Source: a virus. Taken from it: a DNA stretch of 64,000 bases. The stretch spans positions 1 through 64,000 of IMG/VR virus record IMGVR_UViG_3300030060_004544; one strand, 5' to 3'. This document shows, piece after piece, positions 1 to 64,000 of this stretch (positions within the stretch are counted from its first letter, which is position 1; the number at the start of each line of letters is the position of its first letter). The notes below the pieces were generated by a model. It saw only the letters and a list, made by a program, of their open reading frames with translations, had not been told where the DNA came from and ran no database searches. A program made the translations under genes and the position numbers.

Positions 1-343
1 CGATATAATCATAGCAATGAAACTGCACGAGATGTTGAGCATCAAGCCTGTCGTCTGCGGTAGGTTTTTGCTTACGAACTAATGATATAATCTTTTCAAA
101 ATCACGTTTTAGTTTGTGATTGTATAATTCACCGTCAAGCACAATATTAGGATGTTGCTTGAAGAACGATTGTAACGCCATTTCAATATGTTTGACGTTC
201 ATAAATTTTTTACCGGTACGTGAAAACGCACCATCTTTTGTAAACACGCAGCGAACGCCGTCGAGTTTAGGTTGTATATACACAGGTTGTGACCAGTCAA
301 CACGACTGTCATCAAACTTATGTGCTAGCATTGGTTTTATCAT
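1..343 (-). CDS. ATP-dependent DNA ligase, N-terminal part (runs off window)
   Basis: The reading frame begins at an ATG at 343 and stays open to base 1, so only the N-terminal ~114 residues are visible. They carry the adenylation-domain signature KLDGVR (residues 26-31, Lys26 as the predicted AMP-accepting residue) and motif III-like LDGEL (69-73). These are the hallmarks of covalent nucleotidyltransferase-fold DNA ligases, which seal nicks at the replication fork. It overlaps the upstream gene by an ATGA junction, so it is the distal gene of the minus-strand early operon. Its C-terminal OB domain lies outside the window. An RNA ligase is less likely because KxDGxR with LDGEL is typical of DNA ligases. 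Confidence 0.85.
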   Translation of the reverse strand, partial: MIKPMLAHKFDDSRVDWSQPVYIQPKLDGVRCVFTKDGAFSRTGKKFMNVKHIEMALQSFFKQHPNIVLDGELYNHKLKRDFEKIISLVRKQKPTADDRLDAQHLVQFHCYDYI

Positions 344-633
344 AGGTTATTAAGTTTATTTTCTACTATTTCTATTCTTCGTTTTATTATTGCTGCTTTC
401 ATAAACTCTTCATTGCCTTCGTACATAGCTAGTAATGTATGTAGCCTAGCAAGCTCAGCAACTAAGAACTCTTCTTCAGTTTCTCTGAACGGCATATAGC
501 CTTTCATTAGATCACCGATACTCATTGGTGTTTCTAGTTGATGATACTCTTGTTTGAATTTGTAAAGCATTTTTTTGATAACCGCATCAGTTATCATATC
601 AATTGTTTTGTCATTTATATTATCCAAGTCCAT
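340..633 (-). CDS. Hypothetical early protein, 97 aa
   Basis: Small charged, probably helical protein that I do not recognise. Its stop codon overlaps the DNA ligase start (ATGA), and it starts 5 bases after the stop of the next upstream gene, so it is translated as part of the early operon. A degenerate copy of the early promoter element lies over its start codon; a transcript from that element would begin inside the gene. Confidence 0.75.
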   Translation of the reverse strand: MDLDNINDKTIDMITDAVIKKMLYKFKQEYHQLETPMSIGDLMKGYMPFRETEEEFLVAELARLHTLLAMYEGNEEFMKAAIIKRRIEIVENKLNNL

Positions 634-650
634 TCGTATTAAGATTGTAA
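617..650 (-). promoter_or_regulatory. Degenerate copy of the early promoter-like element
   Basis: Read on the minus strand it has TTACAAT, then TAATAC, 11 bases, then GATAATAT. This matches the spacing of the five better copies at 2610, 3578, 4534, 4895 and 5253. Unlike those, it straddles the ATG at 633, so it may be a chance match or an internal promoter feeding the ligase gene. Confidence 0.35.
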
Positions 651-1127
651 TGCGTCTAATAATTTTCTAGCAGCAGCTATTTTACTGTCTTCATTTCTTA
701 TTTCACCATTAGCAAAATCAGTGTATTCCATATCATCTTTATATCTCTCTATAATTTTATCAGGTGTTAACACAAATACGTTTTTACTAGTATACTGATC
801 ATAGCAACTAATCCATATATCTTGTTTACCTGTCCATATTACATAAGTATAATTATGGTCTATAGCTTCTAAATCATGATATAAGTAGCAACTGTCATAG
901 TACATATCGTGTACTAACTTAGCTGCCATTGCGCTACCATCTTGTCTAGCATTAGCATTACACCAGTTAGCTAACTGTACGCCTTGCCATTGTGGATAAC
1001 CATCATGATGCAAATACATATTTACATAGCTGTTGTCACTGTACACCTGTGGTGGAGCAGCAAAACCTAGCTCATGATTTTGTGCGTAGTCTCTATGAAC
1101 TACCATTGTTAAATTTCTTGTACTCAT
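639..1127 (-). CDS. Hypothetical early protein, 162 aa, Tyr/Asp-rich
   Basis: I do not recognise a family with certainty. The protein is rich in Tyr, Asp, His and Asn. A stretch YLHHDGYPQWQG (about residues 38-49) resembles a short motif seen in uncharacterised cyanophage and marine phage proteins. There is no signal peptide or membrane segment. It starts in an ATGA overlap with the 54-aa gene upstream, which supports both starts. Confidence 0.75.
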   Translation of the reverse strand: MSTRNLTMVVHRDYAQNHELGFAAPPQVYSDNSYVNMYLHHDGYPQWQGVQLANWCNANARQDGSAMAAKLVHDMYYDSCYLYHDLEAIDHNYTYVIWTGKQDIWISCYDQYTSKNVFVLTPDKIIERYKDDMEYTDFANGEIRNEDSKIAAARKLLDALQS

Positions 1128-1288
1128 TTTATTCCGCCTTTTTTAATTGTTAAACGTATTTCTCTGATATAATCATGGAACTTGCTCCATTTATCAGACT
1201 CTTCTTCAAAGTATGAATGTTCGATTCTTCGTTTCATCTCTTTTTCTATAAGAGATAATAAAGTCATCATAACATCTTTACACATCAT
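1124..1288 (-). CDS. Small hypothetical early protein, 54 aa
   Basis: Begins with two Met codons at 1288, in an ATGA overlap with the gene upstream, and ends in another ATGA overlap with the gene downstream. This double coupling is the main reason to accept it. It is highly charged and likely a single long helix (runs of Lys, Arg and Glu). No function can be assigned. Confidence 0.7.
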   Translation of the reverse strand: MMCKDVMMTLLSLIEKEMKRRIEHSYFEEESDKWSKFHDYIREIRLTIKKGGIK

Positions 1289-1608
1289 GGGTGATAATTT
1301 CCATCTCTTTCTACAAACAACGCATAGCCAAGCTTTGCATAGTTTATTATATCACCAAACCTACTAATCATAGGCTCTGCTTTATTTAGATCGTGGTTGC
1401 TAACGTGAGCAGCAACTGAACTAACTTGCTTATCAAAGTAAGCATACCATACAACTAAAGGGTCTACATTTAGTTTTTTAGCTGTAGACTTAAAGTTGTT
1501 AAGTACATCACTGTCCTGCATAGTATACTCAGGACCTTTCTTGTTCATTGTTTCTTGCGCGTGTGAGTCTAACTCATGTACTATCGCATTAAAGTTTTCT
1601 GTTGTCAT
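1285..1608 (-). CDS. Hypothetical early protein, 107 aa
   Basis: Soluble helical protein with no recognised motif. It sits in the tightly spaced early operon, one base from the stop of the next upstream gene and coupled by ATGA to the 54-aa gene downstream. Confidence 0.75.
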   Translation of the reverse strand: MTTENFNAIVHELDSHAQETMNKKGPEYTMQDSDVLNNFKSTAKKLNVDPLVVWYAYFDKQVSSVAAHVSNHDLNKAEPMISRFGDIINYAKLGYALFVERDGNYHP

Positions 1609-1609
1609 A

Positions 1610-1894
1610 TTAATCTAGTAATACCATATAAGCCTTAGAGTTTTCTGATCTAAACCAGTCTAAGCCTTTTATCATTTCTTTTTGTAATTTAACCATTGTA
1701 GGATCTTCTACATAGAAGTCACCTGAGCGCTCAAGACTTACGTTTATTGTATACTCAGCACCTTTAATAAAGTTATACATAGATAACTCTGCTCCTGTCA
1801 GCTCGTACTCTGCACCGCTGAAAGGGTTACGCACTGTACCACCTGTGTCATACCATGCGCCTTTGAACCATTTAGGTTTTTCTTGTTTATTCAT
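1610..1894 (-). CDS. Hypothetical early protein, ~94 aa
   Basis: Unrecognised protein. I chose the ATG at 1894, which overlaps the stop of the upstream gene by 8 bases. An in-frame ATG at 1903 is an alternative, and a GTG at 1918 would give 102 residues. It contains KWFKGAWYDTGG near the N-terminus and no membrane segment. Confidence 0.7.
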   Translation of the reverse strand: MNKQEKPKWFKGAWYDTGGTVRNPFSGAEYELTGAELSMYNFIKGAEYTINVSLERSGDFYVEDPTMVKLQKEMIKGLDWFRSENSKAYMVLLD

Positions 1895-2348
1895 CGTGTT
1901 CATTGTCTGTATATTCACCTGAGTCTAATAACTCATCTTTTTTATCTTTTTCTAGTTCTTCGTATACATCTGACCACCATTGTTCTAGTTCATGGTTGAA
2001 ATCATATTCCATATCGTCCCATATATGTCTTTCTATCCATGCATCAGAGCCACTAGTTAGTTCTTCTATAACTCTTTCAGACCATTGTGAATAGTCTTCG
2101 TATTGATAACCATCTTGTGATACATAAGGTCTCTCATCATGAGTACACCAGTATATATCATAGCCATCAGCTGTTGATTCACTGTATACTTTTAGTTTGT
2201 ATTTGTCATCACACCAATTAGATGTGGTATCTAGTTTGCCGCCATATTCTGAATTAATATATTCAAGAAGCCAAGGCGCGTCTGGTTCCATCATAATACC
2301 ATCAGCTTCAAGAGCCTGTTGTATTATTTCGTCTGTTAGTAATTCCAT
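1887..2348 (-). CDS. Hypothetical early protein, 153 aa, very acidic
   Basis: Strongly acidic, Trp- and Tyr-rich protein, with a cluster of Asp, Glu and Trp over the second half. Acidic small early phage proteins are sometimes DNA mimics or host-factor inhibitors, but nothing in this sequence proves that. It starts at the TAATG junction with the 78-aa gene upstream. Confidence 0.75.
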   Translation of the reverse strand: MELLTDEIIQQALEADGIMMEPDAPWLLEYINSEYGGKLDTTSNWCDDKYKLKVYSESTADGYDIYWCTHDERPYVSQDGYQYEDYSQWSERVIEELTSGSDAWIERHIWDDMEYDFNHELEQWWSDVYEELEKDKKDELLDSGEYTDNEHDE

Positions 2349-2584
2349 TATTTCTTGATTATATTTTCGCCATACATAAAGTCATAAGGAGACATTTTAT
2401 AGCTTGTTAAACTTGTGTAGCCAATTAAGTCATTAATATCAGATATGGACAACTCTGACCATATAGATTTTGACATAAGAGTATACTTTAGTAGCTTTGC
2501 TGTAGAGTATTGTCTAGCGCTTACTTTTAAGTCTAGCTTTACTTCAGGCAATAACTGGTCATAAAGGGATTTCATTTTACTCAT
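2348..2584 (-). CDS. Hypothetical early protein, 78 aa
   Basis: Unrecognised small protein. It is the first coding gene behind the promoter-like element at 2610-2643, whose GATAATAT core lies about 26 bases upstream of the ATG. Its stop overlaps the next start (TAATG). Confidence 0.7.
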   Translation of the reverse strand: MSKMKSLYDQLLPEVKLDLKVSARQYSTAKLLKYTLMSKSIWSELSISDINDLIGYTSLTSYKMSPYDFMYGENIIKK

Positions 2585-2609
2585 TGTTATTATATTTAAT
2601 TGTTCGTAT

Positions 2610-2643
2610 ATATTATCCGACTATTGTCGTATTTATATTGTAT
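2610..2643 (-). promoter_or_regulatory. Early promoter-like element (copy E)
   Basis: On the minus strand: TACAATAT, AAATAC, 11 bases, GATAATAT, with the same spacing as the copies at 3578, 4534, 4895 and 5253. It lies just downstream of the tRNA-like RNA and upstream of the 78-aa gene, as expected for a promoter restarting transcription after a processed RNA. Confidence 0.65.
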
Positions 2644-2646
2644 TGT

Positions 2647-2735
2647 GGACGTGGCAGGACTCGAACCTGCGTTACCATGACTCGGTTGGATTCAGTGGAG
2701 GGCTAAGAACCTCATACACTTACTGTTACCACGTC
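2647..2735 (-). ncRNA. tRNA-like RNA with canonical T-arm and acceptor pairing
   Basis: On the minus strand the 3' part has a perfect 5-bp T-arm (GCAGG/CCTGC around TTCGAGT) followed at once by CACGTCC. The 5' end GACGTGG can pair with CCACGTC. No normal D-arm with a GG pair is visible. The middle folds as GAGG/CCTC around TTCTTAGC, extended by AGTG/CACT, and a ~27-base stretch follows before the T-arm. The length (89 nt) suits a class II tRNA (Leu/Ser/Tyr type), but I cannot assign an anticodon. It may be a degenerate tRNA or a tRNA mimic. Confidence 0.5.
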
Positions 2736-2762
2736 TCGGTCAATACCATTATCACGCCCATA

Positions 2763-2882
2763 TCCCTCACTTGTTTTCAACACGAAGCTTACCGTGTATT
2801 CCCGTGAGGGAGATAAAGACTTACATCTGCTTTAGTTACCTTATGTCACTCATAGGTGATCAAACCTAACTAGTTATAAGGT
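2763..2882. ncRNA. Structured non-coding stretch with two stem-loops
   Basis: The region between the genes ending at 2584 and 2898 has no gene. Next to the tRNA-like RNA it holds a stem TCCCTCAC (2763-2770) with GTGAGGGA (2804-2811), enclosing ACACG/CGTGT (2780-2784 with 2793-2797). A second stem pairs ACCTTAT (2838-2844) with ATAAGGT (2876-2882), enclosing AGGT/ACCT. Both are perfect helices in very AT-rich surroundings, so a structured RNA, probably read on the minus strand, is likely. The function is unknown. Confidence 0.5.
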
Positions 2883-2897
2883 GCATCAATGCTTTAT

Positions 2898-3140
2898 CTA
2901 GTTATATATCTTGTCTGATTTACAAATCATCCACTCGCAATTACTTGGATTATGGCCTTTTAGTTCCATTATATCTTCATAATGCTCATGTTCTAAATCT
3001 GTTCTGTTAATGTTATACATGAATACTCTGCCTTCTTCAAAGTCTAGTATCCATAAATATCTTCTTTCATTAGACTCTTCAATAGTCTTTAATTTTTCTT
3101 CGTCTTGCATATCATGCCATGCTTTTACTGAATCACTCAT
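2898..3140 (-). CDS. Hypothetical early protein, 80 aa
   Basis: Unrecognised charged protein with two Cys near the C-terminus. Its start overlaps the end of the 72-aa gene upstream by 8 bases. It is the last coding gene before the structured RNA region. Confidence 0.7.
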   Translation of the reverse strand: MSDSVKAWHDMQDEEKLKTIEESNERRYLWILDFEEGRVFMYNINRTDLEHEHYEDIMELKGHNPSNCEWMICKSDKIYN

Positions 3141-3351
3141 CGTAGTATTTATTAGTTGTTACATCTAGTTTGTTAGCAATGTGGCGAGCGACCGTTCTCA
3201 TCATGTAACTATGAGCTTCGTTTATTTCATTGCCCTCACTGTTATCGGGTAAGAACTGGCCGACTTGCCAATCGCATTGCTTGTATATTTCTTTTATTAT
3301 ATCGTCAGCTATTTCACTCGCTGCGTAATGTATTTCTTTTATTTTTGCCAT
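3133..3351 (-). CDS. Hypothetical early protein, 72 aa
   Basis: Small soluble helical protein of unknown function, in the early operon between the zinc-ribbon-like gene and the 80-aa gene. A GATAATAC sequence sits just before its ATG, but without the rest of the promoter element. Confidence 0.7.
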   Translation of the reverse strand: MAKIKEIHYAASEIADDIIKEIYKQCDWQVGQFLPDNSEGNEINEAHSYMMRTVARHIANKLDVTTNKYYDE

Positions 3352-3355
3352 AGTA

Positions 3356-3571
3356 TTATCTTAAACATGTGCCATAACCTCGTCTAGCGCCAAGCTTTCT
3401 TACACGTTTCGCCTGCTCCTTCGGCATAATTTGAATAGTATTGCCGGTTTTGTGGTATGTTATAGCCACACAGCCATAAGGTTGAATGGTGCTGCAAGAG
3501 ACGCAAGAGGTATAACCTAGTGCGAGGCGCTGCGGAGGTATTATATTTTTATAACATTTTTTGCATTTCAT
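3356..3571 (-). CDS. Small zinc-ribbon-like protein, 71 aa
   Basis: Two CxxC pairs (CKKC at residues 3-6 and CVSC at about 23-26) are spaced as in a treble-clef or zinc-ribbon finger. The C-terminal half is basic (Lys/Arg-rich), which suggests nucleic-acid or RNA-polymerase binding. It lies directly behind the promoter-like element at 3578-3611. Small zinc-finger early proteins are common phage regulators; that role is an inference. Confidence 0.7.
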   Translation of the reverse strand: MKCKKCYKNIIPPQRLALGYTSCVSCSTIQPYGCVAITYHKTGNTIQIMPKEQAKRVRKLGARRGYGTCLR

Positions 3572-3577
3572 ACAAAT

Positions 3578-3611
3578 ATATTATCTTACTTTGTTTGTAT
3601 TTTGTTTGTAA
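3578..3611 (-). promoter_or_regulatory. Early promoter-like element (copy D)
   Basis: Minus strand: TTACAAAC, AAAATAC, 11 bases, GATAATAT, with the ATG of the zinc-ribbon gene 7 bases further on. It sits inside the last codons of the upstream gene. The run after the core also contains TATATTTG, which fits the Bacteroidetes -7 consensus TAnnTTTG. Confidence 0.65.
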
Positions 3612-4009
3612 TTTCTTAAATAGTATTCTAACATATAGTTTAATCTAGCAAGACCTGACCATACTTTGACTCTTGCTAAACTTAAATATGCTCTAGTTTC
3701 TAGCTTACCGTCGATCAAGAACGTAGTTCTGACTTCTTGCTTGTATTGTTTGTTTAGTTGATACGGAGTGTAGCAACCATTTTGTTTTCTTACATAACCT
3801 GATTTAAAGCAAGCTAATCTTAGTTTACCTGGTATTGCTTTTATCTTACCATTGTAATATCTAAATCCAGGAGGTGCAGGAAATTCAAATTCTCTTGTAC
3901 CATTGATCGCTTGTCTTTGCGTAGTTACTTCTTTAATATTGTACTTAATAAGCAATTGTCTTACAAATGCGTTCTCAAGTGCTTCTTGTTCTAGTTGATA
4001 TTGTGTCAT
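3581..4009 (-). CDS. Hypothetical early protein, 142 aa, basic
   Basis: Unrecognised basic, Tyr-rich protein. An upstream in-frame ATG at 4072 would place the start inside the tRNA-Met gene, so I chose the ATG at 4009. The middle (around APPGFRYYNGK) looks like a small beta domain followed by a helical C-terminus. No signal peptide. Confidence 0.65.
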   Translation of the reverse strand: MTQYQLEQEALENAFVRQLLIKYNIKEVTTQRQAINGTREFEFPAPPGFRYYNGKIKAIPGKLRLACFKSGYVRKQNGCYTPYQLNKQYKQEVRTTFLIDGKLETRAYLSLARVKVWSGLARLNYMLEYYLRNYKQNTNKVR

Positions 4010-4024
4010 AGTTATTAAATTTAG

Positions 4025-4096
4025 TTGCGGGAGGTGGAGTCGAACCACCGACCTTGAGGTTATGAGCCTCACGAGCTACCACTGCTCTACCCCGCC
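4025..4096 (-). tRNA. tRNA-Met (anticodon CAT)
   Basis: Complete cloverleaf on the minus strand: acceptor GGCGGGG with TCCCGCA, TA at 8-9, D-stem GAGC/GCTC with AGTGGTA loop, anticodon arm TGAGG-CTCATAA-CCTCA, and T-arm GGTGG-TTCGACT-CCACC, 72 nt including base 73. CCA is not encoded. Pair 1-72 is a G/A mismatch, reminiscent of the unpaired 1-72 of bacterial initiator tRNAs, but the anticodon stem lacks the three G-C pairs of tRNA-fMet. The first 10 bases overlap the 3' end of the neighbouring coding gene. Confidence 0.92.
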
Positions 4097-4344
4097 TTAT
4101 TTTGCTTTAGTGAAATGTGTATTAAATTCCAGTCAAGTTGAAAGTGATCGTCATTTGGTGCATACTTGTTGTACAAGTTTACTAATTCTTTTGTCCAACC
4201 ACCTTGTTTTTCAAGCTTAGCTGACCATATTTCACGCTGGCGTCTGCCATTTTCGTATGCTCGAGTGTCATCACTCATCATATAAGTGTGGTCATATTGC
4301 TCAAACATTTGTTCTAGTGTTAAATCTTCGTAGTATTTAGGCAT
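4087..4344 (-). CDS. Hypothetical early protein, 85 aa
   Basis: Unrecognised small protein. Its TAG stop is formed by bases 8-10 of the tRNA-Met, so the mRNA and tRNA must be separated by processing. It overlaps the 61-aa gene upstream by 8 bases. Confidence 0.7.
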   Translation of the reverse strand: MPKYYEDLTLEQMFEQYDHTYMMSDDTRAYENGRRQREIWSAKLEKQGGWTKELVNLYNKYAPNDDHFQLDWNLIHISLKQNKAG

Positions 4345-4522
4345 ATAGTGTATTATTTATTTTGTAGAACTTGCGATATGAGTGACAACTTTGGTCAGAA
4401 CTATCATAGTAGCTACTAGTTATTATTTTGTCAACTACTTCAACATCGCCATTTGCATAGTATAATGTATAAGAAATTGGTTGTTTAAGTGAGTTGTATT
4501 GATTGACTTTGATTTTATTCAT
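4337..4522 (-). CDS. Hypothetical early protein, 61 aa
   Basis: Small beta-rich protein without a known motif. It is the first gene behind the promoter-like element at 4534-4567 and is translationally coupled to the 85-aa gene downstream. Confidence 0.65.
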   Translation of the reverse strand: MNKIKVNQYNSLKQPISYTLYYANGDVEVVDKIITSSYYDSSDQSCHSYRKFYKINNTLYA

Positions 4523-4533
4523 AGTTTTTATTA

Positions 4534-4567
4534 TTATTATCGAACTAACATTGTATTTTGTTTGTAA
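4534..4567 (-). promoter_or_regulatory. Early promoter-like element (copy B)
   Basis: Minus strand: TTACAAAC, AAAATAC, 11 bases, GATAATAA. It lies within the last codons of the 41-aa gene and just ahead of the 61-aa gene. Confidence 0.6.
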
Positions 4568-4662
4568 AATACTTTATTGTATCTATCATACCACTCGTCT
4601 TCTATCATCATTATTTGTTGACGAGTTAGCTTTATAATCTTTTTACTTTTATATTTTCTCAT
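4537..4662 (-). CDS. Tiny hypothetical protein, 41 aa, basic
   Basis: Begins MRKYKSKK and is Lys/Arg-rich, with an acidic/aromatic centre (IEDEWYDRY). It starts 9 bases after the stop of the 28-aa membrane peptide, and its 3' end contains promoter copy B. Accepted because of tight spacing and compact operon position. No function known. Confidence 0.5.
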   Translation of the reverse strand: MRKYKSKKIIKLTRQQIMMIEDEWYDRYNKVFYKQNTMLVR

Positions 4663-4671
4663 AATTGCTTG

Positions 4672-4758
4672 TTAACATGGACAGAATATCCATAGTGACA
4701 CATATAGTAGTGTGAATAAACACACTAAGAATATAAAATCTTTTATTGCTCTTACCAT
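4672..4758 (-). CDS. Tiny membrane peptide, 28 aa
   Basis: Almost entirely one hydrophobic helix (FIFLVCLFTLLYVSLWIF) ending CPC. Its ATG overlaps the stop of the 44-aa membrane protein upstream. Two adjacent one-helix peptides suggest a membrane-acting early function such as superinfection exclusion, but this is speculative. Confidence 0.45.
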   Translation of the reverse strand: MVRAIKDFIFLVCLFTLLYVSLWIFCPC

Positions 4759-4886
4759 CCGCCAAATGTTATAGTTGGATTATTGAACGCTAAGTGATAT
4801 ACTAGGTTTACAAAACCGAAAGCGAACAATGTAGTTAAGCCAATTAGTACCGTATTGATTACGTAGTGTGTAAATTTTCTTTTCAT
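4752..4886 (-). CDS. Small membrane protein, 44 aa
   Basis: Basic N-terminus (MKRKF) followed by one hydrophobic helix (about residues 9-34), a typical N-in single-pass protein. It lies 8 bases behind the core of promoter copy C at 4895-4928, and its stop overlaps the next start. Function unknown. Confidence 0.55.
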   Translation of the reverse strand: MKRKFTHYVINTVLIGLTTLFAFGFVNLVYHLAFNNPTITFGGW

Positions 4887-4894
4887 TTTTTATT

Positions 4895-4928
4895 ATATTA
4901 TCTATTAGTATTAGTATTTGATTTGTAA
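4895..4928 (-). promoter_or_regulatory. Early promoter-like element (copy C)
   Basis: Minus strand: TTACAAAT, CAAATAC, 11 bases, GATAATAT, followed by the ATG of the 44-aa membrane protein. The upstream end touches the hairpin at 4927-4969. Confidence 0.65.
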
Positions 4929-4969
4929 TCGTGTGAGTAATCGAAACCCACCTCTGCTCCAAGACGATT
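4927..4969 (-). other. Hairpin resembling an acceptor plus T-arm remnant
   Basis: On the minus strand AATCGT pairs with ACGATT and encloses GTGGG/CTCAC around a loop containing TTCGATTA, as in a tRNA T-arm adjoining its acceptor. There is no D-arm or anticodon arm. It lies between the 75-aa gene and promoter copy C. It may be a decayed tRNA, a processing signal or a weak terminator. Confidence 0.35.
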
Positions 4970-4986
4970 GTTGAGGTTGAGTTAGA

Positions 4987-5214
4987 TTATACTAACTCTT
5001 TACCTCTTAGTACAACTGGTATATTATTAGTTGCAGTGTATGATTTGTACTTTAACCAACATGGAAGTTTAGTTAGTGTATCTTTCATAATTGAGAAGAC
5101 TTTGTCGTGATTGTAAGTTATTGTATCACCTTTTTTATTAGTGAATTCAATAGTTTGATTTTTGCCGACTAGTGATTGTCTTACGACAAATCTTTTTGAA
5201 ATTAAATTGCTCAT
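4987..5214 (-). CDS. Hypothetical early protein, 75 aa
   Basis: First well-supported gene of the minus-strand early operon, behind promoter copy A with a 38-base leader. It is a small basic protein with beta-rich segments (QTIEFTNKKGDTITY) and no recognised family. Confidence 0.65.
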   Translation of the reverse strand: MSNLISKRFVVRQSLVGKNQTIEFTNKKGDTITYNHDKVFSIMKDTLTKLPCWLKYKSYTATNNIPVVLRGKELV

Positions 5215-5252
5215 AGTAAATTGTTTTAAGTTATTATTATTTAGTTACGTTT

Positions 5253-5286
5253 ATATTATCTTTAGTGTAATGTATTTAGTTTGTAA
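5253..5286 (-). promoter_or_regulatory. Early promoter-like element (copy A)
   Basis: Minus strand: TTACAAAC, TAAATAC, 11 bases, GATAATAT. Together with the copy at 5380 it probably starts the leftward early operon. Confidence 0.65.
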
Positions 5287-5308
5287 AAGTATATTGTTTG
5301 TTTACTTA

Positions 5309-5377
5309 TTAATTTGTTGTTAGTAGTATTCCGCACTCACTCTCATTATCTAAATTATTATTATTTATTAAACTCAT
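5309..5377 (-). CDS. Possible 22-aa leader peptide
   Basis: A short frame starting at the ATG directly behind the GATAATAT core of the element at 5380 and ending before promoter copy A. It is Asn-rich. The only support is position, so it may simply be untranslated leader. Confidence 0.2.
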   Translation of the reverse strand: MSLINNNNLDNESECGILLTTN

Positions 5378-5379
5378 AT

Positions 5380-5412
5380 ATATTATCTACAACATTTGTA
5401 GTAAGTTTGTAA
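5380..5412 (-). promoter_or_regulatory. Early promoter-like element, variant (17-base spacing)
   Basis: Minus strand TTACAAAC then 17 bases then GATAATAT, one base shorter than the 18 of the other copies and lacking the AAATAC block. It is the most upstream copy and may be the first leftward promoter. Confidence 0.45.
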
Positions 5413-5491
5413 ACATAGTAAGTAATATTTAAAAAAATTAGTAGTAATATAAAGTAAAAGGTGAAATATTTTTACAAATTTATATATAAAA

Positions 5492-5501
5492 GGGGGCCCC
5501 C
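5492..5501. repeat. GGGGGCCCCC perfect palindrome
   Basis: Ten consecutive G/C bases forming a perfect palindrome inside a region that is otherwise nearly all A and T. It could be a protein-binding site or part of an origin. It has no loop, so it is not a conventional terminator. Confidence 0.5.
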
Positions 5502-5590
5502 ACTTTAGTATAATGCATTTTGTTATACAAAAAAAGTACGAGAGAAGAGTTGCAATACTTTACTCCAATATATCTAACAACTTTTTTTAT

Positions 5591-5635
5591 GTGACACTAG
5601 CTATATAGATCCTAATAGTAATAGGCAATTGTCAC
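5591..5635. repeat. Inverted repeat upstream of the rightward genes
   Basis: GTGACA (5591-5596) pairs with TGTCAC (5630-5635) and encloses CCTA/TAGG. It lies about 40 bases upstream of the first rightward gene and may be an operator or a leader hairpin. Confidence 0.3.
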
Positions 5636-5677
5636 CATTATTTTAAAACACTATAAATACATGTAATATATTATAGT

Positions 5678-5911
5678 ATGGCAAAGCAGAAACTAAGTCT
5701 TAGAGCTAGAGCGGCTAAGAAACGTAGAGATTTAAAAACCGCTAACAGTGCGAGACGTAAGAAGATGCGAGCTGAAAACCAACGTAAGAGACGTGCTGCT
5801 ATTAAAGCAGGAAAGAACATACGTGGTAAAGATTACGACCACAAAACCAAGAGGTTCGTAAGCGTAAAATCGAACCGTGGAAACAGAGGACGCGGTACGA
5901 AAAAAGAATAA
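5678..5911 (+). CDS. Small highly basic protein, 77 aa
   Basis: Lys/Arg-rich along its whole length (RARAAKKRR near the start, GRGTKKE at the end), with almost no hydrophobic core. It is the first rightward gene. Such proteins usually bind nucleic acid or sit in the virion with the DNA; which applies here cannot be told. Confidence 0.7.
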   Translation: MAKQKLSLRARAAKKRRDLKTANSARRKKMRAENQRKRRAAIKAGKNIRGKDYDHKTKRFVSVKSNRGNRGRGTKKE

Positions 5912-5942
5912 ACTATACCTCTGCAACCTAAAAACCAATACA

Positions 5943-6227
5943 ATGACGTATTTTTATTACAGGACTAGTACATCTAGTCAACCACAAATCAATGAAGAAA
6001 CCATTAAATTCTGGAAGCATTTAGCTGATAAGAAGAACTGGCGTATAGTCCAGCTACCTAATGGATTTTATCAAACCGAATACCAAGACTTCGATGAAGT
6101 TTGGGTAGACGTTACAAGAAGAGAGACTATAGACGGAGCAGAAGCTGCTATTGATGGTAGCATCGAGCATTATGGTAAAAGATTAGATTTTATCAAAGGA
6201 CCGAAAGTAGTTAAGGAATTTAAATAG
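5943..6227 (+). CDS. Hypothetical protein, 94 aa
   Basis: I chose the ATG at 5943. A GTG at 5877 would overlap the basic protein upstream and add low-complexity residues. The product is soluble with mixed alpha/beta composition (KFWKHLADKKNWRIVQLPNGFYQTEY). It is not recognised. It precedes groEL by 21 bases. Confidence 0.7.
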   Translation: MTYFYYRTSTSSQPQINEETIKFWKHLADKKNWRIVQLPNGFYQTEYQDFDEVWVDVTRRETIDGAEAAIDGSIEHYGKRLDFIKGPKVVKEFK

Positions 6228-6248
6228 GAATAAAATAAATTTAATTAA

Positions 6249-7814
6249 ATGGAATATAATCAACCTAGTTTGATCGTAAAAGATCTTACATTTAGCAATG
6301 ATGCTAAGTGGAGAATTATTGAAGGTGTAGAAAAACTGAACAACGCAGTTAAGTCTACACTTGGAGCTTCAGGAAAATGTGTCATCTATGAAGATGCATT
6401 AGGTAAACCGGTGATAACAAAAGACGGTGTAACAGTAGCTGAATCTGTTGTCTTATTTGACCCGGTTGAAAATATAGGTGCAACACTTATAAAAGAAGCG
6501 GCGAATAACACTGTGAAAGAAGCAGGTGACGGTACCACTACGGCTACTGTCCTTGCTCATTCGCTTTTAAAAATAGCAAGTGCTAGAGAATCTGATAACG
6601 TTAGAGAAATAAAGCAAGGTATTAAAACAGCTACAGACAAAGTAATGACATACTTAGATAAGGTAAGCATCGATGTAAATGATGACTTGCTTGAAAATGT
6701 AGCTACAATATCTACTAATAATGACGAAGAGCTTGGCAAGTTTATATCATCAGCATATAAACAAGTAGGTAAAGATGGTGTAGTGTTAATGGAAGAGTCA
6801 CCAACAGGAGAAACATATGTTGATGTTGTTGATGGTATACAAATAAAATCTCCGTTAAAATCACCACATCTTGTTACAGATAAAGATAGAGGTGTTGCAG
6901 AGCTAGATAATCCTCTAGTATTAATCACATCGTCACCAATACCTAATATACGTAAAATACAACCTATATTAGAACACTGTATAAAGAAAAACAGATCTTT
7001 ACTTATAGTTGGTGAACTAGAGCAACAGCCTAAAGCAGCATTATTAACAAACAAGGTTAAAGGTAATATAAAGGTTAACTTTATTGACTTACCTGGCTTT
7101 GGTCCTACTAAACAGGATAGCACTGAAGATTTAGCCATAGTAACAGGTGCTAAAGTTATTAATGAAGAGCTTGGTGATGACTTTGATCTTATTGATGTAG
7201 ATTGTCTTGGTGAAGCAGTGAAAACTGTTACAGATGACAAACATACGGTGTTTACTGTAAATAAATCAGGTAAAACCCTTAAAGATCGTATAAAACAAGT
7301 AAAAGATATAATAGGTAAGGAAACTAAAAATCCTTACTTAAAAAAGAAACAACAAGAAAGATTAGCAATACTTAATGGATCAGTGGGGATTGTGTTTGTA
7401 GGAGCTGATAGTAAGGTAGAACTAAAAGAAAAGAAAGACAGGATAGAAGATGCAATATATGCTACAAAAGCAGCTTTACAAGAAGGCATCGTTCCTGGAG
7501 GTGGTATAGCGTTACTTAATGCTAGTAACAATATAACGCCTAAAAATGTTGGAGAAGAATTATTATTACAGGCAATACAAACACCTTTCAATACAATACT
7601 AGATAACGCAGGTATTGAAAAACCTACTAAACTAGTCAAAGGTCAAGGTATAAACGTAGTAACCGGTAAAAAGGTTAATATGATTAAGTCTGGAATTATC
7701 GATCCGGTTTTGGTTACAAAATCGGCGCTGAAAAACGCTGTATCAGTAGTTAGTACTATTATATCAGCTGATTGTGTAATATCTAATATGAGGATAAATG
7801 AAAGCAATAAATAG
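6249..7814 (+). CDS. groEL: Phage chaperonin GroEL (Hsp60)
   Basis: A 521-residue type I chaperonin subunit that forms a folding chamber with GroES, presumably for phage capsid or tail proteins. Visible signatures are GDGTTTA (residues 93-99, ATP binding), ITKDGVTVA (57-65) and the late equatorial [12 protein letters not shown]. The usual Gly-Gly-Met C-terminal tail is missing, and the protein is somewhat shorter than bacterial GroEL (about 540-550). It overlaps groES by 17 bases in the order groEL-groES, the reverse of the bacterial operon. Confidence 0.95.
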
Positions 7815-8055
7815 TTTTTTAGTAGTAGATAAAATAAAAGAAAAGCCTAAAGCCGAAAAGGGATTTGTTTTGAGTGAGTCTCAAAATGAAGACATTAGGT
7901 TCTTAAAAGGCAAGGTGATCAGTGTTGGTGATCAAATCAAAGGTATTAAAGAAAATAATATAGTTTGGTATGATAAAAACGCTGGACACGGAATAGAATT
8001 TGATGGTAACTACTTCTATGTAATAAAGCACGGGGATGTAGTTATTGTTGAATAG
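7798..8055 (+). CDS. groES: Phage co-chaperonin GroES (Cpn10)
   Basis: 85 residues with the Cpn10 pattern: N-terminal beta strand (FLVVDKI), a mobile-loop-like stretch (KPKAEKGFVLSES), then GKVISVGDQI and a C-terminal YVIKHGDVVIVE. It would cap the phage or host GroEL ring. Its start lies inside the end of groEL, so the two are translationally coupled. It is shorter than bacterial GroES (about 97). Confidence 0.85.
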   Translation: MKAINSFLVVDKIKEKPKAEKGFVLSESQNEDIRFLKGKVISVGDQIKGIKENNIVWYDKNAGHGIEFDGNYFYVIKHGDVVIVE

Positions 8056-8118
8056 TTAACAATTACAATTTAATATAGTCGTGCTGAAATTATTGTTTAA
8101 CCTTTAAAAATTATCAAA

Positions 8119-8448
8119 ATGGCAAAGTTACAAGAGAAATTTTTAATTTTCATCGACGCTGCTGATGATGCTGCAATGTATCCTTTAAGTAATCTTTTAG
8201 GTATTACTGTTGCTTCTGATGGCCAGTTGTTGTTGAAATTTAAATCTTCAGTCGGTGGAAGCACAGGAACTGAGCATGATAGCGTTGCTTTGACAATTAC
8301 TGCTGACACTGAAAAAGCTGTCATGCAATCAATTGCTAAAGCGTGCGGTGATGCTTATTCTGATGCTGCTATCGTTATTGCTGATGATGTAAACTCTGTT
8401 TACGTTAATAGTAATATTACTGCATGTGCAATCACACTTGATTCATAA
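8119..8448 (+). CDS. Hypothetical small structural-type protein, 109 aa
   Basis: Ala/Asp-rich beta/alpha protein (begins MAKLQEKFLIFIDAADDA) of a type that I recall from marine phage genomes without an assigned function. High Ala, Thr and Ser content and no membrane segment suggest a virion decoration protein, but this is not shown. Its stop overlaps the next start (TAATG). Confidence 0.65.
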   Translation: MAKLQEKFLIFIDAADDAAMYPLSNLLGITVASDGQLLLKFKSSVGGSTGTEHDSVALTITADTEKAVMQSIAKACGDAYSDAAIVIADDVNSVYVNSNITACAITLDS

Positions 8449-8888
8449 TGCGAATAGACGCACAAGATTTGCGTGAAATGAAACTGTTTAAGTATTACAG
8501 GCTCGTTAGAAAATGGGCCTGTAAAACTTACGGTTTAACAGACGCGGACCTTGAACTTTTGATATATTTAGACTGTAAAGACAGATTTACACGACAAGAG
8601 TTTATCGATGGCGTATATACAATGTCATGGGATAAACAGCGATGGGAACGATTACGATCACAAGGTTGGATCGAAGTATGGAGACATCGCAACCGCACTT
8701 CAATTAAATTTTCTATTTTTAAAACTTCATTTAAATGTTCGCAATTAATAAGCAGAATATACCGCATACTATTAGGTGAGGAAGATTTACCAACTAGTGA
8801 GCGAAGTATATTTTTTAACAACAAATCATACACCGATAAAGTATTTAATAAAGCTATTGATGATATGATTAAAGATATAGATCGATAA
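8448..8888 (+). CDS. Winged-helix (MarR-like) putative regulator, 146 aa
   Basis: Contains YGLTDADLELLIYLD (about residues 28-42), the classic start of a MarR-type helix, then RFTRQEF and RWERLRSQGWIEVW, which fit the recognition helix and wing strand. Charged and soluble. Probably a DNA-binding regulator acting on late genes, though homologous proteins sit in phage structural modules without tested function. Confidence 0.6.
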   Translation: MRIDAQDLREMKLFKYYRLVRKWACKTYGLTDADLELLIYLDCKDRFTRQEFIDGVYTMSWDKQRWERLRSQGWIEVWRHRNRTSIKFSIFKTSFKCSQLISRIYRILLGEEDLPTSERSIFFNNKSYTDKVFNKAIDDMIKDIDR

Positions 8889-8906
8889 CAATTAAAATAA
8901 AAAATT

Positions 8907-9269
8907 ATGCCAGGAAAACACTACGATAATATGAAGCCTGAAAAAAGAGGGCCATATCTTATGAAACCAGGAGAAAACAGTATGCCATCAAAGTTTGAAA
9001 AAGTAAACTTTAGAGATTCTGATTTAAAGAAAGCTGAAGGATTTCCAAACATGTATCCACAAAATTTTAACGCAGCTAGAGTTGCCGCTGTAAAAGCAGG
9101 TAAAGACTCTTTTAATGTAGGTGGTAAAGAATTTAAGGTAACTAGCAAAGCTGGTGCTGAAATGCATCATGCTGGACTGTATAAACCAGAAATGAAGCCT
9201 ATGAAGTTTGCATCTGATGCACAAAGAAGAGCTGCATTTGCTAGTGGATACAAAGCCAAGGGTAAATAA
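8907..9269 (+). CDS. Hypothetical small basic protein, 120 aa
   Basis: Lys/Met/Pro-rich, with GKDSFNVGGKEF in the middle and a C-terminal DAQRRAAFASGYKAKGK. That C-terminal type of sequence recurs in marine phage virion-associated proteins. Unstructured N-terminus and no membrane segment. Function unknown. Confidence 0.65.
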   Translation: MPGKHYDNMKPEKRGPYLMKPGENSMPSKFEKVNFRDSDLKKAEGFPNMYPQNFNAARVAAVKAGKDSFNVGGKEFKVTSKAGAEMHHAGLYKPEMKPMKFASDAQRRAAFASGYKAKGK

Positions 9270-9274
9270 AAATA

Positions 9275-9439
9275 ATGGCTAAAGCCTACCGTGGAGTACT
9301 AAAAGCTCGTATAAACAAATTATACGGAGGCGATGTAACCTGTGGTAAAGTTAAAAAGCTAAAGTCACGTAAAGGCGCGACTAAAAGAGATGTACAACTA
9401 GCAAATTGGTTTATCAATATGCACGACTGTAAAATATAA
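9275..9439 (+). CDS. Small basic protein with Cys, 54 aa
   Basis: Starts at the ATG 3 bases after the previous stop; its TAA overlaps the next ATG. The segment RKGATKRDVQLANWF resembles KKGATLRDWFQKEKW in the 84-aa protein at 52889-53143, so the two are probably members of one small virion-associated family. Function unknown. Confidence 0.65.
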   Translation: MAKAYRGVLKARINKLYGGDVTCGKVKKLKSRKGATKRDVQLANWFINMHDCKI

Positions 9440-10452
9440 TGGGAATATTTAGCACTAAAAACAAATTTAAAATGGACGCGCTCAGAATAAAAGAGCGAGG
9501 TACCAAAGACACGCCAACTAACTTTTCAGAAAAAGCTGTAGCTTTTATGAAAGGTATGCCTGGTTATTATCCTCAAATGCACGAAACAGATGCTGAAGGA
9601 AATAAAAAAATCCACGAAGACGATATAACAAATATAAAAGTTGTAGAAGGCGAAGGTGGTAGAAAACTTTATGGTGAAATACTTGGTGATAAAAAGTTTG
9701 TTGGAGAAAAATCTGAAGATGTTTATGATGCTCTACAAAAAGAAATAGACTCTGGTTTTGCAGCAGAAAAAGGTTTTAAAGGCACTGATGTAAAAGAGTA
9801 TGAAAAGTTCAAGCTTGATAAAATGGAAGGTAAAGATATTGAGCAAGAAAAAATAGAGGTTGAAAAAGAAATAAAGGACGATACATTAGGTGGTACTAAA
9901 AAAGAAATTAAAGAAGTTGAAAGAAAAGAAAACTTCTTTGAAGGATTTGAAAACCAGTTTGAAATAGATGGTTCAAGAGGTGAAAATAAAGTATTATCAA
10001 TACCTGTTGACTTTTCCGGTGGTAAATTAGATTTTAAAAGCGGTAAGACCATGAGATACTTACAAAGTAAAGATGGTCAAAAAATAGTAAGAGGTATGTC
10101 TGATATGTTAGGTAATATACAAAATGTTGTAAAAGAAAAGATACTAAGTAACATGTCAGATAGAGATAAAAAGATATTGGAATATTTTCCTGAAAGACTT
10201 AACGGTAGAGTTGAAAATGCTTTAAATAGTATTTTTGATGTAGGTCCTAATGATTCTAGAGCTTATGGTATAGCTAATCCTTTATTTGCTATTATTGATA
10301 CATATGCTAATAAACCTGAAAAACTTCAACAAATATTAGGTTCTCTTGGTTTAACACAAGAAGCAGGCACGGTTACAGAGCAACAAGAAGTTGAAACATC
10401 TACTGCTGGCACAGAGGGTTATGAAACTAACTGGAGACAAAGAAGAGACTAA
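9439..10452 (+). CDS. Hypothetical protein, 337 aa, Lys/Glu-rich
   Basis: The N-terminal part contains MDALRIKERGTKDTPT and KGMPGYYPQMHE; the middle is a highly charged Lys/Glu stretch likely to form coiled coil; the C-terminus is helical. No catalytic motif. Coupled to the holin-like gene by a TAATG junction. It may be a virion or morphogenesis protein. Confidence 0.6.
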   Translation: MGIFSTKNKFKMDALRIKERGTKDTPTNFSEKAVAFMKGMPGYYPQMHETDAEGNKKIHEDDITNIKVVEGEGGRKLYGEILGDKKFVGEKSEDVYDALQKEIDSGFAAEKGFKGTDVKEYEKFKLDKMEGKDIEQEKIEVEKEIKDDTLGGTKKEIKEVERKENFFEGFENQFEIDGSRGENKVLSIPVDFSGGKLDFKSGKTMRYLQSKDGQKIVRGMSDMLGNIQNVVKEKILSNMSDRDKKILEYFPERLNGRVENALNSIFDVGPNDSRAYGIANPLFAIIDTYANKPEKLQQILGSLGLTQEAGTVTEQQEVETSTAGTEGYETNWRQRRD

Positions 10453-10850
10453 TGAGCAAAATATTATCAAAAATCTTTGGTGACGCAGGTGGTAATGTTG
10501 TAGACAAGCTAGCTGGCGTTGCTGATAGATTCATAAGAACAAAAGACGAGAAAGCAAATTTTGAAAAAGAAATGACTCAGATATTTATTGAAGCTGAGTC
10601 TCAAATGCAAAAAAATGTCACCGAAAGGTGGAAAGCAGATTTAGAGCACGGAAACTGGTTAACGCGTTCAGTTCGTCCTCTCGTACTAGTATTCCTAATA
10701 GTGGCGACCGTGCTCATGGTATTTATAGATAGTGGATCTTTAGCATTTAACGTAGAAGAAAAGTGGACAGATTTACTTCAAATAATCTTGATCACCGTCA
10801 TCGGATCCTATTTCGGCGGACGTAGTATCGAAAAAATAAGAAAAAAATAA
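10452..10850 (+). CDS. Holin-like protein of the 3TM (GTA holin) type, 132 aa
   Basis: Charged N-terminal helix, then WLTRSVRPLVLVFLIVATVLMVF (hydrophobic, about residues 72-94) and LLQIILITVIGSYFGGRSIEKI near the C-terminus. The RPLVLVF plus YFGGRSIEK pattern is characteristic of the 3TM holin superfamily associated with lysis or gene-transfer-agent release. It is far from the endolysin at 50.6 kb, so a role outside lysis is also possible. Confidence 0.65.
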   Translation: MSKILSKIFGDAGGNVVDKLAGVADRFIRTKDEKANFEKEMTQIFIEAESQMQKNVTERWKADLEHGNWLTRSVRPLVLVFLIVATVLMVFIDSGSLAFNVEEKWTDLLQIILITVIGSYFGGRSIEKIRKK

Positions 10851-10851
10851 T

Positions 10852-11199
10852 ATGCCTAAAATTAGTAAAATACAAGTAGACACTACCATCAATGATGGAG
10901 ACAAGGTTTTAGGTTCTGATTCGTCAGGAGCAACTAGAAATTATACTTTAAAGCAAATAGCTGATTTCGTAGTTGAATCAGGAGGATCACATAAACATCA
11001 TCAAAACACAGACAGTGATACATGGACAATAGATCACGGTTTAGAGTTAGATGGTTATATACCAAGTGTCACCGTTAGATTAGATGACGGAACACATGCT
11101 GATGTAGGAGCTTTTGGACAAGTAAAATACATCACTAAAAATCAATTAAAAATTTTCTTTGCAGCTAGTTATTCTGGCTTCGCATACATTAATAAATAA
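10852..11199 (+). CDS. Tail-fibre-type protein, 115 aa
   Basis: Begins MPKISKIQVDTTINDGDKVLGSDSSGATRNYTL, an N-terminal style shared by marine phage fibres, and ends in a beta module (WTIDHGLE...VRLDDG...ITKNQLKIFF). That module resembles the C-terminus of the 626-aa fibre that follows, so the two probably form a fibre set. Receptor binding is an inference. Confidence 0.6.
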   Translation: MPKISKIQVDTTINDGDKVLGSDSSGATRNYTLKQIADFVVESGGSHKHHQNTDSDTWTIDHGLELDGYIPSVTVRLDDGTHADVGAFGQVKYITKNQLKIFFAASYSGFAYINK

Positions 11200-11215
11200 A
11201 AACAAATAAAAAACT

Positions 11216-13096
11216 ATGGCAATACCTATTTTAAATCATTTAAACGTTAAAGGTAATATAAACCTTAACGATTATAAGCTTAACGATTTTGTCGTAGATC
11301 ATTCTACCGAGGGCGATGCCGGTAATACTACAGGGAAGCTGATCTACGATTCAGGAACGTTAAAGTATTACGATGGCTCCGCGTGGCAGTCATTAGGAAC
11401 TTCTTCAGGAACAATGAGTTCTTTTCAGTTAGAAGATGGAGATGGAGATGAAGTTACAATCTCAGACGCAAAAGAAGTTAAATTTATAGACGGTGCAGGT
11501 TTAAATATAAACTGGACAGACACATCTCATGGTACAGACGGTGATCCTTATGATCTTACATTTGAAATTGCATTATCTACTAGTGACTTTACTAAACCCG
11601 CACCAGCTGATGGTGATGTGCTTTTAACATTAGACAGTGATGGATCAACCACTCAATTTACAGGTGTAGCAGAGCTTGCAACTTTATTTGCAGGAACTGG
11701 CTTAACAGCAACAAGCGGTGTTATCGCGGTTGACACGCTTAACCAAGATACTACTGGTACAGCTGCTAACGCAACAAATGCTGCTCATGTAAGAGTTACT
11801 GATAATGAAAATACAGATGAAAATAATTTAATCACATTTGTTGAAGACGCAACAAGCTCTACTGGTGATGTAGGTCTTGAAATGGATGGTGATTTCCATT
11901 ATAATCCTAGCTCTGGTACTGTAACCGCTACAATATTTAAAGGTAATATAGATGCTGTTGATGGTGATTTTGATGGAACGTTAGAAGCAGATGCTTTAAC
12001 AATTGGAGGCGTTGCAATAGCAGAATTTATACAAGATACTGTTGGAGCAATGTTTACTAGTAATACAGAAACAAGAATTTCAGCAACCTATGAAGATGAT
12101 GATGGAACTATAGATCTTGTTGTAGATGATATGACAGCTAACGATGATGTAGATGTTAATATTGCTAACTTAACAGCTAGACTTCCTCAAATTACAGAAA
12201 GTGTTACAATTGGTGATGCGACAGATGTTACTGTAACAACATCAGGTAACTTAGTTGTAACTGGTGATTTAACTGTATCAGGTGATACTGTTTCAGCTAA
12301 CGTAGCAACTTTAGATGTTGAAGATAAAAATATAACATTAAACAAATCAGGTGGCGATTCTAGCTCAACAGCAGACGGCGCAGGTATTACTATTCAAGAT
12401 GCGGTAGATGCTTCAAATGACGCTACGTTATTATGGAACGCATCAAATGATAAATTTGTATTTTCACATTTAATAGAAGCACCAGGAACATCTATATTTT
12501 CTGCTCTTGATGTATCCGGTAATGTTGATATTGACGGAACAACTAATCTTGACGCTGTTGATATTGATGGTAATGTACAATTAGACGGAACATTAAGCGT
12601 TGGTGTTGATGACACGGGTTATGATGTTAAATTCTTTGGCGCTACAGCTAGTAAGTACATGTTATGGGATGCTAGTGCGGATACTTTAATATTAACTGGA
12701 GAATTAGATGCCGGTTCATTAGATATTTCTGGTAACGCAGATATTGATGGTACATTAGAAGCTGATGCGATTACTGTCGATGGAACAGCACTTGATACGG
12801 TTATTGATAACAGAATTAAGGTTGTACAAAAAACTGCAACTATAGACGTTAGTTCGTTAACAAGTAACGTAAATAAATGTAGCATTACTCACAGTATGAA
12901 CTCAACTAACTTAATTATTAAGTTGTACGATAGCGTTACATTTTTAGATGTCTTCGCAGATGTTGATAGACTTAGTGTAAATCAAATACAAGTTGTTTTC
13001 TCTCATCAACCTAGTAACGACATTATAGTTGTTATTCAGGAAATAATTGGAGACAATATTGCCGCGGGATCAAATATTACATACCCTGGCTCTTAA
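11216..13096 (+). CDS. Large tail-fibre-like protein, 626 aa
   Basis: Asp/Thr/Gly-rich beta-repeat protein. The N-terminal 60 residues include LIYDSGTLKYYDGSAWQSLG, a motif typical of marine phage fibres. Repeated segments of the type GNVDIDGT, LDAGSLDISGNADIDGTLEAD and GNLVVTGDLTVSGDT suggest a trimeric beta-helix shaft. The C-terminal module has ITHSMNSTNLIIKLYD. A terminator-like hairpin follows at 13113-13140. Probably an adhesin or spike component. Confidence 0.7.
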   Translation: MAIPILNHLNVKGNINLNDYKLNDFVVDHSTEGDAGNTTGKLIYDSGTLKYYDGSAWQSLGTSSGTMSSFQLEDGDGDEVTISDAKEVKFIDGAGLNINWTDTSHGTDGDPYDLTFEIALSTSDFTKPAPADGDVLLTLDSDGSTTQFTGVAELATLFAGTGLTATSGVIAVDTLNQDTTGTAANATNAAHVRVTDNENTDENNLITFVEDATSSTGDVGLEMDGDFHYNPSSGTVTATIFKGNIDAVDGDFDGTLEADALTIGGVAIAEFIQDTVGAMFTSNTETRISATYEDDDGTIDLVVDDMTANDDVDVNIANLTARLPQITESVTIGDATDVTVTTSGNLVVTGDLTVSGDTVSANVATLDVEDKNITLNKSGGDSSSTADGAGITIQDAVDASNDATLLWNASNDKFVFSHLIEAPGTSIFSALDVSGNVDIDGTTNLDAVDIDGNVQLDGTLSVGVDDTGYDVKFFGATASKYMLWDASADTLILTGELDAGSLDISGNADIDGTLEADAITVDGTALDTVIDNRIKVVQKTATIDVSSLTSNVNKCSITHSMNSTNLIIKLYDSVTFLDVFADVDRLSVNQIQVVFSHQPSNDIIVVIQEIIGDNIAAGSNITYPGS

Positions 13097-13112
13097 TAAA
13101 TAATCAAATAAA

Positions 13113-13140
13113 TATAGACGGTGCTACGGTACCGTCTGTA
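13113..13140 (+). terminator. Terminator-like hairpin after the fibre gene
   Basis: AGACGGT (13116-13122) pairs with ACCGTCT (13131-13137) around an 8-base loop. The stem extends by two A-T pairs and is followed by a T-rich stretch before the next gene. Confidence 0.6.
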
Positions 13141-13158
13141 TTATTTTAAATAAAATAT

Positions 13159-13560
13159 ATGGCAATACAGTTTTTGCAAGACACACTTATAAACGGTCAT
13201 TTTAGTTTCCAGGAATCTGCATTTACAAGTGTAGTAGCTAGTGGTAATACACATACTGTAGACTTAACCGCAGACACTAATAACTATAAGGTAATTGCAA
13301 ATAATGCAACAAACACCTTGGCTTTTAGTAATTTAAGCGATAAAGTTATTGGTAAAACAGGCTCTATAGCTATCCAAAATCCAGCTAGTGTAGGATCTTT
13401 AGGTTGGGCAGCTTTACCCGCTACAGCTTATACTCCAGGTGGTGTAGCTATATCATTTGACACAAGTTCAAACGGCATAGCTGTTATTTCTTACCTTGTA
13501 ATGTCAGCAAATAAAGTATTAATAAACTATGTAGGAGACTTTGGTAGTTATCCTCAGTAA
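13159..13560 (+). CDS. Hypothetical beta-rich protein, 133 aa
   Basis: Beta-rich, with regularly spaced Thr, Asn and Gly and no signal peptide (NTHTVDLTADTNNYKVIANNATNTLAF). Such compact proteins are often fibre tips or fibre-associated proteins; its position between the fibre gene and the repeat proteins supports this. Not recognised. Confidence 0.6.
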   Translation: MAIQFLQDTLINGHFSFQESAFTSVVASGNTHTVDLTADTNNYKVIANNATNTLAFSNLSDKVIGKTGSIAIQNPASVGSLGWAALPATAYTPGGVAISFDTSSNGIAVISYLVMSANKVLINYVGDFGSYPQ

Positions 13561-13571
13561 AATCTAATTTA

Positions 13572-16466
13572 ATGAAGTGGTTATGGAATAAAATAGATTT
13601 CTGGAATACCGCGACTAGCAGAAGCACAACAGTTAGTACTTCTAAATCGACGGCTACAAGCAAATCCACAACTACTACTTTTAACACAAGTAAGAGTACT
13701 ACAACGGTATATAATACAAGTACTAATACTACAACTACTTTCAATACTAGTAAAAGTACAAGTACTGTTTTTAATACTAGTACTACAACTACTTTTGAAA
13801 CTTCTAGGGAAACTACTGTATCAACCAGTAGATCAACTAGCACAGAGTTTAATACTAGCACATCTACAACTACAACCTTTGAAACTAGTAAGTCAACCAC
13901 GACTACTTTCAATACTAGCACAACTACAACATTTGAAACATCTAGGCAGACAACAGTCTCTACTAGCAGATCAACTACAACTACATTTAACACAAGTAAG
14001 TCTACAACCACTACTTTTGAAACTAGCAAGAGTACTACTACAACCTTTAATACAAGTACAACAACAACTTTTAATACTAGCAGGGAAACTACAATATCAA
14101 CAAGTAGAACTACTCAAACTGCATATAACACTAGTAAAAGTACAACTACTATTTACGAAACTAGCAAAAGTACTACTACTACATTTAACACTAGTACTAC
14201 TACCACTTTTGAAACTAGTAGGGATACTACTGTGTCAACTAGTAGAAGTACAACAACAACTTTCAATACTACAAAAAGTACTACCACTACTTTTAATACA
14301 ACAAAAAGTACTAGTACAGTATTCAATACAAGTACTACAACGACTTTTAATACAAGTAGAGAAACTACTATAAGTACATCAAGATCAACTCAGACTACGT
14401 TTGCTACTAGCAAGTCTACATCTACTGTTTTCAATACTAGCACAACCACTACGTTTAATACAAGTAGAGAAACAACTATAAGTACGTCTAGAAACACTAC
14501 TACAACGTTCAACACTAGTAAATCTACATCTACAGTATTTAATACTAGCACGACTACTACTTTTGAAACAAGCAAACAAACAACTGTTTCAACTAGTAGA
14601 AGTACTACTACCACATTTAATACTAGCAAGAACACAACTACTACTTACAACACGACAAAGTCTACTAGTACGGTTTTTAACACAAGTACCACTACCACTT
14701 TCAACACTAGTAGAGAGACTACTATATCTACATCTAGATCTACAACGACTACGTTTAATACTAGTAAAAACACTACAACGACTTTCAATACAACAAAGTC
14801 AACTAGCACTGTGTTTAATACTAGTACTGTTACAACGTTTAACACAACTAGAGAAACTACAGTATCAACTAGTAGAAACACTACAACAACCTTTAATACA
14901 AGTAAAAATACGACAACTACGTTTAATACTACTAAGTCTACAAACACTGTATTTAACACGTCTACTACAACAACATACAATACCACTAGAGAAACAACTA
15001 TTTCAACTAGTAGAAACACAACAACAGTATACAATACTACTAAGTCTACGACCACAACGTTTAATACTACTAAAACAACTAATACTGTATTTAACACAAC
15101 AACTTTAACTACGTTTAGTACAACTACAACATATAATACAAGTAAATCAACTGCAACTAGCAGAAACACTACTGTATCTACTACTAGAACTACTGAAACC
15201 GCGTACAATACTACTAGAACTACACAAACTACTTTTAATACTTCAACAAGTACATCAACAAGTAGAGAAACTACTATAAGCACTAGTAGAAGCACCAACA
15301 CTGTTTTTAACACAACTACACTGACAACATTTGGCACGCAAACAACTTTTAGCACTTCTAAGTCAACTCTTACTGTTTTTAATACTACTACTTTAACCAC
15401 GTTTAATACAACAACGACTTTCAATACCACTAGGTCTACGAACACTGTATTTAACACCACTACTTTAACTACGTTTAACACGGTAACAACTTTTAATACT
15501 ACTAGAGATACTACTACGATATTTAGCACAACAACGTTAACCACGTTTGATACCACAACAACATTTTCTACTAGTACACTAACAGAAACAATTTACAACA
15601 CTAGTACTACTACTACCACTACAACAACGTTTAACACCAGTAGAAACACATCGGAAAGTAGAACTACAAGTACTACAACAACATTTTCTACAACGACAGT
15701 TTTTAACACAACTAGAACTACTAACGTTAATTATGTTGTATGGGATGTGCAACAAGGAGATAGTAGTACTCTTGGTGCAGGTTATATATACAAACAAAAC
15801 ATATCACCTACTGGTGGAAGTAACATTGCTGCAAGTGAGGTTAGATTTAATAACCAACTTCCTGAAAATGCTAGTAAAGTATATATACATGAAGAAGATG
15901 ATACAGGTTATAACCTTTATAACGCGTTTTCAAATGTAATGAATTTTGTTAACGCTGGTGGTGGAAATTATGCTAGATTTCTTATAGCTGCTGACGTACT
16001 TCAAAAAGCTATTTCTTTTAAAGTTACCGGTGGATCATATAATTCTACTTTAGATTATTTTGAATTTGATCTAGCTGAAAACATATTTGTTGACACAGTT
16101 AAGTGTCCAGGTTATAACACATTTGTCTTAGAAGCAGGTGATACAAAATTAGAAGTATGGATGTGGAGAAGTGATGGTGCTGGTGGATACAGTACAACTA
16201 CTACAACTACGTTTAGCACAAGTACGTTAACAACATTTAACACTGTAACAGTATATAACACTAGTAAAAGTACACAAACAACGTTTAGTACATCTAAATC
16301 TACATCAACAAATAGAAATACTTCAGAAAGTAGAAGTACAACTACAACTTTTAATACTCTAAGATCAACCATAACACAATACAATGCGTTTACTTTATAC
16401 AATACATTTAGATCAACATTTACATCAGGCGGCGGTGGAGGCGGCTGTAGTAGAGGTTGTATATAA
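13572..16466 (+). CDS. Giant Thr/Asn/Ser repeat protein 1, 964 aa
   Basis: Residues ~15-715 and ~871-945 consist almost wholly of short repeats of the type STTTTFNTSK, STTTVFNTS and TFNTSRETTISTSR, with Phe or Tyr about every 8-10 residues. Nearly every unit carries an N-T-S or N-T-T sequon. Between them lies a non-repetitive domain (about 718-870, starting NVNYVVWDVQ) that looks like a folded beta domain. The C-terminus is Gly-rich and ends CSRGCI. No signal peptide. It lies among fibre genes, so a long fibrous appendage or tail-surface protein is likely. I do not recognise a characterised family. Confidence 0.8.
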   Translation: MKWLWNKIDFWNTATSRSTTVSTSKSTATSKSTTTTFNTSKSTTTVYNTSTNTTTTFNTSKSTSTVFNTSTTTTFETSRETTVSTSRSTSTEFNTSTSTTTTFETSKSTTTTFNTSTTTTFETSRQTTVSTSRSTTTTFNTSKSTTTTFETSKSTTTTFNTSTTTTFNTSRETTISTSRTTQTAYNTSKSTTTIYETSKSTTTTFNTSTTTTFETSRDTTVSTSRSTTTTFNTTKSTTTTFNTTKSTSTVFNTSTTTTFNTSRETTISTSRSTQTTFATSKSTSTVFNTSTTTTFNTSRETTISTSRNTTTTFNTSKSTSTVFNTSTTTTFETSKQTTVSTSRSTTTTFNTSKNTTTTYNTTKSTSTVFNTSTTTTFNTSRETTISTSRSTTTTFNTSKNTTTTFNTTKSTSTVFNTSTVTTFNTTRETTVSTSRNTTTTFNTSKNTTTTFNTTKSTNTVFNTSTTTTYNTTRETTISTSRNTTTVYNTTKSTTTTFNTTKTTNTVFNTTTLTTFSTTTTYNTSKSTATSRNTTVSTTRTTETAYNTTRTTQTTFNTSTSTSTSRETTISTSRSTNTVFNTTTLTTFGTQTTFSTSKSTLTVFNTTTLTTFNTTTTFNTTRSTNTVFNTTTLTTFNTVTTFNTTRDTTTIFSTTTLTTFDTTTTFSTSTLTETIYNTSTTTTTTTTFNTSRNTSESRTTSTTTTFSTTTVFNTTRTTNVNYVVWDVQQGDSSTLGAGYIYKQNISPTGGSNIAASEVRFNNQLPENASKVYIHEEDDTGYNLYNAFSNVMNFVNAGGGNYARFLIAADVLQKAISFKVTGGSYNSTLDYFEFDLAENIFVDTVKCPGYNTFVLEAGDTKLEVWMWRSDGAGGYSTTTTTTFSTSTLTTFNTVTVYNTSKSTQTTFSTSKSTSTNRNTSESRSTTTTFNTLRSTITQYNAFTLYNTFRSTFTSGGGGGGCSRGCI
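13614..15720 (+). repeat. Coding repeat array (Thr-rich units), first block
   Basis: DNA encoding 8-10-residue units. The units are the same at protein level but use all four Thr codons and both Asn and Phe codons in changing order, so few long exact DNA repeats exist. Confidence 0.8.
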
Positions 16467-16477
16467 AATTAAATAAT

Positions 16478-17509
16478 ATGAATATACCTTATAGAACATC
16501 GGATACGCAACAAAATTATCATGCAGCTGATTTAACTTTTCGTGAAAATGGAGACATAGTCTGGACTAACCCTGTTACTAATGAGATATGGGAAGTTATG
16601 ATGGAGTGGGAAATACCAATCATGCAAAAAGCGGCAGAGGTGTGTGTTGACGCTGGTGCAGATGTTTTAGAGTGTGGTTTTGGCATGGGTATATTGTCAG
16701 ACGCTATACAAGCTAGAAACCCAGGTACTCACACAATATGTGAAACGCATCCTCAAATAATACCTAAATTAAAAGCTTGGGCTGCAGATAAACCTAATGT
16801 AATTATCGTTGAAGACAAATGGTTGAGTTTGTTAAACGAGCGTAAAGGTTATGATGCAATACTAATGGACACATATGCAGACCCTGATTTACACCCTCAT
16901 TTTAGATATTTTGTAAAACAAAAAGCAAAAGACGGAGCTAAAATAACATGGTGGAATTATAGTGGTGGAACAACAGATGAGTATATGAAGTTTCACTGGG
17001 ACGATGTAGTATTTCATAATGTAGCTATATCTCCACCTGAAAATCAGTATTATAATAGAAACGTGTATCCTGTTCCTGTTAAAGTTTACAATAGAGAAAC
17101 AGGTTTTGGTGTATTATCAAGCTCTAGTTTTAATATAAGCGAAACAGAAAGCAAAGATCTACATGAAGTTAAATCATTTTTAACTTGTGATGTTTCAAAT
17201 GGAACAAAAAGCGTTAAAAGTGTTGAAGGTGTTGAGAGATTAGCGATGTATTGCGAAGGTTTGTACACTTTAAATGAAAATTTAGTTATAGCTGGTTCAC
17301 ATCCTATATACGTAAAAAGAAATAATCAATGGACTACAGTTAAAGTAAATGAACTTGTAATTGGTGATAAACTATATGGTAAAAATGGAGAGGTTGAGCT
17401 AACAAGTAAAACTTTTGATTCGTCTGAAACAACAAGACAAATATATAAAGTAGTGCTTAATAACTATTTTGTTAACGATATATTAGTGAAAGGAGGGTCT
17501 GATGCCTAA
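16478..17509 (+). CDS. GAMT/RMT2-like methyltransferase fused to a Hint-like domain, 343 aa
   Basis: Residues ~20-165 form a class I SAM-dependent methyltransferase: motif I VLECGFGMGIL (63-73), an acidic strand end ICETH (87-91) and AILMDTYAD (127-135). VLE.GFGMG followed by IQ..NP..H.I.E.H is the pattern of guanidinoacetate/arginine N-methyltransferases of the GAMT/RMT2 group. The C-terminal third (about 225-340) resembles a Hint/hedgehog-type module: AGSHPIYV, VNELVIGDKLYG and YKVVLNNYFVNDILVKG. The usual N-terminal Cys nucleophile is not obvious. I chose the ATG at 16478 behind an AAAATTAAATAAT leader. It overlaps the second repeat protein (ATGCCTAA), so it is probably co-expressed with both repeat proteins. 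Confidence 0.7.
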   Translation: MNIPYRTSDTQQNYHAADLTFRENGDIVWTNPVTNEIWEVMMEWEIPIMQKAAEVCVDAGADVLECGFGMGILSDAIQARNPGTHTICETHPQIIPKLKAWAADKPNVIIVEDKWLSLLNERKGYDAILMDTYADPDLHPHFRYFVKQKAKDGAKITWWNYSGGTTDEYMKFHWDDVVFHNVAISPPENQYYNRNVYPVPVKVYNRETGFGVLSSSSFNISETESKDLHEVKSFLTCDVSNGTKSVKSVEGVERLAMYCEGLYTLNENLVIAGSHPIYVKRNNQWTTVKVNELVIGDKLYGKNGEVELTSKTFDSSETTRQIYKVVLNNYFVNDILVKGGSDA

Positions 17510-19946
17510 TACTACTACTGTTTTCGGAACATCGAGGTTAACAACAATATCTGATTTTACTAATACTACTGTTTCTACCAGTAGAAATACTACAACTACT
17601 TACACTACTAGTACTGTATACAATACGACAACTACTTTTAATACTACTACTAGTACAACCACTACGTATAATACTACTAAATCCACATCAACATCAAGAA
17701 ATACTAGTTGGGCTACTAGTAGAAGTACTAGCACGGTTGTAGGTGCAGATATGGATGATGATGTAATGACTTTTTACAACACTAGTACAAATACTTTAAC
17801 GTCTAAAAGTACAAACACCACAACAACATACACTACAAGCACTACGTATCCTACAAGTAGATCAACAACAACAACTACAAACTACAACACAAGTACTATT
17901 ACGACAGAATCTAGTAACACTACAAGAGCTACATCAACTAGCAGAAATACTAGTTATGAAACTAGTAAAACTACAACTACTACTTACAACACTACAAAAT
18001 CTACATCAACAAGTAGAAACACCACTATTAGTACAAACAACAATACAACTACTACTTATAACACTACAAGAACTACATCAACAAGTAGAAATACAACCGT
18101 ATCTACTAATAGAAATACAACTACTACTTTCAACACAAGTACTATTACACAGACAAGTAGAAACACTTCATACAGCACAAATAGAGATACAACAACGACA
18201 TTTAATACTAGTACAACAACTACATTTAATACTACAACAACTTACAATACTAGTAGAAATACAACTACAACCTTTTCAACAAGTACTAACACCGTAACTA
18301 CGTTTAACACGCAGACGTTGACAACTTTTAACACTACAACTACTTTTAATACTAGTACTAATACGCAAACTAGTAGGAACACAACTGTGTCTACAAATAA
18401 AAATACTACTACAACTTTTAACACAACAAAATCTACTACAACAACGTTTAATACGTCTAAATCAACAACAACGACGTTTAATACATCTACTACAACGACT
18501 TTTAACACGTCTAGAACAACAACTATTAGTACGAATAAAAATACCACTACAACGTTTAACACAACGAGAAGTACTCAAACAACTTTTGCTACAAGTAAAA
18601 GTACTAGTACTGTGTTCAATACGTCTACAGTAACAACATTCAATACAAGTAGAACAACAACTGTTAGTACAAGTAGAAATACAACAACAACCTTTAATAC
18701 TACTAGGTCAACTCAAACTACATTTGCTACTAGTAAAAGTACCACAACAGTATTTAATACGAGTACAACTACTACTTTTAATACATCTAGATCTACCACG
18801 GTAAGTACAAGTAGAAACACCACGACTACTTTTAATACTACTAGAACTACGCAAACTACTTTTGCTACTAGTAAATCAACTACTACAGTGTTTAACACCA
18901 GTACGACTACCACGTTTAACACATCAAGATCTACAACTATTAGCACAAGTAGAAATACTACAACTGTATACGCTACTAGTAAATCAACAACTACTACGTT
19001 TAATACGTCTACAACGACAACTTTCAACACTAGTAGATCTACTACAGTATCTACAAGTAGAAATACAACTACGACTTTTAATACTAGTAAAAATACAACC
19101 ACAACATTTAACACTAGTACAACAACTACATTTAACACTAGTAGATCAACGACTGTTTCTACCAGTAGAAATACTACGACTACGTTTAATACAACTAAAA
19201 GTACTACTACGACGTTTAATACTTCTAAAAGTACTACAACCGTATTTAACACATCAACTACGACAACATTTAATACTAGTAGGTCTACTACTATAAGCAC
19301 ATCTAGATCTACGACTACAATATTTAATACAAGTAAGTCTACTACTACTACGTTTCAAACAAGTACTAATACCACTACGACTTTTAATACAAGTACGACT
19401 ACCACTTTTGAAACTAGTAGATCAACAACTATAAGTACGTCAAGAAGTACAACGACCACGTTTAATACAACTAAATCTACTACGACCACATTCAATACTA
19501 GTAAGAGTACAACAACGGTGTTTAATACTTCAACAACAACTACTTTTAATACTAGTAGAAGTACTACTGTTAGTACTAGTAGAAGTACAACAACTACTTT
19601 TAACACAACAAAAGCAACAACTACAAACTACAACACAAGTACTGACACGACTACTACTTTTAACACTAGTACGACTACAACTTTTAATACCACTAGAGTT
19701 ACAACAGTTAGTACGTCTAAAAATACTACGACTACATTTAACACGACTAAAACTACACAAACAACTTTTAGTACAAGTAAGAGTACCACCACAACTTTTA
19801 ACACAACAAAGAGTACTACTACAATATTTAACACTACTACAGTGTTTAATACTAGTACAACTACTACGTTTGAAACTAATACTAACTGGTATGATGGTGA
19901 TCCTGGTAATTATGGTCAATTAGGTGATGTATCCTTTGATAGGTAG
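17502..19946 (+). CDS. Giant Thr/Asn/Ser repeat protein 2, 814 aa
   Basis: Same repeat grammar as the 964-aa protein over residues ~1-795 (units such as NTTTTFNTS, STTTVFNTS, STTISTSR), with one short break near residue 80 (VVGADMDDDVMTF). The last ~20 residues are different (NWYDGDPGNYGQLGDVSFDR). No signal peptide or membrane helix. It overlaps the methyltransferase-Hint gene and is followed by the KpsC-like glycosyltransferase. Probably a paralogue of repeat protein 1, forming or decorating an appendage. Confidence 0.8.
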   Translation: MPNTTTVFGTSRLTTISDFTNTTVSTSRNTTTTYTTSTVYNTTTTFNTTTSTTTTYNTTKSTSTSRNTSWATSRSTSTVVGADMDDDVMTFYNTSTNTLTSKSTNTTTTYTTSTTYPTSRSTTTTTNYNTSTITTESSNTTRATSTSRNTSYETSKTTTTTYNTTKSTSTSRNTTISTNNNTTTTYNTTRTTSTSRNTTVSTNRNTTTTFNTSTITQTSRNTSYSTNRDTTTTFNTSTTTTFNTTTTYNTSRNTTTTFSTSTNTVTTFNTQTLTTFNTTTTFNTSTNTQTSRNTTVSTNKNTTTTFNTTKSTTTTFNTSKSTTTTFNTSTTTTFNTSRTTTISTNKNTTTTFNTTRSTQTTFATSKSTSTVFNTSTVTTFNTSRTTTVSTSRNTTTTFNTTRSTQTTFATSKSTTTVFNTSTTTTFNTSRSTTVSTSRNTTTTFNTTRTTQTTFATSKSTTTVFNTSTTTTFNTSRSTTISTSRNTTTVYATSKSTTTTFNTSTTTTFNTSRSTTVSTSRNTTTTFNTSKNTTTTFNTSTTTTFNTSRSTTVSTSRNTTTTFNTTKSTTTTFNTSKSTTTVFNTSTTTTFNTSRSTTISTSRSTTTIFNTSKSTTTTFQTSTNTTTTFNTSTTTTFETSRSTTISTSRSTTTTFNTTKSTTTTFNTSKSTTTVFNTSTTTTFNTSRSTTVSTSRSTTTTFNTTKATTTNYNTSTDTTTTFNTSTTTTFNTTRVTTVSTSKNTTTTFNTTKTTQTTFSTSKSTTTTFNTTKSTTTIFNTTTVFNTSTTTTFETNTNWYDGDPGNYGQLGDVSFDR
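17550..19880 (+). repeat. Coding repeat array (Thr-rich units), second block
   Basis: Continuous array of ACN-rich units encoding TTTFNTS-type repeats, with extensive synonymous variation between units. No unit is conserved exactly over long distance at DNA level. Confidence 0.8.
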
Positions 19947-19999
19947 AAAAGCGTAAAAACGTGTAACTATTATAATACTAATAAATTAAATTTAATTAT

Positions 20000-20893
20000 A
20001 TGGAAATGTTTAATAGACGTGAGTTGGACAAAAGAATTGGCCATCTCAAAAAAAATAAAAAACTTGAAAGTTTAGAACAAGTAGAAGGATACTTTATAAG
20101 AAAGTGTACTGAAGCTGGTATTGATTTTAGCTATGATGTTATGGCTGATGAAATGCCTCATTTTAAAACTTTAGCATATACTGAGTTTGCTACTAGTTTT
20201 TACATGCAACCTCTAAACACAAAACTTAGATACGCTCAAATGATTGACGCATACGATGATGATTGTGATGTTGTTGATTACTCATCTTATTTAATTGAAA
20301 ATGTTATGAGTAAAAATGCTAATAAGTATCAAGATAGAGACTCTAAGTTTGATCAATATGAGCCGAAAGATAATATTGTTATATTACCTGGCTCAAATAA
20401 AGTAAAATCCAATATTTGCTTAAACAGATTAAAGTTTTTAGCAAATAAACATGGTAATAACATGTATTTTAAGCCACATCCTATAACAACACATCAAATT
20501 ATAGGTGAGTTAAAAGACTTTTTTGGCGACCAAAATATATTACCAAGGGATATAGATATGTATTATTATTTACAAAAAGCAAATAACGTATACACTACTC
20601 ATATTAGTGAAAGTATGATATACGCGGCTGTTTTAGGTAAAAAAATTGAACCTATTGACGTTTGGAATAACATACAAATGGGATCTTTTTATTGCATTAA
20701 CAACCATTTGCTTGATAATCAACATGATATTAAAAATTATATCAATAAGTGTTTTTCAAGTCCAAAGTCTGGTATTATAAACCCAGCTGTAGACAAAAAT
20801 TGGAAAGAAAAAATAGATAAATACTTACAATACATACTTAAAAAACGAGAAATGTACAAAGACTGGTTTATAGCTGAACCAAAAAAGAAGTAA
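20000..20893 (+). CDS. Capsule-type (KpsC/KpsS-like) glycosyltransferase, 297 aa
   Basis: A GT-B-like C-terminal half: VILPGSNK (~residues 127-134), YFKPHP (~155-160), then LQKANNVYTTHISESMIYAAVLGKKIEPI (~190-220). The KPHP motif followed by a Ser-containing loop and an EA-like helix is the pattern of KpsC/KpsS/capsule-synthesis transferases, several of which transfer Kdo. The N-terminus is helical and not recognised. It follows the repeat proteins by 53 bases, so the repeat proteins are possible substrates. The assignment is by motif only. Confidence 0.55.
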   Translation: MEMFNRRELDKRIGHLKKNKKLESLEQVEGYFIRKCTEAGIDFSYDVMADEMPHFKTLAYTEFATSFYMQPLNTKLRYAQMIDAYDDDCDVVDYSSYLIENVMSKNANKYQDRDSKFDQYEPKDNIVILPGSNKVKSNICLNRLKFLANKHGNNMYFKPHPITTHQIIGELKDFFGDQNILPRDIDMYYYLQKANNVYTTHISESMIYAAVLGKKIEPIDVWNNIQMGSFYCINNHLLDNQHDIKNYINKCFSSPKSGIINPAVDKNWKEKIDKYLQYILKKREMYKDWFIAEPKKK

Positions 20894-20943
20894 AAAGCGT
20901 GACAATTGCGTGATAATATAAAAGAAAACTAAAATTTAATATA

Positions 20944-21183
20944 ATGGCAAAAAAAATAACAAAAAAAGAATTAGCTGAACTACAAGATAATATAAAAAGT
21001 TTAAACAGCGTTCAAATTAAAATTGGTGAGCTTGAACTAGGTAAATTAAACTTAGCTGCTCAATTTAATCAACTAAATAGTAACATGAAAGAGTTTCAGG
21101 CTAAACTTGAAGAAAAGTATGGCTCTGTAAACATTAATGTTAACACTGGAGAAATTAAAGATGAAACTAATAAGAAAAATTAG
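20944..21183 (+). CDS. Small coiled-coil protein, 79 aa
   Basis: Almost entirely heptad-like helix (KELAELQDNIKSLNSVQIKIGELELGKLNLA), ending in a short polar tail. Similar small coiled-coil proteins precede the packaging genes in related phages as I recall them. The next gene starts inside its 3' end. Confidence 0.65.
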   Translation: MAKKITKKELAELQDNIKSLNSVQIKIGELELGKLNLAAQFNQLNSNMKEFQAKLEEKYGSVNINVNTGEIKDETNKKN

Positions 21184-21379
21184 CATAGGTAGAGATTACA
21201 AGAACGATGCAATGCATTATTCAGTTGGTCAAGAAGTTTATGGTAATCATATTATATGTGACATCATAGAATCTAAAGACAAGTTTAGTGTTTTAATTGA
21301 AAAAAACAACGAGGTTTTACCTTGGAAAGATTTTAATAAAAACATGGCTGTATCAGTTGAATATAATCTTGAGTATTAA
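21161..21379 (+). CDS. Hypothetical protein, 72 aa
   Basis: Chosen start ATG at 21161 (MKLIRKISIGRDYKNDAMHYSVGQ); an upstream alternative start would overlap the coiled-coil gene more deeply. The GRDYKNDAMHYSVGQ pattern recurs in crAss-like and flavobacterial phages next to the terminase. Beta-rich and soluble, function unknown. Coupled to the next gene by TAATG. Confidence 0.65.
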   Translation: MKLIRKISIGRDYKNDAMHYSVGQEVYGNHIICDIIESKDKFSVLIEKNNEVLPWKDFNKNMAVSVEYNLEY

Positions 21380-21957
21380 TGAAAGGAACGTTTTATTTTT
21401 TAATAAAACCTAAAACGCAACGATACAATAATACCAAGAAAATTGGTGATAAAGAACTTATTTTAAACTCTGAAATTTACAACCATCAATATGTTAGCCG
21501 TGAGGCTGTTGTTGTAGGTTTACCTTCAGAGTTTAACTCACCAATTGAAGAAGGTGATGAAGTAATCGTGCATCATAATGTATTTAGAAGATGGCACGAT
21601 GCAAGAGGTAGAGAGCGTAATTCAGGTAGTTATATAAAAGAAGATTTATACAGAGTTAGTGTAGATCAGATATTTGCTTATAAAAAAATAGTAAACTGGC
21701 AAGCTTTACCAGGTTATTCATTTATAAAGCCCACACAAAAGCAAGATGGATCTGAAGCCGATCAAATAGGTATTGTAAAATATTCCGATGGTAGTTTTAA
21801 AAAAGGCGAACTAGTAGGTTATAATAAAGCAGCTGAATATGAGTTTATTATAGGCGCTGAAAGATTATACAGGGTTCCAAACATTTTTATTGAAATTAAA
21901 TATGAGTACAAAGGAAAAGAAAAAGAATATAATCCAAGCTGGTTACAGAGCGGTTGA
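21379..21957 (+). CDS. Tandem Cpn10 (GroES)-like protein, 192 aa
   Basis: Two consecutive stretches each look like a GroES fold. Residues ~3-90: FLIKP, EAVVVGLP, IEEGDEVIVHHNVF, then DLYRVSVDQIFA. Residues ~105-188: PGYSFIKP, GIVKYSDGSFKKGELVGYNKA, then ERLYRVPNIFIE. The order of a strand, a G-V glycine turn, a GD/GE basic patch and a final Y-x-V strand matches Cpn10. It could be a second co-chaperonin or a structural adaptor using the fold. Inference from pattern only. Confidence 0.45.
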   Translation: MKGTFYFLIKPKTQRYNNTKKIGDKELILNSEIYNHQYVSREAVVVGLPSEFNSPIEEGDEVIVHHNVFRRWHDARGRERNSGSYIKEDLYRVSVDQIFAYKKIVNWQALPGYSFIKPTQKQDGSEADQIGIVKYSDGSFKKGELVGYNKAAEYEFIIGAERLYRVPNIFIEIKYEYKGKEKEYNPSWLQSG

Positions 21958-22174
21958 CGAGTTGGTTAAGGTTGCTAAAGAGCCTATAGTAGAAACTGAA
22001 GATGATGTTTCTGCTGATAGATTAAAAAACGCTGCGGCCACAAAAAAACTAGCTATATTCGATGCTTTTGAAATACTTAACCGTATTGAAGCTGAACAAG
22101 CAATGCTTGATGGTGTTGTAAAAGAAACTAAGCAAGAGTCTTTTGGTGGTTTCGCAGAAAGAAGATCTAAGTAA
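21902..22174 (+). CDS. Possible small terminase-type protein, 90 aa
   Basis: Start at ATG 21902 (MSTKEKKKNI). Helical, charged and located immediately upstream of the large terminase, with a TAATG-type junction. Position suggests a small-terminase or packaging partner, but no helix-turn-helix is obvious, so the role is an inference. Confidence 0.5.
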   Translation: MSTKEKKKNIIQAGYRAVDELVKVAKEPIVETEDDVSADRLKNAAATKKLAIFDAFEILNRIEAEQAMLDGVVKETKQESFGGFAERRSK

Positions 22175-24384
22175 TGTATAATCAAAGTTTATGTGAAATT
22201 GTTAAGCCAATAAAATTAAACACAATTAAAAGGCTTAATAAAAAAAAGGCTTGGAAATATGGCTATAATAAAGAACACGATGTTGTAGTTATTAGCAAAG
22301 ATGGTACAATAGGTGATGTGTATAGCATACAAAACTTAAAAATAGCATTACCTAAGCAACCAAAGAAAGTACATAAGTTTGAAAAAAACAAATGGCAAGT
22401 TACGCCATATCCAAAAGAATTGAATCAAATAAAAACTATTTTTGATTGGAGAGATTACCCAGCTAATTTTAAAGAAAAGTATATAGATTACATAGAAGAT
22501 GAGTTCAGAAGAAGAGAAAATGGTTTCTGGTTTTATAACAAGGGTGTTGCTACTTATATTAGCGGTACTCACTATATGTATCTCCAGTGGTCTAAAATAG
22601 ACGTAGGTAAACCCGATTTTAGAGAAGCAAATAGATTATTTTATATATTTTGGGAAGCTTGTAAAGCTGATAGTAGATGTTATGGTATGTGCTACCTTAA
22701 AAACAGACGATCTGGTTTTTCATTTATGGCTTCAGGTGAAACAGTTAATTTAGCTACAATATCAAGCGATGCAAGGTTTGGTATATTATCTAAATCAGGT
22801 GCTGATGCTAAAAAAATGTTTACTGACAAGGTTGTACCAATATCAGTTAATTATCCTTTCTTTTTCAAACCGATTCAAGATGGTATGGATCGACCAAAAA
22901 CAGAGTTAGCTTATAGAGTACCAGCCTCAAAACTTACAAGAAGAAAAATAACAAGCAACGATAAACCTGAAGAGCTAACAGGTCTTGATACGACGATAGA
23001 CTGGAAAAACACGGGTGATAACAGTTATGATGGTGAAAAGCTAAAATTATTAGTACATGATGAATCTGGTAAGTGGGAAAGACCAGATAACATATTAAAT
23101 AACTGGAGGGTAACAAAAACTACTTTACGATTAGGTAGTAGAATTATAGGAAAATGTATGATGGGATCAACGTGTAACGCGTTAGACAAGGGTGGTGATA
23201 ATTTTAAAAAGTTATATTATAATTCAGATGTTACTAAGCGAAACAGAAATGGTCAAACTAATTCGGGTTTGTACTCTTTTTTTATTCCAATGGAGTGGAA
23301 CTATGAGGGTTTTATTGATGAATACGGGATACCTGTATTTGAAAATCCAGAAACAGAAGTATACGGTCCTCATAACGATGTTATTGATACTGGAGTTATT
23401 GCGCACTGGCAAAACGAAGCGGATGGGTTAAAAAACGACCAAGATGCTTTAAACGAATATTATAGACAGTTTCCAAGAACTGAAGAACACGCTTTCAGAG
23501 ATGAAACTAAAAATAGTATATTTAATCTAGTAAAAATATACGAGCAAATTGATTATAATGAAATGCAAAGCAAACCCATAAAAGGTAGTTTTGTATGGGA
23601 AAATGGTATTAAAGATACTAACGTTAGATTTTATCCAGATGAAACTGGTAGATTTAATTTATCTTGGGTTCCATCAGTTAATCTACAAAATAGATATTTT
23701 ATTAAAAACGGTAAAAAATATCCTGGTAATGAGCACATAGGTGCTTTTGGTTGTGATAGTTATGACATATCAGGTACTGTTGATAATAGAGGTTCTAAAG
23801 GCGCTTTACACGGTTTAACTAAGTTTAGTATGGAAGACGCGCCGCCTAACGAGTTTTTTTTAGAATATATTGCAAGACCTGATACAGCTGAAATGTTTTT
23901 TGAAGATGTATTAATGGCGTTGGTATTTTACGGCATGCCAATACTTGCAGAAAATAATAAACCTAGATTATTATACTATTTAAAACGTAGAGGTTATAGA
24001 GGTTATTCAATGAATAGACCTGATAAGCTTTGGAACAAATTATCTACAGCTGAAAAAGAAATAGGAGGTATACCAAACTCCAGTGAAGATATTAAACAAG
24101 CACATGCTGCAGCTATTGAAAGTTATATACAGCAGTACGTTGGTTTAAAAGAAGAGGGACAATATGGTAATATATCATTTAATATAACTTTAAATGATTG
24201 GGCTAGATTTGATATTAATAATAGAACAAAGTTTGATGCTACTATTAGTTCAGGTTTAGCAATTATGGCTTGTAATAAAAATTTATATAGGCCAAGTCCA
24301 AAAAGAGAAAATACAACAATAAATTTTGGTTTTACAAAATACAACAATAAAGGTATGTCATCAAAACTGATAACTAATGATTAA
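22174..24384 (+). CDS. Large terminase subunit (TerL), 736 aa
   Basis: DNA-packaging ATPase and nuclease. An RRSGFSF loop (around residue 175) stands in the Walker A position, LLVHDE (Walker B, Asp/Glu at ~296-297) follows, then MMGSTCNALDKGG (coupling motif, ~330-340). A nuclease-domain Asp is seen in FGCDSYD (~528). The divergent Walker A and the GST.N.LDKGG segment are what I expect of crAss-like terminases. It overlaps the portal gene by 8 bases. It acts at the portal vertex of the procapsid. Confidence 0.85.
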   Translation: MYNQSLCEIVKPIKLNTIKRLNKKKAWKYGYNKEHDVVVISKDGTIGDVYSIQNLKIALPKQPKKVHKFEKNKWQVTPYPKELNQIKTIFDWRDYPANFKEKYIDYIEDEFRRRENGFWFYNKGVATYISGTHYMYLQWSKIDVGKPDFREANRLFYIFWEACKADSRCYGMCYLKNRRSGFSFMASGETVNLATISSDARFGILSKSGADAKKMFTDKVVPISVNYPFFFKPIQDGMDRPKTELAYRVPASKLTRRKITSNDKPEELTGLDTTIDWKNTGDNSYDGEKLKLLVHDESGKWERPDNILNNWRVTKTTLRLGSRIIGKCMMGSTCNALDKGGDNFKKLYYNSDVTKRNRNGQTNSGLYSFFIPMEWNYEGFIDEYGIPVFENPETEVYGPHNDVIDTGVIAHWQNEADGLKNDQDALNEYYRQFPRTEEHAFRDETKNSIFNLVKIYEQIDYNEMQSKPIKGSFVWENGIKDTNVRFYPDETGRFNLSWVPSVNLQNRYFIKNGKKYPGNEHIGAFGCDSYDISGTVDNRGSKGALHGLTKFSMEDAPPNEFFLEYIARPDTAEMFFEDVLMALVFYGMPILAENNKPRLLYYLKRRGYRGYSMNRPDKLWNKLSTAEKEIGGIPNSSEDIKQAHAAAIESYIQQYVGLKEEGQYGNISFNITLNDWARFDINNRTKFDATISSGLAIMACNKNLYRPSPKRENTTINFGFTKYNNKGMSSKLITND

Positions 24385-26794
24385 AACAAAAGCAAAATCT
24401 ACATTTCCAAGCCAGGCAGTGCCTGACGCTAAGAAGTCTAGTAAAGAATATGGCCTGCAAGTTGCAAGAGCTATTGAGCAAGAGTGGTTTAAAAGTGATC
24501 GCGGTTCTGACCGTTACTATGATACTCAATTAAAATATCATGAGCTAAGATTATACGCTCGTGGAGAGCAGAGTATACAAAAATATAAAGATGAATTATC
24601 TATAAACGGTGATTTATCTTATCTTAATTTAGACTGGAAACCAGTGCCTATTATACCTAAATTTGTAGACATTGTTGTTAATGGTATACAAGAAAGAACT
24701 TATGACATAAAAGCATTTTCTATTGATCCTATAGCGGCTCAAGATAGAACAGATTATATAAAGAATATGCAAGAAGACATGAAGTTTAAATCATTTAAAC
24801 TAAATGTACAAGCTCAAACTGGTGTAAACTCTTTTAAAAATGATGTTGAAAAAATACCAGAAAACGATGAAGAGCTTTCTGTTCACATGCAATTAAACTA
24901 CAAGCAGTCTATTGAAATAGCTGAAGAAGAAGCTCTTGACAACGTAATGGCTCTTAATAAGTTTAACAACGTAAAGAAAAGATTAGATTACGACTTAGCT
25001 GTACTTGGTATTTCTTGTGTTAAAAACGGTTTTAATAAAGCTGAAGGTATTACAATTGAATACGTTGATCCTGCTAATATAGTGCACTCATATAGTGATT
25101 CACCTTATTTTGAAGATTTATATTATGTAGGTGAAGTAAAAAGAGTTTTAATAAAAGATCTTATAAAGCAATATCCTGATATTACAAATGAGCAAATAAA
25201 AGATCTTGAAAAGAAATATAGTAATCAAAAGTTTGATAAATATGTTTATTATCCTGAAGATCAAAACGAAAAAGGTTATATAAATGTATTATATTTTGAA
25301 TATAAAACTTTTAATAGACAAACTTTTAAAATAAAGCAAACAGCATCTGGTGCTGATAAAGCTTTAAAAAAAGATGATACTTTTGATCCGCCTAAAGATG
25401 GTAGAGCAAGATTTGAAAAAGCTGATAGAGCTATTGAAGTTTTATACAGTGGTATAAAAGTTTTAAATCATGACATAATATTAGACTGGAAAAAATGTGA
25501 AAACATGACAAGACCTAAGTCTGATATTACAAAAGTATCTATGAGTTACAGCATTGCTGCTCCTCGTATATATAAAGGTAGACCTGAGTCACTTGTTAGT
25601 CGTATGGTAAGTTTTGCTGATATGATACAGTTAACACATTTAAAGTTACAACAAGTGTTATCTAGAACTGTTCCAGATGGTGTGTTTTTAGACGCTGATG
25701 GTTTAGCTGAAATAGATTTAGGCAACGGTACTAACTATAATCCACAAGAGGCATTAAATATGTATTTCCAAACTGGTAGTGTTATTGGTAGATCAATGAC
25801 ACAAGATGGTGACTTTAACAATGGTCGTATGCCAATACAAGAGTTACAGTCTTCAGGTGGTAATGCTAAAATAGCAGCATTGATACAGTCTTACAATTAT
25901 TATTTACAAATGATGAGAGATGTAACTGGTCTTAATGAAGCTAGAGATGCTAGTACTCCTGATAAAAATGCTTTAGTTGGTTTACAAAAATTAGCAGCGG
26001 CTAATAGTAATACAGCTACAAGACATATATTACAAGCTGGTTTATTCTTAGTATTAAAAACTGCAGAAGCTGTTTCACTTAGAATATCTGATGTATTAGA
26101 ATATTCTAGAGCTAGAAACCAATTTGTTTTATCGTTAGGTAGATTTAATGTTGGTACTTTAGATCAAGTTAAAGAATTACACCTGCATGACTTTGGTATA
26201 TTCTTAGAACTAGCACCTGATGAAGAAGAAAAACAAAGATTAGAAAATAATATTCAAATGGCTCTTCAACAACAACAAATAAATTTAGAAGACGCTATTG
26301 ATATTAGAGAAGTTAAAAACTTAAAACTAGCTAATCAAGTGTTAAAAATAAGAAAGAAAAAGAAACAAGAGTTAGACCAACAAATAGCTCAACAAAATAT
26401 ACAAGCTCAATCAGAAGCTAACGCTCAATCAGCTCAAGCAGCTGCGCAAGCTGAAGCACAAAAAAATCAAATAATCACTGAACAAAAAGTTCAATTAGCT
26501 CAAGCAGAGTTTCAGTTTGGTACTCAAAAAATGGAAAGAGAAGCTGAAATTAAAAAAGAACTTATGGAACATGAGTTTAATTTAAACATGAGATTAAAAG
26601 ACATGGAATCACAAGTGATTAAAGATAAAGAGCAATATAAAGAAGATCGTAAAGATGAACGTACTAGAATACAAGCTAGTCAACAGTCTGAGCTAATCGA
26701 TCAAAGAAAAAAAGATTTACCAGCTAAAAAGTTTGAGTCCGCGGGCTTTGATAACTTAGGTGGTTTTGACTTAGAACAATTTGAACCAAGATAA
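24377..26794 (+). CDS. Portal protein, 805 aa
   Basis: Large portal with an N-terminal DWKPVPIIPKFVDIVVNGI segment (about residues 80-100), a central portal core (YVDPANIVHSYSDSPYFED, around 225), and a long C-terminal Gln/Glu-rich helical tail (about 640-760) like the barrel region of P22-type and crAss-like portals. It overlaps TerL and precedes the capsid genes, as expected. It forms the dodecameric DNA channel. Confidence 0.85.
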   Translation: MIKTKAKSTFPSQAVPDAKKSSKEYGLQVARAIEQEWFKSDRGSDRYYDTQLKYHELRLYARGEQSIQKYKDELSINGDLSYLNLDWKPVPIIPKFVDIVVNGIQERTYDIKAFSIDPIAAQDRTDYIKNMQEDMKFKSFKLNVQAQTGVNSFKNDVEKIPENDEELSVHMQLNYKQSIEIAEEEALDNVMALNKFNNVKKRLDYDLAVLGISCVKNGFNKAEGITIEYVDPANIVHSYSDSPYFEDLYYVGEVKRVLIKDLIKQYPDITNEQIKDLEKKYSNQKFDKYVYYPEDQNEKGYINVLYFEYKTFNRQTFKIKQTASGADKALKKDDTFDPPKDGRARFEKADRAIEVLYSGIKVLNHDIILDWKKCENMTRPKSDITKVSMSYSIAAPRIYKGRPESLVSRMVSFADMIQLTHLKLQQVLSRTVPDGVFLDADGLAEIDLGNGTNYNPQEALNMYFQTGSVIGRSMTQDGDFNNGRMPIQELQSSGGNAKIAALIQSYNYYLQMMRDVTGLNEARDASTPDKNALVGLQKLAAANSNTATRHILQAGLFLVLKTAEAVSLRISDVLEYSRARNQFVLSLGRFNVGTLDQVKELHLHDFGIFLELAPDEEEKQRLENNIQMALQQQQINLEDAIDIREVKNLKLANQVLKIRKKKKQELDQQIAQQNIQAQSEANAQSAQAAAQAEAQKNQIITEQKVQLAQAEFQFGTQKMEREAEIKKELMEHEFNLNMRLKDMESQVIKDKEQYKEDRKDERTRIQASQQSELIDQRKKDLPAKKFESAGFDNLGGFDLEQFEPR

Positions 26795-26805
26795 AATTAA
26801 AAATT

Positions 26806-27156
26806 ATGGCATGGAGATTTAACGACTATCCAGGTAATATAGCTGGATCAGTATTTTCAAAAGGTGGAGACGCGATAGTACCACCAGATAAGCACATTTT
26901 TGTAGCTATTACTACTTTAGCTGCTACTACATTTAGTAATACTACTGGATTAGTCGCTGAAGAAGCTACTAGATATGCTAACACAGAAGACGCTGCTGGT
27001 GACGCTGCTGCAGGATCTGAAACGTATAGTGAAGGATCAGGTGGTGAAGAAGTAGTAGTAGGTGATAGTTTTCCAGCAGGTATTGATATATTTGGTCAGT
27101 ATACCAAAATCAATGTTAACTCTGGAAGTATCATAGCGTATTACGCTAAAAAATAA
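26806..27156 (+). CDS. Small structural-type protein, 116 aa
   Basis: Ala/Gly/Thr-rich, beta-strand-like protein with a low-complexity middle (EDAAGDAAAGSETYSEGSGGEE) and a folded C-terminus. Sits between portal and scaffold-like genes. Likely a minor head or decoration protein; no family recognised with certainty. Confidence 0.6.
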   Translation: MAWRFNDYPGNIAGSVFSKGGDAIVPPDKHIFVAITTLAATTFSNTTGLVAEEATRYANTEDAAGDAAAGSETYSEGSGGEEVVVGDSFPAGIDIFGQYTKINVNSGSIIAYYAKK

Positions 27157-27188
27157 TATTTTTTTAAACAATTATATAATATCTTATT

Positions 27189-28397
27189 ATGGAAAATGAA
27201 AACAAAGAAGTGGTTGAACAACCACAAGAACAGGCTGTTGAGCAAGAACCAAAAGCTCCAACTACAGAAAAAATAGTTGACGCTAAAGAAGTCGAAGCTC
27301 CAAAGCCTAAAAGAAAAAGTAACGCGTTTGATCAAGGCGCAGATACTATAAAGGTTGATATGAGTAAGCAACCTGAAAAAGCTACTGAAGAAAAAGTAGA
27401 AGAACCTGTTACTGAAAGTAAAAAAGAAGAGGTAGTTGAAGAAACACCTGTTATACAAGAAGTAACAGATGAAGAAGTAGAAGAAACAAACGATATTGTT
27501 AGCGAAGTTTATAAACAACAAAATAAAATTGTTGAAGAAAAACAAGAGCAACAAACTCCAGAAGTGGAACTACCAGAAAACGTTGAAGAACTCGTGAAGT
27601 TTATGAATGAGACTGGTGGAACGTTAGAGGATTATGTTCGCCTCAACGCGGATTACTCGAACGTAGATGGAGAAGCACTCTTGCGAGAGTACTACAAATC
27701 TACGAAACCTCATCTTTCATCTGATGAAGTTAACTTTATGTTAGAAGATAACTTTAAATTTGATGAAGACGTAGATGAGCCTAGGGACATAAAAAGGAAA
27801 CAGCTTGCTTATAAAGAAGCGGTTGCACAAGCCAAAAACCATTTAGATGGTCTGAAAGCACAATATTACAAGGAGGTCAAGTTGGGCTCTAAGTTAGCTC
27901 CAGAACAACAAAAGGCAATTGACTTTTTCAACCGTTACAATAATGAGCAGGCTCAGGTTACTGAACTAACTGCAAAGCAACAACAACACTTTAATCAACA
28001 AACTGATCAGGTTTTTAATGAGAAGTTCAAAGGTTTTGATTTTCAAGTTGGAGACAAAAAGTATCGTTACAACGTTAAAGATGCGCAACAAACAAGGGAG
28101 GCCCAGTCTGATGTTATAAATGTTTTTAGCAAGTATATTGATCAAAACAATATGCTACAAGACGCTAAGGGTTATCATAAATCTTTATTTGCTGCACGAA
28201 ACGCTGACGCTTTAGCTAATCATTTTTATGAGCAAGGCAAAGCTGACGCTGTCAAACAGTTAACTTCTGAAGCAAAGAATATCAATGTTGACGGAAGAAA
28301 AACATCTGACGGTGTTGTTAATGTCGGTGGTCAAAAAGTGAAAGTGATAAGCGGCGACACTAGTTCTAGCCGAAAGTTTAAATTGAAAAATTACTAA
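27189..28397 (+). CDS. Putative scaffolding / head morphogenesis protein, 402 aa
   Basis: Strongly acidic, disordered N-terminus (Glu/Lys/Val-rich, residues 1-120), followed by helical segments (YVRLNADYSNVDGEALLREYYK, ~150-175) and a charged C-terminus. Composition and the place directly upstream of the major capsid gene are typical of scaffolding proteins. No protease motif seen. Confidence 0.65.
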   Translation: MENENKEVVEQPQEQAVEQEPKAPTTEKIVDAKEVEAPKPKRKSNAFDQGADTIKVDMSKQPEKATEEKVEEPVTESKKEEVVEETPVIQEVTDEEVEETNDIVSEVYKQQNKIVEEKQEQQTPEVELPENVEELVKFMNETGGTLEDYVRLNADYSNVDGEALLREYYKSTKPHLSSDEVNFMLEDNFKFDEDVDEPRDIKRKQLAYKEAVAQAKNHLDGLKAQYYKEVKLGSKLAPEQQKAIDFFNRYNNEQAQVTELTAKQQQHFNQQTDQVFNEKFKGFDFQVGDKKYRYNVKDAQQTREAQSDVINVFSKYIDQNNMLQDAKGYHKSLFAARNADALANHFYEQGKADAVKQLTSEAKNINVDGRKTSDGVVNVGGQKVKVISGDTSSSRKFKLKNY

Positions 28398-28416
28398 AAA
28401 TTAAAAATTAAAAATT

Positions 28417-29892
28417 ATGGCAACAGTAAGTTTTAGTGGACCAGCTGCCGGTTCGATAGTTTCTCCAGCGTATCAAAAGATGACGCTTGCGACTAACTAC
28501 CTAGACTTTACATCATCTGATGTATTTGGCGACGGAACGAACGTAGCAGGTTGGGCACAACAATATCTTCCTGATTTATATGAGCAGGAAGTAGACAGAT
28601 ATGGTAACAGAACCATCTCTGGATTTTTATCTATGCTTAGTGCTGAAATGCCTTTACAATCTGATCAAGTAATTTGGTCTGAGCAAGGTAGATTACACTT
28701 AGCATATAATGGTACTTGTGACACTACTAACGGTGCAGTAACTTCGATTACTGACATTGACGGTGGTTCAAGTGCAAAACACGCAGTAAGAAAAGGAGCA
28801 ACAGTTGTAGCTGTAGTAGAAAACGTAGTCTTCAAAGGTTATGTATCTGCTGGAATTGAAACTAGTGAAACTGGTCTTACAATTTTACCTTACGGAGCAG
28901 AAAACATTGAAGATTTAGCTGGTATCTCAACTGGATCTCAAGCGATCAAGTTCTTCGTATATGGTTCTGAATTTGCAAAAGGATCTGACACTATGGGTAA
29001 CTCCGTAGAGCCAAACTTCTTAACTTTCAACAATAGACCTATGATCATTAAAGATCACTTTGAAATCAATGGTTCTGACACTGCTCAGATCGGTTGGATC
29101 GAAGTAGCTGGTGAGTCTGGACAAGGTGGATACTTATGGTATCTAAAATCTTCAGGTGATACTAGAGTGAGATTTAACGATTACATGGAGATGACTATGG
29201 TTGAAGCTGAGAAAGTTGTAACAGGTTCTGGAACTGCAGACTCACAACTTCATGATCTTGGTTCAAGCGGTGTTGATGGTTTCAATGGTTCAGAAGGTAT
29301 GTTCTCGGCTATCGAAAACAGAGGTATCGTAGCTACTAACTTAGTTGATAACGCGTCTGATGCATTAGCTGATTTCGATTTATTATTAGCTGAGCTAGAT
29401 AAGCAAGGTGCAATTGAAGAAAACATGTTATATCTTAACAGAACTTCAAACTTAATCTTTGATGATATGTTAGGTCAAATTAATGCTAACTACGATGGTG
29501 GTACATCTTTCGGTGTATTTGAAAACTCATCTGACATGGCGTTAAACCTAGGATTCTCTGGATTTAGAAGAGGTTCTTATGACTTCTACAAAACTGATTG
29601 GAAATACTTAAACGACGCTTCTACAAGAGGTTTAGTTGGTGGTATCAAAGGGGTAATTATTCCTGCAGGTACTTCTTCAGTATATGATCAGCAAGTGGGA
29701 TCTAATGTAAGAAGACCTTTCTTACATGTTAGATATAGAGCAGGTCAAGCAGATGATAGAAAATTAAAGTCTTGGGTGACTGGATCAGTTGGTGGACCAA
29801 CTAGTTCAAGCATTGATAAGATGGAAATTCACTATCTATCTGAAAGATGTTTAGTAGTACAAGCTGCTAACAACTTTATATTACTTAAGTAA
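28417..29892 (+). CDS. Major capsid protein, 491 aa
   Basis: Length, position after the scaffold-like gene, and a strong A-rich leader (repeated TTAAAAATTAAAA) mark it as the major capsid protein. Its codon use is more GC-ended than its neighbours', as expected for a highly expressed gene. The N-terminal VAGWAQQYLPDLYEQEVDRYGNRTISGFL and the EQGRLHLAYNG segment fit crAss-like HK97-fold capsid proteins. A strong terminator follows at 29910. Confidence 0.85.
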   Translation: MATVSFSGPAAGSIVSPAYQKMTLATNYLDFTSSDVFGDGTNVAGWAQQYLPDLYEQEVDRYGNRTISGFLSMLSAEMPLQSDQVIWSEQGRLHLAYNGTCDTTNGAVTSITDIDGGSSAKHAVRKGATVVAVVENVVFKGYVSAGIETSETGLTILPYGAENIEDLAGISTGSQAIKFFVYGSEFAKGSDTMGNSVEPNFLTFNNRPMIIKDHFEINGSDTAQIGWIEVAGESGQGGYLWYLKSSGDTRVRFNDYMEMTMVEAEKVVTGSGTADSQLHDLGSSGVDGFNGSEGMFSAIENRGIVATNLVDNASDALADFDLLLAELDKQGAIEENMLYLNRTSNLIFDDMLGQINANYDGGTSFGVFENSSDMALNLGFSGFRRGSYDFYKTDWKYLNDASTRGLVGGIKGVIIPAGTSSVYDQQVGSNVRRPFLHVRYRAGQADDRKLKSWVTGSVGGPTSSSIDKMEIHYLSERCLVVQAANNFILLK

Positions 29893-29904
29893 TATTTATA
29901 TTAA

Positions 29905-29943
29905 AGAGTTAGGCGCTTCGGCGCCTAGCCCTTTATTTTTATT
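29905..29943 (+). terminator. Strong rho-independent terminator after the capsid gene
   Basis: TAGGCGC-TTCG-GCGCCTA (29910-29927) is a perfect 7-bp GC-rich stem with an extra-stable TTCG tetraloop, followed by CTTTATTTTTATTAATTTTT. It would let the capsid gene be expressed above the connector genes downstream. Confidence 0.9.
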
Positions 29944-29963
29944 AATTTTTATTATATTATATC

Positions 29964-30752
29964 ATGAAAAAAACAAAAACAAAAGAAAAAGCTCCAGTTG
30001 TAACTAACGCTGAAGCTGTCCCAGCAAAACAAAGTTGGGTAGTAAAAGACAGGTTGTATGAATTAAACTTACAAGCAGTACCTCCTGTTTATATATTAAG
30101 ATCTAGACAATTATTTTATTTTGACGAAAGCGTAGGATACGAAAGAGAGATAAAATATTGTAGAAATCAAAACACAGTATTCGTTGATGAAATGAAAGGA
30201 CCTCAAAGATTAGGTCATATTGTATTTAGAAACGGACAGCTGTTTGTAGAAAAAGAACAAACAACATTACAAAAATTTCTATCATTATACCACCCAGAAG
30301 CTGGTAGAACGTTTATAGAATTTAATGCTGATCAAGTAGCAGAAGAAGAAATTGATGTGTTAGAGTTACAATTAGAAGCTATGAACGCTGCTAAAACTTT
30401 AGATATTGATAGAATCGAAGCTATTGTAAGAACAGAGATCGGTAATGCAGTCAATAAGATGACTTCTAAGGAACTTAAACGTGACGCAATGGTATTTGCT
30501 AGAAATAATCCAGAATTGTTCTTAGAACTCGCTACTGATGAAAATATCAATATTAGAAACATGGGTATTAGAGCTGTTGAAAAGAATATAATTAAATTAT
30601 CTTCTGACAATAGATCTTTCAAGTGGGCAAATAACGATAGAAAATTATTTGATATACCGTTTGATGAAAATCCATATTCTGCTTTAGCCGCTTGGTTTAA
30701 AACAGATGAAGGTATTGAAGTTTACAAATTAGTTGAGAAAAAACTAAAATAA
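29964..30752 (+). CDS. Hypothetical head/connector-region protein, 262 aa
   Basis: N-terminal beta region (YELNLQAVPPVYILRSRQLFYFDE) with helical C-terminal half (ERNM-type charged helices). Lies between the capsid and the ring proteins, so it is a likely structural or assembly factor. No family recognised. Confidence 0.65.
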   Translation: MKKTKTKEKAPVVTNAEAVPAKQSWVVKDRLYELNLQAVPPVYILRSRQLFYFDESVGYEREIKYCRNQNTVFVDEMKGPQRLGHIVFRNGQLFVEKEQTTLQKFLSLYHPEAGRTFIEFNADQVAEEEIDVLELQLEAMNAAKTLDIDRIEAIVRTEIGNAVNKMTSKELKRDAMVFARNNPELFLELATDENINIRNMGIRAVEKNIIKLSSDNRSFKWANNDRKLFDIPFDENPYSALAAWFKTDEGIEVYKLVEKKLK

Positions 30753-30767
30753 AAATCATTTATAGAG

Positions 30768-30791
30768 GTGGTCATCTCTATGGGTGACCAC
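30768..30791 (+). terminator. Hairpin, possible weak terminator or leader structure
   Basis: GTGGTCA (30768-30774) pairs with TGACCAC (30785-30791), a perfect 7-bp stem with a 10-base loop. No clear T-run follows, so it may be a leader structure ahead of the ring-protein gene. Confidence 0.4.
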
Positions 30792-30810
30792 TTACTATAA
30801 AAAAGAAATT

Positions 30811-31560
30811 ATGGCAATAAACATAAATAAGGTATATAAATCAGTCTTGTCAATATTAAACAAAGAACAAAGAGGTTATTTAACGCCGTCTGAGTATAAT
30901 AATTTAGCAAGACAAGCACAACTAGAATTATTAGATAAGTTGTTTTACGACTATAACAGGTTTTTAAATATTGAAAAAGCTGGTAGAGTAAACGATGCTT
31001 TAGCTGATATACCTACAAAGATACAAGAACAGATAGATCCGTTTTATGCCCAAGATGATATTACATTAACAAATGGTGTTGGTACCTTACCAACAGATAT
31101 ATATAAAGTTATTGACATAACAATAACAGATGAAACTATTGAAGTAGAAAAAATAGATAAAAATAGATTACCTTACTTAAAATCTTCACCATTAACAAAA
31201 CCAACTAAAGATTTTCCTGTATACTATCAGAGAGCTGCAGATATTATTGTAGAGCCTGCTTTTACCGATCAGAGTTGGACATTAGGTAATTTAAGAATTA
31301 AATACATAAAAACACCAGCAGATCCTAGATGGGGTTATACTACAAACTCAACATATGGTACTCAAACTTATGATAGTACAGCGTTTACAAACCAAACAAA
31401 CACTCAAGGATCAACAAACTTTGTATTACATCCATCACAAGAAACAGAATTAATAATAAACATCTTAGCTTATACAGGATTTATAATTAAAGATCCTAAT
31501 GTGGTTCAGCAAGCTGTATCATTAGGTCAAGGTGCTCAAATGGCTAAACAACAACAATAA
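30811..31560 (+). CDS. Ring / connector protein (crAss-like), 249 aa
   Basis: I chose the ATG at 30811 (MAININKVYKSVLSILNKEQRGYLTP); an upstream GTG at 30784 lies inside the hairpin region. The NINKVYKSVL.ILNKEQRGY.TP.E start and the following LARQAQLELLDKLFYDYN are what I expect of ring proteins under the portal in crAss-like phages. Coupled to the next gene by TAATG. Confidence 0.7.
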   Translation: MAININKVYKSVLSILNKEQRGYLTPSEYNNLARQAQLELLDKLFYDYNRFLNIEKAGRVNDALADIPTKIQEQIDPFYAQDDITLTNGVGTLPTDIYKVIDITITDETIEVEKIDKNRLPYLKSSPLTKPTKDFPVYYQRAADIIVEPAFTDQSWTLGNLRIKYIKTPADPRWGYTTNSTYGTQTYDSTAFTNQTNTQGSTNFVLHPSQETELIINILAYTGFIIKDPNVVQQAVSLGQGAQMAKQQQ

Positions 31561-32678
31561 TGGGATTTTTAGGAACAACAACAGCAAAACAATACTATAA
31601 CAGTAGTCAAGAGTTTCCAAAAGTAGTAGGACAAACTGTATTTACGCTAACAGTAGCTAGTCTACCCGCTGCAGAAGCTGATTTTTTAGTATTTGTAGAC
31701 GGTACTGAGGTAAATCCTAGTACATATTCATATGCAGGCCCAACAGGTGGTAATGCTGGTAAAATTACATTTACAACCGCACCTGACGGTATAGTATTAG
31801 TGAAACTAATTGATAGAAATTTAGGTGATTATAGATATATAAAATTAAAAGATATAGTTAATAACTTTATAATAGCTTATGTTGGTAACGGTAAACTTAT
31901 ACCACACGCTAACAGATCTGAAGTTTTATTTCATATAAAAAGAGGTATACAAGAGTTTAGTTATGATATATCAAGATTAGAAAAAATACAAGAAGTTGAC
32001 GTACCACCATCGTTAAAAATACCTATGCCACAAGATTATGTAAGTTATATTGGTATACATTGGGTCGATACAGCTGGTATTGAACATCCAGTTTTTCCTG
32101 CAAGATTTACATCAAGACCATCAGAGTCTATAGCGCAGGATGGTGATGGTAATTATTTATTTGATGAAAATGAAGGCGTGTTAAATATGACGCCTGGTAT
32201 AACTGTTGATAGATTCAACTCAAACTTTAATCAAGATTTGTTTGATGGAACAGTAACTAATGATGATTACTTTTTATATACACATTATATAGCTAATAGA
32301 CTAGCTTCTTTTTCAAATAGATATGGGGCTGAACCAGAACTTGCTAACTTAAATGGTGTTTTTACAATTGATGAAGTTGGTGGACAGTTTGGTTTTGACT
32401 CATCAATGAGTGGTAGAACTATAACAATAAAATACGTATCAGATGGTTTAGCAACTGATGGTGAAATGAAAGTGCATAAAATGGCTGAAGATGCTTTGTA
32501 TAAATATGTGTTATTTGGTATGCTTTCAACAAGAACTAATATACCTGAATATATAGTTGCAAGATATAGAAAAGAAAGAAGAGCTGCGATGCGTAACGCT
32601 AAACTTAGGTTAACTAATATAAATATAAAAGAACTTACAAATGTAATGAGAGGTAAGTCAAAACAAATTAAACACTAA
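31560..32678 (+). CDS. Ring / head-tail connector protein, 372 aa
   Basis: N-terminal beta domain with VGQTVFTLTVASLP and FLVFVDGTEVNPSTYSY (residues ~22-60), a recurring phage decoration-type module, followed by a helical connector-like domain (HIKRGIQEFSYDISRLEKI, ~135). Position and the SEVLFHIKRGIQEF pattern suggest a second ring or tail-adaptor protein. Confidence 0.65.
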   Translation: MGFLGTTTAKQYYNSSQEFPKVVGQTVFTLTVASLPAAEADFLVFVDGTEVNPSTYSYAGPTGGNAGKITFTTAPDGIVLVKLIDRNLGDYRYIKLKDIVNNFIIAYVGNGKLIPHANRSEVLFHIKRGIQEFSYDISRLEKIQEVDVPPSLKIPMPQDYVSYIGIHWVDTAGIEHPVFPARFTSRPSESIAQDGDGNYLFDENEGVLNMTPGITVDRFNSNFNQDLFDGTVTNDDYFLYTHYIANRLASFSNRYGAEPELANLNGVFTIDEVGGQFGFDSSMSGRTITIKYVSDGLATDGEMKVHKMAEDALYKYVLFGMLSTRTNIPEYIVARYRKERRAAMRNAKLRLTNINIKELTNVMRGKSKQIKH

Positions 32679-32681
32679 TAC

Positions 32682-35600
32682 ATGCCGAAAATAAAAAATA
32701 TTTTTACTAAAGCTCGTATGAATAAAGATCTGGACGAAAGACTCGTTCCAGGTGGTGAATATAGAGAAGCTCAAAATATATCTATAGCTACAAGTGAAGA
32801 TTCAGACGTTGGAGCTATTGAAAATATTAGAGGTAATAAAAAACTTACAACTCAAGAGCTAAAAGATAAAGGTAATGTTGAAGACATGGCTACAATAGGT
32901 TCTTATGTAGATGTTTCTAACGATAGAATATTTTGGTTTACAACTTCATTTACTAGTAATTCACCAAACGCAGATATACATACAATGCAGAGAGCATTGT
33001 TAGAGCATACTAAAGGAAGAATGAAGGTTGTCATGAAAGAAGGCAACAACACTGAAGAAGTTTTAGCAGAGGGCTTGTATTTAAATTTTTCAAAAACACA
33101 TCCTATAACAGGTGTAAACACTATAGGTAATTATTTATATTTTACAGATAACTACAACTCACCAAGGGTTATAGATATAGATTTAGCTAGAACTAATACA
33201 AGTTATTATGTAGACGCGCAAGAAGAAAAAATATCAGTTGCAAAAGTAGCACCATATTTAGCACCAATGCTAAACAAGCCAAACACAATTGACGCTGCTG
33301 CTAGTATAGAGGGTGGTGGAACTGGTTATTCTGTAGCTAACGACTTAGCAACTACAGGTGGAACTGGTACTGGCTTAAAAGTAAATGTAACAACAGTAAA
33401 CTCTGGAGTTATAACAGCTATTACAATATCAGAAGATGATATAGGTTATGGTTATAGCATAGATGATGTATTAACAATAACAGGTGGCGGTGGTAATGCT
33501 ACTATAAAATTAACAGCGTATCCTAATGTAGCAGATGGCCAAACATTAATAACATCTAATCCAAATGCTCTTGTAGGCGTTAAGTCTGATTATATGCAAG
33601 AGCGGTTTGTTAGGTTTGCGTATAGGTATAAATATAAAGATGGTACATATTCTATAATATCACCATTTACACAACCTGTATTTAAACCTTTAAACGCTGG
33701 TGTACTTAAATTTTCTCCTGACACAGCTGTAAACGCAACTACAAACGAACCTAAAGTAAATATATCTTCACAAAGTGTTGTTGAAACAGCTATTGTTCCT
33801 ATAATGCAAAACGCTTATGATAAAGTTATAATGCGTATACCTTTACCAACAATATCAACGGGTTTTCTTTACTCTGAGCATATTTTAACTGAAAACCTAG
33901 TTACTACAACTTATGAAAATGACAAAGGTCTTAGAATAAAAGATATAGAAATATTACTAAAAGAATCAAATGGTATATCTGTTAAACTTGTAGATACTAT
34001 AAACATTGATGCTGCTAAAAACGAATCAACATCTCCATTTAGCATATACACAGTAACGCCAAAGCCAGGAGAACCTCGTTATAGACAAGCTATAGAGTAT
34101 ACATACAAAGCAAAAGAACCATTTAAAGTTTTACCAGAAAAACAATTGATAAGAGTTTCTGACGATGTTCCGGTTAGAGCAAAAGCTCAAGAAATAGTTG
34201 GCAATAGAGTAGTTTATGGAAATATAACATCAGGTTATGATATACCTAATGATGAAGCTGGTAATAAAGGTATAAGTTTCTTTTTATCAAGCGATAACAA
34301 AGGTAATGTAGAAAAAGGAGTTTTATCAGGACATTTTTATTATAACACACAATCGCATAGATTTCATACCGTAAAACAAAGAAGAACTTATCAAGCAGGT
34401 ATAGTATTAACGGATGTTTTTGGCAGAATGTCACCGGTAATACCATCAACTTATAAAACTGATGACTTATCCGACACACATACAGTAGTAGCTGAAACTG
34501 ACGCGTATAATGCTAACACAGATGGTAGCTGGGAAAACACATTTAAAACATATGGTAAAGCTTTAAATATAGACTTTCAAGACTCTAGAATAGTACCAAC
34601 ATCACACACACATCAACCCGAAAATAATCCAAATGGTTGGTTTGCATGGAAAGTTGTAATTAAGCAGACAGAGCAAGAGTATTACAATGTTTATACTCAG
34701 CACCCAATGAACAACTGGTCGGTTACAGCTGGTAAAACTGTAACAACTAACCCTAATAATCCCCCACATGCTGACGATATGGATCAAATCATTGCTGGTC
34801 AATTTAGTCAAACTTCAAGATCAAGATCATGGTTTGCATTACATGGTGATAACATAAATAAAGTACCTAGATCTGTTATAGATATTGATGAGTTTAAAGA
34901 TGGTGTCGCTGGTTCAGAAGTACAGCTATATCCTAAGGTTGTACAGATAGATACGGTAAACCCTAATCCGGGTGGGACACACAGTGATTCTAAAATGGGT
35001 GTTGATGGTCAAGAGTATATTGATGTTATAAGTATTGGTGATGCTAAGTCACAAGGTTTATTTAGCATATCTAACGCTAAAAATGGTCCTTTTACTGATG
35101 GTAGACGTGAACCTAGAGGCTTACCAGATAGAGAAAGAGTGTATGACTTTTTACATGATGCAGAAAAAAATCCAACAGTAGCTGAAATACCAAACTTAGA
35201 TAATGAAATAGTAGATGTAACTGGTGAGTTTACTACAAGTACAGGTACAGGTGGCGTTATTGCTGCAGCAGATGATCCACAAGCTGATAGACCATTTGGT
35301 TATCCTCAGTCTAAAGACAAAGGTTTAACTGTTTTTGAAACAAAACCTTTTCAATCAAATTTAGATATATACTACGAAACAGCAACTTGTGGTACTGTGA
35401 CAGATCTTAACTCTCAATGTGAGGTTGCTTCTTCTGGACCAACTAATATAAAAATAATTAATACAGTTGAAAGAGAAGCTTATTCAGCAGGTTTAACAGC
35501 TAATTTTCCAGAAGGTTTTGATTACACAAATAACAGTAAATTACAAAAACAAATTGGCGAATTAATAGCAACTGTAGATGACCCAACAAGTCAAGGTTAT

Positions 35601-36800
35601 ACTATATCAAACTTTCAATTAATGTCTATTACAAATAATGATGAAACTGATGGTGTTGATTTAGGTAAGTTTGAAATTGATCAAGAAGATGATATTACAG
35701 TAGTTAGACACTCTGCTAAACAGTCTACAGCAAGTGCCGCCAACGCTATTGATTTAACAGATGCCACTGTATCTACTATAGTTAGATTTAAATATACAGA
35801 ACTATTAGCTATATCATCAATAGGTACTAATCTTACAAATGAAGCAAGTGCAATAACATCAATAGCAAACACTGGCGCTGGTTTTTATAAAATTTGGTTT
35901 TACGATAACAGTGGTACAAATATTACTACACAAAGACAATGTGTTGTTCAAGTAGACGCTAATCATGATATAGTAGCTATAACTAACGAACAAGCTGGAG
36001 CATCGGGTAATATTGATCCTAGATTTATGTTAAAAGTAGGTCATCAGTTTGCATTTAACAACGATAGCTCTGATGATTTTGATATTTTAATAAGAGCAAC
36101 ACAAAGTAATAATGCTTCTTCACTTGCAAATCTTACAGTCAGCGTAACAAATAGTAATCCTATTGGAACTAACGCTAATGGATTTATAGATAATAATAGT
36201 ACTTATGGTAGTGGTGGAAAAGGTTATCAAGTAGGTACTATAACAGCTGTTAATGGATCTGCAAACTCAGCACTTAATAAAACAGGTATGACAGCTGCGT
36301 TAAGTGGAACAAACTCTAGTATGTTTAATATTTCACCAGCTTTAACAGACGGTAGCTTTACAATAAGAACAAATAGCACGTTTACTTTTAGTGGTTTCTT
36401 TGGTAATGATAATATATCAGGAAAAGCATTAACTGTAGTATTTACAGATAACGGCGGCTTAACATCAGAAACTGGTCCATCTGCTACACAGTTTACAATA
36501 TTCCCAAGAGTATCAGTACCTATAGACGGTCACTATTTAGCAGATCCAGGGGATGCTTGTAGTATAAAATATAGTTTTCCAGCCACAACTTATTACGTTA
36601 AATCATCTACTGGTGGTGCTAGTGGTGCGGATGCTAGTCAAAGTGGTGGTGTAAACGCTGGTAATGTAGTACATACAGATAAATTATTAAATAATCCAGT
36701 AGCAGCAGGAACATTTACAGTGTCCGGTTTAAATCCTAGACATGCAACTTCAAGTAGTGGTGTCATAGCATCAAGTACATATAATTGTCCAATAGCATAA
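32682..36800 (+). CDS. Muzzle / stabilization-type tail protein, 1372 aa
   Basis: The N-terminus MPKIKNIFTKARMNKDLDERLVPGGEYREAQNI is characteristic of the long tail-stub (stabilization, muzzle) protein of crAss-like phages. The long beta-rich body follows (Gly/Asn/Thr rich with repeated Ig-like stretches after residue ~850). The extreme C-terminus is Ser/Gly-rich with single Cys residues. It probably forms the short tail with the protein that follows, which looks like the C-terminal part of the same family. Confidence 0.7.
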   Translation: MPKIKNIFTKARMNKDLDERLVPGGEYREAQNISIATSEDSDVGAIENIRGNKKLTTQELKDKGNVEDMATIGSYVDVSNDRIFWFTTSFTSNSPNADIHTMQRALLEHTKGRMKVVMKEGNNTEEVLAEGLYLNFSKTHPITGVNTIGNYLYFTDNYNSPRVIDIDLARTNTSYYVDAQEEKISVAKVAPYLAPMLNKPNTIDAAASIEGGGTGYSVANDLATTGGTGTGLKVNVTTVNSGVITAITISEDDIGYGYSIDDVLTITGGGGNATIKLTAYPNVADGQTLITSNPNALVGVKSDYMQERFVRFAYRYKYKDGTYSIISPFTQPVFKPLNAGVLKFSPDTAVNATTNEPKVNISSQSVVETAIVPIMQNAYDKVIMRIPLPTISTGFLYSEHILTENLVTTTYENDKGLRIKDIEILLKESNGISVKLVDTINIDAAKNESTSPFSIYTVTPKPGEPRYRQAIEYTYKAKEPFKVLPEKQLIRVSDDVPVRAKAQEIVGNRVVYGNITSGYDIPNDEAGNKGISFFLSSDNKGNVEKGVLSGHFYYNTQSHRFHTVKQRRTYQAGIVLTDVFGRMSPVIPSTYKTDDLSDTHTVVAETDAYNANTDGSWENTFKTYGKALNIDFQDSRIVPTSHTHQPENNPNGWFAWKVVIKQTEQEYYNVYTQHPMNNWSVTAGKTVTTNPNNPPHADDMDQIIAGQFSQTSRSRSWFALHGDNINKVPRSVIDIDEFKDGVAGSEVQLYPKVVQIDTVNPNPGGTHSDSKMGVDGQEYIDVISIGDAKSQGLFSISNAKNGPFTDGRREPRGLPDRERVYDFLHDAEKNPTVAEIPNLDNEIVDVTGEFTTSTGTGGVIAAADDPQADRPFGYPQSKDKGLTVFETKPFQSNLDIYYETATCGTVTDLNSQCEVASSGPTNIKIINTVEREAYSAGLTANFPEGFDYTNNSKLQKQIGELIATVDDPTSQGYTISNFQLMSITNNDETDGVDLGKFEIDQEDDITVVRHSAKQSTASAANAIDLTDATVSTIVRFKYTELLAISSIGTNLTNEASAITSIANTGAGFYKIWFYDNSGTNITTQRQCVVQVDANHDIVAITNEQAGASGNIDPRFMLKVGHQFAFNNDSSDDFDILIRATQSNNASSLANLTVSVTNSNPIGTNANGFIDNNSTYGSGGKGYQVGTITAVNGSANSALNKTGMTAALSGTNSSMFNISPALTDGSFTIRTNSTFTFSGFFGNDNISGKALTVVFTDNGGLTSETGPSATQFTIFPRVSVPIDGHYLADPGDACSIKYSFPATTYYVKSSTGGASGADASQSGGVNAGNVVHTDKLLNNPVAAGTFTVSGLNPRHATSSSGVIASSTYNCPIA

Positions 36801-36809
36801 AATTAAAAT

Positions 36810-38159
36810 ATGGGAGCAGTAATAGAATTAGCATTTTCAAACGCCATAATAATACAAGGTGGTAGAAGCGGAACAACAGAAACACCCGGTGTTTATCACA
36901 TTGAGGAAAACAGAATAAAAGGTGAATATAATGGTATTCAAATGGATATTGGTGCTAGAGCTCACATAACAGATGAAGAGTATAAAAGTAGAGTAAGAGA
37001 AAACGCAATGATATATAGTGGTATATTCAATGCTAGAACTACTGTTAATGAGTTAAATCAATTTCCATCAGGTCAAGTAATAACAAGAGCTGTTGATATT
37101 AATAATGGTAGTATACAAAAACTACACGCAGAAGATACTAACTTAAATATATTTCAAGAGAATAAAGTTAATAGAGCTTTAATAGATAAAGACGCTATAT
37201 TTACAGCTGAAGGACAACCTATTACAGCGTCAGGCGCTAATGTTATAGGTCAAATAACACCTTATGCTGGTAAGTATGGTATTGGTACAGATCCTGAAAG
37301 TTTTGCTTACTTTGGTAATAGAAAATATTTTGCAGATAGAAAAAGAGGTGTTATATGTAGACTAGCAGGTGGAGCAGGTGGTGGACAAGGCATAACTCCT
37401 ATATCAGACGCTGGTATGAAAGACTGGTTTAAAGATAACCTAAAAGTGTGTGATACTATATATGGAGCGTTTGATGAGCAAAAGAAACAATACGTTATAA
37501 CATTAGAAGGAACAGATATTGATGGAGGTGTAATAGCTTCTAGCGCAACAGCAACAGCCGATGTAACAACATTTGGTACGCTAGCGTTTGACGAAAGAGC
37601 TAGTGGTTGGGTTAGTTTTTACACATACAAAGCAACACATGGTGTAAGTTTAAAAAATGAGTTTTATACATATAGCTCAGCAAACTTATATAGACAACAT
37701 GATGAAACAGTGGCAAGAGGTAATTTTTATGACGCATCATTTAACGATCCATCGTATGTTAAGCTTCTATTTAACATGGAACCATCGTCAGTCAAAACAT
37801 TTTTAACCCTTGATTACGAGGGAACTACTGGTTGGGGTATGACTAATTTTTCAACAGGTGGTTACGCTGTTTACGGAGCATCAGGTAACTATGATGACGT
37901 TAACACAGCATATGAGATACCTAAAGAAGGTACAACAATAGGAACAGGTGAAACTGTAGGATTTATTAAAAAAGAAAACTTCTACTACAGTGAATTAAGA
38001 AATAAAGCTGTTGATTTTTATCAAGACAACAGCCACTTTCAAACATCTGGTTTAAAAGGATATTTTTCAAACATAACAATGCAGTATTGGGAACCTAGTG
38101 AAAGTTCCAATGATCCAAAAGCTGAATTATTCTCAGTTAATGGTGAAGTTACTGTTTAA
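36810..38159 (+). CDS. Tail-stub protein, muzzle C-terminal-like, 449 aa
   Basis: Contains YGIGTDPESFAYFGNRKYFADRKRGVI (about residues 150-176) and ITPISDAGMKDWFKDNL, patterns I associate with the C-terminal portion of crAss-like stabilization proteins. Here it is a separate gene 9 bases downstream of the 1372-aa protein, with its own A-rich leader. It therefore may represent a split muzzle. Confidence 0.6.
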   Translation: MGAVIELAFSNAIIIQGGRSGTTETPGVYHIEENRIKGEYNGIQMDIGARAHITDEEYKSRVRENAMIYSGIFNARTTVNELNQFPSGQVITRAVDINNGSIQKLHAEDTNLNIFQENKVNRALIDKDAIFTAEGQPITASGANVIGQITPYAGKYGIGTDPESFAYFGNRKYFADRKRGVICRLAGGAGGGQGITPISDAGMKDWFKDNLKVCDTIYGAFDEQKKQYVITLEGTDIDGGVIASSATATADVTTFGTLAFDERASGWVSFYTYKATHGVSLKNEFYTYSSANLYRQHDETVARGNFYDASFNDPSYVKLLFNMEPSSVKTFLTLDYEGTTGWGMTNFSTGGYAVYGASGNYDDVNTAYEIPKEGTTIGTGETVGFIKKENFYYSELRNKAVDFYQDNSHFQTSGLKGYFSNITMQYWEPSESSNDPKAELFSVNGEVTV

Positions 38160-38174
38160 TAAAATTATAGTAAT

Positions 38175-39209
38175 ATGAGCATGGCTTTAATAGGAGCTGC
38201 TACTAACATAGTAGGTGGCTTGATACAAGGTTTCGGCGCTAAAAAAAGAGCTAGAGCAGCAAAAAAAAGATATAAGCAGGCTGAGCGAGCTTTCAATAAT
38301 TTAAAAGCGCAGAGGCAAGGTTTAAATGATCTTGGCCAGTTGGCTAAAGATAGATCTGGCGATATAACAAATCCCTTTGCAAACATTGGCGTTGCCACAC
38401 AGGCAGCTGAGTTTCAAGCAGAAGAAGCTGATGTTGCTTTAGCAAACACGTTAGATACTCTTAGAGCTACAGGCGCTGGTGCAGGTGGAGCTACGGCTTT
38501 AGCACAAGCAGCGTTAAGAAGTAAAAGAGATATTGGTGCTAGCATTGAAAAACAAGAAATACAAAGTCAAATGCTTAGAGCTCAAGGTCAACAAAAGGCT
38601 GAAGTAACAAGAGCACAAATAGGAGCGCAAGCCGATGCATTAAGAATGAGAGGTACTTCGTTTACACAACAAATGAGAGAGGCTAGACAATTTAGAGACG
38701 AAGATAGATCCGCAGCATTGTTAGATCAAGCTAGGATGAAAATGGAAGGTGCTCAACAAGCTTCACGTGCTGGTTTCGCTAGCGCATTAGGTAGCTTAGG
38801 TGGTATCGCGTTAGGTGGTATCGCTGGTGGTAAAGGATCATTAGCCAAAGCATTTGGTTTAGGTGGTGGTTCTGCAGGTGGTGGCGGTGGCAACGCTTTC
38901 TCAACTATTATGAGTGGTTTTAGCGGAGCATCAGGAACATCAACTTCAGCAAGTGGTCAATTTGGTTTTGATTACGAACCTTTTGGAGGTCAATACGGAT
39001 CTAGTGATAGACGACTTAAAAAAGATATTAAGTTTTTAAGACTTTCACCTAGCGGTTTAAAAATATATTCATTTAAATACATAAACGGAAACAAAAATTA
39101 TCAAGGTGTAATGTCTGATGAAATACCACAATCAGCTGTTAAAAAAGATATAGATGGTTTCGATTTAGTAGATTACTCACAACTAGACGTAGAGTTTAAA
39201 CAAATATAA
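38175..39209 (+). CDS. Internal virion protein with C-terminal S74 peptidase/chaperone domain, 344 aa
   Basis: N-terminal hydrophobic/Gly-rich helix (ALIGAATNIVGGLIQGFGAKKRARAAKKR), then Ala/Gln-rich helices like ejection proteins of podoviruses. From ~residue 277 it has SDRRLKKDI, LKIYSFKYI and YQGVMSDEIP, the Peptidase_S74 intramolecular-chaperone domain that cuts itself off after trimer folding (Ser of SD.RLK). An S74 tail on an ejection-type protein instead of a fibre is unusual. Confidence 0.7.
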   Translation: MSMALIGAATNIVGGLIQGFGAKKRARAAKKRYKQAERAFNNLKAQRQGLNDLGQLAKDRSGDITNPFANIGVATQAAEFQAEEADVALANTLDTLRATGAGAGGATALAQAALRSKRDIGASIEKQEIQSQMLRAQGQQKAEVTRAQIGAQADALRMRGTSFTQQMREARQFRDEDRSAALLDQARMKMEGAQQASRAGFASALGSLGGIALGGIAGGKGSLAKAFGLGGGSAGGGGGNAFSTIMSGFSGASGTSTSASGQFGFDYEPFGGQYGSSDRRLKKDIKFLRLSPSGLKIYSFKYINGNKNYQGVMSDEIPQSAVKKDIDGFDLVDYSQLDVEFKQI

Positions 39210-39211
39210 TT

Positions 39212-41272
39212 ATGAGTTATAGAAATCCAAGATTTTTTAAAGAAGATTACACGTTAATAAACAGAAGCTTTCAACAAGCTTTTACAGCTGCGTATAAAGG
39301 TGCACAAGACTTTTACGATAAAATAGAAGCAGAACAAAAAGAATATGAATCAGATGTTCAGGTAAGATCTGACTTAATGAAACAAGATGTTGCTAATTTA
39401 AAAGACTTAGCAGCTGGCACACAAGCTGAAATATTAAAAACAGTAAATGAATTTTATGATGAAGCTACAAGAGTTGATCTTGGTGGAGCTAAAAGACTTG
39501 GTTTATTTGCTAAAAACCTTGATCAAGAAAGAAGATCTAAAACAGATTTAGATTTAGCTGCGCAAAACTTTACAGCTGCAGCACAACCTTTAAATTCTTT
39601 ATTTGGCATGTTAAATGACTTAGATGAAAAAGGTGGTTTAAACAAAAGTTCTGATACTTATTTAGAATTTGCAGCGGTTGTTCAAGCGGCAAGAAATGGG
39701 TTTAAAAAGTTTGATGCAACTGGACAAAAACAATTTTCATTTAACAAAACAGGCACTAATGAGTTTGATATGAACATTAGGATAGAAAATCCAAAGTGGC
39801 GTGAAGGTATGGACGAGTCTAAAAAATATATTAATGTTGATTCAAGATTACTAGCAACATACATAGGTAATAATAATCCAGAGCTTAAAGCTAGATATGA
39901 TGAAGCTTATAGCGGTAAAGATGGTGTATTAGAAGGTTTAAAAGGTGAGTACACAACTAGAATGAACGAAATATATGCTAATAATAGTGTTCCTAGAAAC
40001 TCTAAAGGTTTTGCTATAACGCCTGAAGATTTTTTAAAAGATGATGTAAAAGAATATGTAAATATTGTAAAAGGAGCTAGTGGCGATGAAACAATGATTA
40101 CTGATATATTTAACAACAGTGTTGATTTTGGTACATCTAAAAGATTTGGCATGCTTACTAGTTTTGCAGCTGGAAAACCTTTATTAGAAAATTTAGTAAA
40201 ATTTGTAGATGAAGAAACTGATGATGTTAAGAAAAAAGAAATTGTAGCTGATTTGTTAGAAACTAAGCATAATGATACTAGTTTAAACAGATCTTTGTTG
40301 TTAGAATTAGGCGTAAAAGAAGAAGATATTGCAGCAACTATTAAAGGTTTAAATAATCTTAAAAACGATATGGTTGCTGAACACTTATATGACGAAATAT
40401 ATAAAGATGGTTTAACTAGTAAATACAGAAGAGAAACCGCGCCTGAAGATGATGATGATGATGATGTAAAAGAAGGTACTACTAAATTAAGTAGCGGTAA
40501 AGCGGTTGATGCTGGTGTTTATGACGAATTAAAATCTATATTTACAGAAGGTATAAAACCACATGATAGATTAAATAAAAATATACCTATTGATCAACTT
40601 CAAGAGGTAACAAAAGATGATATAGAAGCTATTAAAAAATTAGATCCTACTCTTTTTGCTCAAGCTGATAGTGGTAGAGAAAAAAGATGGTCACTTACAA
40701 AAGTTGCAACACTTGGAATATTAGGTGATCAAACATCTGAAGACTATATAAACAACGTTATACAAAAAGCTAAAAATAAAGAAACTTTAAACGAAGAAGA
40801 ACAAATAGTTCTTGATCAGTATAGAAAATATAAACAAAAAGATACTTTTATAGAGTATCCTGATTTATCTCAATACTTAACTCATGTGAAAACAATACAG
40901 TTTGATCCTGTAAATAAAATATTTAATATTGAGTATGGTAAAGATGTTGATGATGATTCATTACCAAAAGAGATACCAATGTTACAAAGAGATAAAGAAG
41001 GTAATTATATTCAAGGTAAAGGTTCTAGATATGGATTTAATACACTAGCCGCGGTTTTATTAAAAGGTTTAACAACGCCTAGTAAATTATCTACAGTAAA
41101 AGAAATATTAAGAAGTTTTATGGATGGTAACGAACCTGGTGTTGATGCTTTTGACTTTGATTTTGGTGTTAAATCAAAAGAAGATAAATTAATAAAAGAT
41201 CAAGATGATTTCTTTGAAAATTTAGATAATCAGACAGACCCAATAGACGAGCTTATAAATTCAATTGATTAA
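39212..41272 (+). CDS. Internal virion / cargo-type protein, 686 aa
   Basis: Highly charged helical protein (Lys, Asp, Glu) with a low-complexity acidic run (EDDDDDDV, around residue 410) and no membrane segment. The gene order (after the S74 protein, before the giant protein) matches ejected internal proteins of podoviruses. No enzymatic motif visible. Confidence 0.65.
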   Translation: MSYRNPRFFKEDYTLINRSFQQAFTAAYKGAQDFYDKIEAEQKEYESDVQVRSDLMKQDVANLKDLAAGTQAEILKTVNEFYDEATRVDLGGAKRLGLFAKNLDQERRSKTDLDLAAQNFTAAAQPLNSLFGMLNDLDEKGGLNKSSDTYLEFAAVVQAARNGFKKFDATGQKQFSFNKTGTNEFDMNIRIENPKWREGMDESKKYINVDSRLLATYIGNNNPELKARYDEAYSGKDGVLEGLKGEYTTRMNEIYANNSVPRNSKGFAITPEDFLKDDVKEYVNIVKGASGDETMITDIFNNSVDFGTSKRFGMLTSFAAGKPLLENLVKFVDEETDDVKKKEIVADLLETKHNDTSLNRSLLLELGVKEEDIAATIKGLNNLKNDMVAEHLYDEIYKDGLTSKYRRETAPEDDDDDDVKEGTTKLSSGKAVDAGVYDELKSIFTEGIKPHDRLNKNIPIDQLQEVTKDDIEAIKKLDPTLFAQADSGREKRWSLTKVATLGILGDQTSEDYINNVIQKAKNKETLNEEEQIVLDQYRKYKQKDTFIEYPDLSQYLTHVKTIQFDPVNKIFNIEYGKDVDDDSLPKEIPMLQRDKEGNYIQGKGSRYGFNTLAAVLLKGLTTPSKLSTVKEILRSFMDGNEPGVDAFDFDFGVKSKEDKLIKDQDDFFENLDNQTDPIDELINSID

Positions 41273-41274
41273 TT

Positions 41275-44200
41275 ATGTGGGAATTTAACGGTAAGAAGTT
41301 CACAAACGAGCAATTACAGTTAGCCGCAGACAAAGCAAACTTATCATTTGATGAGTTTGTAAGTAAATTGCGAGAAAAAGGTTTAACCGAAGTAAAGGTT
41401 GATAGAATAGGTGTAGATACACAAGAAGAAACTGGTTTCTTTGAAGAAATATTTACTAGTGGTAAAAGGTTTGTATCAGGTGGTGCAGGTGCTTTAGCAA
41501 GAATATCTCAAATACCAGCTCAAATAAACAGAGCTAAGTTTGTTGCTCGTATGGAACGTTTGCCTGATGATAATAAATTAAAAGAATTTTACAATAACCT
41601 AGAACCTGAAAAACAAGATGAGTTTTTACAAAAATACGAAGGTATCATGGCTGGACGTATGCCTGGTAATATTCCAATTGCGAAACTTGGCGAAAGTGGT
41701 TTAGAAGCTTCTGAAAAATTAAAAGATTATCAACAAGAAATAAATTCAAAACTACCACAATACAATAGAGCTTTATCAGAAGCTTATATAGCGGCTGCTA
41801 AAGGTGATATATCTGCTGTACCTGAGGTAATTGCAAGAACAATAACTAGTTCTGCAGAAGGTTTACCGTCATTGATACAAGCAATGATTCCCTACATTGG
41901 TATACCTTCAGTAATACTAGGTAGCTCAGCAGAGGCTTCAACAGAGGCTATAGAAGAAGGTAAAAAAGTTGATCTTGATAATTTAGCTTATTCAAGTTTT
42001 GTTGGTGTTGCAGAAGGTGCTTTAGAAACAGTAACTAGAGGTATTGGTAAAAGTATATTTGCAAACTTAAAAGGACAAGGTGCTGCTGTTGTAGAAAGAA
42101 GATTAAGAGATATATTTTTAAGAATAGGTAAAGACTATGGTAAAGAAGGTTTATCTGAAGGTACGTCAGCTGCATTAAGTAAAGCAGCTAAAGCTGTTTA
42201 TATAGGTGACGCTGAAGGTTTTGATGAAATATTTAATTCAGTATTTGATGATTATGAAGTGCTAGATAACATACTTATTGGTGGTGCTTTAGGTGGTAAA
42301 ACAAGAGGTGGTGCTGAGTTGTTTATAGCTAAAAACAATAGAAGCATTAATAAAACATTAGACAATACAAATGTAAATGATGTTAACTCTGCTTTTCAAA
42401 ATGACAATGTAAATCAAGATGTAATAGATATAACTAGAAATAAAAATGCTAGTGCTAGATTAGATGCTGAGCTACAACAAAAATTAGATAACGGAGAAAT
42501 AACAGTAGAACAAAGAGATAAGGTAAAAAAGAATTTTAGTGATACACAATCAGCTGTAACACTAGCTGATAACCTAAACATCGGTAAAGACTTAATACAA
42601 GAAACTGTAACGTTATTAAAAGAAAGAAATACTTTAGCTAGTAAAATAGAATTAGCTGGTGCTAATAAAGCTATAGTCGATGCTGAAATAAATAGATTAA
42701 AAGAAGTTGATGCTAGACTAGCAAAAATAAGTTCTGATAATCAATTAAATCTTACAACAGAAAAAGTTACTGACATAGTTAGTGGACTTGATAAAATAAA
42801 TATAGAAATAGCAGAAAATCAAGATGCTGCCGATAAAATTGCTAAAGACAAAAACCTAGAAAAGAAAGCATCGTCACAACAAGGATTTATACTTCAAGAC
42901 CTTGAATCAGGTGAACAAACAATCGTTATAAATAAAGAGATCGCTGCAGAAGATGCAGCAGTAAATGTAGCTGCCCATGAGTTATTACACGGTGTTTTAT
43001 TTAATACTATTGGTAAAAACCCAGAAGCAGCTGAAGTTTTATCAGAAGCACTTAAAGTTGAAATAAATAAAATAGATACTGATATATTAAAAGACAGTGA
43101 TTTTAAAACTAGATTAGATGCTTATAAAAACGATCCAACAGCGATACAAGCCGAAGAAACTTTAACATTGTTTGCTGATGCTGTAGCTAACGGTGAGATA
43201 AAATATAACGAAACTGTATTTACTAAAATAGGTGATATAGTTAGAAGAATACTACAACAAGCGGGTTTATCTGACATAAAGTTTAACACTTCAAGAGATG
43301 TATTTAATTTTATAAAAGATTATAATAAAAGTATTGTAAAAGGTCAGTTAACACAGGCACAAACAAAACTTACACAAGAAGCTGCTACAGGTGATTTAAT
43401 ATCTGACACACAAACAGATCAAGAAACTCAAATAAGAGAGTCAAAAGGCGCGTTAGATGTTATCAATAATATAATACCTAGTAATATAAAAACTAAAGAG
43501 CAGTTTCAAAACGACCCTAAAGTATTTGGTGATGCTTTTGCTGCTACAGAGCCAAACGGTGTTATAAGTAACTATGTTAAGTCTAGATCAACTAGTGTTG
43601 AGCAAGCAAATGCTACTATAAGAAATATACAAAGTAGATTAATGAACTTTGATCCAGCGTTTAACAAAACGTTTGGTGAGTTTGTTTTTGCTAATACTAA
43701 TTTTGCTAAGCTAGATGCTAATAAAGAACTAGCTATAGAGTCAGCTAGAAAAGCTAGAGAAACTAGAATAGATCAGTCTACTAAACAAATAGCTGATACA
43801 GAAACAGAAACGCCAACAACACAAACAAGAGTATCACGTAAACTTAATGTATTAAAGCTAGATAAAGTAAATGAAGCTGATCTAGTTAAAGCTGTAAAAG
43901 TAAAAGAAGGTGATACATTTAAAGAAGTTATAAATAATAATACTGGTGAAATAGGTAGTAAAATATTTAACATACCAGCTAACAAAATAACAGACGGCAC
44001 AAAGAACTTAACATACGCTAAGAAAATAACAGATGGTATACCTGAAAACTCTGAAGCTGGTAACATACAAGAGTTTTTTAGAGTTGGTCAGAATGCTGAT
44101 AAATTTATAAAACTATTACCTGAAGAAAATGTTAGTGAAACAGATGCTGATATTAACCAGTTAGGTGAAAACATAGATGTTGATAGAAATGTAAGTGGTT

Positions 44201-47200
44201 TATCTATAGGTATGAAAGGTAAAGTACTTAATTATTTTTATAATAAAACAAACAGAAGATCAAAAGGTTTAACATCACAACCAACTATATGGGAACTAAA
44301 ACCTGAGTTTAGAAACCCAACTGTAGAAACAATAAACAAATTAAAAGATGATTTAGGTATTACACCACCAGGCGAACTAAATAACTACAATAGAGATATT
44401 GGTCAGTTATTAAAAGGTGTAGCTAAAACATACGCGCAACAAGCTAGTTTATCATCAGCACAAAGAGTTTTAGAAGGTCAAACTAAAACAGCTAAAGATC
44501 CTGTAGCAGTTAAAAAGCAAACAGCTAATATAACAGCTGCACAAAAAACTAGAGTTGTATACAGTAAAAGAAATGGTAAACATGACAACTATATTACAAA
44601 ATCTTGGAAAGATATTTCAACAGATAATAAACAAGATTGGTATGTAGTTAAGAAAGATCCGGAACGATATGCTAACGACATAGTTAAAATAGCTAAGATA
44701 TTTGAGAAAAAATTTGGATATGGTTTTTTAAGTAAAGCCATGTTAACAAATAAAGATGGTTTAGGTATAGGTGCAAGAAAGAAAAAAGATGCTGATGGAA
44801 ATATTACTAACGAGGCGATTATAAAAGAAAATCAAAAAATATTTGATCAAATAAGCGCTATAATTACAAGAGAATTACCAAACATAAGTAAGCAGTCTGA
44901 AGGCAAAAAACACGTTAAACAAAAGATAACAGCACAGTTTGCAAAAGATGCTACTAAAAAAGAAATGGAAGCAGCAAATAAACAAAATATGAGGCTGTTT
45001 AAAGATATGTGGTCAACTATATATGATATGGTTCAAAGCGATAAATCATTAACACCTGCATTATTACATTTTCTTAAAAACGCTGTTAGCGAAGGTAGTC
45101 ATATACAAAGGCTTGGCGCTGAGTATATTGGTGGTTACGTTGATAAATCTCAAATATCACATTTAGAACACGCATTACAAAATGCTAACACAGCTAAAAT
45201 GTTAATGGATGCCGCATTAAATCAATCAAAAAAAGACTTTAATAAAACATTTGAAGCTACCGTTAAAAATTATAAGATTATAGGATTACCAAAGGCGCTT
45301 AATAACATATTAGATAAAACAGATTTTAAAAATAAAATGTCACTTGATCAAAGCTGGGATGTTTTTAATAATAACTGGTGGGAAAGATATTTTAATGAAG
45401 TAGTAGCTGCTGTAGATGGCGGTATAAATCCTGATTTAATTATAAAAAACGATGGCACAAGATTATCAGACGAAATTAATGTTGACACGTATGGTAGATC
45501 AACAACACCTAACGTTTCAAAAGCTAAATTAAAAGCTAAAGTTGATTATCCTAAAGTTTTAAAATTCAGTAAATCAACACCTAATAAAGATAAAATAAGA
45601 AACGATTTAAATGATTTTGATCAAGCAAACCGTAACGCTAAAGATATTAACGCACCTAAAAAAGGTATAAGTATTTTTGATTTTGATGATACATTAGCCA
45701 CAAGTAAAAGTAAAGTGCTCGTAACTATAGATGGTAAAACTACAAAAATAACACCAGCAGAATTTGCTAAACAACATAGTAAACTAGAAGAACAGGGTGC
45801 TACGTTTGATTTTAGTGAATTTAATAAGGTTGTTGGTGGTAAACCCGGACCATTAGCCGCTAAGCTTAAAAAAGCAATAGATAAGTTTGGTAATAAAGAC
45901 GTGTTTGTTTTAACAGCTAGACCACAAGCGTCAGCTAAAGCTATATATGAGTTTTTAAAAGGTATAGGTTTAGAAGTGCCTATAAAAAATATTACAGGTT
46001 TAGAAAACGGTACGCCTAAAGCTAAAGCTAAGTGGGTTGTTAGTAAAGCAGCAAAAGGTTACAATGATTTTTATTTTACTGATGATGTATACAAAAACGT
46101 TAAAGCCGTTCAAGATGCTTTAGAAATATACGATGTTAAGTCTAAAACAAGAGTTGCATATGCTAATAGGCTTACTAAGCTTGATAGAGATTTTAACGAC
46201 ATACTTGAAGCTAAAACAGGTATAGGAGCAGAAAAAGTGTATAGCAAAGCAAAAGCAAAAGCAGTTGGATCAAGCAAAGGTAGATTTACATTTTTTATAC
46301 CGCCATCAGCTGAAGATTTTGTAGGATTACTTTACAATACATTAGCTAAAGGTAAACTTGGTGATAATCAAATGGCTTGGTATAAAAAGAATTTATTAGA
46401 TCCGTATGCTACAGCTATGGGTAATATATCAAGAGAGCGTACATCCTTGATGAACGATTACAAAGCTTTGAAAAATCAACTAGAAGTAGTACCTAAAAAC
46501 TTACAAAAGAAAATACCAGGTGAACCTTACACAAACGAACAAGCTGTAAGAGTTTATATATGGAATAAGCAAGGTATGACAATACCTGGATTAAGTAAAG
46601 CTGATTTAAAACTATTAACAGATCATGTTGAAAGTAAACCTATTTACAAAGCTTTTGGTGATCAGTTAATAGCTATAAATAAAGACGATGGTTATTCTGC
46701 TCCAAAAAGCAGTTGGTTAGCAGGTACTGTCACTACTGATTTAATGGATAACTTAGGTACTACAAAAAGAGCTAAACATTTAGCAGAGTGGCAAAGAAAT
46801 GTAAACACTATATTTTCTGAAAAGAATTTAAATAAAATGGAAGCCGCGTTTGGCTTAGCGCATAGACAAGCTTTGGAAGGTATACTTGAACGTATGAGAA
46901 CTGGTAGAAACAGAAGTTTTCAAGGTGATTCATTAACTGGTCAAGTAACAGACTGGTTAACTAATAGTATTGGTACTATTATGTTCTTTAACACAAGGTC
47001 TGCATTGCTACAAACAATATCTTCTGTTAACTTTATTAATTTTAAAGACAACAATATATTTGCAGCTGGTAAAGCATTTGCTAATCAAAAACAATATTGG
47101 AAAGACTTTATGTCATTAATGAACTCTGAGTTTTTAGTTGATAGACGTAGAGGTTTACAGATAAATGTTAACGAAGCAGATATTGCCAACATGGCAAGAG

Positions 47201-48171
47201 AAGGTGGTCCAAGAGGTGTTATAAGTAAATTACTAGAATTTGGATTTTTACCTACACAAATAGCTGATAGTTTTGCTATTGCTTCAGGTGGTGCAAGTTT
47301 TTATAGAAACAGAATAAACAGATTAAAGAAACAGGGTCTAGATCAAAAAGCTGCAGAAGTACAAGCTATGAAAGATTTTAGAGAAATAGCTGAAGAGTCG
47401 CAGCAGTCTAGTAGACCTGATAGAATATCTGCTCAACAAGCTGGACCATTAGGTAGAATAATACTAGCATTTGGTAACACACCAATGCAGTATGCTAGAT
47501 TAATAAAGAAAGCTGCTTCAGATCTTAAAAATAGAAGAGGTGATTGGAAAACTAATACTTCTAAAATAATTTATTATGCAGCTGTGCAGAACTTAATATT
47601 CAACGCGTTACAACAAGCTATATTTGCAATTGGTTTTGGTGATGTTGAAGAAGAAGATGAGTTAGAAAAATATCAAAGCATTGCAAATGGTATGGCTGAT
47701 TCATTATTAAGAGGTGTTGGTATTGCTGGTGCATTTGTATCAGTAGGTAAAAACGCTATAATAAGAATAATTAACGAATCAGAAAAACCTAATCCAAAGT
47801 ATGAAAAAATAGGTTATGAACTAACTAGAATATCACCACCTATATCATCTAAATTGTCAAAGGTAAATCAAGCTGCTAGATCTTATCAGTGGAACAAAGA
47901 AGAGATGAAAGAAAAAGGTTTTTCTATTGATAACCCAGCGTTACTAGCAGGTGCAAATGTAATATCAGCAGCAACAAATATACCGCTTGATAGATTAGTT
48001 AAGAAAACAAACAATGTTGTAAATGCTACATCAGATGATCTAGAAACATGGGAAAGACTTGCTTTATTAGGTGGTTGGCAAGACTGGGAAATAGGTTTAA
48101 CTGATGATAAAGATAAAAAGAAAAAGAAAAAGAAAGCATCAACAACAGGAAAAAGAGAAAGAATTTTTTAA
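41275..48171 (+). CDS. Giant polyvalent internal virion protein with zincin and HAD motifs, 2298 aa
   Basis: N-terminal hydrophobic/alpha region (about residues 170-300 with GIPSVILGSSAEASTEA and AEGALETVTRGIGK). A metalloprotease signature HELLH lies at residues 568-572, and a HAD-phosphatase core has DFDDT at 1469-1473 and VFVLTARP some 75 residues later, with a later FYFTDD acidic pair. The C-terminal third is helical and ends in a poly-Lys tail (KKKKKKK, then RERIF). This multi-domain layout fits the phage large polyvalent proteins that are ejected with DNA. The HAD and zincin could act on host targets. No RNA-polymerase motif was found in it. Confidence 0.7.
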   Translation: MWEFNGKKFTNEQLQLAADKANLSFDEFVSKLREKGLTEVKVDRIGVDTQEETGFFEEIFTSGKRFVSGGAGALARISQIPAQINRAKFVARMERLPDDNKLKEFYNNLEPEKQDEFLQKYEGIMAGRMPGNIPIAKLGESGLEASEKLKDYQQEINSKLPQYNRALSEAYIAAAKGDISAVPEVIARTITSSAEGLPSLIQAMIPYIGIPSVILGSSAEASTEAIEEGKKVDLDNLAYSSFVGVAEGALETVTRGIGKSIFANLKGQGAAVVERRLRDIFLRIGKDYGKEGLSEGTSAALSKAAKAVYIGDAEGFDEIFNSVFDDYEVLDNILIGGALGGKTRGGAELFIAKNNRSINKTLDNTNVNDVNSAFQNDNVNQDVIDITRNKNASARLDAELQQKLDNGEITVEQRDKVKKNFSDTQSAVTLADNLNIGKDLIQETVTLLKERNTLASKIELAGANKAIVDAEINRLKEVDARLAKISSDNQLNLTTEKVTDIVSGLDKINIEIAENQDAADKIAKDKNLEKKASSQQGFILQDLESGEQTIVINKEIAAEDAAVNVAAHELLHGVLFNTIGKNPEAAEVLSEALKVEINKIDTDILKDSDFKTRLDAYKNDPTAIQAEETLTLFADAVANGEIKYNETVFTKIGDIVRRILQQAGLSDIKFNTSRDVFNFIKDYNKSIVKGQLTQAQTKLTQEAATGDLISDTQTDQETQIRESKGALDVINNIIPSNIKTKEQFQNDPKVFGDAFAATEPNGVISNYVKSRSTSVEQANATIRNIQSRLMNFDPAFNKTFGEFVFANTNFAKLDANKELAIESARKARETRIDQSTKQIADTETETPTTQTRVSRKLNVLKLDKVNEADLVKAVKVKEGDTFKEVINNNTGEIGSKIFNIPANKITDGTKNLTYAKKITDGIPENSEAGNIQEFFRVGQNADKFIKLLPEENVSETDADINQLGENIDVDRNVSGLSIGMKGKVLNYFYNKTNRRSKGLTSQPTIWELKPEFRNPTVETINKLKDDLGITPPGELNNYNRDIGQLLKGVAKTYAQQASLSSAQRVLEGQTKTAKDPVAVKKQTANITAAQKTRVVYSKRNGKHDNYITKSWKDISTDNKQDWYVVKKDPERYANDIVKIAKIFEKKFGYGFLSKAMLTNKDGLGIGARKKKDADGNITNEAIIKENQKIFDQISAIITRELPNISKQSEGKKHVKQKITAQFAKDATKKEMEAANKQNMRLFKDMWSTIYDMVQSDKSLTPALLHFLKNAVSEGSHIQRLGAEYIGGYVDKSQISHLEHALQNANTAKMLMDAALNQSKKDFNKTFEATVKNYKIIGLPKALNNILDKTDFKNKMSLDQSWDVFNNNWWERYFNEVVAAVDGGINPDLIIKNDGTRLSDEINVDTYGRSTTPNVSKAKLKAKVDYPKVLKFSKSTPNKDKIRNDLNDFDQANRNAKDINAPKKGISIFDFDDTLATSKSKVLVTIDGKTTKITPAEFAKQHSKLEEQGATFDFSEFNKVVGGKPGPLAAKLKKAIDKFGNKDVFVLTARPQASAKAIYEFLKGIGLEVPIKNITGLENGTPKAKAKWVVSKAAKGYNDFYFTDDVYKNVKAVQDALEIYDVKSKTRVAYANRLTKLDRDFNDILEAKTGIGAEKVYSKAKAKAVGSSKGRFTFFIPPSAEDFVGLLYNTLAKGKLGDNQMAWYKKNLLDPYATAMGNISRERTSLMNDYKALKNQLEVVPKNLQKKIPGEPYTNEQAVRVYIWNKQGMTIPGLSKADLKLLTDHVESKPIYKAFGDQLIAINKDDGYSAPKSSWLAGTVTTDLMDNLGTTKRAKHLAEWQRNVNTIFSEKNLNKMEAAFGLAHRQALEGILERMRTGRNRSFQGDSLTGQVTDWLTNSIGTIMFFNTRSALLQTISSVNFINFKDNNIFAAGKAFANQKQYWKDFMSLMNSEFLVDRRRGLQINVNEADIANMAREGGPRGVISKLLEFGFLPTQIADSFAIASGGASFYRNRINRLKKQGLDQKAAEVQAMKDFREIAEESQQSSRPDRISAQQAGPLGRIILAFGNTPMQYARLIKKAASDLKNRRGDWKTNTSKIIYYAAVQNLIFNALQQAIFAIGFGDVEEEDELEKYQSIANGMADSLLRGVGIAGAFVSVGKNAIIRIINESEKPNPKYEKIGYELTRISPPISSKLSKVNQAARSYQWNKEEMKEKGFSIDNPALLAGANVISAATNIPLDRLVKKTNNVVNATSDDLETWERLALLGGWQDWEIGLTDDKDKKKKKKKASTTGKRERIF

Positions 48172-48221
48172 ATTATTAGCGAAAACAAGTGATTACTTAA
48201 ACTATAACAACTTTACTACAG

Positions 48222-49415
48222 ATGAAACAAATTTTAACAATATTAGCATTATTAATAAGCTTTAATTCAATAGCTCAAGATCAAAAGAAAAACTTTTTTA
48301 AAGAGTTATATAAAGATTTTTTAAAGTACGGAACTTTTTATGCTGCCGGTAACATAGGTAACGCAAAAGAAGAACAACCTAAATATTTCATACGTACAAA
48401 TCCTGATGATTTCTACGCAATACCAGATGTTGTAGATCAAACAATATATCACCCATTTGATTATAGATATGGTGTAGGTATACGTAAATTAGCTAGATTT
48501 GGTTATGAAATTAAACCTGGTAATTTCTGGACTGGTAACAACAAAATAGAAAAACAAGTAGCTTTATCAGCGCCCACATCAGCTGTACAAGGTCTAGAAT
48601 ACATGCTACATTGGGAAAAAGAACGAAGAAACGGTAACGAGTTTGATAATAAAAGATTATTTATAAGACATACTGGTGATTATCATATAGCTAAGTTTGA
48701 AGCTAGAGAAGCTGGTAATGTTGGTTTTCAATATACATCTGGTGAATTAAGAGCCAGGTTACCTATTGGTAAGAAATTTAGTATATCTGCTGGCGCAATA
48801 TATAGAACACATCAACGTCCTTACGGTTATAATCCTGTAGAAATATGGTTAAACGAAACTGACGAAGACGGAGGTATAGTAAACTATTGGTATACTTTAG
48901 GTTTTGACTATGGCTATGATGATTGGTATTACTCAGGCGATGATGAAACAGGTAACTTTGTTAGTGATTGGTACTGGACTAATCCTGAAGGTCAGATCGT
49001 TGCTTGGACTGACGCACAGTTTAGAGATCTTGTAATGCCTGGTTTGTTAAACCGATATAATCAAGAAGCATGGGCTGGGCTTGATGCTTTTGCTGAGATC
49101 GCACCAATCGTCGGTTTTGACTTTTACCATTATAAAAATAACTTCTGGTTTCATGCGTTTGGCAGTTGGATATTACCTTATCACAAATATGTACAAGGTA
49201 ACGAAGACTTTAGCTATTTACATAGAAACAGCTGGGGTAAAGGCGGTCATAATAATAATTTAGCTGGAGAGCAATGGAGCGATTACCAAGCCGGCATGGT
49301 ATTTGGTGTTAAGATTAGTAAATCAATCGGTGTGTTTATCGAAGGTGAATATACTAAATTCTGGGACTCAGAAATATTTAACTCAAACTTTGGAATTAAC
49401 TACACATTTAGATAA
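48222..49415 (+). CDS. Phage-encoded outer-membrane-barrel-like protein, 397 aa
   Basis: Signal peptide MKQILTILALLISFNSIAQ (residues 1-19, Bacteroidetes-type AQ ending), then a Tyr/Trp/Gly/Asp-rich body with repeated aromatic strands. The C-terminus is FGINYTFR, close to the barrel-insertion signal of Bacteroidetes outer membrane proteins. It would be exported to the host outer membrane, probably to block receptor use, change permeability or help lysis. A periplasmic beta-protein is the alternative. Confidence 0.65.
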   Translation: MKQILTILALLISFNSIAQDQKKNFFKELYKDFLKYGTFYAAGNIGNAKEEQPKYFIRTNPDDFYAIPDVVDQTIYHPFDYRYGVGIRKLARFGYEIKPGNFWTGNNKIEKQVALSAPTSAVQGLEYMLHWEKERRNGNEFDNKRLFIRHTGDYHIAKFEAREAGNVGFQYTSGELRARLPIGKKFSISAGAIYRTHQRPYGYNPVEIWLNETDEDGGIVNYWYTLGFDYGYDDWYYSGDDETGNFVSDWYWTNPEGQIVAWTDAQFRDLVMPGLLNRYNQEAWAGLDAFAEIAPIVGFDFYHYKNNFWFHAFGSWILPYHKYVQGNEDFSYLHRNSWGKGGHNNNLAGEQWSDYQAGMVFGVKISKSIGVFIEGEYTKFWDSEIFNSNFGINYTFR

Positions 49416-49417
49416 TC

Positions 49418-49702
49418 ATGGCAAAACAAATTGGAGAAGAAACTAAAATAACATTAGATTTAAAAACATTAGGCACAATAGCGGTAGGCATAGCAGCTAT
49501 GGTTGGTATGTGGTTTGCTTTACAAGCTGACATAGCATTAGCAAAAGAACTACCTGAGCCAGTTATTGACAGAATAGAATATGATTTAAAAGACGAGTTA
49601 ATACGTCAAACAATAATGGATACTCAAGAAGATGTAGAGGCAATGAGAGATCAACTAGATAAGATCGATGAAAGATTATATGAAATACAAAAAAATAAAT
49701 AA
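49418..49702 (+). CDS. Small membrane protein with coiled-coil tail, 94 aa
   Basis: One hydrophobic segment (about residues 17-38, LGTIAVGIAAMVGMWFALQ) followed by a charged helix ending in a coiled coil (EDVEAMRDQLDKIDERLYEIQ). N-in topology with a periplasmic coil resembles inner-membrane spanins or a lysis accessory protein. It precedes the thioredoxin-like and endolysin genes. Confidence 0.6.
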   Translation: MAKQIGEETKITLDLKTLGTIAVGIAAMVGMWFALQADIALAKELPEPVIDRIEYDLKDELIRQTIMDTQEDVEAMRDQLDKIDERLYEIQKNK

Positions 49703-50112
49703 TGAAATACTTAACTTTATTCTTAATACCTTTTTTAACATTTAGTCAATCTGATGTACCTGAAGAGTATTGGATAGATGATTCTAATTTTGAAGATAAA
49801 ATAAACAGTCACAATGCTTTTGGTGATGATGAAACAAAACCTATTGTTGTAGAGTTTTGGGCTAAATTTAATGAAGCTAATTGCTTTGCTGAGTGGGAAA
49901 CAATAGAAGATGCTGTCTATTATAGAGTTGACATATCAAAAGCTCCTGAAGCAAAAAAGAAATATAGGGTTCGTATGGCACCCACGTTAATAATATTTAA
50001 AGACGGTATAAAAGAAACTGTTTTTAAAGCTGGTTTAGATTTAATGCTACCAGCAGATTTAAACGATATTCAAGAAGCCATTGATGAAATTAATAATGCA
50101 AGTAAATTTTAA
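49702..50112 (+). CDS. Thioredoxin-fold periplasmic protein lacking CxxC, 136 aa
   Basis: Signal peptide MKYLTLFLIPFLTFSQ, then the thioredoxin pattern PIVVEFWAKF and RMAPTLIIFKDG (cis-Pro position). The redox motif is replaced by NEANCF, with only one Cys, so it cannot work as an ordinary disulfide reductase. It may be a chaperone or binding domain. Coupled to the preceding gene by TAATG. Confidence 0.6.
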   Translation: MKYLTLFLIPFLTFSQSDVPEEYWIDDSNFEDKINSHNAFGDDETKPIVVEFWAKFNEANCFAEWETIEDAVYYRVDISKAPEAKKKYRVRMAPTLIIFKDGIKETVFKAGLDLMLPADLNDIQEAIDEINNASKF

Positions 50113-50479
50113 AATATGTGTCCTTTTTGTCCTGTCTGCATTTGTAAGTAATGCACAATTATATAAAGAAAAAGATAAACAACTACACTTTGCGGCTGGC
50201 AATATAGCTGGAGCTGCGGGTTATGCTTTTTCTTTTAACCAACATCAAGATAAAAAAAGAGCAATTATTACGGGTGTATGCACTGCTTTTGCTGCTGGTG
50301 TTATGAAAGAATTTAGTGATGCTGCGCTTGGAGGTTATGTAGAGCTTGAAGATGTTTTAGCAACAACACTTGGTGGTATAACTATAACTGCCACAATACC
50401 GTTATTTCAAAATAAAAAAAGAAGATACGGACCTAAAAAATATAGAAAACCTAAATCAAAACGAAAATGTGGAATTTAA
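50096..50479 (+). CDS. Exported small protein, 127 aa
   Basis: Signal peptide MQVNFKICVLFVLSAFVSNA; a TTG at 50081 is an alternative start. The mature part contains DKQLHFAAGNIAGAAGYAF and KEFSDAALGGYVELEDVLATTLGG. The D-K-x-L-H-F start and E-x-x-D-x-x-A-T end recall the VanZ/YfiM-like group of small membrane proteins. The C-terminus is Lys/Arg-rich. Function unknown. Confidence 0.55.
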   Translation: MQVNFKICVLFVLSAFVSNAQLYKEKDKQLHFAAGNIAGAAGYAFSFNQHQDKKRAIITGVCTAFAAGVMKEFSDAALGGYVELEDVLATTLGGITITATIPLFQNKKRRYGPKKYRKPKSKRKCGI

Positions 50480-50610
50480 CTAAAGAATATTGGAAAGACG
50501 TATGGACTTTACTGTGGAGTAAAACTACAGTAGATGATATTATAATAGCTAAAGCAGCTAAAATAAAAGCTAAAGCTAGAGCCGTCAAAAACGCAATTAA
50601 AAATGGATAA
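50467..50610 (+). CDS. Tiny basic amphipathic protein, 47 aa
   Basis: Begins MWNLTKEYWKDVWTLLW and ends in a Lys/Ala helix (AKAAKIKAKARAVKNAIKNG). It overlaps the end of the gene before and the start of the endolysin, which supports it as a real member of the lysis operon. It looks membrane-active, but this is an inference. Confidence 0.5.
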   Translation: MWNLTKEYWKDVWTLLWSKTTVDDIIIAKAAKIKAKARAVKNAIKNG

Positions 50611-51064
50611 AATAAGTAAACATATAAGTTACAAAGAAGGTGTATACAGTATAACCGCTTTGAGACTTGGTTTAAAAAACGATCCCTCTGATGCTCATTT
50701 ACAAAACATGAAGCTATTAGCAGAAAAAGTATTTGAGCCTCTTAGAATGCACGTAGGAGGTCCTATAAAGATAAATTCGTTTTATCGTGGACCAGAACTT
50801 AACGCTGCGATAGGTGGATCAGCAAAATCACAGCATTGTCACGGGCAAGCAGTAGATATTGATGATACTTTTGGTCACATGAAAAACTGTGATATGTTTA
50901 AGTTTATTAGAGAAAACTTAGAGTTTGATCAAATGATATGGGAGTTTGGTGATGATAGTAATCCAGCTTGGGTGCATGTAAGCTATGTTAATCCTGGTGA
51001 AAACAGAAAAAGATGTTTAAAGGCATATCGTGAAAACGGTAAGACTAAATACATGGTAATATGA
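50603..51064 (+). CDS. Endolysin, peptidase M15 family, 153 aa
   Basis: Cell-wall peptidase of the D-Ala-D-Ala/L-Ala-D-Glu type. Visible metal-ligand signature SQHCHGQAVDID (76-87, with His78 and Asp85 as likely ligands), a catalytic Glu in IWEFG (Glu114) and the second His in WVHVS (His125). Length fits single-domain M15_3 endolysins. No signal peptide, so a holin or spanin is needed. It is linked to the lipoprotein gene by a 4-base overlap. Confidence 0.8.
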   Translation: MDKISKHISYKEGVYSITALRLGLKNDPSDAHLQNMKLLAEKVFEPLRMHVGGPIKINSFYRGPELNAAIGGSAKSQHCHGQAVDIDDTFGHMKNCDMFKFIRENLEFDQMIWEFGDDSNPAWVHVSYVNPGENRKRCLKAYRENGKTKYMVI

Positions 51065-51498
51065 CAGATAAGCAAAGAGACTTAGGCAGAGTAATATCAA
51101 TAACAATTTTACTAGCAATATTATTATTTGCTATGTTAGCTAGTTGTTCACCTTATTACTATCAAAGCAAAGGGCCTCAAGTAACTCATGTGTTAGCGTT
51201 AACTGAAGATGGTGATACTTTAAAAATACCTATCAAAGATATAAGACCTAATGTAATTTATAATGTAGTTGGTTATGACTGGTATAGACCATACAGTGGT
51301 TATTATACTAGATGGGATAAACCATATTACCACCCAGCTTTGTACAACGTGCCTAAACCTACATCCAATGGTAATAGTAATTATAATAATAACAATAATA
51401 ACAATACGCCAACTATTACGAGACCGCCGGATAGACCAGTAATAAATCCACCAAATCCACCAAATCCAGTAATTGTAAATCCTAGAAAGAAAAATTAA
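51061..51498 (+). CDS. Lipoprotein, possible o-spanin, 145 aa
   Basis: Hydrophobic N-terminal helix followed by a lipobox LASC (Cys at ~29), then a short folded part and a Pro/Asn-rich C-terminal tail (NNNNNNN and repeated NPP). Lipoprotein directly behind the endolysin suggests an outer-membrane spanin, but no partner is proven. Confidence 0.65.
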   Translation: MTDKQRDLGRVISITILLAILLFAMLASCSPYYYQSKGPQVTHVLALTEDGDTLKIPIKDIRPNVIYNVVGYDWYRPYSGYYTRWDKPYYHPALYNVPKPTSNGNSNYNNNNNNNTPTITRPPDRPVINPPNPPNPVIVNPRKKN

Positions 51499-51500
51499 TT

Positions 51501-51773
51501 ATGCCAGCTAAAAGAAAAAGAAAACCAGACGTAAGAAAAACTACTAAAGGTAAGAACAGAAACTTTAGAACTACTAAAGAAGGCGCTGGTATGACTAAAA
51601 AGGGTGTTGCAGCTTATAGACGTAAAAACCCTGGTAGTAAATTAAAAACAGCAGTAACAGGTAAAGTAAAACCTGGTAGTAAAGCTGCTAAACGTAGAAA
51701 ATCATTTTGCGCTAGATCAAAGGGTTGGACCAGTGAAAGAGGTCGAGCTGCTAGACGTAGATGGAAATGTTAA
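51501..51773 (+). CDS. Small basic Cys-containing protein, 90 aa
   Basis: Lys/Arg-rich along its length with the segments KGVAAYRRKNPGSKLKTAVTGK and SFCARSKGWTSERGR near the C-terminus. The SFCARS..W segment is a conserved feature of small phage proteins (DUF6321-like as I recall). Probably binds virion DNA or is a structural cross-linker. First of several adjacent basic Cys-containing proteins. Confidence 0.7.
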   Translation: MPAKRKRKPDVRKTTKGKNRNFRTTKEGAGMTKKGVAAYRRKNPGSKLKTAVTGKVKPGSKAAKRRKSFCARSKGWTSERGRAARRRWKC

Positions 51774-51777
51774 TATT

Positions 51778-51948
51778 ATGAAATCAAGAGGATTAGGAGA
51801 TACAATACATAAATTCACTACTAAGACTGGTATTAAGTCTGCTGTAGATAGAGTGTCAAAAGGTTTAAACATACCATGTGGATGTGAAGGCAGGCGTAAA
51901 GCTATGAACACCTTATTTCCATATTCTTATGGTGGTAAAAAGAAATAA
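51778..51948 (+). CDS. Small protein with CGC motif, 56 aa
   Basis: MKSRGLGDTIHKFTTKTGIKSAVDRV, then CGCEGRRKAMNTLFPY. Start at 51778 after the previous stop. The GLGDTI.K.T..TGIK...D....CGC..R...LN.LFPY pattern recurs in phage genomes of Bacteroidetes, function unknown; the two Cys may bind metal. Confidence 0.65.
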   Translation: MKSRGLGDTIHKFTTKTGIKSAVDRVSKGLNIPCGCEGRRKAMNTLFPYSYGGKKK

Positions 51949-51949
51949 T

Positions 51950-52177
51950 ATGTGGACATTATTTAAAGATAAAAACGATATTAACGAAAAAAATATAGTG
52001 GGCTTTGCTTCATTTATAGTTATGGTATTATTTGCTGTAGCTGATTTGTTAACAAGCCTTATAGCAGATAAAGATCTTATTATAAATGAGGTTGTTTACA
52101 ATTCATTTGTATGGGTTACTTTAGGATGCTTTGGTATAAGTTCAATTGAAAAATTTAAAGGCAATGGGAAAAATTAG
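51950..52177 (+). CDS. Small membrane protein, possible holin, 75 aa
   Basis: Two hydrophobic segments (ASFIVMVLFAVADLLTSL and FVWVTLGCFGISSIEKF), N-terminal charged segment. The C-terminal FGISSIEKF end resembles the 3TM holin-type protein at 10452. Position behind endolysin and lipoprotein supports a holin role. Confidence 0.55.
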   Translation: MWTLFKDKNDINEKNIVGFASFIVMVLFAVADLLTSLIADKDLIINEVVYNSFVWVTLGCFGISSIEKFKGNGKN

Positions 52178-52304
52178 TCCAGCTTGTAAAAGCGCAGCAA
52201 AAAGAAAATTTAAGGTATGGCCTAGTGCTTATGCTTCAGGATGGGGTGTAAGATGTACTAAAAAAGGTGGACCAGGTAAAATGGGTAAAGGTGGCAAAAA
52301 GTAA
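52164..52304 (+). CDS. Tiny basic protein, 46 aa, DUF5872-like
   Basis: MGKISPACKSAAKRKFKVWPSAY, then ASGWGVRCTKKGGPGK. The KSAAKRKF.VWPSAYAS.W.VRC pattern is that of DUF5872-type proteins, common in phage small-protein clusters. It starts inside the previous gene and ends inside the next, so all are co-translated. Confidence 0.65.
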   Translation: MGKISPACKSAAKRKFKVWPSAYASGWGVRCTKKGGPGKMGKGGKK

Positions 52305-52398
52305 AAAGAAAGGTAGATGCTGGCCAGGATATGCACCTGTAAAGGGTAAAAAGCCATTTTCACCAGGTAGTTGTAAAAAAATTAAAAAAAGAAAGTAA
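52291..52398 (+). CDS. Tiny basic protein, 35 aa, GTG start
   Basis: Reads from a GTG at 52291: CWPGYAPVKGKKPFSPGSCKK. The CWPGY....GKKP.S.GSC pattern is recurrent in phages of this type. It overlaps the previous gene and shares its TAATG stop-start with the next. Confidence 0.55.
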   Translation: MAKSKKKGRCWPGYAPVKGKKPFSPGSCKKIKKRK

Positions 52399-52793
52399 TG
52401 GGATTTAAGATGAAACCGTTTCATCAGTTACTAAGCTTGCATCCAAGCTCTAATAAACTAGATAATGTTATTAAACTTGTTGATATGCCTAGTAAAAAAC
52501 ACTGGGGTTATATTGATGAGAATAAAACTATATTTGTAAATAAAAATTTAAAACCTAAACAAATGCAAGAAACTATAAAGCATGAAAAAGGTCATAAATT
52601 ACAAATGAGTTTGGCTGGTAACGATCACGAGCCACAATTACAGTTTAACAGTTTATATTATAAATGGAAATCTAATCCAGGAGGTAAATCATTAAAGATC
52701 GCTACTGATTATATAAATACAAAAAGTAGAGGTTTACCTTGGGAAAAAAATAACGCAGGAACAAATAAAAAATCAAATAATGAAAAAGCATAA
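52398..52793 (+). CDS. Small HExxH-motif protein, 131 aa
   Basis: Contains IKHEKGHKLQM with H62-E-K-G-H66, a zincin-type HExxH signature, on a helix (KQMQETIKHEKGHKLQ), preceded by a beta strand (TIFVNKNL). It may be a small metallopeptidase, but it has no obvious third ligand. Charged and soluble. Confidence 0.6.
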   Translation: MGFKMKPFHQLLSLHPSSNKLDNVIKLVDMPSKKHWGYIDENKTIFVNKNLKPKQMQETIKHEKGHKLQMSLAGNDHEPQLQFNSLYYKWKSNPGGKSLKIATDYINTKSRGLPWEKNNAGTNKKSNNEKA

Positions 52794-52902
52794 AATGTAT
52801 TGTAAGGACGGATCTGTCCATGATGTAAGTAGTGTTAAAAAACACAAAGCACTTATGAAAAAAGGGTGCGGACACAAACCTATTAAAAATGCCAAAAAGT
52901 AA
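52780..52902 (+). CDS. Tiny basic protein, 40 aa
   Basis: MKKHKMYCKDGSVHDVSSVKKHKALMKKGCGHKP: His/Lys/Cys-rich, possibly metal-binding through CKDG and CGH. It starts inside the previous gene and ends inside the next. Function unknown. Confidence 0.55.
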   Translation: MKKHKMYCKDGSVHDVSSVKKHKALMKKGCGHKPIKNAKK

Positions 52903-53143
52903 AATAAAAGGCGGAGGGACTAAAAAAGTCTGTTTACCATACAATAAATATAAAAGTATGAGTAAAGCCGAAAAGCAAAAAGTTATACGTGCTAAACGTA
53001 AAGCTGCTGCTTCAGGTAAATATAAAAGATCTAGTAAATCTAATGTCAAAGGCGCTAGAAAAAAAGGCGCTACATTAAGAGACTGGTTTCAAAAAGAAAA
53101 ATGGGTTAACATAGCCAACGGTAAACCGTGTGGAGCTAAGTAG
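52889..53143 (+). CDS. Small basic protein, 84 aa
   Basis: Lys-rich protein with GGGTKKVCLPYNKY at the N-terminus and KKGATLRDWFQKEKW near the C-terminus. The latter motif is shared with the 54-aa protein at 9275. Last rightward gene; its 3' end overlaps the opposing glycosyltransferase gene by 8 bases. Confidence 0.65.
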   Translation: MPKSKIKGGGTKKVCLPYNKYKSMSKAEKQKVIRAKRKAAASGKYKRSSKSNVKGARKKGATLRDWFQKEKWVNIANGKPCGAK

Positions 53144-53960
53144 CTTTTACCCTTTTCTTATAGTATTTAGTACGCTCAGGTGAACATATAACCATAGGCA
53201 TATTCTTTGCCCAACCTGTGTACTTAATTTTCTTTTCATTTAAATCACTTAATATATGCCAAGTCAATTGACCAGTTCTTGCTAGCCAAGAAACAAATTG
53301 TTCTTCGAGATGATGTGAATGAGCGCTGTGAGGTCTAGCATATATTGGTAAATGCCAGCTATGTGGATCGTGAGCGCTTATCTCTTCTTTACCTGTTTTT
53401 TTATTGTGACCTACTCTTCTTGTTACTGTTGACTTAGCAAAAAAATCAAAACCTATTATTGAAAGACTTTTATAAGTCTTTATTTTTTCTATAAACCAAG
53501 CTATTGCTAAAAACCCAGTAGAAGGTCTTTGTTTTGATGTTAACACATCCATATCATAAACCTTCATAGTATCTATTATTTCTTTGTCAGTATACATTTG
53601 TTTGTAACCATATTTTATCAACTCTTCGCATATGTGTTTTTCAATCACAAACTCTTTTACTTTAAAATTACCTCTTGATCTATTTATTAATATAGTAGTT
53701 TTTTCAAACTTACCACCAGGTTTAAATTCTTCTATTTTCTTTTTAAAAGCATGAGATCTAAATTGTCCTGTTATCCATATATCACATTTAGAACCTAACG
53801 ACTTTTCTTGCTCTTCAGTAGCCTCTAATGCTCTACCAAACTTAACAACTATATCATGGCTGTCTATAAAATCTTTATTTTTATACGCCATCATCTCAAC
53901 AGAGTTGCCTACAAAAATAACTGATTTATTTTTTACTAACTCTTTAATATATTTCTCCAT
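53136..53960 (-). CDS. GT29-like sialyl/Kdo-type glycosyltransferase, 274 aa
   Basis: Contains a sialylmotif-L-like start VIFVGNSVEMM (residues 14-24) with ID.HD.VV.FGRA, and a sialylmotif-S-like RPSTGFLAIAWFIEK followed by IIGFDFF. A His-rich stretch (HDPHSWHLPIY) and HHLEEQF follow. Family GT29 enzymes use CMP-sugars; plant GT29 members transfer Kdo. With KdsA and KdsB in the same operon, CMP-Kdo is a plausible donor. It overlaps the GT8-like gene by 25 bases. Confidence 0.65.
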   Translation of the reverse strand: MEKYIKELVKNKSVIFVGNSVEMMAYKNKDFIDSHDIVVKFGRALEATEEQEKSLGSKCDIWITGQFRSHAFKKKIEEFKPGGKFEKTTILINRSRGNFKVKEFVIEKHICEELIKYGYKQMYTDKEIIDTMKVYDMDVLTSKQRPSTGFLAIAWFIEKIKTYKSLSIIGFDFFAKSTVTRRVGHNKKTGKEEISAHDPHSWHLPIYARPHSAHSHHLEEQFVSWLARTGQLTWHILSDLNEKKIKYTGWAKNMPMVICSPERTKYYKKRVKAT

Positions 53961-54592
53961 TCATCTGCAAATTCACAATCTTTATACTCTTCAAACCAAG
54001 GTCCACCATTTGTAAAGTGTATACCTTTAGCTGGATTTTTCTTGGAGTAAGGTTGTTCACTTACTAAATGATTCCAAGTTTTATCTATTTCACTTATTTT
54101 ATTACCAGCCCAAGCTAACTGGTGTAGATCTGCTGCACTAGCATTATCTAAATATTCTTTTGTTAAAATGTCTTTTAGTTTTTCATTGTTAAAAACCATT
54201 AATGAACTCCAGTTTTTTCTTGGATAAGACTTGTTAACAATACCGTTCATCTTTGTTTGTTGAATATCGTAGTACTTATGTTTTACACAAGCTACTAAAT
54301 CGTCTTCTTTTAAATAATCAAAAACCTTAGCAACATCATCTCTAAATATAAAATCATTATCACAAAACATAGATAGACCTTTGTATTTAGACATAAGTGG
54401 TGTATAAAAACGTGTAAATGAAAACTCTGTTGATTCACCTTCTGTTTCTTTTCTACCGTATATATCTTTACTTATTAACTTGTGTTTATATAAAGGAATT
54501 ATCTTTATGTTTTTATTATGTTTTTTTATAGATTTATAACAGGCTTTAGTTGCCTCTGGGTATCGACTATCATGTCCTATAAATACTCTCAT
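53936..54592 (-). CDS. GT8-like glycosyltransferase, 218 aa
   Basis: Begins MRVFIGHDSRYPEATKACYKSI. The FTRFYTPLMSKYKGLSMFCDNDFIF segment (about residues 58-82) fits the nucleotide-sugar-binding strand and DxD-type metal motif of GT8/GT-A enzymes. Acceptor and sugar are unknown. Coupled to kdsA by a 4-base overlap. Confidence 0.65.
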   Translation of the reverse strand: MRVFIGHDSRYPEATKACYKSIKKHNKNIKIIPLYKHKLISKDIYGRKETEGESTEFSFTRFYTPLMSKYKGLSMFCDNDFIFRDDVAKVFDYLKEDDLVACVKHKYYDIQQTKMNGIVNKSYPRKNWSSLMVFNNEKLKDILTKEYLDNASAADLHQLAWAGNKISEIDKTWNHLVSEQPYSKKNPAKGIHFTNGGPWFEEYKDCEFADEWRNILKS

Positions 54593-55341
54593 ACTAATTG
54601 TTTTAATATTTCTTCAAATTTATCTAACTTAATCATATTAGACCCATCACTCCATGCTGCACTAGGATTTTCGTGTACTTCAAAAAAGTAACCGTCAACG
54701 CCAACTGCTTTTGCAGCTTTTGCAATATGTATAGCATAGCGTGGTTGACCAGCCGTTGTGCTGCCTGAATTAGGTCTTTGTGTTGAGTGCGTACAGTCTA
54801 TTATAACTGGTACGTCTAATTCTTTCATGTCTATGATCTGTCTAAAATCTACAACAAGATCACCCATACCAAACATACTACCTCTTTCAGTTAGCATAAT
54901 ATTATTATTACCTGTACTTTTAACTTTATTAACAGCGTGTATCATATTGCTACCATTTATAAACTGTCCTTTTTTAATATTAACATTTTTAAACGTGTGA
55001 CCCGCAGCAACTAATAAATCAGTTTGTCTACATAAATAAGCTGGTATTTGTATAATATCTACAACATCAGCTAACTTATCTGCTTGCCAAGGTTCATGTA
55101 TATCTGTTGTAATCTTACAACCATCTAGCTCTTTCAACTCAGCAAATATATCTATAGCTTTATCTATGCCAATACCTCGTTTAGAGTTTACAGATGTTCT
55201 ATTAGCCTTGTCAAATGAAGCTTTGAAATAATAATCAAAACCATACTTATCTGCTAGCTCTGAGCATTTGTTAGATATTTCATGCGCTTGTATTCTACCT
55301 TCTAGACTACATGGTCCAGCTATCAATATAGGTTTTTTCAT
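54589..55341 (-). CDS. kdsA: 3-deoxy-D-manno-octulosonate 8-phosphate synthase (KdsA)
   Basis: Joins phosphoenolpyruvate and arabinose 5-phosphate to Kdo-8-phosphate. Signature segments: LIAGPCSLEGR (residues 6-16), YYFKASFDKANRTS (37-50), TDIHEP (~80-85), IIQIPAYLCRQTDLL (~95-109), and a C-terminal FFEVHENP. 250 residues, typical is 270-280. It is next to kdsB, so the phage encodes two steps of CMP-Kdo formation; the intermediate KdsC phosphatase is not visible here. Confidence 0.92.
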   Translation of the reverse strand: MKKPILIAGPCSLEGRIQAHEISNKCSELADKYGFDYYFKASFDKANRTSVNSKRGIGIDKAIDIFAELKELDGCKITTDIHEPWQADKLADVVDIIQIPAYLCRQTDLLVAAGHTFKNVNIKKGQFINGSNMIHAVNKVKSTGNNNIMLTERGSMFGMGDLVVDFRQIIDMKELDVPVIIDCTHSTQRPNSGSTTAGQPRYAIHIAKAAKAVGVDGYFFEVHENPSAAWSDGSNMIKLDKFEEILKQLV

Positions 55342-55967
55342 TTAGTAAAATTTACTATAAGTTTATGTTTTGGTATATATTTTCTTATTAATTTTTTCCA
55401 CTTATCTGGGTGCATTAATGTAACATGCATGTTTTCACCGTTATCAAAATGCGCGTGTGAAGGTGACATAGGTATAGACATAACTATAACACCGCATGTG
55501 CAAGTTAAATCTGCTAGATCTCTAAGTAAAGCTGGTAACTCTTCTAACGGAACGTGCTCTACAACATCACAACATACTGTCATATCAAATTTAGCCTGTG
55601 GTGGTCTAACGTGGTATATAGGGTGACATGGGTCATACCTATAAAAACCAGCAACGTTTTCACCTAAAAACTCCATCAATGTCATAGCGTCATATTTATC
55701 TGGAACTCTTTTGCCTGGCCTTGTGTATTTTTCACCATTATATATTCCTTTTCTTTTATGCCAAACTTGAGCAGAGCCACAACCATAGTCTAATATCATT
55801 GAGCCTGGATTTTCACTTATCCATTTTTTTGTTGGATGTAATATTGTTTTCCAACCACTACCATCGCCATAACCACCTTCAACCTTAGTTCTCCAACTAC
55901 CGTCACGTTCTTTTATTTTATATGCAGCGCCTTGGTGTAATGCTTTGTATTTTTCTCCGTATTTCAT
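55338..55967 (-). CDS. SAM-dependent methyltransferase, 209 aa
   Basis: Class I methyltransferase with motif I ILDYGCGSA (about residues 58-66) and CCDVVEHVPLEELP (~130-143), typical of small-molecule or sugar methyltransferases (methyltransferase 11/12 group). Lies between kdsA and kdsB, so a glycan or sugar-nucleotide target is plausible, but the target is not determined. Confidence 0.75.
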   Translation of the reverse strand: MKYGEKYKALHQGAAYKIKERDGSWRTKVEGGYGDGSGWKTILHPTKKWISENPGSMILDYGCGSAQVWHKRKGIYNGEKYTRPGKRVPDKYDAMTLMEFLGENVAGFYRYDPCHPIYHVRPPQAKFDMTVCCDVVEHVPLEELPALLRDLADLTCTCGVIVMSIPMSPSHAHFDNGENMHVTLMHPDKWKKLIRKYIPKHKLIVNFTK

Positions 55968-56602
55968 TTTATATCTTTATAAGTATTAACTTCTACTCCA
56001 TCGTATGTAGTTTCAACTACATCAATATCATATAAACCTAATATTCTGTTTTGTTCTAAGTTTTCTAATTTATATTTATCTTTCATAACTCTATATGCTT
56101 TTAACATATAAGGTTTATAAGCGTATATACCTAAATGTCTATCGCCATAACCTATGTCAGATCTTGTAAACCACATTGCTTTACCATTTTGATGTATAAC
56201 TTTTACATCATCTGGTTTAGCACCCTTTGTGTAAGCGGTTAAACAGACTACATCTTTTTTATTTAATGCTTTTATTATAGGTCTCATTGTATCTAAATTT
56301 ATATCTAACATATCACCTTGCACGTTTAATATGTAATCATATTCATTTACTAAATCTAATACAACTCTCTTAGATAATCTATGTGTACCGTTATCAGCTT
56401 TACCCGTTTGTATACACCATTTAATTGGAAACAGTTTAGCAATACGCTTACTGTCTGTCGCTACAAATGTATCATATCCCATCATACGTACTTTATCAAA
56501 CACAAGACGTATCAAAGGTTCATCATCGAACTTCATCAACATTTTGTGTTTGATTCTAGTACTATTAAGTCTTGCTGGTATAACTACCGCTATGTTTTTC
56601 AT
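55964..56602 (-). CDS. kdsB: CMP-Kdo synthetase-like cytidylyltransferase (KdsB-like)
   Basis: Starts with VVIPARLNSTRIKHKML, the CTP-binding loop of CMP-sugar synthetases, followed by TFVATDS and ILNVQGDMLDI (~95-105, metal-binding Asp). Length 212 is shorter than bacterial KdsB (~250). Activates Kdo to CMP-Kdo. A CMP-nonulosonate synthetase is the alternative, but kdsA next door favours Kdo. Confidence 0.85.
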   Translation of the reverse strand: MKNIAVVIPARLNSTRIKHKMLMKFDDEPLIRLVFDKVRMMGYDTFVATDSKRIAKLFPIKWCIQTGKADNGTHRLSKRVVLDLVNEYDYILNVQGDMLDINLDTMRPIIKALNKKDVVCLTAYTKGAKPDDVKVIHQNGKAMWFTRSDIGYGDRHLGIYAYKPYMLKAYRVMKDKYKLENLEQNRILGLYDIDVVETTYDGVEVNTYKDIK

Positions 56603-56943
56603 ATCTTAGTACCAGCTGTTCTTCTTATTATATCATCGTGATTAAACTCAGCCCAATATAATTCAAAAGCAACACCATCTTCAACACCCTCAAACTGATG
56701 TATTTTACCAGGTTTTACCATAGTAAAATCACCTGCTTCAAGTATTGTTTCATCAACAAGACCTTGATCTTCTTGCCATACTCTGACAAGCATCTTACCG
56801 GACTCTACAAAAAATCCGTTCCATTTAAATCTATGCTCGTGTTCAGAGCATTTAAATCCTTTATTAAATTGTATTCGGTGAAACTCCATGACGCCGTTTT
56901 TATGGATCATTTCTGTTTTACCCCATATTTTACCTGCTTTCAT
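56599..56943 (-). CDS. Cupin-domain protein, 114 aa
   Basis: Single cupin barrel with SEHEHRFKWNGFFVESGKM (His-containing motif 1) and GDFTMVKPGKIHQFEG (motif 2). Small cupins in sugar clusters often act as isomerases or metal-sugar binders. Coupled to kdsB (4-base overlap). No specific substrate visible. Confidence 0.7.
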   Translation of the reverse strand: MKAGKIWGKTEMIHKNGVMEFHRIQFNKGFKCSEHEHRFKWNGFFVESGKMLVRVWQEDQGLVDETILEAGDFTMVKPGKIHQFEGVEDGVAFELYWAEFNHDDIIRRTAGTKI

Positions 56944-57130
56944 TTATTATCTTTTGTAATTTTTCTTTATCACCAAACAATACTAAACAATCGTAATCTT
57001 TAGTTTCAATATCCTCTATCTTTTCTACGTTATCAATAACCCATTTAGCGCAAAACGCATTATTTAAATTAGCCATTAATCTTGAGTTTCTAATATTGTA
57101 AGGAGCTTCTACTATTGCTACTCTATTCAT
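56930..57130 (-). CDS. Hypothetical protein, 66 aa
   Basis: Short alpha/beta protein (MNRVAIVEAP..., DYDCLVLFGD) that may be a truncated Rossmann-like fold. It overlaps both neighbours slightly, so it is translated in the same operon. Function unknown. Confidence 0.6.
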   Translation of the reverse strand: MNRVAIVEAPYNIRNSRLMANLNNAFCAKWVIDNVEKIEDIETKDYDCLVLFGDKEKLQKIINESR

Positions 57131-57960
57131 TTTTTTAAATTATTAAAATAAGTTTTTTTCCAATTGCTACCACCCATCCTAAACCTTTTAGGCACTTCGT
57201 TTGTGCGGTAACCTTTTTTATTAAAATACAAATCTTTTGGCACCCAATCATACCATTTAGGTCTGTACATACCTTTACCCTTTGCCGTTATATTAAACTT
57301 TTTTAACGTTTGATTTTTTTTATTTGCAAAGTGTATACTTATAGATATTCTAGGTGTAAGTGATTCAGCTTTGTGATACCTGTATTGTGGTATATACAAT
57401 AAATCACCAGGTTCTAAAACAAACTCATCAACTACTTTACCAGGCTCTCTATTAGGAGCTGAGTTTTCATATATAGTCCATTTAACTTTACCCTCAGTGT
57501 GAAACAAAAAGTTTTCTGTTTGATCACAATGCGCTGGAAACCCAACAGCATCTTTTTTACTTGAGCAATATATATTAACTGTACCTCTATTAAAGTATCT
57601 TTCAAACTCGTTACATATCGCAACAAACTTTTCTTTCGTGTACTCAGCACCTGGTAATACAAATGTTTTACCTGACTGCCAAAATTCAAACAATTCTTCT
57701 TTGCTCAACATTGGTAATTTTAATTTACCTGATTTAACTTTGTTTAAACACCAGCTTTTACCTTTGCCGTCATAGTCTAATACTTGTAAATGATTTAAAT
57801 TATCTGGGTAATTGTTCATTACGTTATTAAAATCGTTCCATTTAAATAATGTTTTAAATATATTTCTTCTAATAACTAAATGTTTTTTACCCCAGTAATG
57901 CAGCCAAAACCTCTTAGGATCGACTGGGTTTAATATGTCTTTTAATGTTATATTATCCAT
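57127..57960 (-). CDS. JmjC/cupin-8-type 2-oxoglutarate oxygenase, 277 aa
   Basis: Fold and motifs of ribosomal-oxygenase-like enzymes: FWLHYWGKKHLVIRR at the start, FPAHCDQTENFLFHTEG (His144, Asp146) and YIPQYRYHKAES (His196), giving the Fe-binding HxD...H triad. Such enzymes hydroxylate proteins such as ribosomal proteins. The phage version may modify a host or virion protein. It overlaps nrdA by 8 bases. Confidence 0.75.
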   Translation of the reverse strand: MDNITLKDILNPVDPKRFWLHYWGKKHLVIRRNIFKTLFKWNDFNNVMNNYPDNLNHLQVLDYDGKGKSWCLNKVKSGKLKLPMLSKEELFEFWQSGKTFVLPGAEYTKEKFVAICNEFERYFNRGTVNIYCSSKKDAVGFPAHCDQTENFLFHTEGKVKWTIYENSAPNREPGKVVDEFVLEPGDLLYIPQYRYHKAESLTPRISISIHFANKKNQTLKKFNITAKGKGMYRPKWYDWVPKDLYFNKKGYRTNEVPKRFRMGGSNWKKTYFNNLKK

Positions 57961-59674
57961 CGCAACTTAAACAGTTAGGGTCCATAGCTTGAGATGCAAT
58001 ATCACCTCTTAATACAGACTCGGTTCTCATGTAATATAGAGTTTTAATTCCTTTTTTCCAAGCTTCTAAATGTACTTTATTAATCCATTTAGGATCTGCT
58101 TGTGAAGGAAAAGCTAAATTCAAGCTTACAGACTGATCTATATATTGCTGTCTGATACCAGCTTGATTAACTAACTCTAGTTGATTAATTTCTTTAAAAG
58201 TTTTGTAAACTTCTTTTATAGGTATGTCGTGTTCTCCTATAGTAATTTTGTCTAATGCTTTGATACCTTGTATCGAACCACCGTCTTTTAAAATTTGTTT
58301 CCATATTTTTTCTGTGTTCAAACCATGCTTGTCTAACTCAGCTACTAGAGTTGGATTTTTGCGGATGAAAGTTCCTTTTGCACTTTGGTCTGTAAAGACG
58401 TTAGCTGCCCACGGTTCAATCCCCGGGGATATATTCCCAGCGAGCTTGCTATTAGATACAGTGGGAGCAATAGCACGTAAGTGGGTATTGCGAAAGCCAG
58501 TACCGACACACCAAAGAGGTTCTCCATAAGCAGAAGCAAGAGCCATTGAAGCTCTTTCAGACTCGATTTTAATTTGACTAAAAATTCTTCTTGTTTCATA
58601 TTGTGCTAATAATCCTTCAAACGGAAAGCCTTTTTGCTGTAGATAAGTATGCCAACCTAAAACACCTAAACCAAGTGCTCTACCTTTTTCAGCAGATCTT
58701 ACAGCATTTTCAAAGCCTCTCCTGTTTTTTGCTTTTTGTATAAATTCCTCTAAAACACCATCTAAAAACCATACACTATCATATATTAAGTTTGAGTCTT
58801 TCCACTCGTGGTACTTAGCTAGATTTAAACTAGATAAGCAACATACAAAGCTATGATTTTCATCTGTGTGTAAAACTATCTCTGAACATATATTAGTCAT
58901 AAAGACCTTCAGAGCGTTATCCTTATAAGCTGAAGGGTTGTTTTTATTTACATTACCCTTGTACATTATATAAGGTTCACCAGTTGCTTTACGTTTCTGT
59001 AGTAGTTTACCCCATTTACGTCTTGCAACTTTATCACCGTCTCTAAGTTTACGCATAAACTTATCACCGATTATAGTACATTGATGTAGGTTTAATGATT
59101 GTCTATTAACATCGCCTTTTGGCTCTCTTATTTCTAACCAGTCTTCCCAGTCTTTGTGATCTATATTTAAGTTAACTGATGCAGCGCCTCTACGTACAGC
59201 TCCTTGATTAGTTGCTAGTATCGTAGAGTCATATATTTTACAAAAAGGTACAACACCATCTGATGTACCATTCATTGTAATTTCTGCGCCAGCTGGTCTG
59301 ATCATATTTAAACCAACACCAACTCCACCACCGTGTTTAGCTAGTAACATCATTTCTAGGTTTTTCTGCCCTATATCTAATATACTATCTGCGACATCAA
59401 TGCCAAAGCAGGATATTGGTAATCCTCTTTCAGTACCTGTATTTGATAACACTGGAGAGGCTAGACATAACCAGCCTTTCCATATGTAATCAAAAAATAT
59501 ATCAGCCATTTCTGGCTTTTTTAAACGTCTTGCTACAGTTGTAGCTACACGTTGATATGCTTCACGTGGTGTTTCTCCATTGTATAGATAACCACCAGTT
59601 ATTGTTTTTTTATATACGTCAGCGTCTGCCCAGTCCGGGTAATCAACGCCTTTTTTCCATCTGTTACTCCACAT
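57953..59674 (-). CDS. nrdA: Ribonucleotide reductase, large (alpha) subunit, class I
   Basis: Reduces ribonucleotides to deoxyribonucleotides with NrdB. Key residues: PISCF (Cys89), NICSEI (Asn261, Cys263, Glu265), CCLSSLNLA (Cys278/279) and C-terminal CLSC. I chose the ATG at 59674. 573 residues, shorter than cellular enzymes (~750) mainly because the N-terminal ATP-cone is missing, so it is likely insensitive to dATP feedback. Confidence 0.92.
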   Translation of the reverse strand: MWSNRWKKGVDYPDWADADVYKKTITGGYLYNGETPREAYQRVATTVARRLKKPEMADIFFDYIWKGWLCLASPVLSNTGTERGLPISCFGIDVADSILDIGQKNLEMMLLAKHGGGVGVGLNMIRPAGAEITMNGTSDGVVPFCKIYDSTILATNQGAVRRGAASVNLNIDHKDWEDWLEIREPKGDVNRQSLNLHQCTIIGDKFMRKLRDGDKVARRKWGKLLQKRKATGEPYIMYKGNVNKNNPSAYKDNALKVFMTNICSEIVLHTDENHSFVCCLSSLNLAKYHEWKDSNLIYDSVWFLDGVLEEFIQKAKNRRGFENAVRSAEKGRALGLGVLGWHTYLQQKGFPFEGLLAQYETRRIFSQIKIESERASMALASAYGEPLWCVGTGFRNTHLRAIAPTVSNSKLAGNISPGIEPWAANVFTDQSAKGTFIRKNPTLVAELDKHGLNTEKIWKQILKDGGSIQGIKALDKITIGEHDIPIKEVYKTFKEINQLELVNQAGIRQQYIDQSVSLNLAFPSQADPKWINKVHLEAWKKGIKTLYYMRTESVLRGDIASQAMDPNCLSCDG

Positions 59675-59679
59675 ATTAT

Positions 59680-60648
59680 TTACCAAATATTTTCAAAATC
59701 TTCTCCTTCGTTCGCTTTGCTGTAGTCTGTTGGCCTAATAGCAAAAAAGTCGGTATGAGTATGCCCACCAGTAAGATGATAAAACCAATCCAACTTTTCC
59801 GAGGCTTTTTCGTCGTATTCAAATTCTTCTGCGAGCTCTTTGTATCCGAGCTCAACAAGTTTTTCATTTATTCTTTTCTTTATAAATTGTTTTAAGTCAT
59901 AAGATTTCATACCCTCAATATCACCTGCCTCAAACATCTTGTCAATATATTTCATTTCAGCATCATGCATTACATGAGCTGCTTCTACAATATGTGGTTT
60001 ACAAGACTCTTTTAAAAAGTCTTTTTCTTCACACATGTGTCTGAATAGTCTACAGCCCATACGACTGTGTAACGATTCATCTCTCACGCTCCATTTCATT
60101 TGTTGTCCTATACCTTTTAATAAGTTTCTCATTTGAAAACTATATAATACCGCAAACGCAGAGTATAATGAAACACCTTCTGCAAACGCACTAAATACAG
60201 CTAATGATTTACCTATTTCAACAGGATCAGTACCTTCATAAGCCACAAGATTATCAAATCTTTCTGCTGTTGCAGGTTCATGTAAAAAAGCTTCAAAGTC
60301 TTCAAGACCTAAAGTTTCATTTAAATAACTATATGCTACAGCGTGTATTGTTTCTTGTGATCCAAACATCATTGCCATTTGTTGTATTTCATGTTTAGGA
60401 AACCATGATACAACTTTTTGTGTCCAATAATCTGACACAGCACATTCAGTTTGTGCAAAGCCTAACAGTATATTACCTACTAAACTTTTTTCTTCTTCTG
60501 TAAGTTTTTCGTTCCAGTCTTTAACATCACCTGACATAGGTATTTCTGTGTGTAACCAAAACGCTTGAGCTTGTTTCAACCAACCCTCAGTATAATACTC
60601 AGGGTACTCAAAAGGTTTGTATGCTATTCTGTTGTCAAATAATCCCAT
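59680..60648 (-). CDS. nrdB: Ribonucleotide reductase, small (beta) subunit, class I
   Basis: Carries the dimetal-binding residues Glu99, His102, Glu157, Glu191 and His194, and a Tyr at 106 in the radical position (ETIHAVAY). The first ligand position, usually Asp, appears to be Glu68 (AQTECA), as in some R2c-type subunits. Ends 5 bases before nrdA starts. Supplies the radical for NrdA in phage DNA synthesis. Confidence 0.92.
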   Translation of the reverse strand: MGLFDNRIAYKPFEYPEYYTEGWLKQAQAFWLHTEIPMSGDVKDWNEKLTEEEKSLVGNILLGFAQTECAVSDYWTQKVVSWFPKHEIQQMAMMFGSQETIHAVAYSYLNETLGLEDFEAFLHEPATAERFDNLVAYEGTDPVEIGKSLAVFSAFAEGVSLYSAFAVLYSFQMRNLLKGIGQQMKWSVRDESLHSRMGCRLFRHMCEEKDFLKESCKPHIVEAAHVMHDAEMKYIDKMFEAGDIEGMKSYDLKQFIKKRINEKLVELGYKELAEEFEYDEKASEKLDWFYHLTGGHTHTDFFAIRPTDYSKANEGEDFENIW

Positions 60649-60651
60649 TTA

Positions 60652-60792
60652 TTAGTATTGAAAGGTTAAACAAATATCAAATATAAATACATAAAATACG
60701 TGATCTATCTTATTGTTTTCTACATCTGGATACGATCTATATCCAAATAAAAGTCCTGTAAACAGGCCAAAACTTAGTTCCCATTTTTTCAT
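60652..60792 (-). CDS. Tiny hydrophobic protein, 46 aa
   Basis: MKKWELSFGLFTGLLFGYRSYPDVENN, then an aromatic C-terminus ending FDICLTFQY. The SFG...G.LFGYR...DICL pattern is a family I recall from phages in this group, function unknown. It starts in an ATGA overlap with the 45-aa gene. Confidence 0.6.
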   Translation of the reverse strand: MKKWELSFGLFTGLLFGYRSYPDVENNKIDHVFYVFIFDICLTFQY

Positions 60793-60926
60793 CTTCCTTG
60801 TCCTCTATAAGCAGTACCATTATAATACTTACCGTTTTTGTTTTTTGTGTTTCTGTTTTTACTATGTACGCCTGGTCTTTTCTTTTTAGGTTTCCATTTG
60901 TACGTCATTAATGTTAATCGTGCCAT
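60789..60926 (-). CDS. Tiny basic protein, 45 aa
   Basis: Lys/Arg/Asn-rich with KKRPGVHSKNRNTKNKN and a C-terminal YRGQGR. The PGVHSK...YRGQGR pattern recurs in Bacteroidetes phages. It starts inside the 39-aa gene and ends in an overlap with the 46-aa gene, so it is part of a coupled trio. Possible RNA or DNA binder. Confidence 0.6.
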   Translation of the reverse strand: MARLTLMTYKWKPKKKRPGVHSKNRNTKNKNGKYYNGTAYRGQGR

Positions 60927-61033
60927 GGTAAATTATACTTTAAATATTGTTCTTTTAAATGTTTATACTTTAAATAACCTCTTTGTGTTATTGTCCACTT
61001 AATAAAAGTATCAATTTTTCTTAACGCATACAT
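60914..61033 (-). CDS. Tiny hypothetical protein, 39 aa
   Basis: MYALRKIDTFIKWTITQRGYLKYKHL: Lys/Tyr-rich helix. It starts 8 bases after the nuclease gene stop and overlaps the 45-aa gene. Accepted on compact arrangement only. Confidence 0.5.
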   Translation of the reverse strand: MYALRKIDTFIKWTITQRGYLKYKHLKEQYLKYNLPWHD

Positions 61034-61041
61034 GCGTCTTG

Positions 61042-61503
61042 CTATCTCCTTGCTCCTTTGTTTTTCAAAATTAGCCTTACTGTTTCGTCGCATTCTTTTT
61101 GATTTTGTGGTTTATACAATATAACATTAGGTAAATGTTCTTTAACATACTTCTTAAACATTTTCCAACGTAAAGGAAAACTTTCGTTTGCTCTACCTTT
61201 ACACTCAATAATAAAGCCTTGACCCATAAAGTCTGGTGTATAAGATATGTTTAATATTTTCTTATGCCCACGATCTTTATAATCACCTTTACCATTAGCA
61301 CATCTCTCATAAGCTGATGTATCAAACTGGTATGAAGGAAATATTTCATAAGTATGTCCTTCATATACAGCTTGTATTTTTGCTTTTTTAAGAGCTAAGT
61401 GCATATACTTTTCTAGTCCTGACGCAAAGGTTATCCCGTCACAAGTAACTTTTTTACTTGTAACAGGTCCTTTTTTTCTTTTATAATTCCTCTTCCTCAT
61501 CAT
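61042..61503 (-). CDS. PD-(D/E)XK nuclease of the DUF1064 type, ~153 aa
   Basis: Contains VTCDGITFASGLEKYMHLALK, then YTPDFMGQGFIIECKG with the catalytic Asp and E-x-K, as in DUF1064/VRR-like phage nucleases thought to act on Holliday junctions or recombination intermediates. Candidate starts at 61512, 61503 and 61500; I prefer 61503. It overlaps the previous gene slightly. Confidence 0.7.
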   Translation of the reverse strand: MMRKRNYKRKKGPVTSKKVTCDGITFASGLEKYMHLALKKAKIQAVYEGHTYEIFPSYQFDTSAYERCANGKGDYKDRGHKKILNISYTPDFMGQGFIIECKGRANESFPLRWKMFKKYVKEHLPNVILYKPQNQKECDETVRLILKNKGARR

Positions 61504-61750
61504 GTATAACAAATTGTTTTAATGCAGCTTCTTCAATCTCTTCTGTCAAACATCTTTTTGCTGCTTCAATATACAACAACGCATCCATGATCTCTTCTTG
61601 TACATCAGTTAAAAACATGTGTAAGTCTTTCTTACCTGTGTCTATTTCGTTTTCCATTGTTTGACCGTATTTCTTTTGGCCAACAATGCTACGTTTGTCC
61701 ATCTTCCTTAGTACTGCTTGTACTATCTTATCTTTAGTCTTAATCTTCAT
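61481..61750 (-). CDS. MazG/dNTP-pyrophosphohydrolase-like protein, 89 aa
   Basis: Start at ATG 61750 (MKIKTKDK). The segment RSIVGQKKYGQTMENEID, then FLTDVQEEIMDALLYIEAAK fits all-alpha NTP pyrophosphohydrolases (E..E...D pattern). Probably trims non-standard or host dNTPs. It overlaps the GIY-YIG/MazG gene by 11 bases. Confidence 0.6.
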   Translation of the reverse strand: MKIKTKDKIVQAVLRKMDKRSIVGQKKYGQTMENEIDTGKKDLHMFLTDVQEEIMDALLYIEAAKRCLTEEIEEAALKQFVIHDEEEEL

Positions 61751-62531
61751 TTTTAACAAACGTTCCATTAACCATTTTACCTGTACGTTTTGATATTACG
61801 TTGTATGCGTCAGCTATACAAGTTTCAATATGTACATTATTTAAATGTGCTAAGTTAGTTAATACTACAACCATATCACCAATAGCATCAATAACTTCTG
61901 CTTGGTCTTTTTCTAAGGTAGCTTTAGCTAACTCTCCCATTTCTTCTTGGAGTTTAATTAATTGAGTTTTAGTATCACCTTTGTCATATATACCTCTTTC
62001 ATCAGCCCATTGCCTGATAAGCTCAAACATTTTTAAAGGTTTTTTAGAACATTTTACTGGAGTTGGTTTTGCAAAAACATCATTGTTATCGTAAAACCTA
62101 GCAAATGCTTTATTATATACATAGCTTCTATTATTATTAAACATAGAAACTTTTACGTTTTTCATTATCCAGTCTATTGTTTTAGGTGTTATATCTAACT
62201 GACCGTGATCAGTATTCCAAGACATACCTATGTTATCAAACAATTGACCTTTTAATTTATCCACTGGACATGGAAACGTTGTGGTCTGTTCAGTTATATT
62301 TATATTCATATTCGATTTAGATTTAAGTTTTTTATATGGCACCATATCTACACGGTAACCATATTCTCTTTGTAATTTTCTCTCTTTTGTAGATATATAA
62401 TCTACATCAGTAGAGCTTTCTAGTACTTCATATTCATCAGGACTATAACCTTGTTGAACTGTGACCCGGTTATTAAGATCACAGGTAACACCGATTTTTT
62501 TACCTGGAATATGATAAATATAATACGTCAT
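61740..62531 (-). CDS. GIY-YIG nuclease-like domain fused to MazG, 263 aa
   Basis: N-terminal part (1-75) has YYIYHI, KIGVT and NNRV, then STKERKLQREYGY, which fits a small GIY-YIG nuclease (Tyr, Arg, Glu). The C-terminal ~100 residues form a MazG-like NTP pyrophosphohydrolase: LQEEMGELAKATLEKDQAEVIDAIGDMVVVL (E-x-x-E...D). The middle includes a Cys-poor linker. A fused nuclease plus nucleotide-cleanser is uncommon. Confidence 0.6.
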   Translation of the reverse strand: MTYYIYHIPGKKIGVTCDLNNRVTVQQGYSPDEYEVLESSTDVDYISTKERKLQREYGYRVDMVPYKKLKSKSNMNINITEQTTTFPCPVDKLKGQLFDNIGMSWNTDHGQLDITPKTIDWIMKNVKVSMFNNNRSYVYNKAFARFYDNNDVFAKPTPVKCSKKPLKMFELIRQWADERGIYDKGDTKTQLIKLQEEMGELAKATLEKDQAEVIDAIGDMVVVLTNLAHLNNVHIETCIADAYNVISKRTGKMVNGTFVKNED

Positions 62532-63169
62532 AATTTGTCGTTATATATATGCATGTTATGTGCGTGGTGGTAATACCACCCGATGTCCATAGACAATCTC
62601 TCTGCAACATATTTTTGTAACATACTAAAACAGTATTGATCGTTACAAAAACCGTACCAGAGGTCATTAGAACGCATATAAACAGACATATTCAGTTTAT
62701 CATTAAGTATTGTAAATTGAACAGCATACGTACAAGGGGTATCTTTCTTGTAGTTGTTATGCTCTTTACAATCGTATATGCTAATTGCAGCGTGTCTAGT
62801 TTCTTTATGTTTTCTTAGCTTTTTAATAACATATTCTAATTGGTTATTACGTTGCCATTGCCAACCATAATTACTATTAACTAAACCTTTGCGATTAGAC
62901 ATCTTTACCCATATTGGTGGTATCTTACCATATATAGTACCTAACTTTGCGATACTATTATCTCCTGATAAATACCATTGCCATTCAGCTTCAGCATAAT
63001 CAGCTTTCCAATTACGATCTGGATTTGTAATATGATTATCCATAGGATTTTCAATTCTAAAACCACAGTTAAATATAGCTTTAGTGTTATCAAAATCAAC
63101 ACCTGTTTCTATTATGTGATCCCATAAGTAATTGTACGCATGATTAGCGTTAAAAAAATTATTTTGCAT
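62528..63169 (-). CDS. Thymidylate-synthase-family enzyme, dCMP hydroxymethylase-like, 213 aa
   Basis: Catalytic Cys in DTPCTYAVQF, Arg/Asp of YMRSNDLWYG and HNMHIYND near the C-terminus are those of thymidylate synthase. The position of the strictly conserved Asn (PFN in TS) reads CND, so it is Asp. In T4 gp42 the corresponding Asp selects dCMP. I therefore lean towards dCMP hydroxymethylase/methylase activity. 213 residues, shorter than typical TS (~260). It overlaps the fusion gene. Confidence 0.7.
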   Translation of the reverse strand: MQNNFFNANHAYNYLWDHIIETGVDFDNTKAIFNCGFRIENPMDNHITNPDRNWKADYAEAEWQWYLSGDNSIAKLGTIYGKIPPIWVKMSNRKGLVNSNYGWQWQRNNQLEYVIKKLRKHKETRHAAISIYDCKEHNNYKKDTPCTYAVQFTILNDKLNMSVYMRSNDLWYGFCNDQYCFSMLQKYVAERLSMDIGWYYHHAHNMHIYNDKL

Positions 63170-63401
63170 ATTTCTTATAATAATATAATTGATATTCGCT
63201 TACCTTTTCCCATATTCTAGTTGGTCCATAAACATGAGGTGTTGTGCCTAATTTCTTACGATTAGGATATTTACCTTTTTCTATATCTATATACCAAATA
63301 GGCTCTCCCCATTTAGCTTGTCTAGGTGTTATACATATATCGTTTTCGTAACACCAAAGCAAAGCTTTTTCTTCTTCATCAGTTCGGACATACTCGCCCA
63401 T
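63159..63401 (-). CDS. Hypothetical protein, 80 aa
   Basis: Start chosen at ATG 63401 (MGEYVRTDEEEKALLWCYEND), 10 bases after the helicase stop; an ATG at 63437 would overlap the helicase gene. Acidic N-terminus and a Tyr-rich C-terminus. Not recognised. Confidence 0.6.
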   Translation of the reverse strand: MGEYVRTDEEEKALLWCYENDICITPRQAKWGEPIWYIDIEKGKYPNRKKLGTTPHVYGPTRIWEKVSEYQLYYYKKYAK

Positions 63402-63411
63402 ACTGTATTTT

Positions 63412-64000
63412 TTATTCCCACGGAAGGCTGCTGTCATCTTTGTTTTCGTCTAACACATTAACCTGTGGTACAAATGAACCTGATCTTGGTTCCCAAGTAA
63501 AAAACGATTCAGCACCGTTTTCACCAAGGTTTTGAAACTTAACTTTTAATACTTTAACTTTAGTATTTTTAGCTTCATAATCTCTATGTACCAACAAACC
63601 ATGATAACTTGCATCATACCATTCGCCACCACCTTTTATATTATACATAGTTGGTTCTTGTATTTTACCATTTTGATCTCTCATCATCTTTGTTGGATGT
63701 GCTACTATAAACGTTAAAACGTCATACTTTTTACAGAACTGCTCTATCTTTGATAAGTAGTCCATAGTATATCTATTAACATCATCTGACACGGCATTTG
63801 CATCTCTTATTTTATTATAAGGATCTATTACAAGGCATTTAATACCTTTACGTTTAACTAGCTCAGCGCCTTTACGTAATACAGACTCTAAACTATATTT
63901 ATCCATATCGATAAAATAATAATTATCATTAACGTGATCAGATACTTCTTTCCATCTACCACTTCCAATATCGCTAGGATTAGGCATGTCACCCCATGTT
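63412..64000 (-). CDS. Replicative helicase (DnaB/gp4-type), C-terminal part; runs off window
   Basis: The frame is open at 64000, so only the C-terminal ~196 residues are present. Motifs: CLVIDPYN (Walker B/H2 region), LTFIVAHPTKM (H3-like with His sensor) and LLVHRDYE, all of the RecA-like ring helicase family. It would unwind DNA at the fork; a primase domain may lie outside the window. Stop GAATAA leads into the next gene. Confidence 0.75.
   Translation of the reverse strand, partial: TWGDMPNPSDIGSGRWKEVSDHVNDNYYFIDMDKYSLESVLRKGAELVKRKGIKCLVIDPYNKIRDANAVSDDVNRYTMDYLSKIEQFCKKYDVLTFIVAHPTKMMRDQNGKIQEPTMYNIKGGGEWYDASYHGLLVHRDYEAKNTKVKVLKVKFQNLGENGAESFFTWEPRSGSFVPQVNVLDENKDDSSLPWE

Follow-up and report, generated by a model that had tools for sequence, protein, structure and literature searches.

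The window analysed here, 64,000 nucleotides of a marine phage genome (IMG/VR record IMGVR_UViG_3300030060_004544, positions 1 to 64,000), carries on its plus strand two genes for long threonine-rich proteins, referred to as A and B, together with a methyltransferase gene that overlaps both and a downstream gene for a predicted glycosyltransferase (GT). The features of this region are the following:

11216-13096, plus strand: 626-aa tail-fibre-like protein in a conserved position 5' of the dyad genes, its role assigned from position and repeats
13159-13560, plus strand: 133-aa protein, in many relatives conserved directly 5' of A or of the first dyad gene
13572-16466, plus strand: protein A, 964 aa, with a two-face Thr dyad repeat over residues 13-718, then an insert (residues ~719-866), a short repeat tail and GGGGGGCSRGCI at the end
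15726-16190, plus strand: the insert in protein A, non-repeat and presumably globular
16457-17509, plus strand: GAMT/RMT2-like SAM methyltransferase, overlapping A at its 3' end and B at its 5' end
17502-19946, plus strand: protein B, 814 aa, a two-face Thr dyad repeat with the conserved C-terminus FETNTNWYDGDPGNYGQLGDVSFDR
20000-20893, plus strand: predicted GT-B-like glycosyltransferase (phrog_26179), the constant partner of dyad genes

An earlier sequence-only reading had described 13572-19946 as two genes for repeat proteins of 964 and 814 residues built from 8-10-residue units. Both reading frames were confirmed (13572-16466 and 17502-19946) and the units are indeed of 8 or 10 residues, but the interval also holds the methyltransferase as a third gene, and A consists of repeat units over residues 13-718 and not in its insert or its GGGGGGCSRGCI end. 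The Thr content is extreme (40% in A, 48% in B), and the DNA of the two genes also shows longer periods of 108 and 138 bases, equivalent to 36-46 residues. The insert of A is kept in orthologues, with 31-75% identity across relatives, and the 626-aa protein matches Bactofilin and phrog_29834/36132 weakly. No match to A was obtained in Pfam or PHROGs, nor to B in sequence searches of Pfam, PHROGs or PDB; a tblastn search of phage records with B also returned nothing, for which the low-complexity filter is probably to blame. Confirmed relatives of B were absent from 84,980 bacterial and archaeal genomes, among which the repeat and low-complexity filter may hide some. AlphaFold2 (AF2) applied to full-length B with 22 orthologues yielded no fold (pLDDT 29), and therefore no structural claim is based on that model. 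An LPXTG-like end was seen in neither protein, and a literature search on Thr-rich phage fibres returned nothing relevant.

The repeat parts of A and B obey a simple rule, termed here the dyad rule, in which residue classes alternate at every position and thereby define two faces: one of small residues (Ser, Asn, Ala, Asp, Gly and also Thr), and one of Thr together with Phe, Tyr, Trp, Lys, Arg and His. This register is kept by 300 of 300 informative residues in A (residues 13-718) and 343 of 350 in B (residues 1-789), that is, 643 of 650 on one register, and since residues alternate between two faces, the unit lengths are even. Face purity over the whole proteins reaches 0.857 (A) and 0.967 (B), compared with 0.52±0.015 in shuffled whole proteins; large residues are adjacent on the Thr face twice in A and never in B, compared with about 39 times in shuffles. 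The Thr faces hold 224 Thr in A and 247 in B, with just one Ser on that face of each protein. The same partition recurs among 87 non-redundant dyad proteins drawn from diverse phage contigs, in which F (97%), Y (96%), W (99%), K (96%) and R (99%) reside on the Thr face, the range with H included being 94-99%, and N (98.5%), S (96%), A (95%) and D (95%) on the opposite one. Two-residue alternation, a property absent from the earlier reading, is a deeper rule than the 8-10-residue units and stronger than the sequon signal considered below.

Recent DNA slippage or repeat expansion was considered as the origin of the pattern and rejected, because identical peptide repeats all differ in DNA: the 34 copies of TTTTFNTS have 34 different DNA sequences, and the copies of TTVSTSR (11 of 11) and TTISTSR (9 of 9) are likewise all distinct. 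Together with dN/dS values of 0.13-0.30 against orthologues, this divergence indicates that the protein pattern is selected rather than freshly generated by slippage. Indels among B orthologues are mostly even-numbered.

Frequent N-x-S/T sequons had been the starting point of the sequence-only reading, which took them, along with many Thr/Ser that could be O-linked, as a basis for glycosylation. They are present as described, at 60 of 85 Asn in A and 74 of 88 in B, and the Asn residues lie mostly within N-T-S or N-T-T. Plain shuffles give an expectation of 45.5 sequons for A and 55.1 for B, and shuffles that preserve the faces give 40.5±3.5 against 55 observed in the repeat part of A and 56.9±3.9 against 74 in that of B. 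The sequons are therefore frequent and modestly enriched, and composition explains much of their abundance. Over all repeats, Ser or Thr occurs at +2 from Asn in 73% of cases, compared with 50-66% after the other residues that are frequent on the same face. N-linked glycosylation at these sites by a cytoplasmic N-glycosyltransferase would account for the 134 sequons of A and B and for their excess over face-preserving shuffles. As a general rule, however, it was rejected, because relatives that retain the GT gene (L190, L177) have nearly lost both Asn (down to 2-6%) and sequons (about 2 per 100 residues). Asn outside sequons is common in other lineages, the Asn slot of the repeats also accepts E, S, A, Q and D, and the modelled GT described below lies nearest to Kdo transferases, not to an N-glycosyltransferase. 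Given the retained GT and the modest +2 excess, sequons do not appear to be the basis of the system, and the N-linked explanation is very improbable. O-linkage seems likelier, as Thr is the universal residue of dyad repeats. A and B contain only 4 and 2 copies of D-[ST]-[AILMVT], the motif for O-glycosylation in Bacteroidota, and this motif was rejected.

When B was used to scan viral contigs, 77 loci were retrieved, many of which encode quite different proteins of up to 3309 aa that follow the two-face grammar. Members are also found in cultured phages, including KVP40 (KVP40.0254), its relatives in Vibrio phages QD01, D479, D484 and F86, Caulobacter phage Lullwater (gp41) and Stenotrophomonas phage DLP_6 (AAY80_265). 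The KVP40-type protein corresponds by profile to phrog_30374, listed there as of unknown function, and the phi-pp2 paper gives no proteomic detection for the KVP40 homologue. The statement that no characterised phage protein has this grammar holds for the databases searched, but unrecognised members exist in KVP40, Lullwater, DLP_6 and Vibrio phages D484, F86 and QD01. The DLP_6 protein carries a baseplate wedge subunit annotation, and a dyad array makes up its C-terminal half, while at locus L021 a dyad array is placed after a baseplate-wedge domain (phrog_17744/PF23786); these fusions to baseplate-wedge domains place dyad arrays on the tail. Whereas relatives show such fusion or co-location with baseplate or fibre proteins, A and B are linked to the tail by position, and their location after tail-fibre-like genes suggests that they are tail stalk or fibre proteins. 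The earlier proposal of a virion appendage is therefore strengthened.

The methyltransferase encoded between A and B shows homology to guanidinoacetate methyltransferase (PDB GAMT 1p1b, E 4e-11), and its C-terminal part is weakly Hint-like, with a sub-cut-off match to PT-HINT (PF07591, E 0.013). At methyltransferase loci of at least 42% identity, a dyad gene precedes the methyltransferase in 50 of 51 judgeable cases and follows it in 50 of 52, counts that include a few copies of the window itself. Arginine is methylated by RMT2, a relative, and the analogy suggests that the methyltransferase may act on the Arg residues strictly placed on the Thr face. A literature search on a phage GAMT returned nothing relevant.

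The gene for the GT-B-like protein starts 53 bases past B. By profile it belongs to phrog_26179/phrog_30602, both of which are listed as of unknown function and where the pairing with dyad genes is unrecorded. Among the 146 loci with this gene and enough upstream sequence to judge, a dyad protein is encoded directly 5' in 144, with gaps of -9 to 251 bases; the linkage holds in 8 of 9 GT clusters defined at 40% identity and is also seen at loci retrieved with the GT gene itself. Two loci depart from this: in Cr30 the place of the dyad gene is taken by that for a 117-aa Tyr/Thr-rich protein of weak parity, and in DLP_6 both genes are present but the dyad gene lies elsewhere in the genome. No confirmed relatives of the Cr30 GT were found in the 84,980 bacterial and archaeal genomes.

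The AF2 model of the GT is confident (pLDDT 89, pTM 0.86). In Foldseek searches of PDB, its top three chains were the Kdo transferases KrkA and KpsC (E 1e-5 to 1e-4, probability 1.0, though with a global TM-score of just 0.33-0.38), with TagF, WaaG, GtfA/B, EarP and further GT-B enzymes ranking next. The search of viral models recovered two clear relatives, one of them from Vibrio phage VH1_2019, and then Tetraselmis virus proteins, one of which bears a capsule polysaccharide biosynthesis annotation. D46, K158-x-H160-P161 and S203-E204 are among the invariant residues; an HP motif is common to Kdo and sialic-acid transferases (PMC10148158). The QXXXD nucleophile motif defines retaining Kdo transferases (PMC12887879, PMC10148158). 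As read from the GT alignment this motif is absent, PG[ST]N being conserved after the same strand instead, and the GT is for this reason not filed in GT99, GT107 or GT140. Since no Pfam glycosyltransferase family was recognised among its members and a PDB profile search with the alignment gave chance matches only, the assignment rests on fold and motifs; the confident model, its GT-B neighbours and the invariant K-x-H-P point to a GT-B enzyme with a predicted CMP-sugar donor.

A competing explanation is that A and B are unmodified beta-structured tail fibres, with the alternation encoding a multimeric beta-rod, the GT-like protein acting as an assembly chaperone, and the Kdo genes described below serving separately on host LPS. 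A two-residue in/out pattern is found in phage fibre needles and triple beta-helices, and strict parity, even-length units and the avoidance of adjacent large residues are what such a fibre would need; genes for fibre chaperones, moreover, often neighbour fibre genes. However, the partner is modelled with confidence as an enzyme-like GT-B protein, its K-x-H-P and S-E motifs are invariant, and in one lineage the Kdo and GT29 genes are contiguous with the dyad and GT genes, so that this explanation appears unlikely.

Because the GT fold lies nearest to Kdo transferases and its linkage to dyad genes is constant, a CMP-sugar donor was suggested, and the window's own genome was searched for the CMP-sugar synthetase family PF02348. 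A single synthetase was found (55964-56602), inside a minus-strand Kdo cassette spanning 53136-56943, with the following genes:

53136-53960, minus strand: GT29 (sialyltransferase-family)-like CMP-sugar transferase (PF00777, E 0.06)
53936-54592, minus strand: GT-A/GT8-like glycosyltransferase with a DND motif (phrog_28018)
54589-55341, minus strand: KdsA, Kdo-8-phosphate synthase (TIGR01362, 325.9 bits, above the equivalog cut-off of 314)
55338-55967, minus strand: methyltransferase (phrog_24759, E 1.5e-17; Methyltransf_23, E 7.5e-6, just below cut-off)
55964-56602, minus strand: KdsB-like CMP-Kdo synthetase (PF02348, 79.3 bits, cut-off 22.6; PDB KdsB 2y6p, E 1.5e-18)
56599-56943, minus strand: cupin protein, a constant KdsB/KdsA neighbour in a conserved cluster (Cupin_2, E 3.4e-7)

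The KdsB-like protein is short and falls below the NCBIfam equivalog cut-offs (kdsB TIGR00466, 74.9 versus 155.2). The window copy of the GT29-like gene is below the PF00777 gathering cut-off, which is exceeded in the orthologues L204, L205 and L207; it shares their alignment and motifs, including the conserved sialylmotif-like VGNS..IDSHD and RPSTGF..IIGFDFF. The GT8 designation derives from a weak, sub-cut-off match of an orthologue (L207:8910-9614) to Glyco_transf_8 (E 0.022), the protein having no other family assignment. Genes of the KdsC and KdsD types were not detected with PF08282 and PF01380.

Genome comparison documents co-inheritance of these genes with the dyad-GT pair. Of the seven other clade contigs of 55 kb or more, five carry KdsA and KdsB side by side or with a single gene between them, and the L207/L263-L278 lineage has the contiguous order dyad, GT-B, KdsA, cupin, GT29 and then GT-A. 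A reverse scan with KdsA returned 55 loci, most with the same cluster where flanking sequence allows; the GT-B gene is present in 4 of 5 searched contigs of at least 55 kb from that scan, and one 89-kb contig has KdsA and lacks the GT. The nearest terminase relatives without dyad matches (Flavobacterium phage elemo, Cellulophaga phages phi13:2 and phi38:1, Tenacibaculum phage Gundel_1, and MW202828) have neither the GT nor KdsA/KdsB. KdsA/KdsB are missing from two large clade contigs that have dyad and GT genes, those of L044 and L040, and from all the Vibrio, Caulobacter, Stenotrophomonas and T4-like phages that carry the pair, and phage-encoded Kdo synthesis is hence not required everywhere unless the sugar is host-derived. 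CMP-Kdo is made by Gram-negative bacteria, and phages of Vibrio, Caulobacter and Stenotrophomonas could use the host supply instead.

Alternatively, the GT could modify a host surface glycan, in receptor masking or superinfection exclusion comparable to serotype-converting gtr genes, with the dyad fibre recognising that glycan. Phage GTs that alter host serotype are known (PMC12619734), Kdo is a sugar of LPS, and the cassette is predicted to make CMP-Kdo. Against this, the dyad linkage spans nine GT clusters in phages of unrelated types and with unrelated hosts, in surroundings of neck, tail and terminase genes, for example in Cr30, DLP_6 and Lullwater; modification of a host glycan is accordingly rated as improbable, below the unmodified-fibre explanation.

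The reading favoured here, and considered reasonably probable, is that A and B are tail stalks coated with sugar by a phage glycosylation island, with Kdo or a Kdo-like sugar transferred by the GT-B-like enzyme. Strict alternation would produce a long extended beta-type polypeptide with one small face (Ser/Asn/Ala/Gly/Asp/Thr) and one of Thr spaced by aromatic and basic residues. Synthesised in the host cytoplasm beside their dedicated GT-B-like enzyme, A and B would be modified on Thr and/or Ser hydroxyls along the array, probably in O-type linkage, with a sugar donated in CMP-activated form. The likeliest sugars are Kdo and Kdo-like ulosonic acids. The phage would provide part of the donor pathway through KdsA and the KdsB-like protein, arabinose-5-phosphate isomerisation and Kdo-8-phosphate dephosphorylation would come from the host, and the GT29-like and GT8-like enzymes and methyltransferases may extend or cap the glycan. 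Such a coat could stiffen and solubilise a Thr-rich rod otherwise prone to aggregate, shield it from proteases and offer an acidic, LPS-like surface. Glycosylation, as the sequence-only reading had proposed, thus gains plausibility from the GT-B-like gene at 144 of 146 loci and from the Kdo and GT cassette, but not on the N-linked basis then suggested.

More broadly, and only tentatively, with the odds somewhat against it, these proteins may represent an unrecognised class of virion fibre, a Kdo-glycosylated polymer of two-residue alternation occurring across unrelated tailed phages, for which many phages have an island of dedicated GT-B, KdsA/KdsB, GT29 and GT8 extension enzymes and methyltransferases that builds an LPS-like virion coat. 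The protein class has so far gone unannotated in many marine phages and several cultured ones; residue parity provides a sequence rule that detects it, the class is tied to an enzyme family that lacks an assigned function, and the dyad-GT system is apparently widespread and undescribed. If the interpretation is correct, many aquatic phages would bear sugar-coated tail stalks built with their own Kdo pathway. This would be a novel kind of disguise or stalk engineering in phages, and a case of O-glycosylation that takes place naturally in the cytoplasm. The idea is testable, since two cultured isolates carry the gene pair (Lullwater on Caulobacter, DLP_6 on Stenotrophomonas) and CMP-Kdo is produced by E. 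coli.

Several known systems offer partial parallels. The retaining Kdo transferases KpsC (GT107), WbbB (GT99) and KrkA (GT140) have the HP motif in common with the phage GT (PMC10148158, PMC12887879), and KrkA and KpsC are its best structural neighbours in PDB; the phage enzyme differs from them in lacking QXXXD and has negligible sequence similarity to them. In mycobacteriophages, as reported by Freeman et al. 2023 (cited in PMC12619734 and PMC11600133), phage GTs modify virion proteins at the C-termini of capsid and tail-tube subunits, and a methyltransferase gene lies nearby. Phage GT and methyltransferase genes are common to both systems, whereas dyad stalks and Kdo synthesis are not reported for the mycobacteriophages. 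Staphylococcal Ser-Asp repeat (SDR) proteins are modified by SdgA/SdgB and thereby protected from proteolysis (PMC3794999); they likewise have a two-residue repeat and dedicated glycosyltransferases, of which one is predicted here, but their dipeptide is Ser-Asp, their sugar is GlcNAc, and they are cell-wall adhesins rather than virion proteins. The Gram-positive SRR glycoproteins are O-glycosylated on Ser/Thr in the cytoplasm before final assembly by dedicated GtfA/GtfB enzymes, whose genes usually lie within one island with the substrate, and loss of the GTs leads to insoluble protein or none in most species (PMC7661464). A long repeat protein forming an extended stalk and an adjacent dedicated GT (here at 144 of 146 loci) are features in common. 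SRR islands are further marked by Ser-rich repeats, an accessory Sec system and a cell-wall anchor, whereas export or anchor genes were not noted for the phage system. In contrast to SRR proteins, Thr dominates in the dyad proteins, Ser is confined to the opposite face and aromatic and basic residues lie on the Thr face; the system is phage-encoded, its GT family and donor differ, and its glycosylation is predicted from genes. By analogy, the stalk island would work like the SRR and SDR adhesins, yet it is not a member of those families.

Between A and B, the two genes for Thr-rich repeat proteins with a putative stalk role, lies a gene that overlaps both:

16457-17509, GAMT/RMT2-like methyltransferase that carries a fused, weakly matching Hint-like domain

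Its product is a candidate for methylating arginines in the stalk. Since a GAMT-like gene of an uncultured 634-kb phage (LR745206) is surrounded by large fibre-like ORFs devoid of dyad repeats, the strict two-residue alternation that marks the stalk proteins, such an enzyme may act on other phage fibres as well.

Dyad protein ORFs also occur, unannotated, in the records of Vibrio phages D484 (L191, 3901-4431), D479 (L189, 3939-4448) and F86 (L190, 3912-4466), where CDS calls at the corresponding position are short or absent.

Two further genes lie near the tail module and the Kdo cassette, respectively:

6249-7814, phage GroEL (Cpn60), 5' of the tail module
57127-57960, JmjC_2 (ribosomal-oxygenase-type) protein, flanked by RNR genes and the Kdo cassette

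GroEL is likewise annotated, together with GroES, in the relatives MW202828 and elemo, and the JmjC_2 protein is retained in relatives. The KdsA-like proteins of other phage loci (L207, 4922-6358, and L263-L278) comprise approximately 470-480 aa, including a C-terminal extension of approximately 220 residues with no Pfam match. In KVP40-like phages (L133, 7788-9847, and Vibrio relatives), the homologue of the predicted GT-B-like glycosyltransferase gene is followed downstream by QueC-like, nicotinate phosphoribosyltransferase and radical SAM genes.

What the first reader, a model, noticed from the sequence alone, without database searches (positions are those of the whole stretch)
16478..17509. 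Methyltransferase fused to a Hint-like tail between the repeat proteins
An N-terminal GAMT/RMT2-like methyltransferase (VLECGFGMGIL) is joined to a C-terminal Hint-like module (AGSHPIYV, VIGDKL, NYFVNDILV). Its gene overlaps that of repeat protein 2. Such a fusion in a phage tail locus is unusual. It could methylate repeat-protein residues, or use the Hint module for attachment or cleavage.
Basis: partly seen in the sequence, partly recalled or inferred. Interest (0 to 1): 0.72.

Follow-up and report, generated by a model that had tools for sequence, protein, structure and literature searches.

The report
Fibre-linked methyltransferase with dead Hint domain
This phage gene encodes a methyl-adding enzyme, fused to a protein-cutting fold that has lost its cutting residues, and it travels strictly with an upstream fibre-like protein ending in a glycine tail with one conserved arginine, so it most likely methylates that arginine, a kind of virus tail modification I found no earlier report of.

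Summary
The ORF (16478-17509, 343 aa) is real, and both domain calls hold. AlphaFold2 (pLDDT 87) plus Foldseek/VIA-align place residues 5-205 on guanidinoacetate methyltransferase (1xcj, Z 20.4) and 208-343 on Hint/BIL domains (6y75 Z 18.0; 2lwy Z 17.5). The fusion is conserved down to 43% identity. The Hint is a pseudo-Hint: Cys1 is absent in 20 of 20 homologues (Gly211 here) and the terminal Asn in 20 of 20, yet it is under purifying selection, so cleavage or attachment is unlikely.

The new observation concerns the upstream Thr-rich protein RP1. In gene-blind samples, RP1 ends either in a Gly tail with one conserved Arg (GGGGGGCSRGCI in the window; GGGGRGGGG elsewhere) or in an S74 endosialidase-type chaperone domain. 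The methyltransferase follows the Arg-tail form always (20 of 20) and the S74 form never (0 of 20). A backbone-gene tree needs three switches (at least two well supported). R-G in a Gly run is a classic arginine-methylation context, and the GAMT guanidino-binding acids (E45, D131) are kept.

Best reading: a dedicated enzyme that methylates Arg961 of RP1, with the dead Hint as docking domain. The genetic coupling is strong; substrate and chemistry are inferred.

The parts
13572..16466 (+). Repeat protein 1 (RP1), 964 aa, Thr/Ser/Asn-rich repeats; probable fibre-like virion protein and proposed substrate
   Evidence: ORF; homologues in sister phages end in Peptidase_S74 (PF13884, E 1.5e-4, L235); phi38:1 has an S74 protein upstream of its terminase
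16428..16463 (+). C-terminal tail of RP1, GGGGGG-CSRGCI (residues 953-964)
   Evidence: tail class (G)n-C-x-R-[GN]-C-x or polyG-R-polyG in every RP1 that precedes the methyltransferase
16452..16454 (+). AGA codon of Arg961, the invariant tail arginine and proposed methylation site
   Evidence: Arg kept where the flanking Cys are lost (L014, L016, L035-L042)
16478..17509 (+). MTase1-Hint fusion gene, 343 aa
16478..17092 (+). GAMT/RMT2-class SAM methyltransferase domain (residues 1-205); E45 codon 16610-16612, D131 codon 16868-16870
   Evidence: 1xcj Z 20.4, 194 residues, 24% id; phmmer E 4e-11; E45 and D131 invariant in 25 homologues
17099..17506 (+). Pseudo-Hint (BIL/intein fold) domain, residues 208-343; Cys1 position is about Gly211 (17108-17110)
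   Evidence: 6y75 Z 18.0, 2lwy Z 17.5; no Cys1 and no terminal His-Asn in 20 homologues
17502..17509 (+). 8-nt overlap ATGCCTAA joining the MTase1-Hint stop to the RP2 start (possible translational coupling)
17502..19946 (+). Repeat protein 2 (RP2), Thr-rich, 814 aa, present with or without MTase1
20000..20893 (+). Conserved neighbour (phrog_26179) used as the blind anchor for the tail/MTase census

Best explanation
MTase1-Hint is a dedicated modification enzyme for the fibre-like protein encoded just upstream. Its N-terminal domain is a GAMT/RMT2-class S-adenosylmethionine methyltransferase that holds a guanidino group between E45 and D131; it most likely methylates the single Arg (Arg961) in the Gly-rich C-terminal tail of RP1. 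The C-terminal Hint fold has lost its nucleophile and terminal Asn and probably serves as a docking or scaffold domain. In sister phages the same end of RP1 carries a self-cleaving S74 chaperone domain; the Arg-tail plus MTase1 is the alternative ending. Shown: folds, conserved SAM/guanidino-site residues, missing Hint catalytic residues, strict Arg-tail/MTase1 co-occurrence through several switches. Inferred: methyl transfer to Arg961, the docking role, the consequence for fibre assembly or binding.
For: Fold: GAMT Z 20.4, Hint/BIL Z 18.0. E45 and D131 invariant in 25 homologues; D131 invariant even in distant tandem copies. Coupling: a pattern scan for the tail alone gave 22 Thr-rich ORFs, 21 with MTase1 just downstream; the 22nd is cut by the locus end and its contig (seen as L022) has it. 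Census around the blind anchor: 20 of 20 Arg-tail loci have MTase1, 0 of 20 S74 loci do. Across all loci, 31 distinct Arg tails all with MTase1, 13 S74 tails none (Fisher 2e-11, not corrected for phylogeny). No MTase1 elsewhere in 16 S74 records beyond two weak hits, at least one of them on MTase2. The Gly-rich junction before S74 has no Arg in its last 15 residues in 19 of 19 Thr-rich RP1s. The anchor tree needs 3 label changes, at least 2 forced. The Arg persists in two lineages lacking the flanking Cys. Outlier L033 has MTase1 but no adjacent RP1, yet its record encodes a collagen-like protein ending GGGPGPRGQ.
Against: No biochemical data. Distant homologues (L176, L282, L043-L049) lie near fibre or Hint proteins without an R-G tail, so the pairing is not a property of the whole enzyme family. 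In distant copies E45 is Asp in some. The L033 tail was found after the fact with a pattern whose control also gave one hit. The role of the pseudo-Hint is unknown, and variant B does without it. Records are mostly partial.
Confidence: 0.5

Rival explanations
1. MTase1-Hint is chiefly a fibre assembly chaperone or cap that binds the RP1 tail and replaces the S74 intramolecular chaperone in trans; methylation is secondary or lost.
For: It sits where fibre chaperones usually sit, directly downstream of the fibre gene, and is exchanged against an S74 chaperone domain. Fibre chaperones resembling intramolecular chaperones are described in PMC10579305.
Against: SAM motif and guanidino-site residues are invariant, and the methyltransferase half has lower dN/dS than the Hint half in nearly all pairs, which a mere scaffold would not need. 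Variant B keeps only the methyltransferase domain.
Confidence: 0.2
2. The methyltransferase acts on another guanidino substrate: Arg in the repeats, another virion or host protein, or a small molecule, and the tail co-occurs for another reason.
For: The closest solved relatives methylate guanidinoacetate; repeats of RP1 and RP2 contain many Arg.
Against: Repeat Arg also abound in phages without MTase1 (for example the L235 RP1); the tail Arg appears and disappears with MTase1; R-G is the only part common to all tails apart from R-N in L166/L169.
Confidence: 0.22
3. The Hint is active in trans: the RP1 terminal CxRGC supplies a split-intein-like Cys and the Hint domain cleaves, ligates or conjugates.
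For: CxRGC resembles the start of Hint domains such as CFTGDT in L043; most fused genomes have the Cys pair.
Against: No terminal His-Asn in any homologue; Cys1 position filled within the fused domain; block-B His in only 12 of 20; L014 and L016 keep the fused Hint without tail Cys; Cys does not explain the Arg.
Confidence: 0.04

Closest known systems
Guanidinoacetate N-methyltransferase (GAMT; PDB 1xcj, 3orh)
   Same: Same fold over residues 5-205, 24% identity, VMxxWExPxM motif, E45 and Asp of the DTY motif at matching places
   Different: Viral, fused to a Hint domain, encoded beside a fibre-like gene; a small-molecule substrate is unlikely from context
Fungal RMT2 protein arginine delta-N-methyltransferase (from general knowledge; no solved structure found in these searches)
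   Same: Same GAMT-like class, guanidino nitrogen of a protein arginine as target (known for RMT2, inferred here)
   Different: No direct sequence comparison was run; RMT2 has a ribosomal-protein substrate
Bacterial intein-like (BIL) / Hint domains (PDB 6y75, 2lwy)
   Same: Full fold, Z 17.5-18 over 126-132 residues
   Different: No Cys1, no terminal Asn, block B degenerate; not self-processing by sequence
Peptidase_S74 chaperone of endosialidase (PF13884)
   Same: Occupies the same end of RP1 in sister phages and is present in phi38:1 gp085
   Different: Absent from the window RP1; replaced by the Gly-Arg tail
Putative guanidinoacetate methyltransferase A0A8D9CBY1 (uncultured marine phage)
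   Same: TM 0.87 to the methyltransferase domain, 32% identity
   Different: 195 aa, no Hint domain

Membership tests
GAMT/RMT2-class methyltransferase | GAMT fold over the full domain | tested here: met
   1xcj Z 20.4, 194 aligned, rmsd 2.7
GAMT/RMT2-class methyltransferase | SAM motif I and WExP motif | tested here: met
   VLECGFGMGIL and MMxWExPIM invariant in 25 homologues
GAMT/RMT2-class methyltransferase | Guanidino-binding acids (rat E45, D134; residue roles from memory) | tested here: met
   E45 and D131 aligned and invariant
GAMT/RMT2-class methyltransferase | Methyl transfer to a guanidino nitrogen | not testable with these tools
   needs an enzyme assay
Hint/BIL/intein domain | Hint fold | tested here: met
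   6y75 Z 18.0, 2lwy Z 17.5, 1at0 Z 15.6
Hint/BIL/intein domain | N-terminal Cys/Ser nucleophile (block A) | tested here: not met
   no Cys at position 1 in 20 homologues; Gly211 in the window
Hint/BIL/intein domain | TxxH block B | tested here: inconclusive
   His in 12 of 20, TxxH complete in fewer; window AGSH
Hint/BIL/intein domain | C-terminal His-Asn | tested here: not met
   window LVKGGSDA; none in 20 homologues
Peptidase_S74 fibre protein (RP1) | PF13884 domain at the C-terminus | tested here: not met
   window RP1 has no Pfam match; sister RP1 L235 does
RG/RGG methylation substrate (RP1 tail) | Arg followed by Gly in a Gly-rich stretch | tested here: met
   GGGGGGCSRGCI; R-G in all tails except R-N in L166/L169
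RG/RGG methylation substrate (RP1 tail) | Methylated arginine in the protein | not testable with these tools
   needs mass spectrometry

The most novel reading that the evidence does not exclude
A phage-encoded enzyme-substrate pair in which a GAMT/RMT2-class methyltransferase, fused to a catalytically dead Hint docking domain, methylates one arginine in the Gly-rich tip of a fibre protein, and this pair is exchanged as a unit against a self-cleaving S74 chaperone domain: methylation as an alternative route of fibre maturation or tip chemistry.
Probability: 0.42. Interest if true: 0.85.

Novelty: new variant of a known kind. Interest (0 to 1): 0.7.

Why it matters
Methylation of phage proteins was reported as new only in 2026 (PMC13288928, Cellulophaga phages including phi38:1, which, like the sisters of this phage, has an S74 gene upstream of its terminase), and its authors knew of no methyltransferase in those phages. 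Here is a phage enzyme with a specific, testable residue. If confirmed, it would give a dedicated virion methyltransferase with a known substrate, a new use for a dead Hint domain, and a module that swaps with the S74 chaperone at a fibre end.

Tried and rejected
Stop read-through or frameshift joining RP1 to MTase1: the gap (-1 to about 35 nt) varies in length and frame. Chance match of the tail: the pattern also hits unrelated short frames, but all Thr-rich hits are paired with MTase1. A Hint-only search for other contexts found the same fusion plus multi-Hint virion-like proteins in other phages. A search of cellular genomes found GAMT-like relatives in many bacteria; none has the Hint-like domain in the methyltransferase frame (one weak Hint hit on the opposite strand of L307). 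PHROGs had no match for the protein. L220 first seemed an MTase1 with an S74 RP1; the hit was the second, separate methyltransferase-like ORF, MTase2. L412 and L414 first seemed tail-less; both are S74 with GVMAHEV. Antisense ORFs opposite the repeats and the L027/L163 out-of-frame ORF are artefacts.

Full report
What is there. The window is part of a 70,178-base IMG/VR virus record. The ORF at 16478-17509 encodes 343 aa and ends 8 nt inside the start of repeat protein 2. Its terminase is 63% identical to Podoviridae sp. ctfjg026 and 46% to Flavobacterium phages of genus Elemovirus, with Cellulophaga phages also among the hits, so by relationship this is a podovirus of Bacteroidota.

Domains. 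phmmer links residues 40-177 to guanidinoacetate methyltransferase (E 4e-11). An AlphaFold2 model from 25 homologues (mean pLDDT 87, pTM 0.75) gives two clean matches: GAMT 1xcj on residues 6-205 (Z 20.4), and the BIL2 domain 6y75 and C. thermocellum BIL 2lwy on 208-343 (Z 18.0 and 17.5). Pfam and PHROGs alone did not reach their cut-offs. The SAM motif VLECGFGMGIL, the MMxWExPIM motif and D131 are invariant in all 25 sequences. By the phmmer alignment E45 and D131 fall on the residues that, from my knowledge of GAMT structures, hold the guanidino group.

The Hint half is a pseudo-Hint. In 20 homologues no Cys is found at position 1 (Gly211 here), no terminal His-Asn is present, and the block-B His is kept in 12. 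Pairwise dN/dS is 0.01-0.11 for the methyltransferase half and 0.08-0.45 for the Hint half among close relatives, so both are under purifying selection. The domain is therefore kept for something other than splicing.

The neighbourhood. Fused relatives lie between two Thr-rich repeat genes, RP1 upstream and RP2 downstream. RP1 ends in GGGGGG-CSRGCI in the window; relatives end in (G)n-C-x-R-G-C-x, in C-x-R-N-C-x (L166, L169) or in longer Gly runs with one R-G (L014, L016, L035-L042). A pattern scan for the CxRGC tail alone, blind to the methyltransferase, gave 84 hits; 22 were Thr-rich ORFs, of which 21 had MTase1 within about 50 nt, and the last was cut by the locus end.

The alternative ending. 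A scan for the repeats, blind to tail and enzyme, brought in sister phages whose RP1 ends in an S74 endosialidase-type chaperone domain (PF13884 in L235). These have no MTase1; instead RP1 is followed by another small class I methyltransferase-like ORF, MTase2 (model pLDDT 78), and RP2. The isolated Cellulophaga phage phi38:1 has an annotated S74 protein upstream of its terminase. Variant B (L035-L042) has the polyG-R tail, an unfused MTase1 and MTase2; variant C (window) has the Arg tail and the fusion.

Blind census. Using the conserved gene downstream of RP2 as anchor, 40 loci reach the RP1 end: 20 Arg-tail loci all have MTase1; 20 S74 loci have none. Over all loci in hand, 31 distinct Arg tails have MTase1 and 13 distinct S74 tails do not. 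Whole-record search of 16 S74 records found no MTase1, only two weak hits, at least one of them on MTase2. In Thr-rich S74 RP1s the 15 residues before the S74 domain never carry an Arg (19 of 19). On the anchor tree the label changes three times, at least two on well-supported branches: variant B sits inside the S74 group, and one S74 phage (L398) sits beside Arg-tail phages. On the MTase1 tree the polyG-R tails without Cys form two separate groups among the CxRGC tails, so the Cys changed independently while the Arg stayed. So the Arg, not the Cys, follows the enzyme.

Mechanism. R-G in a Gly run is the classic context of arginine methylation (for example the PRMT literature), and GAMT-class enzymes act on guanidino nitrogens; fungal RMT2 of this class methylates a protein arginine (general knowledge; papers listed). 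The most economical reading is that MTase1 methylates Arg961 of RP1. The pseudo-Hint probably docks the enzyme to the fibre; this is a guess, since variant B lacks it. The exchange with S74 suggests a role in maturing or finishing the fibre end, or in its surface chemistry. Steps shown: architecture, conservation, coupling, exchange. Steps inferred: reaction, target residue, function.

Limits. Contigs are partial and related to one another, so the Fisher value is descriptive. Distant MTase1 relatives in a 635-kb phage (L176), a Flavobacteriales MAG contig (L282) and other marine phages (L043-L049) sit near fibre-like, collagen-like or multi-Hint genes but lack the R-G tail. L033, with MTase1 but no adjacent RP1, lies in a record that encodes elsewhere a collagen-like protein ending GGGPGPRGQ, a suggestive single case found after the fact.

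Known or new. The two folds are known. Their fusion, the dead Hint, and the enzyme/Arg-tail pair exchanged against S74 were not found in the papers searched (open-access only). Protein methylation in phages was reported as a first in 2026 for Cellulophaga phages not known to encode a methyltransferase (PMC13288928). I rate this a new variant of a known kind, with good interest and a cheap decisive test.

Noticed in passing
L043:4319-11546 (also L049, L172, L174): Other marine phages carry GAMT-like methyltransferases (two in tandem in L043/L049) beside a virion-like protein with several tandem, apparently active Hint domains, an acetyltransferase-like ORF and 2OG-oxygenase-like ORFs (L043/L049 also a sulfotransferase-like ORF; several of these by eye): a possible protein-modification island.
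   Followed up: partly
L235:5122-5676, L035:6558-7109: MTase2, a roughly 185-aa class I methyltransferase-like ORF between RP1 and RP2 in S74 and variant B phages; function unknown.
   Followed up: partly
L348:994-1530: Collagen-like phage protein ending GGCSGCGGGPGPRGQ in a record that also encodes an unfused MTase1.
   Followed up: partly
6249-7814: Phage-encoded GroEL (PF00118, E 3e-49).
   Followed up: no
36810-38159: Protein with a crAssvirus muzzle C-terminal domain (PF25729, E 4e-6), suggesting kinship of the tail with crAss-like phages.
   Followed up: no
41275-48171: 2298-aa protein with a weak polynucleotide-kinase-like segment (phrog_415, E 3e-5).
   Followed up: no
4024-4096: A single tRNA-Met gene on the minus strand.
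   Followed up: no
13484-19919, minus strand: Long Val/Leu-rich ORFs antisense to the Thr-rich repeats; an effect of repeat codon composition, not genes.
   Followed up: partly
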